From positions 1 through 54,294 of the forward strand of contig MPMZ01000013.1 in NCBI GenBank assembly GCA_002238765.1: a stretch of 54,294 nucleotides of DNA, written 5' to 3'. Positions 1-54,294 of the stretch are shown piece after piece. The position numbers and the translations under genes are program-made. The notes beneath the pieces are model-generated. The model searched no databases and was not told the origin of the DNA. It was given only the letters and a program-made list of their open reading frames with translations. Position 1 is the first letter of the stretch. Every line of letters starts with the position of its first letter. This stretch comes from Nitrospira sp. bin75 (lineage in GTDB: Bacteria > Nitrospirota > Nitrospiria > Nitrospirales > UBA8639).

Positions 1-2
1 GC

Positions 3-113
3 GACATAGTGGACACCTCTTTCCATGGCATGGGCGGGCTCCCTTTCGATTTGGGGGTGAACCATGCACTTTACAGGTGTTACCTATGTCTCCGAACAGG
101 TGTTACCCATGTC
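3..113. mobile_element. IS-like terminal repeats
   Basis: A 16-bp motif, AGGTGTTACCTATGTC, lies at 75-90 and recurs at 98-113 with one change. A diverged inverted copy is at 3-18. Closely spaced short direct copies of a TGTTACC-ATGTC motif plus an inverted copy resemble the multiple terminal repeats of IS21- or IS481-type elements. No transposase is visible, so this is probably an element end or a relic at the window edge. Confidence 0.4.
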
Positions 114-156
114 CCCGGTCTATACACCCGCCAGGGGCGAGGGAGTAAAGAGCAGG

Positions 157-180
157 TCCTCTCCCTTGATGGGAGAGGCT
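157..180. repeat. Interspersed palindrome, family A (short copy)
   Basis: CTCTCCC and GGGAGAG arms face each other across a few bases. This is the short form of the palindrome that recurs near 3200, 4481, 5958, 11198 and 46950. It abuts the 3' end of the cupredoxin gene and may serve as its transcription end. Confidence 0.55.
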
Positions 181-556
181 ACAATTCCGTGACGCTGTGG
201 TTTGGCGCCGGCCGTTTCACGTGAAGACGACCGCGCATGAACGGATGGATCTCGCAATGATAGGAATACGTGCCAGGAGACAACCCGCTCACGCTGAATT
301 GTTCGCCGGGATGAAGGTGTTCGGAGGCAAAGGCGCATGTCTCGCCACGCCCGCACCCATCGTGCGTCACGGTATGAGGCTGCATGGACCGGTTGTACCA
401 CTGGACCGGCTGCCCCGGGGGGACCGTCATGGACGCAGGCGCATAAAACGGCGTCCGATCCAATAGGACAATTTGAGAAACCCCTGCCTGACCCAAGCCG
501 ATTGGAAGGATGACGATAAGGATGATCCAGCCGAGGCAAAAACCTTTCAGCACCAT
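179..556 (-). CDS. Cupredoxin domain protein (plastocyanin/azurin-like)
   Basis: A 125-residue exported blue-copper-type protein. Residues 1-23 form a hydrophobic signal peptide or anchor. The rest is one cupredoxin domain with likely type 1 copper ligands His61, Cys101, His104 and Met107; the C-terminal CEIHPFM motif is typical. It probably carries electrons or binds copper in the periplasm. ATG at 556 is chosen over an upstream TTG at 583 because GGAAAGGGA lies five bases before it. It stands alone, next to an IS-like end, with gdhA in the opposite direction. The redox partner cannot be read from the sequence. Confidence 0.8.
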   Translation of the reverse strand: MVLKGFCLGWIILIVILPIGLGQAGVSQIVLLDRTPFYAPASMTVPPGQPVQWYNRSMQPHTVTHDGCGRGETCAFASEHLHPGEQFSVSGLSPGTYSYHCEIHPFMRGRLHVKRPAPNHSVTEL

Positions 557-785
557 GAGTTCCCTTTCCAGAATCGACACCAAGACCGTCCTCTACTGAA
601 GCATGACCATCTTACAAGTTGCAAAACGTTGAGTAAATGCCGACGAATACTGACATGACCGGATGGCATGACCCGGCCCCTGCCCGTCTCACGAGAATCG
701 ACGTTGCCCAAGTGACATTGCCTTGCGCAAGGAGTAAGATTTTAGCAGATAGCATGCTTTCCGACCGTCATATGAGACCGAGCCC

Positions 786-2042
786 ATGATCCTCGAATTC
801 GATCACCCGACGTTTCGTCTGGCCGTTGCTCAATTCGACCGGGTGGCGGAAGCCATGAACCTGGATACGAATTTGCGGGAACGCCTGAAGACGCCGCAGC
901 GATCGTTGATGGTGGCGCTCCCGATCCGGATGGACGACGGCCACGTGCGCGTTTTTCAAGGATACCGGGTCCAACATGATTCCGCACGCGGACCATCTAA
1001 AGGCGGCCTCCGGTACCATCAGGACGTGAGCTTGGGAGAAGTGGCGGCATTAGCCATGTGGATGACATGGAAAACCGCCTTGGCCGGGCTGCCGTACGGA
1101 GGGGCAAAAGGCGGCATTCGCGTCAATCCGCATACGCTGTCACTCGCCGAACTGGAACGGCTCACGCGCCGGTATACGGCTGAAATCTTTCCGCTGATCG
1201 GCCCGGAGAAAGACATTCCGGCAACGGACATTGGCACCAACCAGCAAGTCATGGCTTGGTTCATGGACACCTACAGCCAGCAGGTTGGATTCTCCGTCCC
1301 CGGCGCCGTCACGGGGAAACCCCTTGCAATCGGAGGAAGTCTGGGACGGGAAGAAGCAACCGGACGAGGCGTGGTGAGCGTCACGATCGAAGCACTCCGC
1401 CATAAGAAGATCGACATAGACGAGACGAGCGTGGTGATCCAGGGATTCGGGAACGTCGGTTCACACTCCGCCAAAATCTTTCACGAAGCGGGGGCCCGGG
1501 TGATCGGTATCAGTGACGTCGCGGGAGGCGTCTTCAATCCGAAGGGCTTGCCGATCGCGGAGATTTTTGAACGGCACCGGCTCGGCGTGCCCCTTCAAGA
1601 CATGAACGTAGGTGACCGCCTGACCAACGATGAGATCTTAACCTTGGATTGTACGGTCCTGATTCCCGCCGCGCTCTCGGAACAAATTCACGGCAAGAAC
1701 GCCGAGCACCTCCGCTGTCGTATTCTGGCGGAAGCGGCCAATGGGCCGACAACCCTGGAGGCGGATGCGATACTGGACGATCGGGACGTCTTCATTATTC
1801 CCGATATTTTGGCCAACTCGGGCGGAGTGATCGTCTCGTATTTCGAATGGGTCCAGGACGTCCAACGCTTTTTCTGGAATGAGAGTGACATCCGGCAACG
1901 GCTTCAGGAAATCATCACCGCGGCCTTTCATCGGACACTCCACTTTGCGGAAGAGAAAAAGACCACGATGCGGATGGCCGCCCTTATGAACGGTATCGAT
2001 CAGGTGGCCCAGGCGCATACCGCCCGAGGGCTCTATCCCTAG
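786..2042 (+). CDS. gdhA: Glu/Leu/Phe/Val dehydrogenase (glutamate dehydrogenase)
   Basis: A 418-residue amino-acid dehydrogenase, the normal length for hexameric glutamate dehydrogenases. It interconverts glutamate with 2-oxoglutarate and ammonia using NAD(P). The N-terminal domain has the substrate Lys96 (MTWK), the catalytic Lys108 in PYGGAKGG and Asp148 in PATDIGT. The Rossmann dinucleotide loop GFGNVG is at 220-225. The cofactor cannot be fixed by eye. It is a single-gene unit, convergent with the aldolase gene across a large palindrome. In a nitrifier-like organism it would be a route for ammonia assimilation or release; that role is inferred. Confidence 0.92.
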   Translation: MILEFDHPTFRLAVAQFDRVAEAMNLDTNLRERLKTPQRSLMVALPIRMDDGHVRVFQGYRVQHDSARGPSKGGLRYHQDVSLGEVAALAMWMTWKTALAGLPYGGAKGGIRVNPHTLSLAELERLTRRYTAEIFPLIGPEKDIPATDIGTNQQVMAWFMDTYSQQVGFSVPGAVTGKPLAIGGSLGREEATGRGVVSVTIEALRHKKIDIDETSVVIQGFGNVGSHSAKIFHEAGARVIGISDVAGGVFNPKGLPIAEIFERHRLGVPLQDMNVGDRLTNDEILTLDCTVLIPAALSEQIHGKNAEHLRCRILAEAANGPTTLEADAILDDRDVFIIPDILANSGGVIVSYFEWVQDVQRFFWNESDIRQRLQEIITAAFHRTLHFAEEKKTTMRMAALMNGIDQVAQAHTARGLYP

Positions 2043-2067
2043 TTGGAGGTCGGATTTGCGTTCTTGT

Positions 2068-2210
2068 CCCTCCCCTTTGTAAGTGGGCGCATTTCCGAAG
2101 AGGGAATGCGGGTGGGGTAGATACCTCTTATCAGGTGGCTGCTAATGCCTCTACCTCCCGACTTTTCCCTCTTCGGAAAAAGTCCCTATCCTTACAAAGG
2201 AGGGGAAAGG
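2068..2210. repeat. Long imperfect palindrome (MITE-like hairpin)
   Basis: About 140 bp between two convergent genes folds back on itself. The inner arms at 2092-2106 and 2165-2179 are perfect 15-bp complements, and outer arms pair at 2075-2083 and 2191-2199. Most of the bases between also align when one half is inverted. It may act as a bidirectional terminator for gdhA and the aldolase gene, or be a non-autonomous mobile repeat. Confidence 0.7.
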
Positions 2211-2218
2211 AAAGAGGC

Positions 2219-3160
2219 TTACTCCTCCTCCCCTGCATAAATCTTCATGCAGGTTTCCAAAAACGCCAGGGCATCGGGCTTCGCACGCTGGAACGAATTC
2301 CGGCCGATAATCGAACCGTACCCTCCTCCCTTGCGGATCGCCCGCACCTCATCGAAAATGGTCTTGTCCGAACCCTTGGCGCCGCCGGAGAAAATGACGA
2401 TACGTCTCCCGTTGAACGTACTTTGCACCACGTGACGGATTCGCTCGACCGGGGTGCTGATCGGAATGTTCTCGGTTTCATAGACCTTCTTCGCTTCCGG
2501 TTGATAAATATGATCCGTCGGCACTTTCACCTTGATGATGTGCGCTCCCAGTTGCGCTGCGATGTGAGCGGCATAGGACACCACGTCGATGGCCGTCTCT
2601 CCCGCCTTGGTCAACTTTCCGCCACGGGGATACGACCAAACCACGACGGCCAGTCCGACTGATTTGGCTTCCTCGGCAATCTCCTGCAAATTCTCATACA
2701 TCTCCTGGCTGTACGACGACCCGGGATAAATGGTGTACCCGACCGCACAACACCCCAAACGCAGAGCATCCTGCACGCTACCCGTCACCGCTTGGCTGTA
2801 ATCGTCGCCGCCGAAAAGAGAGTCGCTGCTGTTCAGCTTGAGGATCAAGGGAATGTGGCCGGCAAATTCCGCCGCGCCCGCCTCTAAAAATCCCAAGGGA
2901 GCCGCATAGGCATTACATCCGGCATCGATCGCCAGTTCAAAATGGTACAGGGGATCATACCCGGGAGGATTGGCTGCGAAACTTCGGGCAGGACCATGTT
3001 CAAAACCTTGATCCACCGGCAGGATCAGGAGTTTGCCGGTTCCCGCCAAACGGCCGCTCATCAATAATCTCGCCAGATGAGCCCGAATGCTCGGCGCGTC
3101 ACTCTGATAATACCCGAGGATTTCCTGTACACGTTTGGTGATTCTTGGACTTTCACTCAC
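2219..3160 (-). CDS. fbaB: Class I fructose-bisphosphate aldolase, DhnA/FbaB type
   Basis: A 313-residue aldolase of the archaeal/DhnA type, cleaving or forming fructose-1,6-bisphosphate through a lysine Schiff base. The likely Schiff-base lysine is in HIIKVK (207-212), and phosphate-binding glycines follow in FSGGAKGS near the C-terminus. The start is GTG at 3160, preceded by GAGGAGG at 3169-3175. The reading frame stays open upstream to 3247, but that stretch is only a translated copy of repeat A. Together with fbp at 7868 it covers two adjacent gluconeogenic steps. It is the last gene of the leftward ispD-ispF-cysE group. Confidence 0.88.
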   Translation of the reverse strand: MSESPRITKRVQEILGYYQSDAPSIRAHLARLLMSGRLAGTGKLLILPVDQGFEHGPARSFAANPPGYDPLYHFELAIDAGCNAYAAPLGFLEAGAAEFAGHIPLILKLNSSDSLFGGDDYSQAVTGSVQDALRLGCCAVGYTIYPGSSYSQEMYENLQEIAEEAKSVGLAVVVWSYPRGGKLTKAGETAIDVVSYAAHIAAQLGAHIIKVKVPTDHIYQPEAKKVYETENIPISTPVERIRHVVQSTFNGRRIVIFSGGAKGSDKTIFDEVRAIRKGGGYGSIIGRNSFQRAKPDALAFLETCMKIYAGEEE

Positions 3161-3199
3161 AAGCCATTCCTCCTCTACCAGACATGCCTTCCCCTTAAC

Positions 3200-3237
3200 T
3201 CCCTCTCTCCTGGTGGGAGAGGGCTGGGGTGAGGGGG
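3200..3237. repeat. Interspersed palindrome, family A
   Basis: A CCCTCTCTCC / GGGAGAGGG hairpin followed by a GCTGGGGTGAGGGG tail, lying between cysE and the aldolase gene. Its reverse translation artificially extends the aldolase frame upstream. Confidence 0.75.
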
Positions 3238-3261
3238 GTTCTTTCATTCCCCTCTTTACGA

Positions 3262-3900
3262 TCAGTCTTCCGCGTTTTCCAATTTTTTTCGCAGTGTAAT
3301 GAGTTCCTGCTCCATGGCGTCAAACCGTTCGGCGATCGGGTCTGGAATGTTCGCATGGTCCATGGCTTCTTCGGGTACCCGGACCCCGATCGACTTGACG
3401 ATGCGGCCCGGAATGCCGGTGACCGTGGAATTGGAGGGCACTGACCGTAAGACCACCGAATTGGCGCCGATTTTCACGGAATCCCCGATTCGAATATTGC
3501 CCAACACCTTGGCGCCCGACCCCACAACCACGTGATTCCCCAGCGTCGGGTGGCGTTTCCCTTTATCTTTCCCCGTTCCGCCCAGCGTGACCCCTTGAAA
3601 CAACGTGACGTAATCGCCGATTTCCGAGGTCTCGCCAATGACCACGCCCATGCCGTGATCGATGAAAAACCCGTGTCCGATCGTGGCTCCGGGATGAATT
3701 TCGACGCCCGTGACCCACCGGGCGACCTGCGACACCAACCGGCCCAATAACCGAAGCCGCATCTTCCATAACCGGTGCGCAAACCGGTGCGCCAGCAACG
3801 CCTGAAACCCGGCATAGGTCAAGAACACTTCAAGCGTTGTCCTGGCGGCAGGGTCGCGGTCAAACACCGCCCGAAGATCTTGTTGGATCGTGCCGAACAT
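3262..3900 (-). CDS. cysE: Serine O-acetyltransferase
   Basis: A 212-residue short-form CysE. It transfers acetyl from acetyl-CoA to serine, giving O-acetylserine for cysteine synthesis. The N-terminal helical part ends near residue 65; the hexapeptide left-handed beta-helix follows, with [10 protein letters not shown], the catalytic Asp81-His82 pair in [12 protein letters not shown], and FQGVTLGG. The C-terminal region carries the PGRIV sequence typical of CysE. It starts three bases after the ispF stop, so the two genes are co-transcribed and probably translationally coupled. Loss of the long N-terminal domain is normal for this subgroup. Confidence 0.93.
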
Positions 3901-3903
3901 CAG

Positions 3904-4398
3904 TCACATCGCTTTTTCATCAGACGGCACGTCACCAAGAAGGCAGACGGCCTGGGCGGCAATGCCTTCCTGCCGGCCGAGCGCACCAAGTTGATCGTGG
4001 CTCTTGACCTTCACGTTGACGAGCGACGGGTCGACCCGCAACACCCCGGCCAACTGTTTGCTCATCTCCACCAAATAGCTTCCCAGCCGGGGGGCCTGGG
4101 CCACGACGACCGTATCCAAGTTGACCAGACGAAGCCCCCGCTCCCCGAGTTTGGCACAAACGCCTTTCAGCATATCCAGACTGTTCATGTCCCTCCATCG
4201 CGCATCGCTGCTGGGATAATAACGGCCCAAATCCCCTTCTCCCATGGCGCCCAACAGCGCATCACACACCGCATGCGTGAGCGCATCCGCGTCAGAATGG
4301 CCATCCAGGCCATGCGAATGCGGAATCCGGACCCCACCGAGGATAAGCGGCTTGCCTTCCTTCAACTGATGAATGTCATACCCGATTCCCACCCGCAT
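3904..4398 (-). CDS. ispF: 2-C-methyl-D-erythritol 2,4-cyclodiphosphate synthase
   Basis: IspF of the non-mevalonate isoprenoid pathway, 164 residues, the usual size. It cyclises CDP-methylerythritol 2-phosphate and releases CMP. The zinc-binding GYDIH motif (Asp8, His10) opens the protein, and the GHSDADAL motif supplies the next metal ligand. The ATG at 4398 gives the family-typical MRVGIGYDIH start; a longer frame to 4458 has no family support. Its pathway partner ispD lies 1.6 kb upstream, separated by a foreign islet, whereas the two are often adjacent or fused. Confidence 0.94.
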   Translation of the reverse strand: MRVGIGYDIHQLKEGKPLILGGVRIPHSHGLDGHSDADALTHAVCDALLGAMGEGDLGRYYPSSDARWRDMNSLDMLKGVCAKLGERGLRLVNLDTVVVAQAPRLGSYLVEMSKQLAGVLRVDPSLVNVKVKSHDQLGALGRQEGIAAQAVCLLGDVPSDEKAM

Positions 4399-4480
4399 GC
4401 GCCGGTCCGTCCTTTTCCATCCGACTCTCAAACTAGTAAGGATACAGGAAAAAAGCAACCAGGGAAAAGAGAAGATTTAC

Positions 4481-4520
4481 TCCCTCTCTCCGCTATGAGG
4501 GAGAGGGCTGGGGTAGGGGA
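4481..4520. repeat. Interspersed palindrome, family A
   Basis: TCCCTCTCTCC / GAGGGAGAGGG hairpin plus the GCTGGGGTAGGGG tail. It lies within the 450-bp non-coding gap 4399-4852 upstream of ispF. Apart from this repeat and the promoter/operator of the next gene, nothing recognisable is in that gap. Confidence 0.75.
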
Positions 4521-4791
4521 TTGGGCTTGCCCCGGATATGATCCAGGACAGAGTCTGAAGGGGGCGTGTCTCATGCTATTGTCTTTGGTCCTCTTCCAAA
4601 AACTAGGCCATGGGCTCGCATTGCTCCATATGTGATAAAAACTCAGTCTCACGATTCAACTTTTTGACGTTGAAGACGGCAAGAAGATCTGTCGATGCGG
4701 ACAACATTTTCCTCGGAGCAACCAATCAAGAATTGCTTAAATAAAGAAAGGCAAGGCAAGGCATATACACATCATACCTAACCTTACATTA

Positions 4792-4820
4792 TTGACTTTC
4801 TATGACTTACCTATTAATCT
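4792..4820 (+). promoter_or_regulatory. Putative sigma-70 promoter of the T5orf172 gene
   Basis: TTGACT at 4792-4797 and TAATCT at 4815-4820, separated by 17 bases, in locally AT-rich DNA just upstream of a strong ribosome-binding site. Confidence 0.55.
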
Positions 4821-4823
4821 CAA

Positions 4824-4844
4824 CCTAGATCATAATCTAGGAGG
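4824..4844 (+). promoter_or_regulatory. Palindromic operator candidate overlapping the ribosome-binding site
   Basis: CCTAGAT-CATA-ATCTAGG is a perfect 7-bp inverted repeat at 4824-4841. Its right arm runs into the AGGAGG at 4839-4844, eight bases before the ATG at 4853. The position suits either repressor binding or an mRNA hairpin masking the ribosome-binding site. The encoded protein starts with a helix-turn-helix-like segment, so self-repression is plausible but inferred. Confidence 0.5.
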
Positions 4845-4852
4845 CTCAAGTC

Positions 4853-5380
4853 ATGGAAACAATCACACTAAAGCAGTTAGCCGATGAGATTGGAGTTGAT
4901 CGTTCAAACATGAGAAAGATTGTTATTCGTATGGGAATTAGTCCTAGCAAGATTAGAAGCAAAGAAAGCAGAAATCAGTCAACATTGGCCGTTTCACTCG
5001 AAGAAGCAGAGCAAATCAGGCAACACAGACTAAATGCTGGATTTTCTGTAGGTTCAAAACAAGCAAATATTGTTTCTGATGATAGTGGTGTGTTCTATTT
5101 AATATCACCAGATCCGCATGCTCGTCCTCATCGTATAAAGATGGGCTTCACATCCTCGCTCGACAATAGGTTGAAGACTTACCAAACGATTAGTCCTGAT
5201 GCTGCACTTATTTCACAATATCCATGTCGAAAATCATGGGAGTCTGCTGCATTGTATGCGATTGGGTGCATGAAAGGATGCACTAACGTATCTGGCGAAT
5301 TATATGACTGCAAAGATATCGATTCATTGAAAAAACGAGCTACGTCATTCTTTAAGTTTTTTCAGCAAACAAATAGATGA
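4853..5380 (+). CDS. HTH plus T5orf172 (GIY-YIG-like) domain protein
   Basis: A 175-residue protein with two parts. Residues 1-60 look like a DNA-binding helix-turn-helix (LKQLADEIGVDRSNMRKIV). Residues 80-170 resemble the T5orf172/MUG113 branch of the GIY-YIG nuclease fold: VFYLISPD, then KMGFTSSLDNRLKTYQT, then a conserved tail ending in GELYDC. Such proteins occur in phages and mobile islands. The AT-rich, lower-GC codon use differs sharply from the flanking isp genes, and the gene runs against them, so it is a recent insertion. A strong promoter, an operator-like palindrome and AGGAGG lie directly upstream. Nuclease activity is not certain. Confidence 0.7.
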   Translation: METITLKQLADEIGVDRSNMRKIVIRMGISPSKIRSKESRNQSTLAVSLEEAEQIRQHRLNAGFSVGSKQANIVSDDSGVFYLISPDPHARPHRIKMGFTSSLDNRLKTYQTISPDAALISQYPCRKSWESAALYAIGCMKGCTNVSGELYDCKDIDSLKKRATSFFKFFQQTNR

Positions 5381-5483
5381 CTTGCTCAATAGCAAAGCAG
5401 GTCGGGGTAGCGTGGCGTACCCCGCGACCGCTTCGCTCATACAACGTCTTGCACACAAAGACCTCGTCGCCTATAATCGCCTC

Positions 5484-5747
5484 ATGAGCGAAGCGATTGC
5501 CTTTGATACTCACAGGTTTGTCAAGAACCTGACGGCCAGCGGCTTTACAGAAAAACAGGCTGAAGCCCTTGCAAATGAGCAGGTCCAACTGCTCAACAGC
5601 AACCTAGCCACAAAAGCCGACATCCTGGACATCAAGGCCGAACTCGAAGTAAAGATCGAAACCGTCAAGAGCGACTTGTTGAAATGGATGGTGATGGCCA
5701 TGATTGCCCAAGGCGGGCTGATCGTTGCCTTGGTCAAGGCGCTGTAG
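5484..5747 (+). CDS. DUF1640/CCDC90-like coiled-coil membrane protein
   Basis: An 87-residue protein of the DUF1640 type: FDTHRFVKNLTASGFTEKQAEALAN at the start, a coiled coil with the KADILDIKAELEVKIETVKSDL pattern in the middle, and one C-terminal transmembrane helix. The function of these small bacterial proteins is unknown; they occur in multiple copies in many genomes. ATG at 5484 is chosen because the family pattern begins there, although the frame is open to 5382 and no strong ribosome-binding site is seen. It follows the T5orf172 gene by about 100 bases and forms part of the same islet. Confidence 0.65.
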   Translation: MSEAIAFDTHRFVKNLTASGFTEKQAEALANEQVQLLNSNLATKADILDIKAELEVKIETVKSDLLKWMVMAMIAQGGLIVALVKAL

Positions 5748-5842
5748 GGGCCATCCTGCCATACCCATACTCATCGCAACTGTCGGATAACGCTCGGTTC
5801 ATTCGACCTACGCGCTGGACAATACAGAGAAAACAAAACAGT

Positions 5843-5993
5843 CGTTGCTTTGCCATTCCGAACGAAGTGCTTGTCCTGAATGGAGTGAAGGAAGTCGCTC
5901 TTGCTCAACCACCGAGCACCTGGAAAAGCAGATCCCTCGCGGTGCTCAGGAATGGCCCCCTCACCCTGCCCTCTCCCACAGTGGGAAGAGGGT
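5843..5993. repeat. Composite intergenic repeats, including family A
   Basis: The 290-bp gap 5748-6037 holds no convincing gene. At about 5843-5955 is sequence whose translation (CHSERSACPEWSEG) matches a well-known class of dispersed bacterial intergenic repeat. At 5958-5993 is a family A palindrome in the opposite orientation (CCTCACCCTGCCCTCTCCC). It fills the gap between the foreign islet and ispD. Confidence 0.55.
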
Positions 5994-6037
5994 TCAGGAA
6001 ATGACGAGAGGGAAACAGGAGAAAGGAAAGTCTGACG

Positions 6038-6748
6038 TTATGAAGAAGAACGGTTCCTGCGGGCGGCCAGAATCGCTTCTCCCATCGCCAGGTCTTCCGG
6101 GCGCGTCACCTTGATGTTGTCCGGACTGCCGCTGACGATGGAAACCCGATGCCCGATCCGCTCGACCAGAAACGCGTCATCCGTCGCCTCCACGCCGTCC
6201 TGCCGGCTGGCTTGATGCGCGTCCCGCAGCAACTCGAGACGAAAGGCCTGCGGGGTTTGGGCCGACCAAAGCCGTTGCCGGTCAAGGGTGGTTTCGATCA
6301 TGCCGTCCGGAGCCGCCCGTTTCACCGTATCGTGGAGAGGAATCGCTGCGATCGCCGCGCCATGGGTCACGGCGCCGTCAACCACTTGTTCGACCATGGC
6401 ACCCGTCACGAACGGCCGTACGGCATCATGGACCACGACGATCTTCGTCCGTTCATCCACGGCTTGCAACCCGTTCCACACCGAATCCTGTCGCCGTGCT
6501 CCGCCGCGGATAACCGCGCTGATTTTGGAAAGGACAAAGGGCGGAAGGAACTCTTCCTGACAAAACGGCACCGCATCCCGGGGAACGACCAGGACGATTT
6601 CGGAAATCATTCGACTCGATTCAAGCACCCGGAGGGCATGAATAAGAAGCGGAACGTCACCCAATTGAAGAAACTGCTTGGGGGTATCGTTCCCCATTCG
6701 CGTGCCGCACCCGCCGGCCGGCACCACCGCGGCAACCCACTCATGCAC
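6038..6748 (-). CDS. ispD: 2-C-methyl-D-erythritol 4-phosphate cytidylyltransferase
   Basis: IspD, 236 residues, joins CTP and methylerythritol 4-phosphate in isoprenoid synthesis. The nucleotide-binding loop PAGGCGTRMG is at 10-19 with KQFLQL following; VVHDAVRPF and the ATDDAFLVE segment are also family signatures. The start is a GTG at 6748 that overlaps the end of the PIN/TRAM gene by eight bases, so the two are coupled. ispF, its usual downstream neighbour, is now displaced by the islet at 4.8-5.8 kb. Confidence 0.94.
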   Translation of the reverse strand: MHEWVAAVVPAGGCGTRMGNDTPKQFLQLGDVPLLIHALRVLESSRMISEIVLVVPRDAVPFCQEEFLPPFVLSKISAVIRGGARRQDSVWNGLQAVDERTKIVVVHDAVRPFVTGAMVEQVVDGAVTHGAAIAAIPLHDTVKRAAPDGMIETTLDRQRLWSAQTPQAFRLELLRDAHQASRQDGVEATDDAFLVERIGHRVSIVSGSPDNIKVTRPEDLAMGEAILAARRNRSSS

Positions 6749-7766
6749 GTGCGAAACTCAGCAAGTCCCGGTCAGTTTCTTCCCGCAAACGGGTAAAGAT
6801 CATCCGGCCCGCACTCGTTTGCAAGATACTCGTGACGACCACGTCCACGTTTTTGCCTATAAGGCGTTTGGCATTATCGACGACAACCATCGTCCCGTCA
6901 TCCAGGTACGCCACGCCCTGCCCGGCTTCCTTGCCTTCCTTCAACACGAACACCCGCATCGTTTCGCCGGGAAGAACGACCGGCTTGAGCGCGTTGGTCA
7001 ATTCGTTGATGTTCAGCACCTGCACGCCCTGGAGTTCGGCAACTTTGTTCAGATTCAGATCATTGGTCAGAATTTTGGCATTCAGTTTCTTGCCCAGTTC
7101 CACCAACTTCGCGTCAACTTCCTTGATATGGGGAAAATCGTCCTCGACGATCTCCACCACCACGTCGTCATTCTTTTGAATGTGATTCAGAATATCGAGC
7201 CCCCGGCGACCCCGCGCGCGTTTCAACGAATCGGCCGAATCCGAAATATGTTGCAGTTCCTGCAAGATGAATTGAGGGATGACGAACTCTCCCTCCATGA
7301 AGCCGGTTTCACACAGGTCGGCAATACGGCCATCAATAATCACACTCGTGTCCAGCAATTTGGGAGTCCGAAATCGGCCATTGGGTTTCAAGCCGACCGC
7401 GGTCGTGTCGCCCCTGTCATCTTCCTTGCCATAGCGAACGCCCAACGTGAGTCCGAGATAGGGAAACACCAGAAGCGCGGCGAATGAAACCAACCGGATG
7501 ACGGCGTGCGGCGCCAGGAAGAGCGTCAAGAAAACACACATCCCCGAGAGAAGCAGTCCCAGACTGAAGCCGATACCGCCGAACACCAGCGTACGGGCCG
7601 GGAAGCGTTCCATGAAGGACATCTCCAGGAACACCAGCGTGCCGCTCAGCAAGACCGCGAATCCGGCGCCGACAACGGCATGAAGCATCTCCCCGCCTCC
7701 CGTCACGTAGCCCAACGTGAGCCCGAACAGAACGCTGATGACCAGAAAGCCGGCTCGAAGAGCCAT
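6741..7766 (-). CDS. PIN/TRAM-domain membrane protein (YacL-like)
   Basis: A 341-residue protein. Four transmembrane helices fill residues 1-115, then comes a PIN ribonuclease-like domain with KLLDTSVIIDGRIAD, an acidic LQELQ segment and TNDLNLNK, and a C-terminal TRAM domain rich in short beta segments. This is the YacL/PilT-N family found next to ispD in many Gram-positive and deep-branching bacteria; its role is not settled, with RNA binding or cleavage at the membrane assumed. ATG at 7766 is chosen since AAGGAG precedes it; a start at 7790 is less likely. Its stop overlaps the ispD start. Confidence 0.88.
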   Translation of the reverse strand: MALRAGFLVISVLFGLTLGYVTGGGEMLHAVVGAGFAVLLSGTLVFLEMSFMERFPARTLVFGGIGFSLGLLLSGMCVFLTLFLAPHAVIRLVSFAALLVFPYLGLTLGVRYGKEDDRGDTTAVGLKPNGRFRTPKLLDTSVIIDGRIADLCETGFMEGEFVIPQFILQELQHISDSADSLKRARGRRGLDILNHIQKNDDVVVEIVEDDFPHIKEVDAKLVELGKKLNAKILTNDLNLNKVAELQGVQVLNINELTNALKPVVLPGETMRVFVLKEGKEAGQGVAYLDDGTMVVVDNAKRLIGKNVDVVVTSILQTSAGRMIFTRLREETDRDLLSFARA

Positions 7767-7867
7767 GCGGTCTCCTTCTGAGTGGTGCATGCCTGGACAT
7801 ATGTGACAAATGGTACGTTTATGCCAGGCAGCTGCTGCCTACACGAACCAAGACAACCAAACCCCTG

Positions 7868-8839
7868 TTACTCTCGACACAAAAAATGTTCTGCGACTTC
7901 AACATCTTCGCGACTACCGATGACAAGCGGAACGCACTGGTGAGGCGTCTTGGGATGAATGCCGGCAATCCGTTCCACGCCCGTACTTCCCAATCCTCCG
8001 GCTTGCTCCACCACGAAACTCAACGGAGCGGATTCATACATTAACCGCAGTTTTCCCTCAGGTCTCTGCCCTTCACCGGGATATAGATAGAGCCCGCCCT
8101 TCAAGAGAATCCGATGGACGTCCGCCACGAGACACCCCGTGTACCTGGAGGAATACGGCCTGCCGGTCTCCTTATCTTCGGCACGAAAATAGTCAACAAT
8201 ATTTCTCATACTTTTTGACCACTTAGAACTATTTCCTTCATTGGCACTATAGATTTTCCCGCGAGGCGGAATCTCTACATTCGAAGCGGACAGGAAAAAC
8301 TCGCCGGCCACCGGATCAAGCGTAAACTGATGGACTCCCTCTCCGCACGTGTACACCAGAATCGTACTCGCTCCATACAACAGATACCCGCCGGCGACCT
8401 GCTCACAACCCGCTTTCAGAAAATTTCCGGTGGGGTCCAACCGGTGGATGGAAAAAATCGACCCGAGGGGAGCGTTGACGTCGATATTCGATGACCCGTC
8501 CAGGGGATCGAAAAACACGGCATATTTGCCTGACTCTTCGGCAGCAGCCACGACAAACGGTTCATCCATTTCTTCGGACACCACGATTTGCACGATCCCG
8601 CTATCCTGAAAGGCCTCCACAAAAAGCTCGTTGGCGCGGGCATCCATGCGTTGTACCTGTTCGCCATGGACGTTTCTCGTATCGGTGAGGCCCAGACTGT
8701 CGGTCAGGCCTGCTTGTCGCAAATCCCGGGCAATCCGTTTCCCGCCCGAGACAATCCGGTTCATGATGGTGAAAAACTCGTCCGCACCGTCAGGCTGTAA
8801 TCGCTGCCGTTCAAAAATATGGCGGGTGAGAGAAACCAT
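7868..8839 (-). CDS. fbp: Fructose-1,6-bisphosphatase class I
   Basis: A 323-residue class I FBPase that hydrolyses fructose-1,6-bisphosphate to fructose-6-phosphate. The metal-binding signature DPLDGSSNID is at 111-120, preceded by the SEE triad at 88-90; the substrate-binding YIYPG-like GGLYLYPGEGQ segment lies in the C-terminal half. The ATG at 8839 aligns with the family N-terminus, while the frame continues upstream to 8926 without family resemblance. No good ribosome-binding site is visible, so the start is moderately certain. With the class I aldolase it suggests active gluconeogenic or carbon-fixing flux. Confidence 0.92.
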   Translation of the reverse strand: MVSLTRHIFERQRLQPDGADEFFTIMNRIVSGGKRIARDLRQAGLTDSLGLTDTRNVHGEQVQRMDARANELFVEAFQDSGIVQIVVSEEMDEPFVVAAAEESGKYAVFFDPLDGSSNIDVNAPLGSIFSIHRLDPTGNFLKAGCEQVAGGYLLYGASTILVYTCGEGVHQFTLDPVAGEFFLSASNVEIPPRGKIYSANEGNSSKWSKSMRNIVDYFRAEDKETGRPYSSRYTGCLVADVHRILLKGGLYLYPGEGQRPEGKLRLMYESAPLSFVVEQAGGLGSTGVERIAGIHPKTPHQCVPLVIGSREDVEVAEHFLCRE

Positions 8840-8897
8840 AATTGGATTAAGTAGATAAAAGAATTTATTATAAGGCCTTTCGTGAAAAAGTCGAGAC

Positions 8898-9671
8898 TCA
8901 TTTCCGTGACGGAACCCATTTTTCAATCACGGCTTTGGCCGACCCGACGATCACACGGGCTTCCATCATGACGGGAACTCGGTCCGGCGTGTTGGTGAGC
9001 CAGATTCTGACGTTCCCTTCATTCAAAAAAATTCCTCGAAACGGCATGATCGCCAACAGGCGAATCGCCTCAACCTCGCCCCAGGAGCCCCTGACTGACT
9101 CGATGGCCTCGACTTTAACCTCGACCTCGTAGTTTTTCCGGTCGTGATGAATATTCATAAAGACCGAAGAGCCCGGCACGAGATCCGGCATGGTACGCAG
9201 AAAATAGAGACACGATAAAGGGCCATGCGTACCGGGAGGAATGTCATGAACTGACGGCTTGCCGTCCTTCATGACTGTGACCTGGTTGGCCACGCGATCG
9301 AACGTAACGTCAAACTGTTCATGGCGGCCACCTTCCCGGCGCTTAAAAAATACATGCCGGGGAAGCATGGTCCGGGAATCCACCAGCGAATCCACGTGGT
9401 TCTTGACCGGGAAAAAGACGGAAATAAAATCGTTCGAGCGAATCGTGGTTGTCAGGTGCCGGGCCGGCCCTCCGTCCGCGTCAACCAGCGTTTCGTTTTT
9501 CATGTACGCGTGTCCGGCTGGAACGCCCCACAGGGAAATGCCATACCGATAATCTTCCTGTTCCTGAACCGCAAAAGCGACAGGTGACAGAGCCATCCCC
9601 CACAGCAACCCCAGGAGCAGGCCGCTCATCCCAAGCACGAACGTTCTATGGCGACAGAATGAATGACGCAT
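8898..9671 (-). CDS. DUF3108 family exported protein
   Basis: A 257-residue protein with a signal peptide at 1-35 (hydrophobic core LGMSGLLLGLLWGMALSP). The mature part matches the DUF3108 pattern: YGISLWGVPAGHAYMK at the start, a middle NHVDSLVDSRTMLPRHVFFKRREG segment, and a WLTNTPDRVPVMMEARVIVGSAKA end. DUF3108 proteins are predicted periplasmic beta-rich proteins of unknown function. The start is uncertain: the frame continues to 9791, but its first 40 codons include a translated repeat. ATG at 9671 gives a proper signal peptide. It is the last core gene before the island. Confidence 0.8.
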   Translation of the reverse strand: MRHSFCRHRTFVLGMSGLLLGLLWGMALSPVAFAVQEQEDYRYGISLWGVPAGHAYMKNETLVDADGGPARHLTTTIRSNDFISVFFPVKNHVDSLVDSRTMLPRHVFFKRREGGRHEQFDVTFDRVANQVTVMKDGKPSVHDIPPGTHGPLSCLYFLRTMPDLVPGSSVFMNIHHDRKNYEVEVKVEAIESVRGSWGEVEAIRLLAIMPFRGIFLNEGNVRIWLTNTPDRVPVMMEARVIVGSAKAVIEKWVPSRK

Positions 9672-9718
9672 ATTTTTGGATTGTACACCACCCAGAAGGA
9701 ATGAGCACATTCTTCTTG

Positions 9719-9747
9719 TCATCCTCGACGTTTGTAATCGAGGATCC
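9719..9747. repeat. Interspersed palindrome, family B
   Basis: ATCCTCGA at 9721-9728 and TCGAGGAT at 9738-9745 form an 8-bp hairpin followed by CCAGTGTCG. A second copy with the same layout (TCATCCCCG...CGGGGATCCAG) is at 43272-43299. It lies upstream of the DUF3108 gene and extends that frame artificially. Confidence 0.65.
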
Positions 9748-11197
9748 AGTGTCGTTATCTTTGTTTTTTGCTTTCGTTGTAGCCGCGCCATCTCATGGCA
9801 TTTTTTCTCCCTCTCCCCTCTTCCCCATCAAAAAAACCACCTAAAATATCCGATTTGACCGGATCATCTATCAAGCCTATATTCACGATCTATGAGTAAT
9901 CCCAAAACGTCTAAGGGGGCCATGGAAAAGCCGCACTCTGCATCGCAATCCACCGAGAAATTCCGCCGTCTGAAGGACATCCTGCGCGAGATGTTCCAGC
10001 TCGACCGGGGCGATCTGGATTTCGGTCTGTACCGGATCATGAACCTGAAGGCGAAGGAAATCGAGGAGTTTCTCGACAACGACCTGTTGCCGCAAGTACG
10101 GACCGCGTTGAAGGGGAACACCACCGACATGCTGGCCGCGCTGGAAGAAAAACTGGCCGATGCCCGGGGGCAGGCGAGTGACTTGGGCGTCGATCCGGAA
10201 ACCGCGCCGAAAGTCGAAGAGTTGAAACGGCAGCTTGCCGAAGCCAAGGCTGACGTCGTAGCGGAAACAGACGTCTACAACCATCTCGCCAATTTCTTTG
10301 GCCGGTATTACGACGAGGGCGACTTCATGTCCCTGCGCCGTTATTCAGGCGGCGGCCAGCTGAGCTACCTGATCCCCTACGATGGCGAAGAAGTCAAGCT
10401 GCATTGGGCCAATGCCGACCAGTACTACATTAAAACGACCGAAAATTACTCGTCCTACGTTTTCACCGTGGGCACGGGCGCTGAAATGCGGCGAGTGCGG
10501 TTCGAAATTGCCGCCGCGGACAACGAAAAAGACAACGTCAAGGAGGCAACCGGCAAACAACGCCGGTTCCTGCTTGCCGGCGACAACGCGGAGGCCATGA
10601 TCTTCAATGGTGCGGACTTGGTGGTGCGCTTCGCACACCGGCCACTGACCGACCACGAAAAGAAAGAATTTCACGGCAACGGCACGAAACAGCAGGACCG
10701 GCTCAACGAGGCCATCGCAAAACGTATTCGTCAATCGTTGCCCCCGGACTGGCAGGCTCTGCTCACCGCACCCGCTCCCACGGAAAACAACCCCGAGCGC
10801 ACAGTGCTGGACAAACATCTGGCCGCCTATACTGCCAAGAACAGCTTCGACTACTTCATTCACAAAGACCTGGGCGGGTTCCTGCGCCGTGAACTGGATT
10901 TCTACTTGAAAAGCGAGGTGCTGAACCTGGACGACCTGAAGCTGGGCGACGCAGCCCGGCTGGACCGGGCGCTAGGACGGATGCGCGCCGTCCGGTACGT
11001 GGCAGACAAGATCATCGACTTCCTGGCGCAGTTGGAAAATTTTCAGAAACAACTCTGGCTGAAAAAGAAATTCATCCTGGAAACGCAGTATTGCGTGACC
11101 CTGGACCGCGTACCGGAAACCTTGTATGCGGAAATCGCAGCCAACGAAGCACAGCACGACGAATGGATAAAGCTGTTCGCCATCGATGAAATCAACT

Positions 11198-11252
11198 CTT
11201 TCCCTCTCCCACTGGGAGAGGGAAAGGGTGAGGGAGGCCGGGGTGAGGGTAA
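11198..11252. repeat. Interspersed palindrome, family A, inside a coding region
   Basis: TTTCCCTCTCCCA and TGGGAGAGGGAAA arms plus a GGTGAGGG tail, inserted in the methyltransferase frame without a stop or frameshift. It encodes the low-complexity segment SFPLPLGEGKGEGGRGEG between otherwise family-like sequence. Confidence 0.75.
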
Positions 11253-11380
11253 GCCCTATACCAACCCGTTGACCGTGGATTTCCTCAAAGCCAACCCCTA
11301 TCTGGTGCTGGACACCCGACACTTCGGGGCGGATTTCACCGGACGCCTGCTGGCGGCGCTCTCCAGCACCACCTTCCTAG

Positions 11381-11420
11381 TCTTACGTAGTCTCAACTCG
11401 TCTCACGTCATCTCATCAAG
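11381..11420. repeat. Four phased 10-bp repeats near the integrase (possible att or arm sites)
   Basis: TCTTACGTAG, TCTCAACTCG, TCTCACGTCA and TCTCATCAAG follow each other without gaps, each starting TCTYA. They sit exactly where methyltransferase homology ends and 140 bases before the integrase start. Repeats at one helical turn suit protein binding on one DNA face, such as integrase arm sites. No second copy was found at the other end of the island. Confidence 0.4.
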
Positions 11421-11560
11421 TCATTATCAATACAGGCGTTTCATGTGTTTTTCTGTTTGACTCTGTCGCAGGACATCGCATAGAATCTCATGCCAGATGT
11501 TGGATAAACTGTTAGATATAAATAGATGGTTCCGTGTGGGACACGGAGGAAAGAGGCGGC

Positions 11561-12733
11561 ATGGGAAAGCTGACATTCAAAAAAATTCAGGCGCTCAATG
11601 TCCCCGGATTGTATGGTGACGGGGGCACATTATTTCTCCGGGTCGCGCCTAGGGGCAGTAAGCAATGGGTGCAACGGCTCGTCATTCGGAAAAAACGACA
11701 AGACCTGGGATTAGGGGGATTTCCGTTAACGAGTCTGAATGAAGCCAGGGAGAAAGCGTTTCACAATCGGAAGAGTGCGCGAAACGGCGGAGACCCCGTC
11801 AGCGAACGGCGACAACGAGAAAATGTCCCGACGTTTGCCGAAGCCTTAGAGAAGGTGATCCAGTTGCATGAGGGCACATGGAAAGACAAAGGACGGACGA
11901 GGGAGCAATGGCATAATACGATGCGGTTATATGTGTTCCCGTCCCTAGGTCGCATGCGAGTCTCCGACATTGAAGCCCGGGATGTGTTGCAAATTGTCGG
12001 CCCCTTGTGGACGGAGAAAAACGAAACAGCCATGAAGATTAAACGGCGGGTGTCCGTAGTCATGGATTGGGCGGTCATGCACGGATACCGGACTGATAAT
12101 TGTGTGACTGCTCTCAAGGGGAACTTGCCGAAAGCCGATTCCCTCAAGGGGCATTACAAGATGATTCCCCATGAAGACGTTGCGGCGGCCATTGCAAAGA
12201 CGAAAGCCAGCACGGCGTACCCATCCACGATTGCCTGTTTTGAATTTTCCGTTTTGACGGCTTCCCGCAGTCAGGAATCCAGGGGAGCCAAGTGGGAAGA
12301 AATGAATTTCAGATCGGCCACCTGGGACATACCAGGAACACGGACGAAAACCGGAAAGGCGTTTCGAGTTCCGTTAAGTCGTCGGGCTGTAAAAATTCTG
12401 GAAGATCAGAAAGCCAGGACGGGGGATTCTCCGTTGGTGTTTCCGGCACCACGAGGGGGCATGTTATCCGATGCGACGGTTTCCAAGATGGTCCGGACGT
12501 GTCAGATTCAGGGTGTGCCTCATGCCATCGCCAGGGCATGTTTCCGGTCGTGGTGTGCGGACTCCAACATCTCCCGAGAAGTGGCCGAAGCCTGTTTGGC
12601 CCATACCGTCCAAGGCGTGGAGGGAGCCTATCAGCGTTCCGATCTGTTCGAGCGGCGACGCTCGGTGATGCAACAGTGGGCCGACTACGTCACCGGTGCC
12701 CCACGGGCCGACGTGATCCCGTTGCACGGCTGA
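11561..12733 (+). CDS. Tyrosine integrase, P4-like (DUF4102 N-terminal)
   Basis: A 390-residue integrase. The N-terminal arm-binding domain (GLYGDGGTLFLRV, LGLGGFPLTSLNEAR) is DUF4102-like, followed by a SAM-like core-binding domain and the catalytic domain. The first arginine is in TASRSQESRGAKWEE, the second histidine in CLAHTVQG, and the nucleophile is Tyr357 in AYQRSD. The usual HxxR box reads HAIAR, that is HxxxR. The start is ATG 11561 after AAGAGG. Its C-terminal 90 residues and downstream 15 bases are nearly identical to the convergent integrase at 27359. Such integrases usually target tRNA genes, but none is adjacent. Confidence 0.9.
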   Translation: MGKLTFKKIQALNVPGLYGDGGTLFLRVAPRGSKQWVQRLVIRKKRQDLGLGGFPLTSLNEAREKAFHNRKSARNGGDPVSERRQRENVPTFAEALEKVIQLHEGTWKDKGRTREQWHNTMRLYVFPSLGRMRVSDIEARDVLQIVGPLWTEKNETAMKIKRRVSVVMDWAVMHGYRTDNCVTALKGNLPKADSLKGHYKMIPHEDVAAAIAKTKASTAYPSTIACFEFSVLTASRSQESRGAKWEEMNFRSATWDIPGTRTKTGKAFRVPLSRRAVKILEDQKARTGDSPLVFPAPRGGMLSDATVSKMVRTCQIQGVPHAIARACFRSWCADSNISREVAEACLAHTVQGVEGAYQRSDLFERRRSVMQQWADYVTGAPRADVIPLHG

Positions 12734-12975
12734 TGGACACGGACCGGCCCCGTGTCCTTTCGCCGTTGAGACACGCCTGGCTTCCCGCCCCTGGACCTGA
12801 GCCACACACCCATGAAACGCCTCTCTTCATGAGATTGTCTCTTCCTCCACCGTCGGGGCGTGAAATGCTGTCCGTGTTCCCTCAGGAAAATCTTTTGCCC
12901 TGTCTCTCGACATTCCGGCTCCTCTTTTCTCTTTAACGCGTGCTTTACCTTGTTTCGACCCCGGACCGTCGTACC

Positions 12976-13013
12976 GGGTCGATTCACCGGTGACTCTACT
13001 GGTGAATCGACCC
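12976..13013. repeat. Perfect 13-bp inverted repeat (hairpin)
   Basis: GGGTCGATTCACC (12976-12988) pairs with GGTGAATCGACCC (13001-13013) around a 12-base loop. It could end integrase transcription, though no T-run follows. The ATTCACC/GGTGAAT core recurs in the palindrome at 13263-13281 and at 13426 and 13514. Confidence 0.7.
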
Positions 13014-13134
13014 GCTCATGCCCCCGCCCGCCGGCCTCGCCTGGCGGGGCGCAAGGACGGGGCCGGCTTACTCGCCCGACTCGCTGCCCCGTGTTGATTC
13101 GAGCCCCGTGTCCGAGGCCGGGTCTCGCCTCTTC

Positions 13135-13250
13135 TACCCCTGTATTTACCCCTGTATTTACCCCTGTATTTACCCCTGTATTTACCCCTGTATTTACCCC
13201 TGTATTTACCCCTGTATTTACCCCTGTATTTACCCCTGTATTTACCCCTG
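13135..13250. repeat. Tandem array of a 12-bp unit, 9.7 copies
   Basis: The unit TACCCCTGTATT repeats without a single mismatch for 116 bp. Read in three frames it gives TPVF, YPCI or, on the other strand, GKYR repeats, so apparent ORFs here are artefacts of the array. Perfect identity implies recent expansion or strong selection. It is flanked by ATTCACC-containing palindromes. Function unknown; protein-binding iterons or replication slippage are options. Confidence 0.9.
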
Positions 13251-13262
13251 ACGCGTGTCAAG

Positions 13263-13281
13263 GGTGAATTCACCGGTGAAT
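13263..13281. repeat. Overlapping perfect palindromes
   Basis: GGTGAATTCACC (13263-13274) and ATTCACCGGTGAAT (13268-13281) overlap, giving three alternating ATTCACC/GGTGAAT half-sites directly after the 12-bp array. The same half-site forms the hairpin at 12976-13013, so the array is bracketed by related motifs. Confidence 0.7.
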
Positions 13282-13283
13282 GA

Positions 13284-14030
13284 GGCGGTGCATCGACCGG
13301 CTCCAGATCGTCGCCGGTCGCGTGGCCGGCCCGTGTCCGGGCCCGGCAGGGCACCGGGAGCGCCGGCACCCTGCTGAGGCTGCGCCTCTGGGCCAACTGC
13401 GCGTTTGGACAACGCTTTTTGGCCCATTCACCGTCGCGGCCTGGGAGCGCCAGGCCCCGCCCAGGGGGAACCCCTCTGGCTCCATGCCCCCCACTGGACG
13501 CGGCGGATCTGGGCCATTCACCCCGCTACGCTGTCCCGGCTGTTGCGATGGGTCGCCAGCCGTGACCAACCCCCGGAGAGACTGTGCATTCGCACACCCT
13601 CCCGCCGCTGCACGCGGCTTGCCTCCAGGGGTTGGTCACGGCTCACGCCCGTGGGCCGCGACAGCGCAGCAGCCCCACCCGTGAGGCGTCGCTGGGGCTC
13701 GGCCTCACGTCGGCTCTGTCTGGGGACAGATCCGTTGGTCTTCCGTCGCCCGGCACCTCGGCTGGGGTCGAGGGTGCCGGACTCGTTCCCGTCGCATCTG
13801 GCGATGCACGGGAACCGCACCGGCGGCCGGTTCGCTGGGGCTCACCGGGCCGCCTGCCTCGATTCTGGGGAATCGAGTCTGCGCCGGGGGACATGGCGGC
13901 GAGGACAACCTGGATCGTCGCCTCCAACAATCGGGGACCGCTCACAGAGGTCAGAACATCGCTGACCCCGTGGACCACAGATCGGAGTCCCCCCATTGCC
14001 GAGTCTGGTCTTTGGTGCCCTTCGAATCTC
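13284..14030. other. GC-rich, hairpin-dense non-coding segment
   Basis: No frame here has a family-like protein, and frames on both strands overlap without preference, as expected for GC-rich non-coding DNA. Many inverted repeats are visible: AGCCGTGACCAACCCC at 13558-13573 pairs perfectly with 13628-13643, TCGATTC/GAATCGA lies at 13859-13876, GGTCAG/CTGACC at 13949-13967, and CTGTC/GACAG near 13720. With the array and hairpin at 12976-13281 it makes about 1.1 kb of structured sequence between the integrase and the defence operon. It may encode a structured RNA or be decayed mobile DNA. Confidence 0.5.
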
Positions 14031-14165
14031 TACTGATTATATTGAATGACGAGCCGCGAGCACGTTTTCCGGTTCGGTGATGCGTTTCAATGTAAACGTG
14101 AACGGTTAAGTACGTTCTGGTAGTATTGGTCTTGTGTGCAGGCAAACGAGATGGGGGAAAATTCT

Positions 14166-14420
14166 ATGACAAGTTGGCAGGACATTCAAAACTCGATTCG
14201 GAATTGCCGCATATGTCAGAATGCTGACGGTATTCTATTCGAGCCTTTCAATGGAAAATAGCCGGTGCTTCCTAAACCTCGCCGAAAGACCATCTTGTTT
14301 ATTTCCGAAGCCCCTCCGCCATACCATCAAGAGCAAGATGACACAGAGTGGAGCCCAACTCCTCATTCACTGGCCGAAGAGGAGGGTGGGGTTCCAACGA
14401 TTAAAGCGGTGAAAACTTAG
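14166..14420 (+). pseudogene. Relic of a uracil-DNA-glycosylase-superfamily-like protein
   Basis: From the ATG at 14166 (after GGGGAAA) the frame reads MTSWQDIQNSIRNCRICQNADG, meets TAG at 14259-14261, then continues in the same frame with PRRKTILFISEAPPP to a stop at 14418-14420. The early CxxC and the ILFISEAPPP stretch resemble the start of UDG-like proteins. Only about 84 codons remain, so the rest has been lost. It directly precedes the PLD-helicase gene and may mark the join between island pieces. The family call is tentative. Confidence 0.45.
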
Positions 14421-14461
14421 GACACACTCGGCGTCTCCGTTGATGATTCGGCGAACGAACT

Positions 14462-17400
14462 ATGGCTACTCATTCCGATCTGACGTTCATCACTAACGAA
14501 AATGGGCAAAATCTTCTTGAGCGGTTCAAGGTACTGATCAAGGATACCGAATGTTTTGACGTCCTTGTCGGGTACTTCTACACCAGCGGATTCCATGCAC
14601 TTTACCAAGCCCTGGAAAAAACAAGAAAGATCCGAATCCTCATCGGAATCAGCACCAACAAGACAACCCTGGAACTCATAGAACAAGCACGGCAGTCAGA
14701 ATTGCAATTTTCCCACGCGGAAACAAAGGAGCACTTTTCCGATTTGCTGGTCAGTGAAATGACGCAAGCCGAAGACAGCAGCCACGTTGAAGAAGGGGTG
14801 GTCAAATTCTTGGAGTGGCTGCAAAACGGAAGGCTTGAGATCAAGGTGTATCCAACCGAGAACATCCACGCCAAGCTTTACATCATGACTTTCGATGAGG
14901 AAGACAGGGACGCAGGCAGGGTCATTACCGGTTCCAGCAACTTCACGCAATCGGGGTTGGTGGATAACCTTGAATTCAACGTGGAGTTGAAAAACCGTGC
15001 CGACTACGAATTTGCCCGGACAAAATTTGAGGTGCTGTGGGAAAACGCCGTTGACGTCAAAGACAAATACATTGAGACCATCAGAGAAAAAACATGGCTC
15101 AACGACACGATCACCCCCTACGAACTCTACCTCAAATTTCTCTATGAGTATTTCAAGGACGACCTCTATCAAACCGATGAAGTCACGTCCAGATACCTCC
15201 CCGAGGAATTCAAACGCTTGGAATACCAGGAACAGGCTGTCTTGAACGCGAAGAAGATTTTGGACGAATACGGCGGGGTGTTCATTTCAGACGTGGTGGG
15301 CCTCGGGAAGACCTACGTTTCCGCCATGCTGGCGACCCGGCTCGACGGTCGCACGCTGGTCCTGGCCCCACCCGTGCTTTTGGATAAGGCGAACCCCGGC
15401 TCGTGGCCCAATGTCTTTTCAGATTTCCGGGTACCTGCTGATTTTGAGTCGATGGGCAAGCTGGATCATCTCACTCGCAAAGGCACGCAAAAATACAATA
15501 ACGTTTTCATCGACGAAGCGCACCGCTACAGAACGGAATCAAACGTCACCTACGAAAAGATCGCTCAGATCTGCAGAGGCAAAAGAGTCGTGCTGGTGAC
15601 GGCAACCCCGTTCAATAATTCCCCAAAGGATATCCTGAGTCAAATCAAGCTGTTTCAGAATGCAAAAAAAAGCACGATCCCGAACGTCCCCAACCTTGAA
15701 AAATTCTTCGGCACCCTGGAAAAAAAGATCAAGCAATTCGACAGGCAAAGAGACCATGAAGAATACATGCGAACCACCAGGGAAAACGCGCACCTGATTC
15801 GCACGTCCATTTTGAAGTACCTGATGGTCAGAAGAACAAGAAAAGAAATCGAAGACTACTTTGCCGACGACCTGAACAATCAAAATCTGAGCTTCCCGGC
15901 GGTGGAAGACCCTGAACCCCTGTTCTACCAGTTGAACGGGGAAGAAAATGAAATCTTCAACCGGACCGTCGAGTTTCTCACGCAAAGACTCAAATACGCG
16001 CGGTATACGCCCATGCTCTATTACACGGGGGAGGATACACCTGACCAGGCAGAGATACAGGCCCAAAGAAACATGAGCCGCTTTATGAAACTCCTGCTGG
16101 TCAAACGGCTGGATAGCAGCTTTCACGCGTTCCGAAACTCGATTGCCCGTTTCATCTCAAATCACGAACGATTTCTCAGGGAACTTGATAGGGGTAACGT
16201 GTACGTGAGCAAGAAGTACATGAATAAAATCTTCGAACTTTTTGACAACGAGGATGAAGAAGAAGCCATCCAACGACTGCTTGAAAGCGACAAAGCCAAA
16301 AAATATCCGGCTGAAGATTTTAACGACGACCTGAGGAGAGACTTGGACAACGACCTGCAAACCCTGAAGGAAATCCAGGCAATGTGGCTCAAGGTGACCC
16401 GTGATCCCAAACTCCTTGCCTTTGTCAATATCCTTTCTGCTCGGCCCGTCCTAAAAGAAAGCAAGTTGATAGTGTTCACCGAATCCGCGGAAACCGCCGG
16501 CTATCTTGCCAGAAACCTGGAAAAGCAATTCCCCAATGAGGTCCTTGCCTTCACAGGAGCATCCGGCGGGAACGTGCGAGGGACGGTGATTGAAAACTTC
16601 GACGCCCGCGTCCGTGCCCCGAAAGACGATTACAGAATTCTCATCACCACGGAGGTCTTGTCCGAAGGCGTGAACCTGCACCGCTCAAACGTGGTCATCA
16701 ACTACGACATCCCGTGGAATCCGACCCGTCTGATGCAGCGTGTGGGGCGTATTAACCGCGTGGATACGGAGTTTGATAAAATTTACAGCTTCAATTTCTT
16801 CCCGACCGAACAATCCAACGAACAGATAAAACTCAAAGAAGCCGCGGAGGCGAAGATCCACACGTTTATCACGCTGTTGGGCGCCGATGCGCGATTGCTG
16901 ACCGAGGGCGAAGACGTAGAATCACACGAGTTGTTCAACCGCCTGATTTCCAGGAAAACCATTACCGGTGAAGACGAAGGCGAGGAAAGTGAACTGAAAT
17001 ATCTGCAAGTCATCCGGGGCATACGCGACAACGACCCCGATCTATTCGAAAAAGTCAAGCGCCTACCGAAAAAGGCACGCACGGCCAAGAAGTACGGAGG
17101 CGAAGCAAACCAGTTACTGACCTACTTCAGAAAAGGAAAGCTTCAGAAGTTTTTTACGGTCGGTAGAGACGAATCGGAAGAAATTGATTTGATCCGGGCG
17201 GCCGGACAGCTTGAATCCCAAGTGAAAACACCGCGCGAAAACCTGCCCGCCGACTTCTATGACAAACTGGAGAAAAACAAGCAGGCATTCATCTTCGCAA
17301 CGACCGAAGAAGACGTGGAACTCGAAACCCCACGCGGTGGCAGCGACAGTACCATGCAAGTGCTCAAATTTCTCAGGGCTGTCAGAGACTTTCGCCAATA

Positions 17401-17668
17401 CACCGAAGCCCAGGAAACGTATCTCAAACGGGTAATGAATCGGCTTGAAGAAGGCGCATTGCCGAAGCAGACGGCCAAGACCGTGCTCAAGGCCCTGACA
17501 AAAGAATCCAAAACAGGGCAGCCGAACCCGCTCAAGGTGCTCGCGCTTCTGCAAACCAATGTTCCCGAGGAATTTCTGGAAAGTCACATCGCGGAAAGCG
17601 CCGCACACACCGCCGGTCCGAGGGAAGTCATTTTATCCGAATATCTGATTGGCGAAGCAGAACAATGA
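14462..17668 (+). CDS. PLD-nuclease/SF2 helicase fusion
   Basis: A 1068-residue protein. Residues 1-190 form a phospholipase D-like nuclease domain with the half-motif ENIHAKLYI (HxK) followed by GSSNFTQSGL. Residues 240-800 are an SF2/Snf2-like helicase: Walker A in VVGLGKTYVS near 276, DEAH box in FIDEAHRYR near 350, motif III VTATPFNN near 382, and QRVGRINRVD near 758. The rest is charged helical sequence of unknown role. Such proteins accompany type IIG-like methyltransferases in defence islands and may translocate on and cut foreign DNA. Its stop overlaps the fic start (ATGA). No strong ribosome-binding site is seen. Confidence 0.88.
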   Translation: MATHSDLTFITNENGQNLLERFKVLIKDTECFDVLVGYFYTSGFHALYQALEKTRKIRILIGISTNKTTLELIEQARQSELQFSHAETKEHFSDLLVSEMTQAEDSSHVEEGVVKFLEWLQNGRLEIKVYPTENIHAKLYIMTFDEEDRDAGRVITGSSNFTQSGLVDNLEFNVELKNRADYEFARTKFEVLWENAVDVKDKYIETIREKTWLNDTITPYELYLKFLYEYFKDDLYQTDEVTSRYLPEEFKRLEYQEQAVLNAKKILDEYGGVFISDVVGLGKTYVSAMLATRLDGRTLVLAPPVLLDKANPGSWPNVFSDFRVPADFESMGKLDHLTRKGTQKYNNVFIDEAHRYRTESNVTYEKIAQICRGKRVVLVTATPFNNSPKDILSQIKLFQNAKKSTIPNVPNLEKFFGTLEKKIKQFDRQRDHEEYMRTTRENAHLIRTSILKYLMVRRTRKEIEDYFADDLNNQNLSFPAVEDPEPLFYQLNGEENEIFNRTVEFLTQRLKYARYTPMLYYTGEDTPDQAEIQAQRNMSRFMKLLLVKRLDSSFHAFRNSIARFISNHERFLRELDRGNVYVSKKYMNKIFELFDNEDEEEAIQRLLESDKAKKYPAEDFNDDLRRDLDNDLQTLKEIQAMWLKVTRDPKLLAFVNILSARPVLKESKLIVFTESAETAGYLARNLEKQFPNEVLAFTGASGGNVRGTVIENFDARVRAPKDDYRILITTEVLSEGVNLHRSNVVINYDIPWNPTRLMQRVGRINRVDTEFDKIYSFNFFPTEQSNEQIKLKEAAEAKIHTFITLLGADARLLTEGEDVESHELFNRLISRKTITGEDEGEESELKYLQVIRGIRDNDPDLFEKVKRLPKKARTAKKYGGEANQLLTYFRKGKLQKFFTVGRDESEEIDLIRAAGQLESQVKTPRENLPADFYDKLEKNKQAFIFATTEEDVELETPRGGSDSTMQVLKFLRAVRDFRQYTEAQETYLKRVMNRLEEGALPKQTAKTVLKALTKESKTGQPNPLKVLALLQTNVPEEFLESHIAESAAHTAGPREVILSEYLIGEAEQ

Positions 17669-18726
17669 ATTCGTTCCGCAACAACCTCCTACGCGACCAT
17701 GCCATACCCATGAGCACGGTGTGGCTGCTCAACGATATCGCCGAGGCGAAGGGAAAACAGGCATTGTTCACGCGGCAGTCACCCCAAGCACTCAAAGCAC
17801 TCCGCGATACAGCCATCATTCAGAGCGCGGAATCCTCCAACCGCATCGAAGGAGTGACGGTCGCCCCGGCTCGCCTGTACCCGCTGGTGCTCGGTCAATC
17901 CAAACCCCGGGACCGCTCAGAGCAGGAGGTTCAAGACTATCGCCGCGCCTTGAACGAGATTCACTCCCATCACGCCGATCTTTCCATCATGCCGGACACC
18001 TTGCAACGCCTGCATGCCCTTTGCCAATCCACCAGCGGCGACGCGGGCCAATTCAAACGAGTCGATAACGACATCGTAGAATACCTGCCCGGACAAGCCC
18101 CGGTTGTCCGGTTTCGTTGCGTGAAGGCCGAGAAGACTCCGGTGGCGGTAGAAGAACTCTGCTGGCATTACCGGCACGCCCTCAACCAGGAAAATATTCC
18201 GCCGCTCATCGCCATCGCCGCCCTCGTCTTGGATTTCCTCTGCATTCATCCATTCCGGGACGGCAACGGCCGCGTATCCCGACTCCTCACGCTGCTGACA
18301 CTCTATCAGCACGGCTACGAGGTCGGTCGCTACATCAGCCTGGAACGCCTCATTGAGGAATCTCGGGAGGACTACTACGAATGCCTCCGGCTCAGTTCCT
18401 CTCACTGGCACGATGGCAAACACGAACCGACGCCTTGGCTCAATTTTGTGCTCGGGATCATTCGCCGCGCGTACGTCGAGTTGGAAGAACGCGCCGGTCA
18501 GATCAAGGCCCCGCGGGGCACCAAATCCGAGCGGGTGCTCGACGCCATTCGTGCACAACCGGATGAATTTCGCCTGAGCGACCTGGAACGCGCCTGTCCC
18601 GGTGTCGGCCGCGAATGGATTCGCACCCTCTTGGCCGAGTTGAAGAAATCCGGCGACGTGGCATGCACGGGCCGAGGGCCGGGGGCTCGCTGGCGTTTCT
18701 GCAAGAATAAGGGTAGTAACGCTTAA
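17665..18726 (+). CDS. Fic-domain protein (likely AMP transferase)
   Basis: A 353-residue Fic protein. The active-site motif HPFRDGNGRVSR is complete, so transfer of AMP (or another nucleotide) to a target protein is expected. The N-terminal inhibitory helix is present as SAESSNRIEG, the SxxxE(G/N) type, so the enzyme is probably self-restrained (class II). The C-terminal 70 residues look like a winged helix (VLDAIRAQPDEFRLSDLERACP), as in many regulatory Fic proteins. It overlaps the helicase stop by four bases. Downstream is a second, diverged copy of the helicase 3' end, so fic seems to have been inserted between helicase and methyltransferase. Confidence 0.9.
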   Translation: MNSFRNNLLRDHAIPMSTVWLLNDIAEAKGKQALFTRQSPQALKALRDTAIIQSAESSNRIEGVTVAPARLYPLVLGQSKPRDRSEQEVQDYRRALNEIHSHHADLSIMPDTLQRLHALCQSTSGDAGQFKRVDNDIVEYLPGQAPVVRFRCVKAEKTPVAVEELCWHYRHALNQENIPPLIAIAALVLDFLCIHPFRDGNGRVSRLLTLLTLYQHGYEVGRYISLERLIEESREDYYECLRLSSSHWHDGKHEPTPWLNFVLGIIRRAYVELEERAGQIKAPRGTKSERVLDAIRAQPDEFRLSDLERACPGVGREWIRTLLAELKKSGDVACTGRGPGARWRFCKNKGSNA

Positions 18727-18761
18727 ATGAGGGTGGCAATAAGGGTATTATCCGGTACACG

Positions 18762-18808
18762 TTCGGAGCGAGGGAAGTCATCTTATCCGAATATCTCATC
18801 AGTGAATA
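18762..18808 (+). pseudogene. Duplicated 3' tail of a helicase gene (insertion scar)
   Basis: 18769-18799 matches 17619-17649, the end of the helicase gene, in 29 of 31 bases. In frame it reads GAREVILSEYLISE then TAA, against GPREVILSEYLIGEAEQ in the intact gene. It ends immediately before the ATG of the type IIG gene (TAATGG), so it preserves an older helicase/methyltransferase junction on the far side of fic. It is diverged, so it came from a related allele or has aged. Confidence 0.8.
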
Positions 18809-19267
18809 ATGGATAAAGTCGCTGCTCAAAGACTGGTGCGGGAAACGCTCCAAAGTTCCTTTAACAAGGAACGTTTTGTGTCTTTGATCAAAAATCTACT
18901 CAATCACGTTGAAGAAGCGCCGTTCACCTACAAAGGCCAGTACATCTTTGCCGATTTTCGAGACTCAATCAACCTGGTCGAACGCATAGGCAAGTATAAG
19001 GGACCGGACGAGAAGCTGTTTGATATTCTCGTCATCCATCTGAAAAAAGAAACAACGCTGGAACGCGCCAGGACCAAGCAGAGAAATTTCGTTGCCAAAT
19101 ACCTGAAGGGCAGTCGTGGCGGCGTGCTGAAAGACGCGGCGCTGGTGGCGTTCGTCGCACCAGACGGTGAGCACTGGCGATTCTCTTTCATCAAAATGGA
19201 ATACAAGTTCAATGAAAAAGGCAAAGTGAAAGAAGAATTTACCTCGCCCGCCGCTACTCCTTTTTAG
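18809..19267 (+). CDS. Type IIG restriction-modification enzyme, N-terminal part (frameshifted)
   Basis: The first 152 residues of a large Eco57I-like restriction-methyltransferase. The pattern MDKVAAQRLVRETLQSSF, KLFDILVIHLKKETTLERARTKQRNFV and DAALVAFVAPDGEHWRFSFIKMEY is the family N-terminal domain, thought to carry the nuclease function. Near 19240 the frame slips: the protein should continue ARRYSFLVGKNETSHTAQ, found in another frame, but instead ends SPAATPF at a TAG. One missing base near ACCTCGCCCG explains it. Start ATG 18809 follows the helicase-tail scar directly. If real, the break separates the nuclease part from the methylase part. Confidence 0.8.
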   Translation: MDKVAAQRLVRETLQSSFNKERFVSLIKNLLNHVEEAPFTYKGQYIFADFRDSINLVERIGKYKGPDEKLFDILVIHLKKETTLERARTKQRNFVAKYLKGSRGGVLKDAALVAFVAPDGEHWRFSFIKMEYKFNEKGKVKEEFTSPAATPF

Positions 19268-22200
19268 TGGGCAAAAACGAAACCAGCCATACCGCCCAGA
19301 GTCGCCTCCTTCCTCTTCTGTTAGACGACGAGGGGCAACCAACACTCCAAAACATCGAAGACGCCTTCAGTGTTGAGAAAGCCACCAAGGAATTCTTTGA
19401 AAAATATCGAACTCTCTTCATTCAACTTAAAGAAAACTTGGATAAGATAGTCAAAAAAGATCCAAGAATAAAAGCGGAGTTCGAAAACAAGAAAATCGAC
19501 ACAGTTGATTTCGCAAAAAATCTCCTGGGACAGATCGTCTTTCTCTACTTCCTGCAGAAAAAAGGTTGGTTCGGCGTGGGGCGCGATGATGACTGGGATT
19601 CTGGGTCAAAACATTTTTTGCGGGAACTCTTTCAGAAGAAGCACGCCGACTATAAAAACTTTTTTAACGACATTCTGGAGCCGCTGTTTTACGAAGCCCT
19701 ACGAAACGACCGTAGCCACGATGACGATTATTACAGTCGCTTCAACTGCAAAATCCCTTTTCTGAACGGTGGTCTTTTTGACCCCATCGGCCATTACGAC
19801 TGGGTGCATACCGATATCGATCTGCCCAATGCGCTTTTTTCCAACACCCAACTAACTAAAGAAGGTGACACCGGCGACGGCATTCTGGATGTCTTTGACC
19901 GTTACAACTTTACAGTAAGAGAAGACGAACCGCTGGAAAAGGAAGTTGCCATCGATCCGGAACTGCTTGGGAAAGCCTACGAGAAATTCAACGCCATACG
20001 GCCGGACAATTTTGATGAATATCTAATGACGTTGAAGAGTGGCAATAAGGGTGAGGAAAACAAATTTAACAAGAAATACGGTGTCTATTACACTCCGCGT
20101 GAAATTGTTCACTACATGTGTCAGCAGAGCTTAATCAATTATCTGGCGACCGAACTTGAAGACCAGATCGACAAAAACGACCTCGTAACCCTGATCCATA
20201 CCGGCGAACAGGTCAGCGAAAATGAAGCCAGGGTGCTCCGCGAGGGCAGGGAAACCGACACTTATTCACATAAACTGCCGGGAAGCGTCTGCATTCCCGA
20301 GAACGCCGCGCTGATTGACCAAAAATTGTCAGCCATCAACGTGTGCGATCCAGCGGTTGGATCCGGTGCCTTTCCCGTAGGCATGATGAATGAGATTGTC
20401 CGCGCCAGAAGGGTATTGTCTCTTTTTCTCAACGACAAAACCCGAAACGACTATGAGTACAAACGCCACTGCATTGAACATTCGCTCTATGGAGTGGATA
20501 TCGATCCCGGCGCGGTGGAGATAGCCAAACTGCGACTGTGGCTCTCACTGGTAGTGGATGAAACTGATATCAAGAACATCAAGCCGCTGCCAAACCTGGA
20601 TTACCGGATTATGCAGGGAAATAGCTTGCTCACTGAATTTATGGGAATCAACTTTGATGCTGATGAGCCAAGGAACAGTGCACCCTTAATGTTCAAAGAC
20701 AAAACGGATGAATTGATTGAGATGTTTCAGCAAAAAAAAGAAGAATTTCTCAATGAATCCAATGTGTCACGAAAAGCAAAACTAAAAGAAAAGGTTGAAA
20801 ACCTGCTTCTTGAAATTTTTGAAACCAAACTGAGAACCCAGAGAGCAGATTACTTTAGACAACTGGAAAACATTGAAAACAAATATGCGGCATTGCCCAA
20901 TCAAAAAGACCGCGATGAAATGATCAAAAAGGGGAAAGAAAAACTACGCAAAACATCAGGCTTTGACCCTGACACCGCGAAAAGACAACTAAAACAATTC
21001 TCGAGCGACAGGCGAATAAAGCCATTTTTTCTATGGAATCTTTATTTTTCTGAAGTGTTCTACCACAAAGGCGGTTTTGATGTGACGATCGGCAATCCGC
21101 CCTATGTCAGAGCGGATTCGGGCAAACAGCATCTTGAACTGCGTCAGAGTATTAAAGACAGCAAGCAATACGAAACCCTATGGGAAAAGTGGGACTTGTA
21201 TATTCCCTTCATTGAGCGGAGTTACAAACTGCTCAAGCAGAGTGGCTTCACGACAATGATTGTTTCTGATGCCTATTGTCACTCGAAATATGCGCAGAAA
21301 TCACAGAATTGGTTTCTGCAAAATAGCCGGATCCTACGGCTTGACTTCTTCAGCAAGATTCAAATCTTCGAAGCCGCCGTACGAAACGTCACCTATCTCT
21401 TTCAAAAGGCAGATGGCAACCACCATAAACCCGAACGCCGGGTACATGAGCCGAAATTTGGTATCGTCAAGCCGTTGCCAACAGATGAACAATGCAAACT
21501 CACTTATCGGGCGTTTTTCCCGGAAGATGCCGATTTTCAACAGTTCTCAAACCCGACGGTGCTACTCGATAAAATTTGCTACATCACAAAGGGAATGGTC
21601 GTTCATGCCCATGAAAAAAAAGCTCCAGGAGCATTTGAATTAAAAGATTTGGTTGCAGACAAAAAAGACGAACGCCACCCGAACCCCTTTGTTGAAGGGA
21701 AACACCTTGAGAGATGGCTGCCAGGTGAAAATAAATGGCTCGAATGGGGAACGAAACGGGCACCTGACTTGTTTAGTCGTCCAACGTTCCCGGAGATTTA
21801 TAAAGTAAATGCAAAGATACTAATTTTGCGAATTGCCGGTGAAGACGTAAGGGCATGTCTGGATGAAGAACAGCTATTTTGCAATCATACTTTGCTAGTT
21901 TGTGTCCCTTGGCATAGCTTATCCGGCGTTCGTAATAGATCGATCAAAAAATCGACTCGTTACCGTGACGAAAAACCAAAACGCCCAGATCTGCCGCAAC
22001 GGGAAGAACTTGAAGAAACCAGCCGCCGATTTGCAATTAAATTTTTGATTGGCGTGATGAATTCTGCTGCTGCCCATGATTTTCTTCAATCTGTGCGTCG
22101 GAGTAACACTGATCTTTACCCTGACGACTGGAAAAAGTTGCCAATTCCCGACGTGACACCTAAACAACAAACACCGCTCATTGAACTTGTCGATCAAATC

Positions 22201-22332
22201 CTAGACGGCAAACGCACCAACCCGAATGCCGACGTTTCCGCCATCGAAGCCCGGCTTGACCAACTTGTTTGCAAACTCTACGGCCTACCTGCGGAAGAAA
22301 GCGCGTCGATCAAACAAAAAAGCATGGCATGA
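19267..22332 (+). CDS. Type IIG restriction-modification enzyme, methylase and specificity part
   Basis: About 1021 codons continuing the frameshifted gene at 18809; the true frame already opens near 19245 (ARRYSF). It holds the N6-adenine methyltransferase motif I DPAVGSGAF near residue 360, YGVDIDPGAVEIAKLRL, and motif IV NPPYV near 609, then a TaqI-C-like target-recognition region and the typical tail LDQLVCKLYGL. With the upstream part it would total about 1175 residues, normal for the family. GTG 19267 overlapping the TAG could allow restart as a separate methylase. Its stop overlaps the next start (ATGA). AT-richer than the core genome. Confidence 0.85.
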   Translation: MGKNETSHTAQSRLLPLLLDDEGQPTLQNIEDAFSVEKATKEFFEKYRTLFIQLKENLDKIVKKDPRIKAEFENKKIDTVDFAKNLLGQIVFLYFLQKKGWFGVGRDDDWDSGSKHFLRELFQKKHADYKNFFNDILEPLFYEALRNDRSHDDDYYSRFNCKIPFLNGGLFDPIGHYDWVHTDIDLPNALFSNTQLTKEGDTGDGILDVFDRYNFTVREDEPLEKEVAIDPELLGKAYEKFNAIRPDNFDEYLMTLKSGNKGEENKFNKKYGVYYTPREIVHYMCQQSLINYLATELEDQIDKNDLVTLIHTGEQVSENEARVLREGRETDTYSHKLPGSVCIPENAALIDQKLSAINVCDPAVGSGAFPVGMMNEIVRARRVLSLFLNDKTRNDYEYKRHCIEHSLYGVDIDPGAVEIAKLRLWLSLVVDETDIKNIKPLPNLDYRIMQGNSLLTEFMGINFDADEPRNSAPLMFKDKTDELIEMFQQKKEEFLNESNVSRKAKLKEKVENLLLEIFETKLRTQRADYFRQLENIENKYAALPNQKDRDEMIKKGKEKLRKTSGFDPDTAKRQLKQFSSDRRIKPFFLWNLYFSEVFYHKGGFDVTIGNPPYVRADSGKQHLELRQSIKDSKQYETLWEKWDLYIPFIERSYKLLKQSGFTTMIVSDAYCHSKYAQKSQNWFLQNSRILRLDFFSKIQIFEAAVRNVTYLFQKADGNHHKPERRVHEPKFGIVKPLPTDEQCKLTYRAFFPEDADFQQFSNPTVLLDKICYITKGMVVHAHEKKAPGAFELKDLVADKKDERHPNPFVEGKHLERWLPGENKWLEWGTKRAPDLFSRPTFPEIYKVNAKILILRIAGEDVRACLDEEQLFCNHTLLVCVPWHSLSGVRNRSIKKSTRYRDEKPKRPDLPQREELEETSRRFAIKFLIGVMNSAAAHDFLQSVRRSNTDLYPDDWKKLPIPDVTPKQQTPLIELVDQILDGKRTNPNADVSAIEARLDQLVCKLYGLPAEESASIKQKSMA

Positions 22333-24338
22333 AAACAACAATCTCGAAACTGACTACTGCTGACCTGGATGCGATAGATGATCTGATGAAGCAGAACAGT
22401 CATACGCTGGGTTTTCTTACCAGAGAAACCATTCGCAGCCATCTCGAAAAGGAATGCGTGCTAGGAGCCAAGACGGGCAATGATGAACTCGCTGGTTATC
22501 TCCTCTATGCGGCTTACCCAGAGCGTTTCCGTCTTGTCCATCTCTGTGTAAGGGAAGATTTTCGAAGCCAGGGCATCGCAAAGCGTCTTCTTGAGAAGCT
22601 AAAGAATTCTGCTACTACTCAGAAGGTTATTAAGCTTCATTGTCGTCGAGATTTTCCCGCGCACAAAATGTGGGAAAAATTATATTTTGTGCCTTTGGGT
22701 GAAAAAGCAAGTCGCTCCACTACTGGTCACCTTCTGACATTATGGTGTCTTACTCTGGCTCCTAATGATCAATTAAGTTTGTTTCAGGCAAAGACATCGG
22801 ACGACGCTCTCGACGTTGTCATTGATGCCCAAGTTTTCTTTGATTTTTATGAACCGGATAGTGACAAAACTAAGCCATCCAAAGCTCTGCTCGCTGACTT
22901 CTTGGTAGACTCTCTCAATCTTTGCATCACCGAGGAACTGTTCAACGAAATAAATAGGAGTAACGATGCCAAGCGACGTCAAGCATCTCAACAGAGAGCT
23001 TACGAATTCCCGAAGGTAGAACATAATCCACAATCGGCTGAGCACTTTCAAGCCGTCCTAAAAAAGTTGCTCCCAAGCGATAATGAAGCTCAGCAATCAG
23101 ACATTCGACAATTGGCGAAAACTGCCGCCTCTGATGCAGAGATTTTCATTACTCGGGACCAGTCTCTTTTGAAGAAGTCAAAGGAGATTTCCAACTTGAC
23201 GAATCTCCAAGTGTTCTCCCCGACCTACTTGATTCGTCACCTTCATGAACTTTCCGAAAGACAATCCTATGTCCCCACTCGCATTTCAGGCATTGCGCTT
23301 GAATGGCGCCGCTTAATTGTTGATGATCTCGCATCTTTTCGGTTCGAATCTTTCCTCAATCAGAATGAAAGAAAAGGCAAATTCAGAGAGAAATTAGAAC
23401 TCTTTCTCGCAAGTCCAGATCGTTATGAGTGCGAAGGTCTCAGATTGGGGAATGAAATTGTTGCCATTCGAGTTCTCGAAAGTGGTATAGACAAGACGAC
23501 CACCGTACACTTGGGCAGAGTAGCACCATCTGCTGATCGCTCACTATTCGAGTGTTTTTTAGTCACCGATACTGTTGGCAAAGCTGTGAAGGAGAACCGC
23601 TACCTGGTGAAGTTTGAGAAAGCCCTTCTTGCCCCCAGCTTGACACCAAACCTTTTGAAGACAGGATTTATCGAATGCAACGAGAGTTTCGTGAGATTTT
23701 GCTTTGCCCGTTGCCTTGACCGTCAACAAGTATCGTCTATGATTGCTGAATTATGTCCCGAATCCATAAGCAATTATCAGAATATGTCAAATCCTGAGCT
23801 TGAAAGGTGTTGCTCTCCTCTTGGCTTGGAAGGCGCGCACCAGAAGTATTTCTTGATTCCGGTTCGTCCAGGTTACGCGATGAGCCTCGTTGATACGCAT
23901 GGAGCGGCTAACGATTTATTCGGGGGGAAAACCAGTGTATTATTGCGCTGGGACAATGTCTATTATCGAAAGAAGACACACCACAATGTACTTCAACCAC
24001 CGGCCCGTATTTTGTGGTATGTAAGTGGAAGCCAAAAACAAATTGTAGCCGTGTCCTACCTTGACAGCGTTGAAATAGGTGCCGCCAATGCGCTTTTCAA
24101 GAAATTCAAAAAATTCGGGATACTGGAATGGAGAGATTTTGATCAAATGTGTAAAGGCAATCCCTCAAAAGAACTCATGGCATTGCAGTTTTCTCACACG
24201 TTTCCATTTCGAGAGCCAGTATCACTTGAGGCAATGAGAACTGTCTGCAAAAAAGGCATCGTAGTACAAGGTCCATCAAGAATACCGCCAAAAACGTTTT
24301 ATAAATTATTTCAACTAGGATACCCTGACCAGTCATGA
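22329..24338 (+). CDS. GNAT acetyltransferase-PIN nuclease fusion with C-terminal PUA-like region
   Basis: A 669-residue multidomain protein. Residues 1-145 are a GNAT fold with the acetyl-CoA loop RSQGIA (79-84). Residues 160-320 look like a PIN domain: VIDAQVFFD (Asp166), ITEELFNEI, and SDAEIFITRDQSL. The middle part is unassigned. Residues 530-660 (WDNVYYRKKTHHNV, ILWYVSGSQKQIVAVSYL) resemble an EVE/PUA-type modified-base or RNA-binding module. ATG 22329 overlaps the type IIG stop; its own stop overlaps the ASCH gene by four bases. An RNA-directed effector or modifier role is inferred. This domain set is not one I know as a named defence system. Confidence 0.75.
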   Translation: MKTTISKLTTADLDAIDDLMKQNSHTLGFLTRETIRSHLEKECVLGAKTGNDELAGYLLYAAYPERFRLVHLCVREDFRSQGIAKRLLEKLKNSATTQKVIKLHCRRDFPAHKMWEKLYFVPLGEKASRSTTGHLLTLWCLTLAPNDQLSLFQAKTSDDALDVVIDAQVFFDFYEPDSDKTKPSKALLADFLVDSLNLCITEELFNEINRSNDAKRRQASQQRAYEFPKVEHNPQSAEHFQAVLKKLLPSDNEAQQSDIRQLAKTAASDAEIFITRDQSLLKKSKEISNLTNLQVFSPTYLIRHLHELSERQSYVPTRISGIALEWRRLIVDDLASFRFESFLNQNERKGKFREKLELFLASPDRYECEGLRLGNEIVAIRVLESGIDKTTTVHLGRVAPSADRSLFECFLVTDTVGKAVKENRYLVKFEKALLAPSLTPNLLKTGFIECNESFVRFCFARCLDRQQVSSMIAELCPESISNYQNMSNPELERCCSPLGLEGAHQKYFLIPVRPGYAMSLVDTHGAANDLFGGKTSVLLRWDNVYYRKKTHHNVLQPPARILWYVSGSQKQIVAVSYLDSVEIGAANALFKKFKKFGILEWRDFDQMCKGNPSKELMALQFSHTFPFREPVSLEAMRTVCKKGIVVQGPSRIPPKTFYKLFQLGYPDQS

Positions 24339-24814
24339 ACAAGACCTTGCAACCTTTGCTTCTTTCCTTAAAGCCCGACTATGCGGACTTGGTTTTCGAT
24401 GGTCTCAAAGAGGCTGAACTGCGAAGGCGTGTTGCTTCATGTATGGAAAATCGTGACGTGTTTATTTATGTTACCAGTCCGGTCAGGCAACTCCGTGGCG
24501 GCTTTCGTGTTGGACAGGTATGGAGTGGAACCCCCGAGGAAGTATGGAGACAAGTATCCAAACTCGCTCGCGTCGATAAGCGCGATTTCGATGCTTATTA
24601 TGCCGGGCGAACTGTTGCGTATGCTTTGGAAATTACGGATGTTTGGGAATATAAAAACCCCGCAAGCCTAAACAAACTGGGGAATCGATTCCCGGATTTC
24701 GTTGTTCCACAGTCCTGGCGATATGTCAGACCGGAAGAGTACCGCTTATTCCGAAGGATGAAACGTCTGACGAAAAAGTCAGAACCGGCAGGGGCCTTGA
24801 GTGCAGTGGCCTGA
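24335..24814 (+). CDS. ASCH/PUA-like domain protein
   Basis: A 159-residue single-domain protein. The start LLLSLKPDYADLVFDGLKEAELRRR is the ASCH signature, in which a basic groove binds RNA or a nucleotide. GRTVAYALEITDVWEY supplies the central strands. ASCH proteins often sit beside GNAT or PIN genes and have been proposed as RNA-binding or RNase modules. Its ATG overlaps the preceding stop (ATGA), so it is made with the GNAT-PIN protein and may bind the same RNA. Downstream is a relic of a methyltransferase tail. Confidence 0.75.
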   Translation: MNKTLQPLLLSLKPDYADLVFDGLKEAELRRRVASCMENRDVFIYVTSPVRQLRGGFRVGQVWSGTPEEVWRQVSKLARVDKRDFDAYYAGRTVAYALEITDVWEYKNPASLNKLGNRFPDFVVPQSWRYVRPEEYRLFRRMKRLTKKSEPAGALSAVA

Positions 24815-24850
24815 CTTGTGGCTGAGCATATCTCATGGCTTGCCCCATGA

Positions 24851-25063
24851 TGGTTTAAGATCACCGTTGAACGTCTCCCTATCTCCAGCATCCCTCCCGT
24901 AGAGCAGCGGCTGTATGTTCTGTTAATTGGTGGTATTCTGAAGGCCAAAGCCACCGACCCGAAAGCAGACACCACCGAGCAGGAAGTAGAAATCGACCAG
25001 CGAGTGTATCAACTCTATCACCTGACTGCTGATGAGAGTGCGATTGTCGAGAAACAGAAATGA
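24851..25063 (+). pseudogene. C-terminal relic of a second type IIG methyltransferase
   Basis: One open frame of 70 codons ends at the TGA 25061-25063 and reads RLPISSIPPVEQ, ILKAKATDPKADTTEQEVEIDQ and VYQLYHLTADESAIVEKQK. This is the typical tail of type IIG/Eco57I-like methylases and parallels the tail of the intact gene ending at 22332 (LPIPDVTP, ILDGKRTNPNADVSAIEARLDQ, LYGLPAEES), but is clearly a different allele. No start codon or upstream body remains. Its stop overlaps the ATG of the FRG-TPR gene (ATGA), a preserved older junction. Confidence 0.75.
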
Positions 25064-26265
25064 GCAAACCTGAAACCGACGATTCAAAGATACAAAACCT
25101 GCTCCAAAGGATTAGAGAAAAATCCTCGCAAGGCGAGTATGTCTATAGAGGCGAATCAGAACAATATGACAAAATTTCCTCCACGCTTTACCGAAAGTAC
25201 AAAGACGAAATTCAAGCGAAGGAATTTGACATTCTAATTGCACAAAAGGAAATGCTGGAACAGGTAAAAGCCTATACCGATTTTACCGATGAAACCGACA
25301 TGCTCACCGAACTGCAACATTACGGAGGCAAAACCAATCTCATCGACTTCACCACCGATTATCTCATAGCGTTATTCTTTGCCTGCGATGGCTCATTCGA
25401 GCAAGCTGGTAGGATTATCCTCTTAAACAAAAAATCCAACCAGGGGAGAATCTCGTCTCCCAAGAAAAATCTAAACAACCGGGTCATCTCGCAGAAAAGC
25501 ATATTTTTTCAATCCCCAAAAGGCTACCTCGACGAAGAGGATTCCGCGATTGAAATCATCTCAATTCCTCAGGAGATGAAACAACCCGTCTTAGACTATC
25601 TGATAAAATACCATGATATTGCGAGGCATGCCATTTACAACGATATTCTCGGCTACATCCAAGATCAGGAAAAACACCAGTTCGCCTATACCGAGTTTTA
25701 TATTGGTTTAACCTTTCAAGATCAGGGCAAACACGAAGAAGCGATTAAGCATTATGACGAAGCAATCCGCATCAATCCGCAAGATGCCGACGCCTACAAC
25801 AACAGAGGAAACGCCAAATTTGCCCTTGGCTTGCACCATGACGCAATTGCCGACTGTGACCGGGCAATTCACATCAATCCGCAATTTGCCTTAGCCTACT
25901 ACAACAGAGGAATCGCCAAGAGAGAACTTGGCAGACATGAGGCAGCGATTACGGATCACAACGAAGCAATACGCATCAATCCGCAATACGCTGGAGCCTA
26001 CAACGACAGAGGAATCGCCAAGGGCATGCTTGGTAGGTATGAGGAAGCAATTGCGGATTTCAACGAAGCGATTCGCATCAATCCGCAATTTGTCGCAGCC
26101 TACTGCAACCGAGGAAACGCCCATAAAGAAATTGGGGTTTACGAAAAGGCACGTGTCGACTTGCAACGCGCTTTTGAATTAGCTACGGAACAAGGCAACC
26201 AAAAGTTGGCCCAAGATGCTCAGAGACTGTTAGATGAATTACCACCAGCCAGCGGTGAGGATTAA
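25060..26265 (+). CDS. FRG domain-TPR repeat protein
   Basis: A 401-residue protein. Residues 20-200 are an FRG domain: YVYRGESEQYDKISSTLYR, then ELQHYGGKTNLIDFTTDYLIALFFAC, a fold seen in defence and toxin contexts and related to ADP-ribosyltransferase-like proteins. Residues 210-390 hold about five tetratricopeptide repeats with near-identical cores (EAIRINPQ, AYNNRG). The TPR repeats are also visible as 102-bp DNA repeats, so copy number may vary by slippage. It starts on the stop of the relic methylase tail. It could be the sensor-effector arm of the operon; the activity is not known from sequence. Confidence 0.8.
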   Translation: MSKPETDDSKIQNLLQRIREKSSQGEYVYRGESEQYDKISSTLYRKYKDEIQAKEFDILIAQKEMLEQVKAYTDFTDETDMLTELQHYGGKTNLIDFTTDYLIALFFACDGSFEQAGRIILLNKKSNQGRISSPKKNLNNRVISQKSIFFQSPKGYLDEEDSAIEIISIPQEMKQPVLDYLIKYHDIARHAIYNDILGYIQDQEKHQFAYTEFYIGLTFQDQGKHEEAIKHYDEAIRINPQDADAYNNRGNAKFALGLHHDAIADCDRAIHINPQFALAYYNRGIAKRELGRHEAAITDHNEAIRINPQYAGAYNDRGIAKGMLGRYEEAIADFNEAIRINPQFVAAYCNRGNAHKEIGVYEKARVDLQRAFELATEQGNQKLAQDAQRLLDELPPASGED

Positions 26266-26399
26266 GGAAGCACCGGGCCGTGTTTAAGTTTTCCAGGTGG
26301 AGTATGTTCTGATACCCGCCCGTTGCGGAGCCAGTCATGCTTGGACATGGGTTCTACGGCCTGACCGAAGGAAGAAATCGCGGCAGTGGAAAGTCAAGG

Positions 26400-26428
26400 C
26401 GTAAGCTTCCCCGTCAAGGAGACAGTTC
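26400..26428. repeat. Direct repeat, left copy, flanking the DUF433/DUF5615 module
   Basis: This 29-base segment matches 27238-27266 in 27 of 29 positions (CGTAAGCTT, CCCGTCAAGG and GACAGTTC are shared). The left copy lies at the IS3 relic, the right copy begins at the stop of the DUF5615 gene. Confidence 0.7.
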
Positions 26429-26432
26429 AAAA

Positions 26433-26516
26433 GTGGAGTTTTTGGGATTCTACAACCGGCACAGACCGCATTCCTCACTTGGCAGGCAAACGCCCGATCA
26501 GGCCTATGTCAACTAG
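26433..26516 (+). pseudogene. IS3-family transposase C-terminal relic
   Basis: Twenty-seven codons read VEFLGFYNRHRPHSSLGRQT-PDQAYVN before TAG. This is the hallmark end of IS3-family OrfB transposases (YNxxRPHSSLG). The catalytic DDE core is missing. The rest of the gap 26266-26667 has no gene; residual IS sequence probably fills part of it. Confidence 0.8.
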
Positions 26517-26667
26517 CTCACGTCAATCCCGGCGGCGGCATAACCAGAGCGGAGGGCCACTTATCGGCAGCCTGCCAACTGTTCAAAATAGTCCAGCCAC
26601 CTCTTAATAGACGCCTGCTCTGCCTTGGCGTATAATGGTGTTGACGTGTTTGCAAAGGGAAACATCC

Positions 26668-26913
26668 ATGACGCTCGTAATTGACGAACAAGACCTCAGG
26701 CGATTGCCGGTCTCAATTGATCCTGAGGTGCTCAGCGGAACTCCCGTGTTTACGGGAACCCGTGTGCCGGTGGACACATTGATTTCTAATTTAGAAGCTG
26801 GCCTCACAGTAGACGCGTTTCTTGAAAATTTTCCTTCTGTTTCTCGCGAACAAGCCTTGGAAGTCCTGGGATTCTCTAAAGCGACCCTGCTGAAACTCGG
26901 GCACGCCTCTTGA
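26668..26913 (+). CDS. DUF433 antitoxin
   Basis: An 81-residue DUF433 protein (VLSGTPVFTGTRVPVDTLISNLEAG, then FPSVSREQALEVL), a helix-turn-helix-like antitoxin family related to VapB45. It should bind DNA and neutralise the partner encoded next. ATG 26668 follows GGGAAAC; the longer frame to 26635 lacks support. It overlaps the toxin gene by four bases (TTGA), the usual arrangement with the antitoxin first. The pair sits between direct repeats. Confidence 0.88.
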   Translation: MTLVIDEQDLRRLPVSIDPEVLSGTPVFTGTRVPVDTLISNLEAGLTVDAFLENFPSVSREQALEVLGFSKATLLKLGHAS

Positions 26914-27242
26914 CCATTCTTCTCGACGAATCGGTTCCCCGTCTCGTGAAAACCCACCTTTCCGAGTTTTCCATTACGACCGTCCAAGAGATGGGATGGG
27001 CTGGTATAAAAAATGGGGATTTGCTTAAAGCCGCAGAGCAACACTTCACGATTTTTATCACCGCAGATCAACAGTTGCGCTATCAACAAAACCTGACCGG
27101 CAACCCTCTCGCCATTATTGTTCTTCCAACAAATCAAGTGCCAGTAGTGCTAAACTTGCTTCCTCGTATCCGTGAAGCCATCGCCGACATTCAGCCAGCG
27201 ACGATCATTGAAGTTCCCTTGCCTTCATCTCTAGGCCCGTAA
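26910..27242 (+). CDS. DUF5615 PIN-like toxin
   Basis: A 110-residue PIN-like (Mut7-C/DUF5615) RNase toxin. ILLDESVPRLVKTHL opens the fold with the catalytic Asp, AGIKNGDLLKAAEQ and FITADQQLRYQQN supply the other acidic positions. It starts at a TTG that overlaps the antitoxin stop. It probably cleaves RNA when free of antitoxin and helps keep the island in the genome. The stop codon lies in the right copy of the flanking 29-bp direct repeat. Confidence 0.87.
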   Translation: MTILLDESVPRLVKTHLSEFSITTVQEMGWAGIKNGDLLKAAEQHFTIFITADQQLRYQQNLTGNPLAIIVLPTNQVPVVLNLLPRIREAIADIQPATIIEVPLPSSLGP

Positions 27243-27266
27243 GCTTTCCCGTCAAGGCGACAGTTC
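27238..27266. repeat. Direct repeat, right copy, flanking the DUF433/DUF5615 module
   Basis: Matches 26400-26428 in 27 of 29 bases. The repeat contains the toxin stop codon (TAA at 27240-27242). Confidence 0.7.
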
Positions 27267-27358
27267 GACAATCGAGGAGTCGGCGTTTCGGTTCATGCCC
27301 GGGGGTGGGAAGCAAGGAGGGTCTCAACCGGGAAGGAAGAGGTGCTGGTCCGTGTCCA

Positions 27359-28522
27359 TCATCCGTGCAACGGGATCACATCGGCACGTGGGGTACCCGT
27401 GACGTAGTCAGACCATTTTTGCATCACCGATCGCCGTCGCTCGAACAGATCGGAGCGTTGATAGGCCCCCTCCACGCCTTTGACCACATGGGCGAGACAG
27501 GCTTCGGCCACTTCTCGGGAGATGTTGGAGTCCGCACACCACGACCGGAAACACGCCCGGCTTACGGCATGGGGAACACCTTTGATTCCGTTTTCTCGGA
27601 ACAGTTTACTTACTGTGGAATCAGACAACGTCCCACCTCTCGCACTTGGAAATACAAGGTTGCAGTTCTGTTCCTTGTCACGCTTCGCTTCATGAAGAAT
27701 TGCCCACGCCAGATTGCTCAACGGAACCCGAAACTCTTTTGCCGTTTTCGTTCGCTCTTTGGGAATCGTCCACAACTTATCTTTCTGGTTGATTTCAGAC
27801 CACTCCGCTAGCCTCGCCTCACTCGGACGGACAGCACATACAATCGTAAATTCAAGACAAAGAATCGTCGTCGGGAAAGCCCCACTTTCTCGAACCTTTC
27901 TGATTGCCGAAGGAACCTCAGCATGGGGAACGGCCCTGAAATGCCCCTTGAGGTTATCGGCTTTCGGCAAGACCGCGCCCAAAGCATCGCATGGGTTATC
28001 AAGCCGATGCCCCTGCGCCCATTTCATGACGGCGCCGATACGTTGCCCTACTTTCAAGCCCTGATGATGTTTCGAGGTCCACAAGGGCGCAACTCTCGCA
28101 TGAACATCCTTGCTCGTGACCTGATCGACTCGCTGTTCTCCAATGGTCGGGAAGGCATAGTCGTTCAGCGTCTGCTCCCACGATTGAAGGGTCTTGCCTC
28201 CATCCTTCCACGTCGGGGCATTGAGCGAAATCACGGACGCCGCCGCCTCTTGAAACGTCGGAACCTTCGCCTCATGCTGGGGCCTCAAGATGTTTTCACC
28301 GAGTGCCACTTTCCGCCGATTCTCGATAGCCAATGTTCGGGCATCCTCAATGGTGATGACGGGATACCCACCAAGCCCAAGATCATGACGTTTTCCGTTG
28401 ACCACGATTCGTTGCACCCAGGATTTCGTGCCGCCTTTGGACACCTTCAAATACAAGGTACGTTCGTCGGCATACAGGCCCACTTTCGTCGATTTCTCAA
28501 TTCTGCGATTGGTCAAGGCCAT
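27359..28522 (-). CDS. Tyrosine integrase, P4-like (second copy)
   Basis: A 387-residue integrase convergent with the one at 11561. The DUF4102-like arm-binding start (VGLYADERTLYLKV, LGLGGYPVITIEDAR) is only moderately similar to its partner, whereas the last 90 residues are almost the same (FRSWCADSNISREVAEACLAH, then AYQRSDLFERRRSVMQ). The catalytic Arg is in CAVRPSEARLAEW, the tyrosine is Tyr354, and the HxxR box again reads HxxxR (HAVSR). ATG 28522 follows GGAGGGGG. It lies at the glmM edge of the island and probably drove integration of at least its right part. Confidence 0.9.
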   Translation of the reverse strand: MALTNRRIEKSTKVGLYADERTLYLKVSKGGTKSWVQRIVVNGKRHDLGLGGYPVITIEDARTLAIENRRKVALGENILRPQHEAKVPTFQEAAASVISLNAPTWKDGGKTLQSWEQTLNDYAFPTIGEQRVDQVTSKDVHARVAPLWTSKHHQGLKVGQRIGAVMKWAQGHRLDNPCDALGAVLPKADNLKGHFRAVPHAEVPSAIRKVRESGAFPTTILCLEFTIVCAVRPSEARLAEWSEINQKDKLWTIPKERTKTAKEFRVPLSNLAWAILHEAKRDKEQNCNLVFPSARGGTLSDSTVSKLFRENGIKGVPHAVSRACFRSWCADSNISREVAEACLAHVVKGVEGAYQRSDLFERRRSVMQKWSDYVTGTPRADVIPLHG

Positions 28523-28607
28523 GGTTCCCCCTCCCCGTAAATTCAAATCTCTCTTGGAAATCCGTCACATTTTTTCACCTTTCTGTGTGGGAAAAATGAA
28601 CGCGAAA

Positions 28608-28697
28608 GACAGGGTAGGAGATTCGAACTCAAACGTCAACATTCCAAACCACTTTATTCATGGTATTTTTGGACGCTATTGGAATATCTTGGAATGT
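28608..28697. other. Possible attachment region at the right island edge
   Basis: On the minus strand 28608-28630 reads GAGTTCGAATCTCCTACCC, which resembles the T-arm and acceptor end of a tRNA but has no upstream tRNA body and no CCA. Beside it, ACATTCCAA (28639-28647) and TTGGAATGT (28689-28697) form an inverted repeat with an extra TTGGAAT at 28679. A tRNA-3'-like fragment and repeats just upstream of an integrase gene fit an att site. No matching copy was found at the other edge. Confidence 0.3.
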
Positions 28698-28755
28698 GGG
28701 GAAAGACGATTTGGAGCGGGTGAGGAGCTTTTCTTTGACGAACTTTATCCTCGAA

Positions 28756-30105
28756 TCATCCGATTGCGGCCTTGACCACTCCGGCCAATTCATCCGCGAC
28801 TTCTCTGATTTGCGAATAATCCTGTCCCTCGACCATGACCCTGACCAAAGGCTCGGTTCCGGAATACCGAACCAGGATCCGTCCCGTCCCATTCAGCCGT
28901 TCTTCCCCGGAACGAATCGCCTCCCGCAATTCCGGAAGAGAGCCCAGGTCGGGTTTCCGATTCACTGTGACGCCCAGCAAAACTTGAGGAACGGTCTCTA
29001 TGCAGTGGGTCAGTTCCGAGACGGCAGATCCTGACCGCTTGACCAACTTGAGCATTTGCAGGCCGGAAATCAACCCATCGCCGGTTGTATTATAGTCGAG
29101 AAAAATGACGTGTCCCGATTGTTCCCCCCCAAGGTTATAGCCATCGGCCAGCATACGCTCCAGGATGGACCGATCTCCAACCGGCGTTCGGACCAGATTG
29201 ATCCCGTTCTTTTGCATGGCCGACTCCAACCCGAAATTACTCATGACGGTGCCGACGACGGTATGGCGGTTGAGCCCGCCGCGTTGCTGCAAATCCAAGG
29301 CAAACGCAGCCAAAGCCTGGTCCCCGTTCACCACGTCCCCCTCTTCCGTCACGAACACGGCCCGGTCCGCGTCTCCATCCAACGCAATACCGATGTCACC
29401 CCGGTGCGCGCGAACGGCCTCTTGCAACCGCTCCGGATAGAGGGCCCCATACCCGGCATTGATGTTCGTGCCATCCGGTTCATCTCCGATGACGGACACG
29501 TCGGCTCCCAGTTCCCGTATCACTTTTGGAAAAACCGAATACGCGGCGCCATGCGCACAATCAATGACCACCTTCATCCCCTGATAATCCATTTCGCGAG
29601 GTAAGGACCGTTTCACGAATTCGATATAGCGTCCTTCGGCATCGGGGATGCGAAACGCCTTCCCGATTTCATTCGCCGTGGGACGAAGATGTTCGATCTC
29701 GTTCGACAGGATCAATTCTTCAATACGTAATTCCAGATCATCCGGAAGTTTGAAGCCATCATGTGAAAAAAACTTGATCCCGTTATCCTGGTAGGGATTG
29801 TGAGAGGCTGAAATCATCACCCCGGCGTCGGCTCGAAGGCTGCGAGTCAGAAACGCCACGCCCGGCGAGGGCATCGGTCCGACCAGCAAGACATCGACCC
29901 CCATGGAACAAATGCCGGAGATCAACGCCGACTCCAACATATAGCCGGAAAGACGGGTATCTTTACCGATCACGATTTGATGATGCCCCGCCCGTCCCTT
30001 GAAGACGTATGCCACGGCCCTGCCCAGCTTCAGCACCATTTCACTATTCATGGGCTCCAGGTTGGCGATACCTCTCACACCGTCTGTCCCGAATAACTTC
30101 CGCAC
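28756..30105 (-). CDS. glmM: Phosphoglucosamine mutase
   Basis: GlmM, 449 residues, interconverts glucosamine-6-phosphate and glucosamine-1-phosphate for cell-wall precursor synthesis. Signatures: RKLFGTDGVRG at the start, the phosphoserine loop ISASHNPYQDNG with Ser101, the metal loop DGDADRAVF, the sugar loop GGEQSGH, and the C-terminal phosphate site RYSGTEPLVRVM. GTG 30105 is chosen because it gives the conserved start and AAGGGGG lies four bases before it; the frame is open to 30306. It is complete, so the island did not disrupt it. It follows folP, a common pairing. Confidence 0.95.
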   Translation of the reverse strand: MRKLFGTDGVRGIANLEPMNSEMVLKLGRAVAYVFKGRAGHHQIVIGKDTRLSGYMLESALISGICSMGVDVLLVGPMPSPGVAFLTRSLRADAGVMISASHNPYQDNGIKFFSHDGFKLPDDLELRIEELILSNEIEHLRPTANEIGKAFRIPDAEGRYIEFVKRSLPREMDYQGMKVVIDCAHGAAYSVFPKVIRELGADVSVIGDEPDGTNINAGYGALYPERLQEAVRAHRGDIGIALDGDADRAVFVTEEGDVVNGDQALAAFALDLQQRGGLNRHTVVGTVMSNFGLESAMQKNGINLVRTPVGDRSILERMLADGYNLGGEQSGHVIFLDYNTTGDGLISGLQMLKLVKRSGSAVSELTHCIETVPQVLLGVTVNRKPDLGSLPELREAIRSGEERLNGTGRILVRYSGTEPLVRVMVEGQDYSQIREVADELAGVVKAAIG

Positions 30106-30124
30106 GTGTCCCCCTTGCCGCCCG

Positions 30125-30976
30125 TCAAGCCCGGGCAATGGCTTCCGACATCCGCACCACTTCACGGATCGGCCCGACGTCATGCACGCGAACCATCCTG
30201 GCTCCACCCAAGACCGCAGCCGCCACCGCCGCGGCCGTCCCCATGAGGCGTTGCTCCACGGGTTGACCGGTGACCGTCCCGACAAAGGATTTATTCGACA
30301 CGCCAACCAGGACGGGACGGCCCAACTGCCGCAATGAGTCCAACCCCTTCAGTAAGGATAGATTCTGTTGCGCATTTTTTGCAAACCCGATCCCCGGGTC
30401 GATCAGCATGTGTTCACGGGCGATACCGATTTCCTCCGCGTGTCTTATACGACTTCCCAAATACTCCCGTACTTCCTCGACCACGTTATCGTATTGACAA
30501 TACTCTTGCATCGTGTGAGGCGTACCTCGCTTATGCATCAGCACCAGTCCGGCCTTGGTCCGTGCAACCACGTGGCCCATTCGGGGATCGTTCTCCAACG
30601 CACTGATGTCGTTGATGAGAACCGCACCCCAGTCAATCGCCCGCTCGGCAACCCCGGCTTTGTGGGTATCGACTGACAACGGAACCGTCGCCCGTGGCCC
30701 GATCACCTCGAGGACCGGCTTCAACCGGCGAATTTCCTCGGGTTCGTCAATCGCCGTCGAACCGGGGCGCGTCGACTCGGCACCGATGTCAATCAGATCC
30801 GCCCCTTCACTCACCATCTCTTCAAAACGAGCCAACGCGCGGTAAGGGTCGAGAAAGCGCCCGCCGTCGGCAAAAGAATCCGGGGTCACGTTTAAAATCC
30901 CCATGACCAGGACGTGACGGGAACAGGGAATCCTGACGTGGCAGGCTTGCAGGTATGCGGAGTTGGCCTCATCCAT
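30125..30976 (-). CDS. folP: Dihydropteroate synthase
   Basis: FolP, about 283 residues, condenses p-aminobenzoate with dihydropterin pyrophosphate in folate synthesis. Signatures: MGILNVTPDSFADGGRF, GADLIDIGAESTRPGS, PLSVDTHKAGVAE, LINDISAL, and the IDPGIGFAKNAQQNL loop. ATG 30976 gives the typical length; a GTG at 31027 in the same frame is possible and neither has a good ribosome-binding site. The gene stops 19 bases before the glmM start, so the two form one unit. Confidence 0.93.
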   Translation of the reverse strand: MDEANSAYLQACHVRIPCSRHVLVMGILNVTPDSFADGGRFLDPYRALARFEEMVSEGADLIDIGAESTRPGSTAIDEPEEIRRLKPVLEVIGPRATVPLSVDTHKAGVAERAIDWGAVLINDISALENDPRMGHVVARTKAGLVLMHKRGTPHTMQEYCQYDNVVEEVREYLGSRIRHAEEIGIAREHMLIDPGIGFAKNAQQNLSLLKGLDSLRQLGRPVLVGVSNKSFVGTVTGQPVEQRLMGTAAAVAAAVLGGARMVRVHDVGPIREVVRMSEAIARA

Positions 30977-31128
30977 GGAGAGCCCAAAGTCGAGCCCCCG
31001 GTCACAACCAGGGGAGGATTTACTCACGATGAACGATAGAGACGTGTACGACCGATGAAGAAGACCCCCAAATCTTCAAAGATCGGATCGGCGGGGATGG
31101 GGTGAATCAAGGCCGTAGCATGATTCCG

Positions 31129-32946
31129 CTAGACTTGAGCCGGCTCTCGAACAAGGGTTCCTTGAGTCATGATTTGATCGATTTCCAAGGAATCCAAGAC
31201 TTCTTTTTCCAGAAGGGCTTCGGCCAAAGCCCGCAGGGTATGAATATGTTCCGTGAGCATTCGCTTCGTCCGCTCATAGGCTTCCACGATCAACCGTTTC
31301 ACCTCATGATCGATTTCCAGGGCAACTTGATCACTAAAATCACGACGCGTGCTGATTTCCCGACCCAGGAAAATTTCCTCATCCTTTTTACCGAAGGTCA
31401 ACGGCCCCAATTTGTCACTCATGCCCCACTCACACACCATTTTCCTGGCGAGTTCGGTGGCCCGTTCAATGTCGTTTCCCGCACCGGTGGTGACGTTTTT
31501 CAAAATGAGTTCTTCGGCCACGCGACCACCCAATAAAATCGAGAGGGTGTTATACAAAAAATCCTCGGAATAACTGTGCCGGTCATCGATGGGAAGCTGC
31601 ATGGTCATGCCCATGGCGCGCCCCCTCGGGATAATCGTCACTTTGTGGACGGGATCTGCGCCAGGCAATAATTTCGCCATGAGGGCGTGTCCCGCCTCGT
31701 GATAAGCCGTAGTGCGCTTTTCATCCTCACTCAGGACCAGGCTCTTGCGTTCCGCCCCCATCATGACTTTATCCTTGGCATTTTCAAAATCGACGAGTTC
31801 CACCAACTTCTTGTCCAGCCGGGCAGCCCACAGGGCCGCCTCGTTGACGAGATTTTCCAAATCGGCGCCAGAAAAACCCGGCGTTCCCCTGGCAATCTGT
31901 TCCAGGTTCACGTCGGAAGCCACAGGCACCTTCTTGGTGTGGACTTTGAGAATCTCGACGCGCCCACGGACGTCGGGACGATTGACCACGACTTGTCGAT
32001 CGAACCGGCCGGGCCGTAACAAGGCAGGGTCGAGGACATCGGGACGGTTCGTGGCGGCGACAAGAATCACGCCTTCCGTCGTGTCGAACCCATCCATTTC
32101 CACGAGTAGCTGATTCAAGGTCTGTTCGCGTTCGTCGTGGCCCCCGCCCAACCCCGCGCCGCGCAACCGCCCGACGGCATCGATTTCGTCAATGAAAATG
32201 ATACAGGGGGCATGCTTTTTCCCCTGCTCGAACAGGTCACGCACGCGAGACGCTCCGACGCCCACAAACATTTCCACGAAATCAGAGCCGCTGATGCTGA
32301 AAAACGGGACGCCCGCTTCTCCGGCAATGGCCTTTGCCAACAGGGTCTTTCCCGTTCCCGGAGGGCCAACGATCAACACCCCTTTGGGGATTCGACCACC
32401 GAGTTTTTGAAACTTTTGGGGATCTTTTAAAAATTCAATGATTTCAACGACTTCTTCCTTGGCTTCTTCCACGCCGGCCACGTCGGCAAAGGTCACTTTT
32501 TTCTTTTCCTCGGTCAGGAGACGCGCACGACTTTTTCCGAACGAAAGGGCCCGATTGCCGCCGACCTGCATTTGTCGCATCAGGAAAAACCACAATCCAA
32601 GGAACAGAATGAACGGCCCCCACGTCACAAGAAACGTAATGTACCAGGGACTTTCATCCGGCGGCTTGGCTTCGATCTGTACCGACTGCTCTCTCAGGGC
32701 TTTGACCAAGTCCGGATATTCAACGGTATAGGTCCGAATCCGGTTCCCATCTTTCAAAATCGCACTAATATGACTGTCCTTCATGGTGACCTTGGAAATC
32801 TCTCCACGCTCCAGGTGGGCCATGAAGTCACTGAAGATCACTTCTTCTTCCGGTGGCTGAGACGGCACGGTGAACAGGTTGAACAACAGGATCATAAACA
32901 GTCCAACCACCACCCAAAAAAGCAGATTTTTGACGCGAGAATTCAT
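31129..32946 (-). CDS. ftsH: ATP-dependent zinc metalloprotease FtsH
   Basis: FtsH, 605 residues, a membrane AAA+ protease that removes damaged and regulatory proteins. Transmembrane helices at about 6-25 and 101-123 flank a periplasmic domain; Walker A GPPGTGKT is at 194-201, Walker B IIFIDEID at 249-256, the AAA second region of homology at 299-316, and the zinc site HEAGH at 416-420. ATG 32946 is preceded by GGAAGGAA; a start at 32988 adds unconserved residues. It lies between tilS and folP, a conserved tilS-ftsH order in many bacteria. Confidence 0.96.
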
Positions 32947-33103
32947 GAAAATGCATTCCTTCCCGTTATCGAACCTCCCCGAGCCCAACGAAAAGGCTCA
33001 GGTAACTTCAGTAATAGTACCATGGGGATCGTGCATCTGCAACCGGATCCCCTTTGTGTAAGCCACGCCAGACAGCGCGTTGCGACCGTGAACCCGGTGT
33101 TCC

Positions 33104-34531
33104 TCATGTCTTTTTCCCGGCCGAACGAATCCGGACGACGGCAACGTGCCGCGTCTCCTCGGTCACTCGAAACCGATGATCGGAACGATACCCCCCAACC
33201 CAAAGAATCCCTTCCGGAGCCACTACGAGAGGCACGGTCCTTCGCTCGGCCTGGTGAATCTTCGCGTCCGAGAAAAAATCCTGGATTTTCTTTCGCCGGC
33301 CTCCCATCCCATACGGAAAAAAATAATCGCCGGGCTTCCAGGATCGAACGATCAACTCGTGACTGAATCGATCCGCATCCAGATAGGCCACGGAATCATT
33401 CCGTCCGGAGGGGATCGTCTTCGTCTCCTTGATCGTCCCGTGAATGGTCTGGCCCGTGACCGGCCAATGGATCGACCCCGGGAAAGGCCAGACACAGGAC
33501 CATTCCCGTTGCACGCGGCTGTTCCGGCCCGCGGGAACTTTCGTGAACGTCACCCGGTCATATTCCCTGACGATTTCCAAACCGGCAAAACGGCCGGACG
33601 AACCCGACGTTCCGTCAACGACGTGTTGCAACACCGTCTCCACGGTCTCGAACCTGAGCGGACTCGGCCTGTGCCACAGGGCCCCCACCGTCAAAAGGAC
33701 CATTCTCCGTTGAATGGGGAGGGGAAAAGTCAACAACTGTGCACGACTCCATACGACGCGATTCTTCGTGCGGCCGACCTCCACCGACTCCAGCGAGGCC
33801 TTCGCCACGTCATCCAAATACTGATGTTCCTCACGCAGAATGGCCGCCTGCCGGGACAGGACGTTCACCACTCCGGGATTGAACGTCTTCAACAGGGGGA
33901 TGACTTCGCGGCGAAGGCGATTCCTGGCATACTTCGGGTTTTCATTACTCGAATCGACGCGAAACCCGCAGTGTCGTTCATCTAGGTACTGCAAAATTTC
34001 AGATCGGCTCACCTGCAGAAACGGGCGGATGACGCACGGTTCCCGCCGAGCAGGCATACCGGAGAGGCCGGCAAGCCCGGAACCCCGCATCATGGACAGC
34101 AGCACGGTTTCCGCCTGGTCGTCCTGCGTATGCCCGACCGCGACTTTGGCGCCCCCCCACTCCCGGGCGACTGCCTGTAACCGTGCATATCGCTTCTCAC
34201 GCGCAACGGCCTGGACCGACTCCCCCTTCCGTTCCCGGAGCAACGGTTTCAGCCTGATCCGCTTTAAGAAGAAAGGAAGACCCAACTGCCGGGCCAGTTG
34301 CTCGACAAACGTCGCGTCAGCCAGGGATTCTTCTCCCCGCAACCCATGCTCAACGTGAGCAACGGCCAGCGCCAGATCCAAGCGATCCCGCCAAGCCCAC
34401 AGAACCTGCAAGAGGGCAACGGAATCCGGCCCTCCGGACACGGCAACCACGACCCGGTCTCCCGGAGACAAGAGACCGAGTTGCCTGACGTGTTTCAATA
34501 ACTTGTGTTCAAAAACTGACAGGGCGGTCAT
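33104..34531 (-). CDS. tilS: tRNA(Ile)-lysidine synthase
   Basis: TilS, about 475 residues, attaches lysine to C34 of the minor isoleucine tRNA so that it reads AUA. The PP-loop SGGPDS is at 32-37, followed by AHVEHGLRGEES and VGHTQDDQAETVLLSMMRGSGLAGLSGM; the C-terminal TilS substrate domain includes WKPGDYFFPYGMGGRRKKIQDFF. The start is ATG 34531, though a GTG at 34540 is in frame and neither has a strong ribosome-binding site. It precedes ftsH by about 150 bases. Confidence 0.94.
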   Translation of the reverse strand: MTALSVFEHKLLKHVRQLGLLSPGDRVVVAVSGGPDSVALLQVLWAWRDRLDLALAVAHVEHGLRGEESLADATFVEQLARQLGLPFFLKRIRLKPLLRERKGESVQAVAREKRYARLQAVAREWGGAKVAVGHTQDDQAETVLLSMMRGSGLAGLSGMPARREPCVIRPFLQVSRSEILQYLDERHCGFRVDSSNENPKYARNRLRREVIPLLKTFNPGVVNVLSRQAAILREEHQYLDDVAKASLESVEVGRTKNRVVWSRAQLLTFPLPIQRRMVLLTVGALWHRPSPLRFETVETVLQHVVDGTSGSSGRFAGLEIVREYDRVTFTKVPAGRNSRVQREWSCVWPFPGSIHWPVTGQTIHGTIKETKTIPSGRNDSVAYLDADRFSHELIVRSWKPGDYFFPYGMGGRRKKIQDFFSDAKIHQAERRTVPLVVAPEGILWVGGYRSDHRFRVTEETRHVAVVRIRSAGKKT

Positions 34532-34566
34532 GGTCGCCACCGACCGAAATGGAGGTACGGTTTGAT

Positions 34567-35490
34567 TTACTCCGTCAACACGCGTCGAGTCCGTTGAATA
34601 TCCTGAGCGATTCGTTCGGCAAGTTGCGCGGCATCTTCAAACCGTTCATCGCCTCGAATGTATTGTAAAAATTGAACTTCAACGGGTTGCCCGTACAGGT
34701 CACAGTCGGCATCCAGGACATGCACTTCCAGCAACCGTTCCCCTTCTCCGAACGTGGGACGTGTCCCGATATAACTCACGGCAGGAAACACCGCCTCCTG
34801 CCATACCATCTTCGTGGCATACACCCCGTCTGGCGGGAGCACCCGGTCTTTCTCCGGTCGAAGGTTAGCCGTCTGGCAGCCCAACTGCTCCCCACGATGG
34901 GCGCCTTCAATCACCGTACCCTTCAGCGAATACGGGCGTCCCAGACATTGCATGGCTTCTTCCAGCTTCCCCGTTCTGATGAACTGGCGGATCCTCGTCG
35001 AGCTCACGACGGTTTCCCGGGAACTCACCGGTTTAACGAGATGAACCCGGAAACCGGCTTGCCCGGCCAAGTCCCGCAGGATTTCCGTGTTGCCTGCCCG
35101 GTCTTTGCCAAAGACAAAGTGCTCCCCCACGAACAGATCCTTGACGCCCAGCCCGTCCCGCAGGATCGAATAGACAAACTCCCTTGGGCTCAAGGCGGCA
35201 AACGTTGTGGTGAAATTCAACACCACCAGGTGCTCGACGCCTTGCCCCTCAAACCACGCCAATTTTTCCGAAGGGGACGTCAGAAATTGAAAGGGGTTTC
35301 CCGGACTCAACACCAACACCGGATGGGGATCAAACGTCAACACCATCGGCGTGCCCTGTTGTTCGCGCGCACATTGAACGACGGCGGCGAGTAATTGTCG
35401 ATGCCCGATGTGCTGCCCGTCAAAATTGCCGATGGTCAGAACCGGGTTGGGCGGCAAGGGAAGAGTTGGAAGTCCGCGCGAGACCTTCAT
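34567..35490 (-). CDS. ribF: Bifunctional riboflavin kinase/FAD synthetase
   Basis: RibF, 307 residues, makes FMN and FAD from riboflavin. The N-terminal nucleotidyltransferase domain opens with [16 protein letters not shown] (19-34) and contains [17 protein letters not shown]; the C-terminal kinase domain holds [20 protein letters not shown] and [12 protein letters not shown] 35490 overlaps the hemB stop (ATGA), so the genes are coupled; the longer frame to 35610 merely runs through hemB. The gene is complete and of normal length. Confidence 0.94.
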
Positions 35491-36470
35491 GGGGTAGCGG
35501 CATTCAAGAACTTGGCGGCATCCTTGGCAAAATAGGTCAGGATGAGGTCGGCACCGGCACGTTTGATGGACAGGAGCGTTTCCATCGTCACCTTGGACTC
35601 GTCCACCCACCCCTGTTGGGCGGCGGCCTTGATCATGCTGTATTCACCACTGACTTGAAACGCAGCGACGGGCACGTCCACCTCAGCCCGCGTCCGCGCA
35701 ATAATATCGAGGTAAGACAGCGCCGGTTTGACCATGATCACGTCCGCCCCTTCCTCCACGTCGGCCAGCACTTCACGGACGGCTTCGCGGGCATTGGCGG
35801 GATCCATTTGATACGAGCACCGATCACCGAACGCGGGGCTTGAAGAAGCCGCCTCCCTGAACGGCGCATACAAACAGGACGCATACTTGGCGGCATAGGC
35901 CATGATGGGCACGTGCTCAAACCCTCCTCGATCCAATTCGTCACGGACCGCCGCGACTCGCCCGTCCATCATGTCAGACGGCGCCACCATGTCGGCCCCG
36001 GCTTCCGCGTGCGTTTTCGCCATCAGGCGCAAACAGTCGAGGGTTTCATCGTTCAGAATGCGTCCGTCTTTCACGATCCCGCAATGCCCATGCGACGTGT
36101 ACTCATCGATACAGACATCCGTGACGACGAACAATCCTGGAAGATGCTTCTTGAGCGCGCGGACCGCCCGTTGCACGATCCCGTTCGGATCATAACCGGA
36201 CGACCCGCGTTCATCCTTGTGATCCGGGATCCCGAACAGTATCACCGCCGGAACACCCAGCGCATGAACGTCGGTCGCTTCCTTGAGCAGACGATCGACG
36301 GACCACCGGAATTGGCCGGGCATCGACAGAATGGCCTCTTGCTGATCCGTCCCTTCCCTCACGAACAAGGGATAAATCAGGTTGCTCGGCGCAAGAACGG
36401 TTTCCCGGACCATCCGTCGAAGCGGCTCGGATTCACGCAAGCGCCGCATTCGCTGACGAGGAAATCCCAT
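35487..36470 (-). CDS. hemB: Porphobilinogen synthase (delta-aminolevulinic acid dehydratase)
   Basis: HemB, 327 residues, joins two 5-aminolevulinate molecules into porphobilinogen. Schiff-base lysines are Lys195 in AAKYAS and the lysine of [14 protein letters not shown] near 247. The metal-site region reads [14 protein letters not shown] (118-131); one cysteine of the usual zinc set is an Asp, a pattern between zinc- and magnesium-type enzymes. ATG 36470 follows AGGAGA. Together with hemA, hemC and cobA-hemD it completes the route from glutamyl-tRNA to uroporphyrinogen III in one leftward cluster. Confidence 0.95.
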
Positions 36471-36556
36471 GCTCTCTCCTAAAACCGGCTTGAAGAACGA
36501 TGCCCGGGTTTGCGACTCATCGAGCGAGATCACCGCCGGCATCACCAACGCTACGA

Positions 36557-36949
36557 TTATCTCCTGGGGAGATTCGTCAAGAACACAACCAGGTCCCGCA
36601 CGGAAATCATCCCCACGAGTTCTCCGCCTCGCGAGACGCCCAAGTGCCGGACGTGTTCCTTGGCCATCAGGTCATTGGCATCCAAAAGCGTCTTGTTCTC
36701 GTCAATTTTCAAGACGGGTGCCGACATGATTTGTTCGACGGTCGTCCGGTCCGAATCCAATCCCGCCGCCACCAACCGCCTGACGAGATCCGTATCGGTC
36801 AGCACCCCGATGATCTCCTTATCCCGGGTGACGAACACACTGCCGATACCACGATCCTTCATGATTTCCGCCGCCTGCCGGACACTGGTGTCACGATCAA
36901 CGGCGACAAATTTGTCAGCGGGGACCATAAATGATTTCACTGGAACCAT
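36557..36949 (-). CDS. Two-CBS-domain protein (copy 1)
   Basis: A 130-residue protein consisting of two CBS domains: [24 protein letters not shown] and [10 protein letters not shown] for the first, [24 protein letters not shown] and GMISVRDLV for the second. Paired CBS domains bind adenine nucleotides and act as energy or ligand sensors. Ribosome-binding site AAGGAGA precedes ATG 36949. It lies between cobA-hemD and hemB and is a clear paralogue of the gene at 38579, though it lacks that gene's C-terminal tail, ending at LPRR. A role in tuning heme synthesis is only inferred from position. Confidence 0.85.
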
Positions 36950-37036
36950 AAAATTCTCCTTGGATTAACACGCGTCGTTAAACAAAAAATGCCCCACCCT
37001 CCATGCCCTCGGGGGCTTTCGACCATTTATGCGCCG

Positions 37037-38578
37037 TCAGGAAGGCACCTCGTGTCGGACGTAGTCGATGAGCGACTGAACCAACGCCGGAATCGTGTTC
37101 TGCGCAGCCATGACGTGAACGTCCAAACCCATCTCACGAATGGTTTGCGCCGTAATCGGTCCGATACTGGCAATCACCGTTCCATTCAAATGTTGCTTCA
37201 CGTCACGGGCTCCATTGAAGAGTCGAACAAAATTCCGAACGGTGGACGAACTGGCAAACGTAACGACGTCGATCAACCGGTCACGAAACAGTTGACGAAC
37301 GTGTTCCCGTTCGATCGCCGGCGCCATGGTCTTGTAGACTTTCACGACTCGCACAAACGCCCCTGATCGCTGCAACTCGTCAGGCAGAATCTCACGCGCT
37401 TGCGCCGCCCGGGCGATCAACACCCGTTGACCGGACGCGCCGTTTCGCTTCAGGACGTCGATAAGCCCTTCGGCCTGGTACGTCTCCGGCACAAGATCGG
37501 CGTCAATGCCGAATCGCTTTACTTCTTCGGCCGTCCGGGGTCCGATACAACAGACCTGCAACCCTGCCAATGCTCGCCCGTCACAACCACGGTGCCGCAG
37601 GCGTTGCATAAATGCCTTTACCCCATTGACGCTGGTAAACACAAGCCATTGATAGGTGGCCAGTTGCTCGATGGCTTCATCGACTTCCGCCCAATCATCA
37701 GGTGGACCGATGTCGATGGTCGGGCATTCAATCGGTTCTCCGCCTTGAGACCGGATCAGACTCGACAGTTCCGACGCCTGGGCTTTGGCGCGCGTCACGA
37801 GCACGCGCTTCCCGAACAAGGGTTGCGTCTCGAACCAATTGAGTTGTTCGCGCAACCGGACGACGTCCCCGACCACCACCACCGTCGGGGGGCGAATATC
37901 AGCCGCTTTCGCGCGATCGACGATATCCCGCAAGGTTCCAACCACCGTCCGTTGTTTGGGATAGGTTCCCCACCGGATCAACGCCACGGGGGTATCCACG
38001 GATTTCCCTTCCTCAACCAACCGGGAGACGATCATGGCTAAATTTGTGACGCCCATCAAAAACACCAGCGTCCCCTCCGCGGCGGCGAATCGCGGCCATT
38101 CCAATACCGTCTCTTCCTTAGCCGGATCTTCGTGCCCCGTGATAAAGGCCACGGTGGACGCCAGGGTTCGATGCGTGACGGGAATTCCCGCATACGCGGG
38201 TACCGCGACCGCCGAAGTCACACCCGGCACCACTTCAAAGGGGATTCGATGTTCAACGATCCACTCGGCTTCCTCCCCGCCCCGTCCAAACACAAAAGGA
38301 TCTCCACCCTTCAACCGGACCACGCATTTCCCTTCACGAACCTTTTCCAGCATCAATTCATTGATTTCGTCCTGAGGCCGATAGGTTCCGCACCCGCGGC
38401 GCCCCACGTAAATCCGCTCCGCCTCGGAGGGGACGAAATCCAACAACGCGGGATTGGCAAGATGGTCGTACAACACGACGTCCGCTTCCTGAAGACAGGC
38501 TTTGCCGCGAAGCGTCAGAAGACCGGGATCCCCCGGACCCGCTCCTACCAGATAGACTTTGGGTCGAAACGCGGCCAT
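37037..38578 (-). CDS. cobA-hemD: Uroporphyrinogen-III C-methyltransferase/uroporphyrinogen-III synthase fusion
   Basis: A 513-residue fusion. Residues 1-250 are a SUMT/CobA methylase (YLVGAGPGDPGLLTLRG, GGDPFVFGRGGEEAEW, VPGVTSAVAVPAYAGIPVTHR), which makes precorrin-2 for siroheme and cobalamin. Residues 260-510 are HemD (VLVTRAKAQASELSSLIRSQGGEP, then FTSVNGVKAF and FASSSTVRNFVRLF), which closes the uroporphyrinogen ring. The fusion places the branch point in one protein. ATG 38578 directly follows the stop of the second CBS gene (TGAATG), which itself carries a copy of the hemC tail. Confidence 0.94.
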   Translation of the reverse strand: MAAFRPKVYLVGAGPGDPGLLTLRGKACLQEADVVLYDHLANPALLDFVPSEAERIYVGRRGCGTYRPQDEINELMLEKVREGKCVVRLKGGDPFVFGRGGEEAEWIVEHRIPFEVVPGVTSAVAVPAYAGIPVTHRTLASTVAFITGHEDPAKEETVLEWPRFAAAEGTLVFLMGVTNLAMIVSRLVEEGKSVDTPVALIRWGTYPKQRTVVGTLRDIVDRAKAADIRPPTVVVVGDVVRLREQLNWFETQPLFGKRVLVTRAKAQASELSSLIRSQGGEPIECPTIDIGPPDDWAEVDEAIEQLATYQWLVFTSVNGVKAFMQRLRHRGCDGRALAGLQVCCIGPRTAEEVKRFGIDADLVPETYQAEGLIDVLKRNGASGQRVLIARAAQAREILPDELQRSGAFVRVVKVYKTMAPAIEREHVRQLFRDRLIDVVTFASSSTVRNFVRLFNGARDVKQHLNGTVIASIGPITAQTIREMGLDVHVMAAQNTIPALVQSLIDYVRHEVPS

Positions 38579-39025
38579 TCACTCGTGTCCATAGATTTGC
38601 TCTAAAATATGTCTTCCCCCCGAACCCAGGATCCATCTCCTGGGAAGATTCGACACAAACTTGACCAAGTCCCTCACGGAGATCATCCCGACGAGTTTTC
38701 CTTCCCGCAAGACACCCAAATGCCGGACGTGTTCCCTGGCCATTATGGCATTGGCATCACGAATCGTCTTGTTCTCATCAATTTTTATCACGGGCGCCGT
38801 CATGATCTGTTGAACGGGCGTCTGGTCCGGGTCCAAGCCCATCCCCACCAACCGCCGACAGATATCCGTATCGGTCACAATTCCGATGACCACCCTGTCC
38901 CAGGTGACCAGGACACTGCCGATACCGGTATCATTCATGAGTTTCGCCGCTTGCCGGACACTGATGGCACGATCAACGGCAATGATTTTTTCAGCGGGGA
39001 CCATAAACGATTTCACTGGAACCAT
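38579..39025 (-). CDS. Two-CBS-domain protein (copy 2) with a hemC-derived C-terminal tail
   Basis: A 148-residue paralogue of the CBS protein at 36557, similar through residue 129 (NLPRR). The last 18 residues, ILGSGGRHILEQIYGHE, instead match the end of HemC (ILGAGGKQILDQVYGRV). At DNA level roughly four fifths of the final 57 bases agree with the hemC 3' end. The simplest reading is that a CBS gene was inserted after hemC with duplication of the hemC tail, which became the new C-terminus. Ribosome-binding site AAGGAGA precedes ATG 39025. It lies between hemC and cobA-hemD and touches the latter (TGAATG). Confidence 0.85.
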   Translation of the reverse strand: MVPVKSFMVPAEKIIAVDRAISVRQAAKLMNDTGIGSVLVTWDRVVIGIVTDTDICRRLVGMGLDPDQTPVQQIMTAPVIKIDENKTIRDANAIMAREHVRHLGVLREGKLVGMISVRDLVKFVSNLPRRWILGSGGRHILEQIYGHE

Positions 39026-39070
39026 GGAACTCTCCTTGGATGACAGTTCGAGGGTCTTCGATCATTCATT

Positions 39071-40018
39071 TTACACGCGTCCATACACTTGATCCAAAAT
39101 TTGCTTTCCTCCCGCACCCAGGATCCGCTCGGCCAAGGACGTACCGAGCGGAGCCGCCTGGTCCGCCGGTCCCTCGATCCGATCACGAATAAGGTGCGTT
39201 CCGTCAACACTTGCGACAAGTCCCTCGAATCGCACCGTTTGGTGCTCGACGACCGCATGGCCCGCGATCGGCACCTGACAGCCTCCCTCCAATCGATCCA
39301 GGAAGGCCCGTTCGGTCGAAACCGCGATGGAGGTCCGGGGATCGTTGATGGGGGCCAGCAACTCTCGAACAAACGTATCATCCACGCGCGATTCGATCCC
39401 CAAGGCTCCTTGACCGACCGCCGGAAGACTCAAGGTCGAAGGAAGATACTCGGTAACGTGGCCGGCCCAACCCAACCGGGTCAGACCCGCCGCGGCCAGG
39501 ACAATCGCATCGAACTCGCCTTCCTGAAGTTTGCGAAGGCGGGTGTTCACGTTTCCCCGAAGCATGACAACGCTCAGGTCCGGCCGGTGAGCCAACAACT
39601 GGGATTGCCGCCGAAGGCTGCTGGTTCCCACCTTTGCGCCTGCCGGCAGATCGCGGAACGCCACGTGGTCCCTGGTCAATAAGGCATCCCGGGCATCCTC
39701 CCGTGCCGGGACACAGACAATAGCCAAACCCTCCGGCAACGCCGAAGGCACGTCTTTCATGCTATGGACCGCGAGATCAATGTTTCCCCTGGCCAGCGCT
39801 TCCTCGATTTCCTTGACGAATAATCCCTTCCCGCCGATTTTGGCTAACGGCACGTCAAGAATGTTATCACCGCTCGTCCGAATCCGCTGAAGCCGGATCG
39901 ACACGGAGGGATCGATTTCCCGGAGTCGAGCCTGGACCCATTCCGCCTGCCAAAGAGCCAGTTGACTACCACGTGTTCCAATGACGAGAGACGTCCGCCG
40001 TCCATTCGTAAGACTCAC
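39071..40018 (-). CDS. hemC: Hydroxymethylbilane synthase (porphobilinogen deaminase)
   Basis: HemC, 315 residues, polymerises four porphobilinogens into hydroxymethylbilane. Signatures: IGTRGSQLALWQA, the catalytic Asp in HSMKDVP (83-91), GTSSLRRQSQL, and the dipyrromethane-cofactor Cys247 in GGCQVPI. GTG 40018 is chosen: it follows AAGGAA by five bases and gives the conserved N-terminus, whereas the frame runs open to 40255 through the hemA end. Its last 18 codons are repeated, diverged, at the end of the CBS gene downstream. Confidence 0.95.
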   Translation of the reverse strand: MSLTNGRRTSLVIGTRGSQLALWQAEWVQARLREIDPSVSIRLQRIRTSGDNILDVPLAKIGGKGLFVKEIEEALARGNIDLAVHSMKDVPSALPEGLAIVCVPAREDARDALLTRDHVAFRDLPAGAKVGTSSLRRQSQLLAHRPDLSVVMLRGNVNTRLRKLQEGEFDAIVLAAAGLTRLGWAGHVTEYLPSTLSLPAVGQGALGIESRVDDTFVRELLAPINDPRTSIAVSTERAFLDRLEGGCQVPIAGHAVVEHQTVRFEGLVASVDGTHLIRDRIEGPADQAAPLGTSLAERILGAGGKQILDQVYGRV

Positions 40019-40064
40019 TCTGATTCCTTTATCAGCCGTGCCATCGCCGGGACACGCATCGACC

Positions 40065-41471
40065 CTACAAGCCCGAAGCCCGGGGGGAAATCCTTTCTTG
40101 TTCCAATACTTCGGTCGACTCGGGCGAATGCGCATCAGGCTCCGCGTCTTCCCCTTCCATATCTTGCCCGTCCCGAACGTCCACGGATTCCTGCCGAGGA
40201 AGACTCTGACCCAAATCATAAAACCGTCTCGCCGCTTCGATATACACCAACCCATTGGACGATTGGGCGGCAGATTTCAAGGCCACCAATGGGCCGTGAA
40301 GCAGTTTATTGACGATCGCTTGGGCGAGACCTTCCACGGTTTCCTGCTGCTGTGGCGTCAACGTGCCAAGCCGGCCGAAGGCTTTCTGCAACTCCGCCTG
40401 CTTCAGGGCATCCGCACGTTTGCGTAACGCAATAATCGTGGGAGTCGCCTTCAATGCCTGGAGCCATTTCATGATGACCACGACTTCATCTTTGACGATA
40501 CCTTCCGCGCGAGTGGCTTCCAGCATGCGTTCTTCCCGGTTCTGTTCGATATGCGATTCAAGATCATCGATGTCGAACAGAAACGCATTATCGACCTGGC
40601 GTACGTCAGGATCGATATTGCGGGGGACCGAGACGTCGATCAGAAAAATCGGCCGGTTCCATCGTGCGCGCACCGCCCGCTCCACGTCCTCGGGACTGAT
40701 CAGATAGTGGGACGCCCCGGTCGAACACAGCACGATGTCGGCCCGGTGCATGTTCGCGCGAAACTCGTCAAAAGGAATGGACACTCCGTTAAACCGGGCA
40801 GCCATAGCCGAGGCCCGAACCGGGTTCCGCGTGGTGAGCAACACCTCATGAACGCCGTGATTGACCAGATGTTGCGCTGCCAATTTGGCCATTTCTCCGG
40901 CCCCGACCAGCATCACCGTCCGAGCCGCCAGGTTGCTGAACACTTTCTTGGCCAATTCGACTGCGGCATAGCTCACGGAGACCGCGTTTTCCGCGATCCG
41001 GGTTTCCGTGCGGACACGTTTGGCCACGGAGATCGCCTTTTTGACCACCTTGTTCAGGACGACCCCGGTGGCATTATGCGTCAACGCCTCCTGGAACGCG
41101 TCTTTCACCTGACGCAAGATCTGCGGTTCTCCCACCACCAGGGAGTCGAGGCTCGAAGCCACACGAAACAGGTGAGTGATGGCCGGATCCCCCGCGTGAC
41201 AATACAGACGAGGCAGTAATTGTTCCGCAGATACCGAAAAGTGCGTATCCACGAAAAACTCCTGAACGGCGGAAAACCCTTGTTCCACCTGATCGACGAC
41301 CGCATACACTTCAACGCGATTGCAGGTCTGCAACAACATCCCCTCACGAATACCCCCGTGAGCCATGAGCCGGTTCAGGGCTTCACCCATCCGGCTGTCG
41401 GGAACCACGAGGAGTTCTCGAAGCTCGACGGGAGCGGTCTTATGACTCAATCCGACGACGATGATGTTCAT
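40065..41471 (-). CDS. hemA: Glutamyl-tRNA reductase
   Basis: HemA, 468 residues, reduces glutamyl-tRNA(Glu) to glutamate-1-semialdehyde, the first committed step of heme synthesis in bacteria with the C5 pathway. The catalytic Cys50 is in LLQTCNRVEVY; SSLDSLVVGEPQILRQVK, the NADPH loop VGAGEMAKLAA and IDVSVPRNIDP follow. A roughly 40-residue acidic C-terminal tail is not conserved. ATG 41471 gives the family start and overlaps the stop of the upstream ccsA-like gene (TGATG); the frame is open to 41636. Confidence 0.95.
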   Translation of the reverse strand: MNIIVVGLSHKTAPVELRELLVVPDSRMGEALNRLMAHGGIREGMLLQTCNRVEVYAVVDQVEQGFSAVQEFFVDTHFSVSAEQLLPRLYCHAGDPAITHLFRVASSLDSLVVGEPQILRQVKDAFQEALTHNATGVVLNKVVKKAISVAKRVRTETRIAENAVSVSYAAVELAKKVFSNLAARTVMLVGAGEMAKLAAQHLVNHGVHEVLLTTRNPVRASAMAARFNGVSIPFDEFRANMHRADIVLCSTGASHYLISPEDVERAVRARWNRPIFLIDVSVPRNIDPDVRQVDNAFLFDIDDLESHIEQNREERMLEATRAEGIVKDEVVVIMKWLQALKATPTIIALRKRADALKQAELQKAFGRLGTLTPQQQETVEGLAQAIVNKLLHGPLVALKSAAQSSNGLVYIEAARRFYDLGQSLPRQESVDVRDGQDMEGEDAEPDAHSPESTEVLEQERISPRASGL

Positions 41472-42277
41472 CAGCTTATGGAAGCACCGTTCCCTTTCAA
41501 CACGACCCCGATAAACGTCAACAACACCCCGGCGAACCCCACGATCGTCAGATAGGCCGCCTTTTTCGCTCTCCACCCGACAGTCACCCGCCCCATCAGG
41601 ACCACGAAATAAAATACCCACGTCACCAGCGCCCAAATCTGTTCGGGATTCCAGCTCACATAGGCACCCAAGGTCAGTTGGGCGGACATGGCTCCCGTCA
41701 GAATCCCCAGGGTGAGGAACGGGAACCCCAACAACATCGAACGCTGGTTCAGCATGTCCAGGAAATCCAAGGGTGGTAACTTAAAGGACAAGACGTTGAA
41801 TTGTTTGGACTTCAGCAACCGGTCCTGCATCAGATACATCACCCCTGCCACAAAGGCCACGGCAAACCCGACGGCTCCCAACATGCTGAGCGTGACGTGG
41901 ATCCACATCGCTCGAAACATGGGTTGAAGAACCGGGGTTTCCGAAGGCAGGATCGCCGTCGAGACCAGCGAAAAAAAGGCAATGGGCAACATGAAGGCAC
42001 CCAACACATAGAGCCGTTGGAAAAGGACGACCAGCAAAAAGAAAAGAACCAGGGACCACGAAAAAAACGATAAGGCCTTATGGAACGTGACCCATTGCAC
42101 TTCGTCTCCGGAAAATACCTGAACGGCCAGGACGACGGAATGAATGGCAAATCCGATACACGTGAAGGCAAATGCCACCCGGGCAAGAAACTCAGACCGC
42201 CGGAGCAGGTACACCAGGGACAGCAAGACCCCAATAAAGTACAACCCCAACGTAAGTTGCAAGAAGGCAACGGTCAT
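41471..42277 (-). CDS. CcsA/HemX-like cytochrome c assembly membrane protein
   Basis: A 268-residue protein with about eight transmembrane helices, matching the cytochrome c assembly (CcsA/CcmC) fold. A histidine in FRAMWIHVTLSMLGAVGF and the tryptophan-rich segment SWNPEQIWALVTWVFYF correspond to the heme-handling region, in a short variant form. It is often called HemX when, as here, it directly precedes and overlaps hemA. It may deliver heme for cytochrome c maturation or stabilise HemA. ATG 42277 is preferred over GTG 42286. It is the first gene of the heme cluster. Confidence 0.85.
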   Translation of the reverse strand: MTVAFLQLTLGLYFIGVLLSLVYLLRRSEFLARVAFAFTCIGFAIHSVVLAVQVFSGDEVQWVTFHKALSFFSWSLVLFFLLVVLFQRLYVLGAFMLPIAFFSLVSTAILPSETPVLQPMFRAMWIHVTLSMLGAVGFAVAFVAGVMYLMQDRLLKSKQFNVLSFKLPPLDFLDMLNQRSMLLGFPFLTLGILTGAMSAQLTLGAYVSWNPEQIWALVTWVFYFVVLMGRVTVGWRAKKAAYLTIVGFAGVLLTFIGVVLKGNGASIS

Positions 42278-42403
42278 CGGTACCACCGAAAATAGTGCTA
42301 TACACCTAGTTTAGAAGTATAGATAGGCCGTTTGCGGATAGCAAGAAAGGAAAGGATGAAGCGGGACATCGACATGCGGTGAGGCTGACCAGCCGATGGT
42401 GGA

Positions 42404-43180
42404 TCAGCCGCCCGACCCCGCCGTGGCACCACCGCATACGTTCATGACCTGGCCCGTAATCGATGCCGCATCCGCTTGGCAAAGAAAAATCGCCAAGGCG
42501 ACGACCTCCTCGACCTCCGCCATCCTCTTAATGGGTACCGCCGCAACGGCCTGGGTCCGGAATTCTTCAGCCGGCATATCCAGGATCGCCGCTGTTTCCT
42601 CAATACCCTGACGCGCCATATTGGTATCGACCCAGGTAGGACAGATGGCATTCACCGTAATGCCTCGCCCGGCCACTTCGAGCGCCAAGGCCTTGGTAAA
42701 TCCGAGTATGCCGTGTTTGGCCGTACAATACGCCGCGTAACCGGGGACACCAAACCGTCCGAGGACGGAAGACATGTTCAGAATGCGACCGGGATCCTTC
42801 ATATGCGGCAACACGACTTTCGAGCAGAGATAGGAGCCGGTCAAATTCACGTCAAGAATATTCAACCAACGCGTATCATCAGGATCGTCGATCGGAGTCC
42901 TGCCCGACACGCCGGCATTGTTGACCAAAATATCAACCTGTCCCCATTCGTTCACAACGGACACAACAAAACGCTCCACCTCATCCCGCTTGGTCACGTC
43001 GGCGGGCACGCCCATGGCGGTTCCGCCCTGTTCACGGATCCGGGCAACCGTTTGCTCAAGGAGTTCCGCACGCCGCCCGCACACGGCGACGCGAACGCCT
43101 TGATCCGCCAAACCCAGAGCCATACCTCTGCCGATTCCTGATCCGCCTCCCGTGACAACAGCCACACGTCCCTTCAACAT
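42404..43180 (-). CDS. Short-chain dehydrogenase/reductase
   Basis: A 258-residue classical SDR using NAD(P)(H). Cofactor loop TGGGSGIG at 10-17, NNAG at 87-90, catalytic Ser in NMSSVLG, Tyr151 and Lys155 (YCTAK). The sequence is closest in style to 3-oxoacyl-ACP reductase or 3-hydroxybutyrate dehydrogenase types, but the substrate cannot be read. Ribosome-binding site GAGGGAA precedes ATG 43180. The gene is monocistronic, separated from ccsA by about 120 bases. Confidence 0.85.
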   Translation of the reverse strand: MLKGRVAVVTGGGSGIGRGMALGLADQGVRVAVCGRRAELLEQTVARIREQGGTAMGVPADVTKRDEVERFVVSVVNEWGQVDILVNNAGVSGRTPIDDPDDTRWLNILDVNLTGSYLCSKVVLPHMKDPGRILNMSSVLGRFGVPGYAAYCTAKHGILGFTKALALEVAGRGITVNAICPTWVDTNMARQGIEETAAILDMPAEEFRTQAVAAVPIKRMAEVEEVVALAIFLCQADAASITGQVMNVCGGATAGSGG

Positions 43181-43254
43181 CGCCAGTTCCCTCTCTCGTT
43201 CATACCACGTACAGAAAGTCTGTATCCGACATGGTTAACGGGAATTCGGTCATT

Positions 43255-43465
43255 CCCGCCTATCCTTCTGTCATCCCCGGCCTGATCGGGGATCCAGGGT
43301 CTTTGTCTTTCTTGTTTCCCTCTTTTGCCGGCCCTGCTTATCCTGAGCGTAGAGCCGTAGGTCGGGTTAGCCCTGAGCTTGTCGAAGGGCGTAACCCGAC
43401 GATTCCGAACCCCGACCATCGGCCTGCTGTCGGATGACGCTACGCTAATCCGACCTACGAAACCC
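43255..43465. repeat. Cluster of intergenic repeats (families B and C)
   Basis: The 390-bp gap 43181-43570 has no gene. At 43272-43299 is a family B hairpin (TCATCCCCGG / CGGGGATCCAG). At 43358-43462 is a longer element in which GTAGGTCGGGTTAG and CTAATCCGACCTAC form the ends, with GGGCGTAACCCGAC inside, so it can fold into a hairpin. A short family C copy is at 47000-47030. Confidence 0.7.
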
Positions 43466-43570
43466 CGGAATGACAATTCTGATGTGTGCAGCCTCTTGTT
43501 TTGTCAACAACTGCGTGAACGTTTACAATGATTGCCCGTACGCGCAACTCCACCTCACGGAGGCTCATTC

Positions 43571-44293
43571 ATGCCGGGCACTTTGTATCTCGTCAGCACA
43601 CCGATCGGAAACCTGGAAGATTTGACCTTCCGAGGCCACCGGATCTTACAGGAAGTGTCGGTCATTGCGGCGGAAGACACCCGGCATACCCAAAAACTGT
43701 GTCGCCATTATCAGATCCCCACACCCTTGACGAGTTATCATGATTTCAACAAAGAAGAAAAAACTCCGGTTCTCCTGAAACTCTTGAAAGAAGAGCAATC
43801 CATCGCCCTGGTTTCGGACGCCGGCACTCCACTCATTTCGGACCCTGGCTACTATCTCGTAACCCGAGCCATTGCCGTCGACGTTCCCGTCGTTCCGGTT
43901 CCTGGCCCATCTTCCGTTATCGCCGCCCTGTCCGTTGCCGGATTACCCACCGATGCCTTCACGTTCATCGGATTTCTCCCCAAAAAATCGGCGGCCCGGA
44001 CCCGTCTCCTTGAAAGTCTTCAGGAAGATTCCAAAACCATTATCCTGTTTGAAACACCCCATCGGATACAGGCAACGCTGCTCACCATCAAGGAAATTCT
44101 CGGAGACCGGCAGATTGCCATCGGCCGTGAACTCACGAAAACCCACGAAGAAGTCATTCGTGGCACCGCCCGGGAAATCCTTCTCGCGAATCCATCGCGA
44201 GTATTCAAAGGTGAAATGACTCTCGTCATCCAGGGAAAACCGAAAAGGACAAAGACGGGAACACAAACCGGAATTCAATCATCGCCTTTTTGA
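43571..44293 (+). CDS. rsmI: 16S rRNA (cytidine-1402-2'-O)-methyltransferase
   Basis: RsmI, 240 residues, 2'-O-methylates C1402 of 16S rRNA. Signatures: GTLYLVSTPIGNLEDLTFR at the start, AAEDTRHTQKL, SDAGTPLISDPGY, PVPGPSSVIAALSVAGLPTDAFTF and FETPHR. ATG 43571 follows GGAGG by seven bases; the upstream frame to 43532 is not needed. Its 3' end overlaps the convergent TusA-like gene by 19 bases, so antisense interference between the two is possible. Confidence 0.95.
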   Translation: MPGTLYLVSTPIGNLEDLTFRGHRILQEVSVIAAEDTRHTQKLCRHYQIPTPLTSYHDFNKEEKTPVLLKLLKEEQSIALVSDAGTPLISDPGYYLVTRAIAVDVPVVPVPGPSSVIAALSVAGLPTDAFTFIGFLPKKSAARTRLLESLQEDSKTIILFETPHRIQATLLTIKEILGDRQIAIGRELTKTHEEVIRGTAREILLANPSRVFKGEMTLVIQGKPKRTKTGTQTGIQSSPF

Positions 44294-44520
44294 ATGAACA
44301 CGCGATGATAGGAGCCGACCAACTCACGGCGAAGAATACTGTGGCCTTCGTTTTCCACACTCTGTGGAACGTTCCTGATGGGTTCACCATCATCCAGAAA
44401 AACCTCCAACACCTGACCGGGTTGCATGGTTTCGAGCCGCAGTTTGGTTTTGACAAAATTGTAAGGGCAGATCACGCCCCGAAGGTCCAACATCGCGTGG
44501 GGATCAACTTCCTGACTCAT
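44275..44520 (-). CDS. TusA/SirA-like sulfurtransferase family protein
   Basis: An 81-residue TusA-fold protein. The family pattern LDLRGVICPYNFVKTKLRLETM places the reactive Cys18 at the start of helix 1 and GQVLEVFLDDGEPIRNVPQSVENEGH forms the second half. TusA proteins carry persulfide sulfur; here the usual CPxP reads CPYN, so the second proline is missing, as in some subfamilies of uncertain function. Its 3' end overlaps rsmI tail to tail. AGAGG lies before ATG 44520. Confidence 0.8.
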   Translation of the reverse strand: MSQEVDPHAMLDLRGVICPYNFVKTKLRLETMQPGQVLEVFLDDGEPIRNVPQSVENEGHSILRRELVGSYHRVFIQKGDD

Positions 44521-44584
44521 GGTCTATGGCCTCTTGATTGAAGCGCTGGACGCAACCGGTGATCTCGAAACCCGTCACACAAAC

Positions 44585-44624
44585 AAAGAGAGCGTGCCGA
44601 CGTGAACGTCGACACGCTCTCTTT
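44585..44624 (-). terminator. Intrinsic terminator of the exported CxxC protein gene
   Basis: Complementary arms AAAGAGAGCGTG and CACGCTCTCTTT plus an inner CGACG/CGTCG stem around a short loop. On the minus strand the hairpin is followed by TTGTTTGT. It lies 30 bases after the stop at 44657. Confidence 0.85.
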
Positions 44625-44656
44625 CGATCACAACTTTGATCGCCGGGACCAGTCGC

Positions 44657-45412
44657 TTATTGAACCGTCCCTTTGTTCAAGGTCTCCCGCTTGTCACCAT
44701 AATCGGTGGCAACCGTTGGCTTATTTCTACTGTTCACGGTATCCGGTTGCGGAGCACATTGCCAGCAAGGCGCGGCACCCGTGATGACGCCGACGCTGGA
44801 GGTGATCCCTCCCTGCACGGCACCCTCTTGCAGCCCGCCCTCAGGAACACCGGTGTACCCGGCCGTCGGGGTGGAAATACCACGGAAATTGGTGGGATCC
44901 GGCCGTTGACCCAGTCCACCGCCAAAATCCGGGTTGTCTGCGCCACCAAGCACCTGGGATCCTTCAATCACATACACGGCACGGACCATTTTCCGGCCCG
45001 TACTGAACTTCTGCGATGCTGTGGTTTCGTCAACGGCAGAAACGGCAACATAGTCCCCTTTGTTCACAGCCTTGAGGTTTTCCATGTTGGTTTCGGTATT
45101 GAACCAGAGTTCCTTCAAGTTCAGACCGCCGCGAAGAGTTTGGCGTTCATCATGTGAACTTCCGCCCATGTCGAGATACAGTTTGCCCGCGGGATAATCG
45201 ATGGCGACCACTTCTCCTTGAATGGTCTCCGGGGCTGAAAGATAGCGTTCCATGTCATCTTGGTCGAATACACGGGAACGTGTTCCTGACCCTTGGGATT
45301 CTCCAACACCCGTGCCGAAGCCGGAGTGTTGAGGCGCACGCTCTTGCGCAAAGGCCACGCTGACTGAGCCGACAAGAATGATTGCTGCTCCAAAATACCT
45401 TAACTTCCGCAT
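44657..45412 (-). CDS. Exported protein of unknown function with a CxxC motif
   Basis: A 251-residue protein with a clean signal peptide (cleavage after AFA near 22). Residues 55-150 form a compact region with alternating strands (GEVVAIDYPAGKLYLDM, NKGDYVAVSAV) that recalls small beta-barrel DUF5666-like domains. The C-terminal 90 residues are Gly/Pro/Thr-rich with a CWQC motif. The function is not recognised; surface or periplasmic location is likely. It has its own strong promoter (45529-45557), AAGGAGGAG before ATG 45412 and a terminator, so it is a well-expressed single-gene unit. Confidence 0.75.
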   Translation of the reverse strand: MRKLRYFGAAIILVGSVSVAFAQERAPQHSGFGTGVGESQGSGTRSRVFDQDDMERYLSAPETIQGEVVAIDYPAGKLYLDMGGSSHDERQTLRGGLNLKELWFNTETNMENLKAVNKGDYVAVSAVDETTASQKFSTGRKMVRAVYVIEGSQVLGGADNPDFGGGLGQRPDPTNFRGISTPTAGYTGVPEGGLQEGAVQGGITSSVGVITGAAPCWQCAPQPDTVNSRNKPTVATDYGDKRETLNKGTVQ

Positions 45413-45528
45413 GTGGCTCCTCCTTAGGAAGTGTAAGTTAATAATCGAACACTGATAATAAGGAATGATACCTGAAATACTCCGTCCTTACTCGTGACTT
45501 AGGTGTTGTTGTATCCTAAAGCCCCATA

Positions 45529-45557
45529 ACTATAGTGATCTGCTCAAACAGTGTCAA
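45529..45557 (-). promoter_or_regulatory. Consensus sigma-70 promoter
   Basis: On the minus strand TTGACA (45557-45552), a 17-base spacer, and TATAGT (45534-45529). This is near-perfect consensus. It lies about 115 bases upstream of the exported CxxC protein gene and 150 bases downstream of tRNA-Leu. The 45413-45707 gap holds nothing else recognised. Confidence 0.8.
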
Positions 45558-45707
45558 GGGGTTTCTCCTCGAAATCTTTACACGACGACAGCGGCACGCG
45601 GACCGCCATGTCGAGGCCGGCAGGCTCCCGGATTGACTGATTGGCCCTTGCACCGCCGATCGAAAATACCCAGCCTGCAACTCATTGAAAAACCGAACAT
45701 TGATAAG

Positions 45708-45794
45708 TGGTGCCCGGACCGAGGGTCGAACTCGGACTCTCTTGCGAGAACCAGATTTTGAGTCTGGCGCGTCTGCCAGTTCCGCCATCCGGGC
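45708..45794 (-). tRNA. tRNA-Leu (anticodon CAA)
   Basis: Minus-strand gene of 87 nt with an encoded CCA end. Acceptor stem GCCCGGA/TCCGGGC, D-arm with GGCAGACGCG, anticodon stem CCAGA/TCTGG around CTCAAAA (anticodon CAA), a long class II variable arm (TCTCGCAAGAGA) and T-loop GTTCGACCC. It reads UUG codons. A frame across it is spurious. Confidence 0.96.
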
Positions 45795-45954
45795 ATACAT
45801 TTGCCAAGCCTCTGTTTTCTAGCATGATCGCCGGGTCACGTCAATCAACCGGCTTCTCCTTTTCAGGCTTTGAGCCAGCATGGTAAGATTGGTGCCTGAG
45901 GAGCACGCACTCCCAAAGAACATCCAGAGGATAGCCACTTAAGGAGGACCATTC

Positions 45955-46227
45955 ATGTCGGAGATTCAATGTCTCAAATGTGAACAGCCAGCGGAGAAGA
46001 TAACCGACCCCCTTTTCCTGGGAAAACTCGAAGAAGAAGTCAAGAACAACGTCTGCCCAAACTGTTGGGCCGAATGGAACAAACCCGGCGGGGTCAAAAC
46101 CATGGTCATCAATGAATACCACCTGAACCTTGGTGACGAAAATGGCCGCGCCACCCTCAGAAAACAAATGCGCGCCTTTTTCAAACTGCCTGATGCCGAC
46201 GTGGAATTCAAGGACTATCGAACCTGA
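45955..46227 (+). CDS. YggX-like Fe(2+)-trafficking protein with two CxxC pairs
   Basis: A 90-residue protein. The C-terminal half (WAEWNKPGGVKTMVINEYHLNLGDENGRATLRKQMRAFF) matches YggX, which protects iron-sulfur proteins against oxidation. Classic YggX has a single early cysteine; here Cys6-x2-Cys9 and Cys34-x2-Cys37 could form a zinc or iron site, as in a rubredoxin-like knuckle. AAGGAGG stands seven bases before ATG 45955. It stands beside yqgE, in the same direction. Confidence 0.85.
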   Translation: MSEIQCLKCEQPAEKITDPLFLGKLEEEVKNNVCPNCWAEWNKPGGVKTMVINEYHLNLGDENGRATLRKQMRAFFKLPDADVEFKDYRT

Positions 46228-46360
46228 GACGGGTTGGCGACCGGGCATTGGGAAGCCGCCACGCAAAGCCTGAGCCCTTCCAATGATGAAGGGCCGCACT
46301 CTCGTTCCAATCGAACGCGACCTCTTGTCGAACCCCCGTTTCCCCATGTAGGATCACAGC

Positions 46361-46921
46361 ATGGATATCCCACTTGGCAAGGGCATTTTCCTGGTGGCAA
46401 GCCCCAGCCTCCGAGACCCGAATTTTCGGCAGACCGTCATCCTGTTGTGCGAACATGGACCTGAAGGAGCGCTGGGGGTCGTCGTCAATCGACCGACGGA
46501 GATCAATATCACCGAAGTGCTTCCGCAAGTCCCGATCCTGGAAGGCCAACACCACAGAGTCTTTTCCGGGGGACCGGTCCAGAAGAACAACCTCCTGATC
46601 CTCTACCGGACACCCGAGGGGGCCCAAGACTCCCACCACGTCTTTAACGGCGTCTACCTGGGTGGCAACATGAAAGCCCTGGAGGATCTTGTACAGGATC
46701 CGGCTTCCCTGTGAAATTTTCGCGCGTTTATGGGCTATTCGGGCTGGGCGCCCGGCCAATTGGAGAACGAAATGCAAACCGGGTCGTGGCTCACCCTGCC
46801 GGCCGACTCCACCACGATGTTCGAGAAGGACCACAGCCGATTGTGGAGCAATATTCTCCGGTCCCTGGGAACAGACCTGGCCATGTATGCCGACATGCCC
46901 CCCGACCCGGGCATGAATTAG
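46361..46921 (+). pseudogene. yqgE: YqgE/AlgH (UPF0301) gene with an in-frame TGA
   Basis: The frame encodes 117 residues of YqgE (GKGIFLVASPSLRDPNF, GALGVVVNRPTEINI, VFSGGPVQ, VYLGGN), meets TGA at 46712-46714, and continues in the same frame with NFRAFMGYSGWAPGQLENEM, TGSWLTLPAD and LWSNIL to a stop at 46919-46921. Total length, 186 codons, is exactly that of YqgE. So one nonsense change, or a base error, splits an otherwise intact gene. No selenocysteine machinery or insertion-element hairpin is evident. YqgE is widely conserved and of unclear function. Confidence 0.85.
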
Positions 46922-46947
46922 GCAGCGGCAAGCCCCTTTCGCTCTGA

Positions 46948-47032
46948 CTCCCTCTCCCCTTGAGGGAGAGGGCTGGGGTGAGGGGACGAGGCTTCATCAT
47001 GTCGGGTTACGCTACGCGAACCCGACCTACTC
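46948..47032. repeat. Interspersed palindromes, families A and C
   Basis: Family A: CTCCCTCTCCCCTTGAGGGAG and the tail GGCTGGGGTGAGGGG (46948-46984). Family C: GTCGGGTTACGCTACGCGAACCCGACC (47001-47028), a perfect-stem hairpin related to the element at 43358-43462. Confidence 0.75.
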
Positions 47033-47047
47033 GCTCCTATTCACCTC

Positions 47048-47206
47048 ATGAAGGACGATCAAAAGACCACGGAAAAGGAAGCAAACATCGTTGAACTGCT
47101 GGCCATGCCGGAAGCTGCCGACATCGATTTCGAGCCGCCACGGTTGAAGCAAGGCTGGAGACAACCGGAGGAGACCAGCCGACTCCTTAAAGAGACTAAG
47201 AAATAA
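47048..47206 (+). CDS. Small ORF of unknown function (52 aa)
   Basis: Encodes 52 charged residues beginning MKDDQKTTEKEANIVELLAM and ending LLKETKK. No family is recognised; the middle resembles short antitoxin-like or accessory peptides. There is no clear ribosome-binding site. It lies three bases before a proline-rich mini-ORF and just after a repeat cluster, in the region where the second defence patch begins. Confidence 0.4.
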   Translation: MKDDQKTTEKEANIVELLAMPEAADIDFEPPRLKQGWRQPEETSRLLKETKK

Positions 47207-47209
47207 ACC

Positions 47210-47335
47210 ATGGCCAAGGTGCCGACACCACCACCCACGAAGAGAGCAAGCGTAAACGAAGGCGTGTCGCCTAAACCCACGACAGCCGTCAAGCCACCCC
47301 CGCCTCCAGCCCCTCCGCCGAAGAAACAGGGGTAG
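47210..47335 (+). CDS. Small proline-rich ORF (41 aa)
   Basis: Encodes MAKVPTPPPTKRASVNEG followed by a PPPPPAPPPKKQG end. It begins three bases after the preceding 52-residue ORF, so it may be translated with it. A comparable proline-rich peptide with a lysine-rich end is encoded, coupled to the SLATT-like gene, at 47735-47878. The last 19 bases take part in a 109-bp-period duplication. No known family. Confidence 0.45.
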   Translation: MAKVPTPPPTKRASVNEGVSPKPTTAVKPPPPPAPPPKKQG

Positions 47336-47498
47336 CGCTACGGCGTCGCTTGATCTTCCAAATCCAAAACGGCAGGGCGGGAGGGGTAGGGGGCAGATGC
47401 ACCACCGGGAGCCCCCGGCCCCTCGGCCGAAGAAACAGGGGTAGCGCTACGGCGTCGCTTGATCTTCCAAATCCAAAACGGCAGGGCGGGAGGGATAG
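47317..47498. repeat. Direct duplication, 73-bp block with 109-bp period
   Basis: 47317-47389 and 47426-47498 are nearly identical (shared GCCGAAGAAACAGGGGTAG, CTTGATCTTCCAAATCC and GGCAGGGCGGGAGGG). On the plus strand the block includes the end of the proline-rich ORF; on the minus strand it includes the 3' end of the antitoxin-like gene (PSRPAVLDLEDQATP). Confidence 0.85.
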
Positions 47499-47641
47499 CG
47501 GACATATGCACGACCGGAAGCCGCCTGCCTGGATCGAATGTCCCTGAAAATAGCTTCCAGGTCGTAACCGAAACGTGCCGCGTGATCGTCTCGCACGGCT
47601 CGAACTTCAGCGATGATTGGATCAATCTGCGTCGTCTGCAT
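47447..47641 (-). CDS. Small conserved-looking protein, antitoxin-like (64 aa)
   Basis: Encodes IDPIIAEVRAVRDDHAARFG, YDLEAIFRDIRSRQAASG and VRYPSRPA. The EVRxxRDxxAxxFxYDxxAIFxxI pattern resembles a family of small uncharacterised proteins commonly found beside toxin or PIN genes. ATG 47641 is chosen over 47662 because GGAG lies seven bases before it. The 3' end is duplicated downstream as part of the 109-bp-period repeat. No partner toxin is adjacent on the same strand. Confidence 0.55.
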   Translation of the reverse strand: MQTTQIDPIIAEVRAVRDDHAARFGYDLEAIFRDIRSRQAASGRAYVRYPSRPAVLDLEDQATP

Positions 47642-47734
47642 CGTCGGACTCCATAAGTTCATTGAACGTGCATATTAGCACCAGCCGACGAGGACAGTTC
47701 CATGCCTTAGAATCGCTCCCCATGACGCATGGGA

Positions 47735-47878
47735 TTATTTTTTCCCGTCCTTAGGCGGCGGTTCTTGCGGTTTCGGCTTTTGCTGCGGAGGTGGCGGAGG
47801 TGGCGGAGTTTTACCCGGCCTGGCGGGCTTGCCACCACTCCGGATTTTGATGTTACCAGTGTCTCTATCAGGTGGCAT
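47735..47878 (-). CDS. Proline-rich mini-protein overlapping the SLATT-like gene (47 aa)
   Basis: Starts MPPDRDTGNIKIRSGGKP, then PPPPPPPQQKPKPQ and ends PPPKDGKK. Its ATG lies inside the last codons of the SLATT-like gene (11-base overlap), suggesting translational coupling. Composition parallels the proline-rich ORF at 47210. It could be an anchor, adaptor or immunity peptide for the membrane protein; this is conjecture. A T-rich run follows its stop. Confidence 0.5.
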   Translation of the reverse strand: MPPDRDTGNIKIRSGGKPARPGKTPPPPPPPQQKPKPQEPPPKDGKK

Positions 47879-48362
47879 ATCGGTCAGTCATGACGCGGTA
47901 GGCTGCTTTCTCGCATTCCTCGTTCAATTTTCGATTCTCTCGAATATCGGCCTGCCCTGCCCATCCGGTTACGTCTGCAATTCTCCGTGACAGGCGCGTG
48001 TTTTCTCGACGAGCCTCGGCGTCGTCGATGGTTTCAAGCTCAAGCCACAAGGCCTGCCATTCAATCTCCATTGCGCTGCATTCGCTGCTGATCGCGTGCA
48101 GAATCGCCGCTTTCTTGGCGTAATCGGATACAAAATCCCAAGCAACGAGAAGGGCGACCAACCCTCCGGCAACAAGTTGAGCCATCGCCGGAAGCAGGTC
48201 CAGCAGTGCGGCGATTCCACCCGCCGCTGCGGCCAGCAGCAAAAACCGGACAATCAGGTGATTGCGCCGATGTTGATCCGAGAGAGCCTCATAGTAACGA
48301 ACGAGCCGTGCCACATCCAGGAGTTCTTGCCAAATGGCATTCCGTGTCTGTTCGGTAACCAT
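47868..48362 (-). CDS. SLATT-like two-helix membrane protein
   Basis: A 164-residue protein. Residues 1-35 are an amphipathic helix, 38-77 hold two transmembrane helices (FLLLAAAAGGIAALLDLLP and LVAGGLVALLVAWDFV), and 85-164 are a long helical tail. This is the layout of SLATT domains, predicted pore-forming effectors of nucleotide-signalling or reverse-transcriptase defence loci. No cyclase or SLOG gene is nearby. AGGAG precedes ATG 48362. It overlaps a proline-rich mini-ORF downstream. Confidence 0.65.
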   Translation of the reverse strand: MVTEQTRNAIWQELLDVARLVRYYEALSDQHRRNHLIVRFLLLAAAAGGIAALLDLLPAMAQLVAGGLVALLVAWDFVSDYAKKAAILHAISSECSAMEIEWQALWLELETIDDAEARRENTRLSRRIADVTGWAGQADIRENRKLNEECEKAAYRVMTDRYAT

Positions 48363-48550
48363 GTCGTTCTCCTGCGGTAAACTGCCAAGCCTGTCGGTAT
48401 TTTACCGAATCATGCGCGTCCTATACAATCACCAATTCAAAGCCCGCCTCGCAGAGGCCAGGCATGAATCCTCCACGAAATACCTTCCTTGTCTCGACCT
48501 GCGCACGGTGTTACGATTGCACTACTCGATAGAGTGAAACGGAGGCTGGA

Positions 48551-48826
48551 ATGGATGTCAAAGAAGCCGTGCAAACGGCGAAAAAATACGTTGCCGAACT
48601 GTTCACTGATGAAACGATCGCGGATGTCGGCCTTGAAGAGGTTGTGTTCAACGACACGTCAAATAACTGGGAAATTACGATCGGCTTTTCCAGACCGTGG
48701 CAGAAAACTTCCCTGGCTGCGGCACTCGGGAACCAAGCTCCGGGACGCTCCTATAAGCTCGTGTGCATCAATGACAATGACGGTCAGATAACGTCACTCA
48801 CGGACCGTGTCCTGACTGCTTCCTAA
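48551..48826 (+). CDS. Small protein of unknown function paired with a PIN gene (91 aa)
   Basis: Encodes MDVKEAVQTAKKYVAELF, then VGLEEVVFNDTSNNWEITIGFSRPW and a C-terminal YKLVCINDNDGQI strand. It looks like a compact alpha-beta fold; I recognise the style from small proteins adjacent to PIN-domain genes but know no function. GGAGG is five bases before ATG 48551. The PIN gene starts seven bases after its stop, so the two are co-expressed and may form a toxin-antitoxin-like pair. Confidence 0.7.
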   Translation: MDVKEAVQTAKKYVAELFTDETIADVGLEEVVFNDTSNNWEITIGFSRPWQKTSLAAALGNQAPGRSYKLVCINDNDGQITSLTDRVLTAS

Positions 48827-48833
48827 TGAACTC

Positions 48834-49295
48834 ATGCCCCCTGTAGGGTTCTTCATCGACACCAATCTTCTCGTATTGCTTATCGTGGGTAGTGTGGATC
48901 GAAACTTGATCCCCAAACACCGGCGACTACAAAGATTTACAGTAGAAGATTGCGACATCTTGATCAACCTGCTCGACCAGGTGAAGCAGGTTTTCGTAAC
49001 TCCGAACACGCTCACGGAAACATCCAATTTGCTCGCTCAACATAATGAACCTGAACGTTCCCGCTTCTTCGACAAGCTCAAGCTCATCATTCAGGAAAGC
49101 AAGGAAATCGTTGTTGCCAGTACGGACGCTTCGCGTAACAAAGCATTCAAGCGGCTTGGATTGACCGACTCGGCACTCTTGGAGGTTGTCACGGCTGAAA
49201 CTCCGTTAGTGACCGTGGATCTCGACCTGTACTTGGCGGCATTGACAAAAGGACAGGATGCGGCGGTGAACTTCACGCATCTTCAGAACCTGTAA
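48834..49295 (+). CDS. PIN-domain protein
   Basis: A 153-residue PIN-fold protein, presumably a metal-dependent RNase. Acidic positions: Asp9 in FFIDTN, a Glu in TLTETSN near 61, Asp in GLTDSALLE near 111 and Asp in VTVDLDLY near 125. It is longer than VapC and lies after a 91-residue small protein rather than a classical DNA-binding antitoxin. It converges on the ApeA-like gene, with only 27 bases between the two stops. Confidence 0.82.
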   Translation: MPPVGFFIDTNLLVLLIVGSVDRNLIPKHRRLQRFTVEDCDILINLLDQVKQVFVTPNTLTETSNLLAQHNEPERSRFFDKLKLIIQESKEIVVASTDASRNKAFKRLGLTDSALLEVVTAETPLVTVDLDLYLAALTKGQDAAVNFTHLQNL

Positions 49296-49322
49296 TCGGC
49301 TGTCCGCTTGGGAACTGGCTTA

Positions 49323-50795
49323 TCAAGTTGGAAGAAGGGATTTTAGCTTCTCTAGCTCACTGGAGTAACGCTCCATATAAGCGCCGAGTGGGTGATGTAC
49401 ATGGTACCCTGTTTCGCACCACGCCACTATATCCCATCCGGCATCGATAAGGTCCGACGCGGCAAAAACGAACTCTAGTGTGTCTGTCAGAAAAAACTGT
49501 ATGTTTGGTTCTTTATTATAGTCGATGCGAGATTCGCTGCCGTGAACGTAGTGGTTCCGACAATTCACTGCCTCATCCGTGACCAGTGAAAGTTCCGGCA
49601 GCCGCTCTCCGATCCTGTTAAGTAGACATGAACACCTAGAAGCGATTTTTCTCTTAAGTCTTAAACTTCCAACCCGCCCAAGCTCGCTTAATACGCTATC
49701 CCTTTCAGCAGTTTGTGGTAATTCTTTAAATATCTTTTTAGCCTTTTCCTTCGCATCATTGAGATCACTCGGTAGCTTCTCGGGTTCAGGAAACGCTGCT
49801 TCTGGCATGATATCGAACATGTTGGCCGCACTGATTAAGCGATTTATGTGGTAATTTTTCTGTTTTTCAAAAGATTGAAAGAATCTCTCTCGAGCATCGC
49901 GCCAAATATTCTCGCGTTCCAGCCACGCGGCAAGGACGTCGGAGAACCTGTTTGGATTGCGGACGGCATCTATAAGAACGTCCTGCCAGATTATTTCAAA
50001 ATCCTTTTCTGGCCGTTGATATTTAGGAGTCATGCTAGAGTACACGTCAAGGGGCTGTGGTTTCTCATCAGTACCTGTATCAATAATGCATTCAACGAGG
50101 TTTTGGGCACGCCCCACAATCAGTTCGAAAAACCTCTTGGCTTTCCACAATCGGTCAACCACATCCATAAAAGTGATCGCCTCATCGAATTTTATGTGGA
50201 TATAAATGGTGTTGTCTATTTTGACCCCTCTGGAACTGCCCATAGTGTAGCCTGGAGCATGCGACGCCGATATTGTTCCATGTACTGTGTTCGATGAGAA
50301 TATTTCTTGCTTCCCCGTGTAATAGGCAACCAAAGGACGATTTCCTATGCCGATTTCGCAATCCATGTTTCCAGATTCAACAATCTGTTTGACAATGGAT
50401 CGCGCATCGGATGCAAAACCGAAAGCATTATAGTCATGGAAAAGCGTAGTCGCATCGTCTAACAAAAAGGAAACCTTGGAAATTTCCTTATCCGTATATG
50501 AAATGTGTTGATCTCCGAAAACGACGTAGTGTGGGAAAATAGTGCAAAAATTTGAAGTGTCACCTTGTCGGCCATAGGATCCTGGGCCAGAGATCAAGCA
50601 GTCGATGAGAGAAACTTTCATTCGATTGTCGAGGATTCCAGTGATCGTTTTCCCCTCCACCGGATAGAAAAAGTTTTCGTCCCATACATAAAGTGAAGTG
50701 TTCCGGCCGTCTAACGAAAGGTTGCCATTTACCTTTCTGTCCGGTGCAACACTGAAGATACCGGCATATCGTGACTTATCGAGTTGGTTTATCAA
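49323..50795 (-). CDS. ApeA-like HEPN-domain protein
   Basis: A 490-residue protein resembling the ApeA anti-phage family. The N-terminal two thirds form a beta-rich region (YAGIFSVAPDRKVNGNLSLDG start) and the C-terminal third a HEPN RNase-like domain with the Rx4H motif RNHYVHG near residue 410. Such proteins are thought to cut RNA and cause abortive infection. Start TTG 50795 is preferred over TTG 50813 since AAGGAGA precedes it, and it overlaps the type IIG stop as TTGA. Coupling to a restriction enzyme suggests a layered defence unit. Confidence 0.8.
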   Translation of the reverse strand: MINQLDKSRYAGIFSVAPDRKVNGNLSLDGRNTSLYVWDENFFYPVEGKTITGILDNRMKVSLIDCLISGPGSYGRQGDTSNFCTIFPHYVVFGDQHISYTDKEISKVSFLLDDATTLFHDYNAFGFASDARSIVKQIVESGNMDCEIGIGNRPLVAYYTGKQEIFSSNTVHGTISASHAPGYTMGSSRGVKIDNTIYIHIKFDEAITFMDVVDRLWKAKRFFELIVGRAQNLVECIIDTGTDEKPQPLDVYSSMTPKYQRPEKDFEIIWQDVLIDAVRNPNRFSDVLAAWLERENIWRDARERFFQSFEKQKNYHINRLISAANMFDIMPEAAFPEPEKLPSDLNDAKEKAKKIFKELPQTAERDSVLSELGRVGSLRLKRKIASRCSCLLNRIGERLPELSLVTDEAVNCRNHYVHGSESRIDYNKEPNIQFFLTDTLEFVFAASDLIDAGWDIVAWCETGYHVHHPLGAYMERYSSELEKLKSLLPT

Positions 50796-53700
50796 CGGAA
50801 TATCTCCTTGCAAGGGCTACCCGACGCGACTGACAACAATATCGCCCCAATCCGTCTTGCGGTATCGGTGAAGTGCTGGACTCCCTCGGGCTTGAGAGGG
50901 CGGTTGAGAACGTCGCGTTCGCGGTAGGAGAGCCATTTCTTGAGGACCTGGTAGCCGCCGAGTTTGTAAGTCCAGACCTCAGCGGGGACGTTGCGCCAGA
51001 AGGCGCGGTCGTTCAGGTACACGTCGAAGGTGGTTTCGCCGAGCGTGGCTATGCTATCACCCATCACTGCCTTTTCGTCCGGTGTGTAGGCGCGCTCGAC
51101 GATGCGGCCTTGGCCTGGCATAACGACATCCCCCGCTCCAGAGTGTCCCCATCCCCCTATCACCGCGAAGTCATCTCCGGTCATGTTACGGCCATCAGTG
51201 GTGGAAGGCACGGCAATGGTGGCAATTTCCGGGCGCAACGGACCTTGGGTAACGCCCGGCACCGGCGCATCGGAATCGAGCAACCTGGCCAGTTCGCGGC
51301 CTCGCGCCGCTGATGCGGCGAGCGCCTTAGCCGCGTCATCGGCATCGCCATCCGGCCATCCCGGTAGCGAGATGCGCGGCCATTCCATTCTGAGCGCCCC
51401 GACGTTGGCCTCCCGGTAGGCCGGATCGTGCAGTACGGCTAAGACGTGATAAAACAGGTCCTCCACATCTGCACCAAGGCGTTCGAGGTAGAGTTGCGCT
51501 ACGCGTGATAGGTTCGGGCGCCTCCCGAGGGCTGAAACATCCAAGCTGTCATCGCAGAGCCAGGCAGGGAAGTAGTGAGACTGCCCGTTTCCAAAATCGC
51601 CAGCAAGATGACGAACAAAGGTCCCTCGTGAGAAGAAATCCCTAGATTCTCGTTGCCGAGCTTCAACCCATAGATTCCCCTTGAACACATGTGGTCTGTA
51701 GTCGGGACATGGGCGGGCCAAGAGACCAGATTCGGACTCCCAGTACAGCCATCGAGTGTCAAATGGCCGGTGACAATAACGAAGGAAGCCAGTTTTATCC
51801 GGGCCACCGCGCACGAGTCTCGCTTCACGCACTGAACGCGCGTCTTGCCGGACCGATGTTGTAGTTTTCATGGCTACCGGATATCGTCGCCCAATCTCCT
51901 CATGGCTTAAGCCAGCGTCGAAGTAATCGGCAACACGCGCCTTGAGCCGGTCAAGATCGGTATCGACGAGAAACGAGTCGCGGTTAGTAGTCACGCCCGG
52001 AAACGATACAGGGAACAGATCGGGTAGCGAAGACCAGTCGAACCAGTCATCGCTCACAGTCGTCGGCTTGAACAGGAGACCAAGACGAAGGTCAGGCGTG
52101 CTCTTCCCATAGAGCATATCCGGTTTTGTCTCCGCCGTCGTCAACAGATCCCTAGGCTTCCCTTGCCCCCAGAGATGCCGGAATGCCACCATATCAACTG
52201 GCTCGTGATCCGCCTTTCTTACCATCGTTGCAATGGCGGTGCCGACCTGAATGCCGACCGGGTCACCTTCCGTTGAGAAAATACTCGGATCGGGCGAGCC
52301 ATCCGGCGCAACTTTGCCAGTCTCTCGACTATCGCCGTTCAGGCAGTCGATCCGAACGGCATCGAACACCTCAAGGTATCGCTCACGCATGCCTGTAAAG
52401 GACAGCCTGTCGAGCCAAGAATAGTTAGAAATGAAGCAGACCACGCCCTGGCCCGTCTTCTCCGTGATCCTCCGTTCCGCCATGCGAAAAAAGCGGACGT
52501 AGGGATCGTTCAGCCCTTGGCCCTCCGGCGGGCGCACCTGTTTGGTCATACGATAGGCTTCCGAGAGTTCCCGTTCCTCATCCACTGCCATGCCGGCGAA
52601 GCCGTTGTAGGGTGGGTTCCCGAGGATCACAAGTATCGGCCGATCACGCTTCACCTGATTGGCTCGGTCGCGCTCTTCTGCCATTTCAGGAAAGGCAACC
52701 AACTGTTTTTCCTTTTCTGTCGGCTCCCAGCCGGTGAGCGCATTGGTGAGGAAGACACCCGCGCGTTCCGTCCCGTCGTCCGCCAGCGGCGCGTCGAGGT
52801 CCTGCATGGTGAGCCCGACTTGCAGGTGGGCTACGACGAAGGGCGCGGGCATGATCTCGAAGCCGAAAACCCGTTCTATTGCCGCCTGCTTCACCCGCGC
52901 ACCGGCGAGCGCGCCAAGGCCCTGTCCTTCGAGGTTGACAGCGATGCGACGCAGCACTTCAGCGAGATAGGCCCCGGTGCCGCAACACGGATCGAGCACG
53001 TAGACGTTTTCCGCCGCGAGTCCGTCCGATATGCCGAGGTCGTCCTTGAGCGCTTTGTCCACACGAGCGACCATGTAGCGGACGACTTCAGCCGGCGTGT
53101 ACCAGACACCCAGTTGCTTGCGGAGGTCGGGATCGAAGGCTTCCAGGAACGGCTCGTAGAAGTAGGGCACGGCTTCGCCTTCGTTGAACCGGGCAAAGAA
53201 AGCTGCGCGGTCCACCCGATCGAGCGCCGCCGCGGTCCAGTCCAGCACCTCGACAAGATCGAGCCGTTGCAGCCGCCCCGGTCCTGAGAGTTGGTGGAAC
53301 AGCGCACGCAGCACCGGCGCACGCAGATGCCAGACCGACTTGCGCCAGTCGAACTTATCCTCCGGTGTCGGCTTGGACCGTGCCCACAGCACCCAAGCAG
53401 AGAAGATGCCGTAGAACAAGGTCTGCACCAGGGTCGAGTGGAAGAACCGCGCACCTCGTTCATCCTCGAAGCGGACGCCGAGCGACTCTTCAAGCGCGGA
53501 GCGGACTGCCGTGAGCAATGGTGTGTTGCTTGTCGCTTCGACACGCGCGAGCCCGTCGCGGGCATAGGAGGCGAGCAGCCAGGCGAGGTCTTTCGGCTCA
53601 GTCAGCGCGGCCCGATGCGACAGCGCCCGGCTCAGATATTCGCCGAGGCCCGCGCCGATTTCCTGAGCGAACGTACGGGAATGCTCCAGACGCCGGCGGA

Positions 53701-54163
53701 AATCCTCCGCGTCTTCGGCTAACCGAAAGGTTTCGAGTTTGGCCGGTCGGCCCGCCTCATCCTCGCCCGCCAGCACGAAGTCACGCATGTTCGTTACCAG
53801 CACCAAGCGGTAGCGGTTCCAATAGCGGCTGACCTGATCGCCGTCCGCGGTGAGCCACGCATCGTCATCAACAGGCTTCACCTCGATTACGCCGCATTCA
53901 GGAATCTGCCCCTCACGCGGCCGGCCTTTCTGCACCTGCTTGGCTGCGTAGAGGCCGAAGTCGGGATGGCCCGCGCCTTGGTCGGCCAGTTCGCCGACAC
54001 AGAAGACCTTGGGCTTGAGCGTTGTGCCGATGGCGTTCAGCAGGTTGGCGAGCGGTCCGTAGTTCGACCGCTCGCCGGTCGCGCCACCCGACGCGCTGAC
54101 TCGCCGCAGGTCGGCGAGGTAGGTTTCAACTGCTGACGTGAATTTCGTGTTCATTCGGGTCAT
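50792..54163 (-). CDS. Type IIG restriction-modification enzyme (single chain)
   Basis: A 1123-residue restriction-methyltransferase. An N-terminal PD-(D/E)xK nuclease is visible: Asp68 in HPDFGLYAAK and Glu94-Val-Lys96 in GVIEVKPVDD. A helical linker follows, then the N6-adenine methylase with motif I DPCCGTGAYLAEVL near 390 and motif IV NPPYNGF near 515, and a C-terminal target-recognition region ending FDVYLNDRAFWRNVPAEVWTYKLGGYQVLKKWL, typical of the type ISP/IIG group without helicase. ATG 54163 or 54154 may be used. The GC content is high, unlike the AT-richer type IIG gene in the other island, so the two have separate origins. Nothing is seen in 54164-54294 besides possible upstream control DNA. 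Confidence 0.9.
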   Translation of the reverse strand: MTRMNTKFTSAVETYLADLRRVSASGGATGERSNYGPLANLLNAIGTTLKPKVFCVGELADQGAGHPDFGLYAAKQVQKGRPREGQIPECGVIEVKPVDDDAWLTADGDQVSRYWNRYRLVLVTNMRDFVLAGEDEAGRPAKLETFRLAEDAEDFRRRLEHSRTFAQEIGAGLGEYLSRALSHRAALTEPKDLAWLLASYARDGLARVEATSNTPLLTAVRSALEESLGVRFEDERGARFFHSTLVQTLFYGIFSAWVLWARSKPTPEDKFDWRKSVWHLRAPVLRALFHQLSGPGRLQRLDLVEVLDWTAAALDRVDRAAFFARFNEGEAVPYFYEPFLEAFDPDLRKQLGVWYTPAEVVRYMVARVDKALKDDLGISDGLAAENVYVLDPCCGTGAYLAEVLRRIAVNLEGQGLGALAGARVKQAAIERVFGFEIMPAPFVVAHLQVGLTMQDLDAPLADDGTERAGVFLTNALTGWEPTEKEKQLVAFPEMAEERDRANQVKRDRPILVILGNPPYNGFAGMAVDEERELSEAYRMTKQVRPPEGQGLNDPYVRFFRMAERRITEKTGQGVVCFISNYSWLDRLSFTGMRERYLEVFDAVRIDCLNGDSRETGKVAPDGSPDPSIFSTEGDPVGIQVGTAIATMVRKADHEPVDMVAFRHLWGQGKPRDLLTTAETKPDMLYGKSTPDLRLGLLFKPTTVSDDWFDWSSLPDLFPVSFPGVTTNRDSFLVDTDLDRLKARVADYFDAGLSHEEIGRRYPVAMKTTTSVRQDARSVREARLVRGGPDKTGFLRYCHRPFDTRWLYWESESGLLARPCPDYRPHVFKGNLWVEARQRESRDFFSRGTFVRHLAGDFGNGQSHYFPAWLCDDSLDVSALGRRPNLSRVAQLYLERLGADVEDLFYHVLAVLHDPAYREANVGALRMEWPRISLPGWPDGDADDAAKALAASAARGRELARLLDSDAPVPGVTQGPLRPEIATIAVPSTTDGRNMTGDDFAVIGGWGHSGAGDVVMPGQGRIVERAYTPDEKAVMGDSIATLGETTFDVYLNDRAFWRNVPAEVWTYKLGGYQVLKKWLSYRERDVLNRPLKPEGVQHFTDTARRIGAILLSVASGSPCKEIFR

Positions 54164-54294
54164 TTCGGCCTATGTTCTCTCATTTATTGACAGAATGCGA
54201 GTGAGGGGACAACCCTTGCTCAAGTTCAATGAACATGTGCTCGACATTGACGGGCCTATAACAACGCCGGATTGCCGGGAAAAAAGATAAAGAC

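What the first reader, a model, noticed from the sequence alone, without database searches (positions are those of the whole stretch)
17619..18808. Copy of the helicase 3' end on the far side of fic
17619-17649 and 18769-18799 share 29 of 31 bases and both encode REVILSEYLI. The second copy ends exactly at the start of the type IIG gene, preserving a helicase-stop/methylase-start junction, while fic starts on the stop of the intact helicase. So fic was gained between two formerly adjacent genes, leaving a scar.
Basis: seen in the sequence. Interest (0 to 1): 0.65.

Follow-up and report, generated by a model that had tools for sequence, protein, structure and literature searches.

The report
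Fic gene insertion scar in restriction locus
A Fic gene slipped in once between two neighbouring restriction genes of Nitrospira and left a decaying copy of the upstream gene's end behind it; this is a clean record of how defence loci pick up extra genes, but an otherwise familiar kind of event.

Summary
The repeat is real: 29/31 bases shared, only two copies in the whole genome, chance expectation about 4e-6. In codon register it extends to an imperfect 57-nt repeat (17600-17656 / 18750-18806). The second copy is a relic. Direct helicase-IIG junctions are the commonest state (48 of 85 resolved loci, many phyla), and the two nearest fic-less relatives (L066, L035) have the same 1-nt stop/start overlap (TAATG) as the scar. 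Six Nitrospira loci, the window included, share helicase tail, fic, scar, IIG; the scar diverges about as fast as synonymous sites and its frame is broken in some. No fic-less locus has the extra tail. Additions: close fic relatives sit beside other restriction genes (type I hsdR, a probable type III methylase), so fic travels on its own; the same junction holds other inserts in 32 loci, often toxin-like genes (HicA, MNT/HepT, NYN, AbiEii, Bro-N, AlbA_2), none with a scar. Whether the two tails are a target duplication or two helicase alleles is undecided. Fic genes inside R-M loci and insertion with long target duplication are already described.

The parts
14462..17668 (+). HKD (PLD)-SNF2 helicase, 1068 aa, intact; ends PREVILSEYLIGEAEQ*
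   Evidence: Pfam Helicase_C, PLDc_2, SNF2-rel; PADLOC C3a139 HKD+Snf2; relatives at 53-90% in many phyla
17600..17656 (+). left copy of the repeat: the helicase end up to the last codon shared with the scar (AAHTAGPREVILSEYLIGE in the window)
17657..17664 (+). GCAGAACA, taken as 5' flank of fic fused to the helicase frame: replaces the TAA stop and adds Ala-Glu-Gln before TGA (inference from comparison with L066, L035 and the scar)
17665..18726 (+). fic, 353 aa, HPFRDGNGR motif, SNRIEG inhibitory-type motif, intact in six loci
   Evidence: Pfam Fic E=1.8e-15; PADLOC SoFic
18706..18749 (+). 3' end and 3' flank of fic with AATAAGGGTA-type repeat units, shared with fic relatives elsewhere: marks where fic-derived DNA ends
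18750..18806 (+). scar: relic of a helicase 3' end (consensus over six loci SAHTFGPREVILSEYLISE), decaying
18807..18811 (+). TAATG: relic helicase stop overlapping the IIG start by one base, as in fic-less L066 and L035
18809..22332 (+). type IIG restriction-methyltransferase gene (Eco57I family), split by a 1-nt frameshift near 19255 into 18809-19267 and 19267-22332
   Evidence: PADLOC REase_MTase_IIG profile positions 1-149 and 159 onward; relatives are open across the site

Best explanation
An HKD-SNF2 helicase gene and a type IIG restriction-methylase gene were directly joined (helicase stop and IIG start overlapping as TAATG). In an ancestor of these Nitrospira loci a fic gene, with its own short flanks, was inserted at the helicase stop codon. 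After the insertion the helicase is intact but ends three codons later, inside fic's 5' flank, and fic starts on that new stop. A copy of the last ~57 nt of a helicase gene stayed between fic and IIG. That copy serves no visible purpose and decays. Shown: repeat, distribution, polarity by the nearest relatives, shared position, decay at a neutral rate, presence of the same fic family beside other restriction genes. Inferred: that it was one event, that the joining at the fic/scar boundary was non-homologous, and that Fic acts as a second-line (protein-modifying) defence or toxin with the restriction system.
For: Direct junctions in 48 of 85 resolved loci. Nearest fic-less relatives of both helicase and IIG are L066 and L035, both with the TAATG overlap, a rare form (3 of the direct junctions). 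The fic group is a clade in both helicase (0.99) and IIG (0.94) trees. Scar in all six fic loci; intergenic divergence 0.08-0.28, fic fourfold sites 0.10-0.24; in-frame stop in L007, frame shifted in L004, L006 and G173 relative to the fic tail. No tail copy in any other locus. fic-derived DNA ends in a repeat also found 3' of 68-70% identical fic genes that lie beside type I hsdR (L168) or other genes (L169), with no such helicase.
Against: Nothing found contradicts gain of fic. But the empty-site form of the same lineage has not been found: the two other Nitrospira loci with this helicase (L008, L010) carry other inserts, so the ancestral state is inferred from L066 and L035, which belong to other phyla.
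Confidence: 0.88

Rival explanations
1. Module exchange (a variant of the best explanation): the helicase end next to fic came with fic from another locus; the scar is the end of the former resident helicase, a different allele.
For: Scar consensus TFG...ISE matches L066 (17/19 aa) better than the local VAG...IGE tail does (15/19). Consensus differences between the two tails lie only outside a 29-nt core (12 of 57 sites; 4e-5 if evenly spread, though the core encodes the family's invariant motif). Allele mosaics do occur: the centre of the L007 helicase is swapped.
Against: Nucleotide identity does not favour L066. Helicase and IIG trees agree, so no wholesale helicase replacement is visible. 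fic relatives elsewhere do not travel with this helicase. Identity of the core at synonymous sites is unexpected for two old alleles.
Confidence: 0.45
2. Single-step insertion with ~57-bp target duplication (the other variant): both tails were identical at insertion and diverged afterwards.
For: The product has the form of an insert flanked by direct copies of the target; the core is identical including synonymous sites. R-M genes are known to insert with long, variable target duplications (PMC3031569, citing Nobusato et al. 2000).
Against: Differences cluster outside the core; the scar resembles L066 in residues (T, F, S) where the local tail differs.
Confidence: 0.42
3. The second copy is kept for a function, for example a short reading frame whose stop TAATG re-couples translation to IIG.
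For: IIG has no clear Shine-Dalgarno site; the last ~20 nt before IIG vary little; in the window and in L005 the repeat frame after fic runs on into REVILSEYLISE* or its equivalent.
Against: That frame is not kept in L004, L006 and G173; L007 has TAG inside; divergence is like fourfold sites.
Confidence: 0.06
4. Chance or convergent similarity through a conserved peptide motif.
For: REVILS.YL is nearly invariant in the family.
Against: Nucleotide identity includes synonymous sites; expectation 4e-6; same place in six loci.
Confidence: 0.01

Closest known systems
Fic/DOC and RhuM-type toxins embedded in R-M neighbourhoods (Anantharaman et al. 2013, PMC3710099)
   Same: A Fic gene inside a restriction locus; companion cargo of the same sort (MNT/HepT, Bro-N/KilA-N, AlbA_2) in sister loci
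   Different: Described there for loci with ABC-HEPN and type I genes; here an HKD-SNF2 helicase with a type IIG gene, and with the insertion scar visible
Insertion of R-M genes with long target duplication (Nobusato et al. 2000, as cited in PMC3031569 and PMC2749054)
   Same: Direct copies of tens of bp of target flank an inserted gene
   Different: There the R-M gene is the insert; here the R-M operon is the target, and the copies differ beyond a 29-nt core
Type-2 BR systems (PMC12839542)
   Same: HKD nuclease fused in front of a Swi2/Snf2 helicase, plus an N6-methyltransferase; Schlafen and MNT-HEPN genes as extra effectors
   Different: No DUF499 ATPase and no DUF3780 among the scanned neighbours; the methylase is a type IIG enzyme
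PADLOC C3a139 (HKD+Snf2) and PDLC03596 (REase_MTase_IIG)
   Same: Best profile matches of the two flanking genes
   Different: Separate models there; here a two-gene unit seen in 85 resolved loci

Membership tests
Fic protein, class II (SoFic-like) | Fic domain with HPFx(D/E)GNGR | tested here: met
   Pfam Fic E=1.8e-15; HPFRDGNGR in the translation
Fic protein, class II (SoFic-like) | N-terminal inhibitory (S/T)xxxE(G/N) | tested here: met
   SNRIEG read in the translation; inspection only
Fic protein, class II (SoFic-like) | AMP transfer to a target | not testable with these tools
   needs biochemistry
Insertion with long target duplication | direct copies of target sequence flank the insert | tested here: met
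   57-nt imperfect copies
Insertion with long target duplication | copies identical at insertion and equal to the single copy of the empty site | tested here: inconclusive
   differences cluster outside a 29-nt core; no empty site of the same lineage found
Type-2 BR system | HKD-helicase fusion with N6-methyltransferase | tested here: met
Type-2 BR system | DUF499 ATPase and DUF3780 in the locus | tested here: not met
   no such domain in the ten ORFs scanned between 9892 and 28546
Type IIG restriction-methyltransferase | nuclease, methylase and specificity parts in one chain | tested here: inconclusive
   PDLC03596 831 bits and Eco57I domain, but the window copy has a frameshift after residue ~148

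The most novel reading that the evidence does not exclude
This fic family is a dedicated mobile cassette that enters restriction operons at gene junctions by an unknown mechanism, with its conserved 3' GGGTAAT repeat element as part of the mobility signal, leaving target copies of tens of bp.
Probability: 0.06. Interest if true: 0.65.

Novelty: new member of a known kind. Interest (0 to 1): 0.32.

Why it matters
The scar fixes the order of events (adjacent genes first, fic later) in a restriction locus, with outgroups and decay, which is seldom possible. With the cargo survey it shows that the helicase-IIG junction is a slot into which toxin-like genes enter again and again, which bears on how layered defence (restriction plus a cell-harming back-up) is assembled.

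Tried and rejected
Chance similarity. DNA-level constraint on the tail: TTA at the REVI[L] codon in 28 of 99 loci versus 15 expected, codons otherwise varied, so no strong DNA constraint. Functional mini-ORF: disfavoured by frame breaks and rates. Tail copies as the general entry route for cargo: none in 32 other inserts. Wholesale helicase replacement: trees congruent. Search for the two-tail DNA or close fic in viral contigs: nothing. Plasmid fic relatives (43-46%) showed no R-M neighbours. RNA fold of the fic 3' repeat: weak, no covariation.

Full report
Observation. The 31-base repeat is present as described: 29 of 31 bases, both copies reading REVILSEYLI, the second ending on the type IIG start. 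It occurs twice in the whole 3.04-Mb genome; the chance expectation for such a pair in the window is about 4e-6. In codon register the homology covers 57 nt, 17600-17656 and 18750-18806; consensus sequences of the two tails over six loci agree in 45 of 57.

What the genes are. The left gene is an HKD (phospholipase D type) nuclease-SNF2 helicase, PADLOC C3a139; the middle gene is a Fic protein with HPFRDGNGR; the right gene is a type IIG restriction-methyltransferase, PDLC03596, broken by one base in the window. The window is from a Nitrospira-type genome: the nearest named relative of the helicase is in Nitrospira sp. RHO3_bin_20, at 90%.

Fic-less loci. Relatives of the helicase were collected from 395 genomes of the phylum and 80 loci of a wider collection, plus viral contigs. 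The C-terminal motif (P/K)REVILS(E/L/M)YL is nearly invariant. Of 85 loci in which both ends are resolved, 48 are direct junctions (gap below 40 nt) and 37 have an insert, five of them fic loci. The two nearest fic-less relatives for both genes are L066 (Opitutaceae MAG) and L035 (Latescibacteria MAG); both have the TAATG overlap seen at the scar. In the helicase and IIG-N-terminus trees the fic loci form a clade (support 0.99 and 0.94).

Fic loci. Six Nitrospira loci have helicase tail, fic, scar and IIG: the window, G356, G187, G199, G065 and G173, where deletions left only the last 44 helicase codons, fic, scar and the first part of IIG next to a tRNA-Leu (the tRNA by inspection). fic is intact in all, at 92-96%. 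The scar is at the same place in all and has drifted: L007 has an in-frame TAG and small length changes shift the frame in others. Intergenic divergence (0.08-0.28) is like that of fourfold sites in fic (0.10-0.24). So the second copy is a relic under no visible constraint.

Boundaries of the insert. On the left, local helicases read ...GGCGAA|GCAGAACAATGA where L035 and the scar read ...GAA|TAATGG: the stop was displaced by the 5' flank of fic, adding Ala-Glu-Gln (inference). On the right, fic is followed by AATAAGGGTA-type units that also follow fic genes at 68-70% identity in other genomes; these units end at about 18749 and the helicase-like sequence begins at about 18750. The insert is therefore fic with its own flanks. 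In G226 the 69% fic lies directly before type I hsdR-, hsdM- and hsdS-like genes, in G018 before a truncated hsdR-like frame, and in G197 before a DNA-methylase gene that looks like type III mod (gene names by inspection of the translations), without this helicase. So this fic is a roaming companion of restriction genes.

Two tails, one open question. The consensus scar (SAHTFGPREVILSEYLISE) and the consensus local tail (AAHVAGPREVILSEYLIGE) differ at 12 of 57 sites, all outside a 29-nt core (4e-5 for an even spread). L066 is closer to the scar in amino acids (17/19 against 15/19) but equally far from both in nucleotides (43/57). This leaves two routes: a target duplication whose copies then diverged, or import of a second helicase end with fic. 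Recombination between helicase alleles does occur in these loci (L007 is mosaic). I rate the two about equal.

Junction as a cargo slot. Inserts at the helicase-IIG junction in other loci encode HicA, NYN, Bro-N, KilA-N, MNT with HepT, AlbA_2/Schlafen-type, AbiEii and an AAA ATPase, often starting on or within a few bases of the helicase stop. None carries a second tail. Fic also occurs just upstream of the helicase in two loci (L030, L031). This agrees with the published picture of toxins and Fic/DOC genes lodged in R-M operons (PMC3710099) and of back-up effectors in BREX-related loci (PMC12839542).

How it most likely works. The helicase-IIG pair restricts unmodified DNA (inferred from the families). 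Fic, kept intact while the DNA next to it drifts, is most likely an adenylyltransferase that acts as a second line or as an addiction element; its inhibitory motif suggests it is held off until needed. None of this was tested here.

Verdict. The event is a well-documented single case of a known kind of process.

Noticed in passing
window 18706-18749; L144-L164 3' of fic: Fic genes of this family in the phylum carry three GGTAAT/GGGTA units at and after the stop codon (consensus GGTAATACCC-TAAAAGAGGGTAATAAAGAGGGTAATA): 47 GGGTA against 1.5 expected in 28 flanks, GGTA nearly invariant; a 27-nt pattern hits 16 of 390 genomes with no hit for the reversed control, mostly at fic ends. Could be an out-of-frame relic of a KEGN/NKGS tail or a DNA/RNA element.
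   Followed up: partly
window 19985: DNA homology among the fic loci stops within 3 bases of 19985 inside the IIG gene in four comparisons: the methylase/specificity half has been exchanged, probably changing the recognition sequence.
   Followed up: partly
window ~19255: A one-base frameshift splits the IIG gene; relatives are open across the site. Real decay or assembly error.
   Followed up: no
L007 / L134 helicase: Mosaic helicase in G065: the centre (residues ~267-890) is mostly 58-81% identical to the window's, against 90-93% over the first ~267 residues.
   Followed up: partly
L129 (G173): Deletion remnant: tRNA-Leu-like sequence, last 44 helicase codons, fic, scar, IIG start joined to the end of a PDC-M11B gene.
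   Followed up: partly
window 13135-13262: 12-bp tandem repeat TACCCCTGTATT (about 10 units; GGGGTA on the other strand) beside an integrase gene.
   Followed up: no
L132 (G378 contig C30): A 50% identical fic with an internal TGA lies between two ~120-bp direct copies of an interspersed element; 38 hits of that element in the genome.
   Followed up: partly
window 22269-24814: A GNAT domain fused to PDC-M11A, then PDC-M11B, follow the IIG gene, then an FRG-TPR gene.
   Followed up: no
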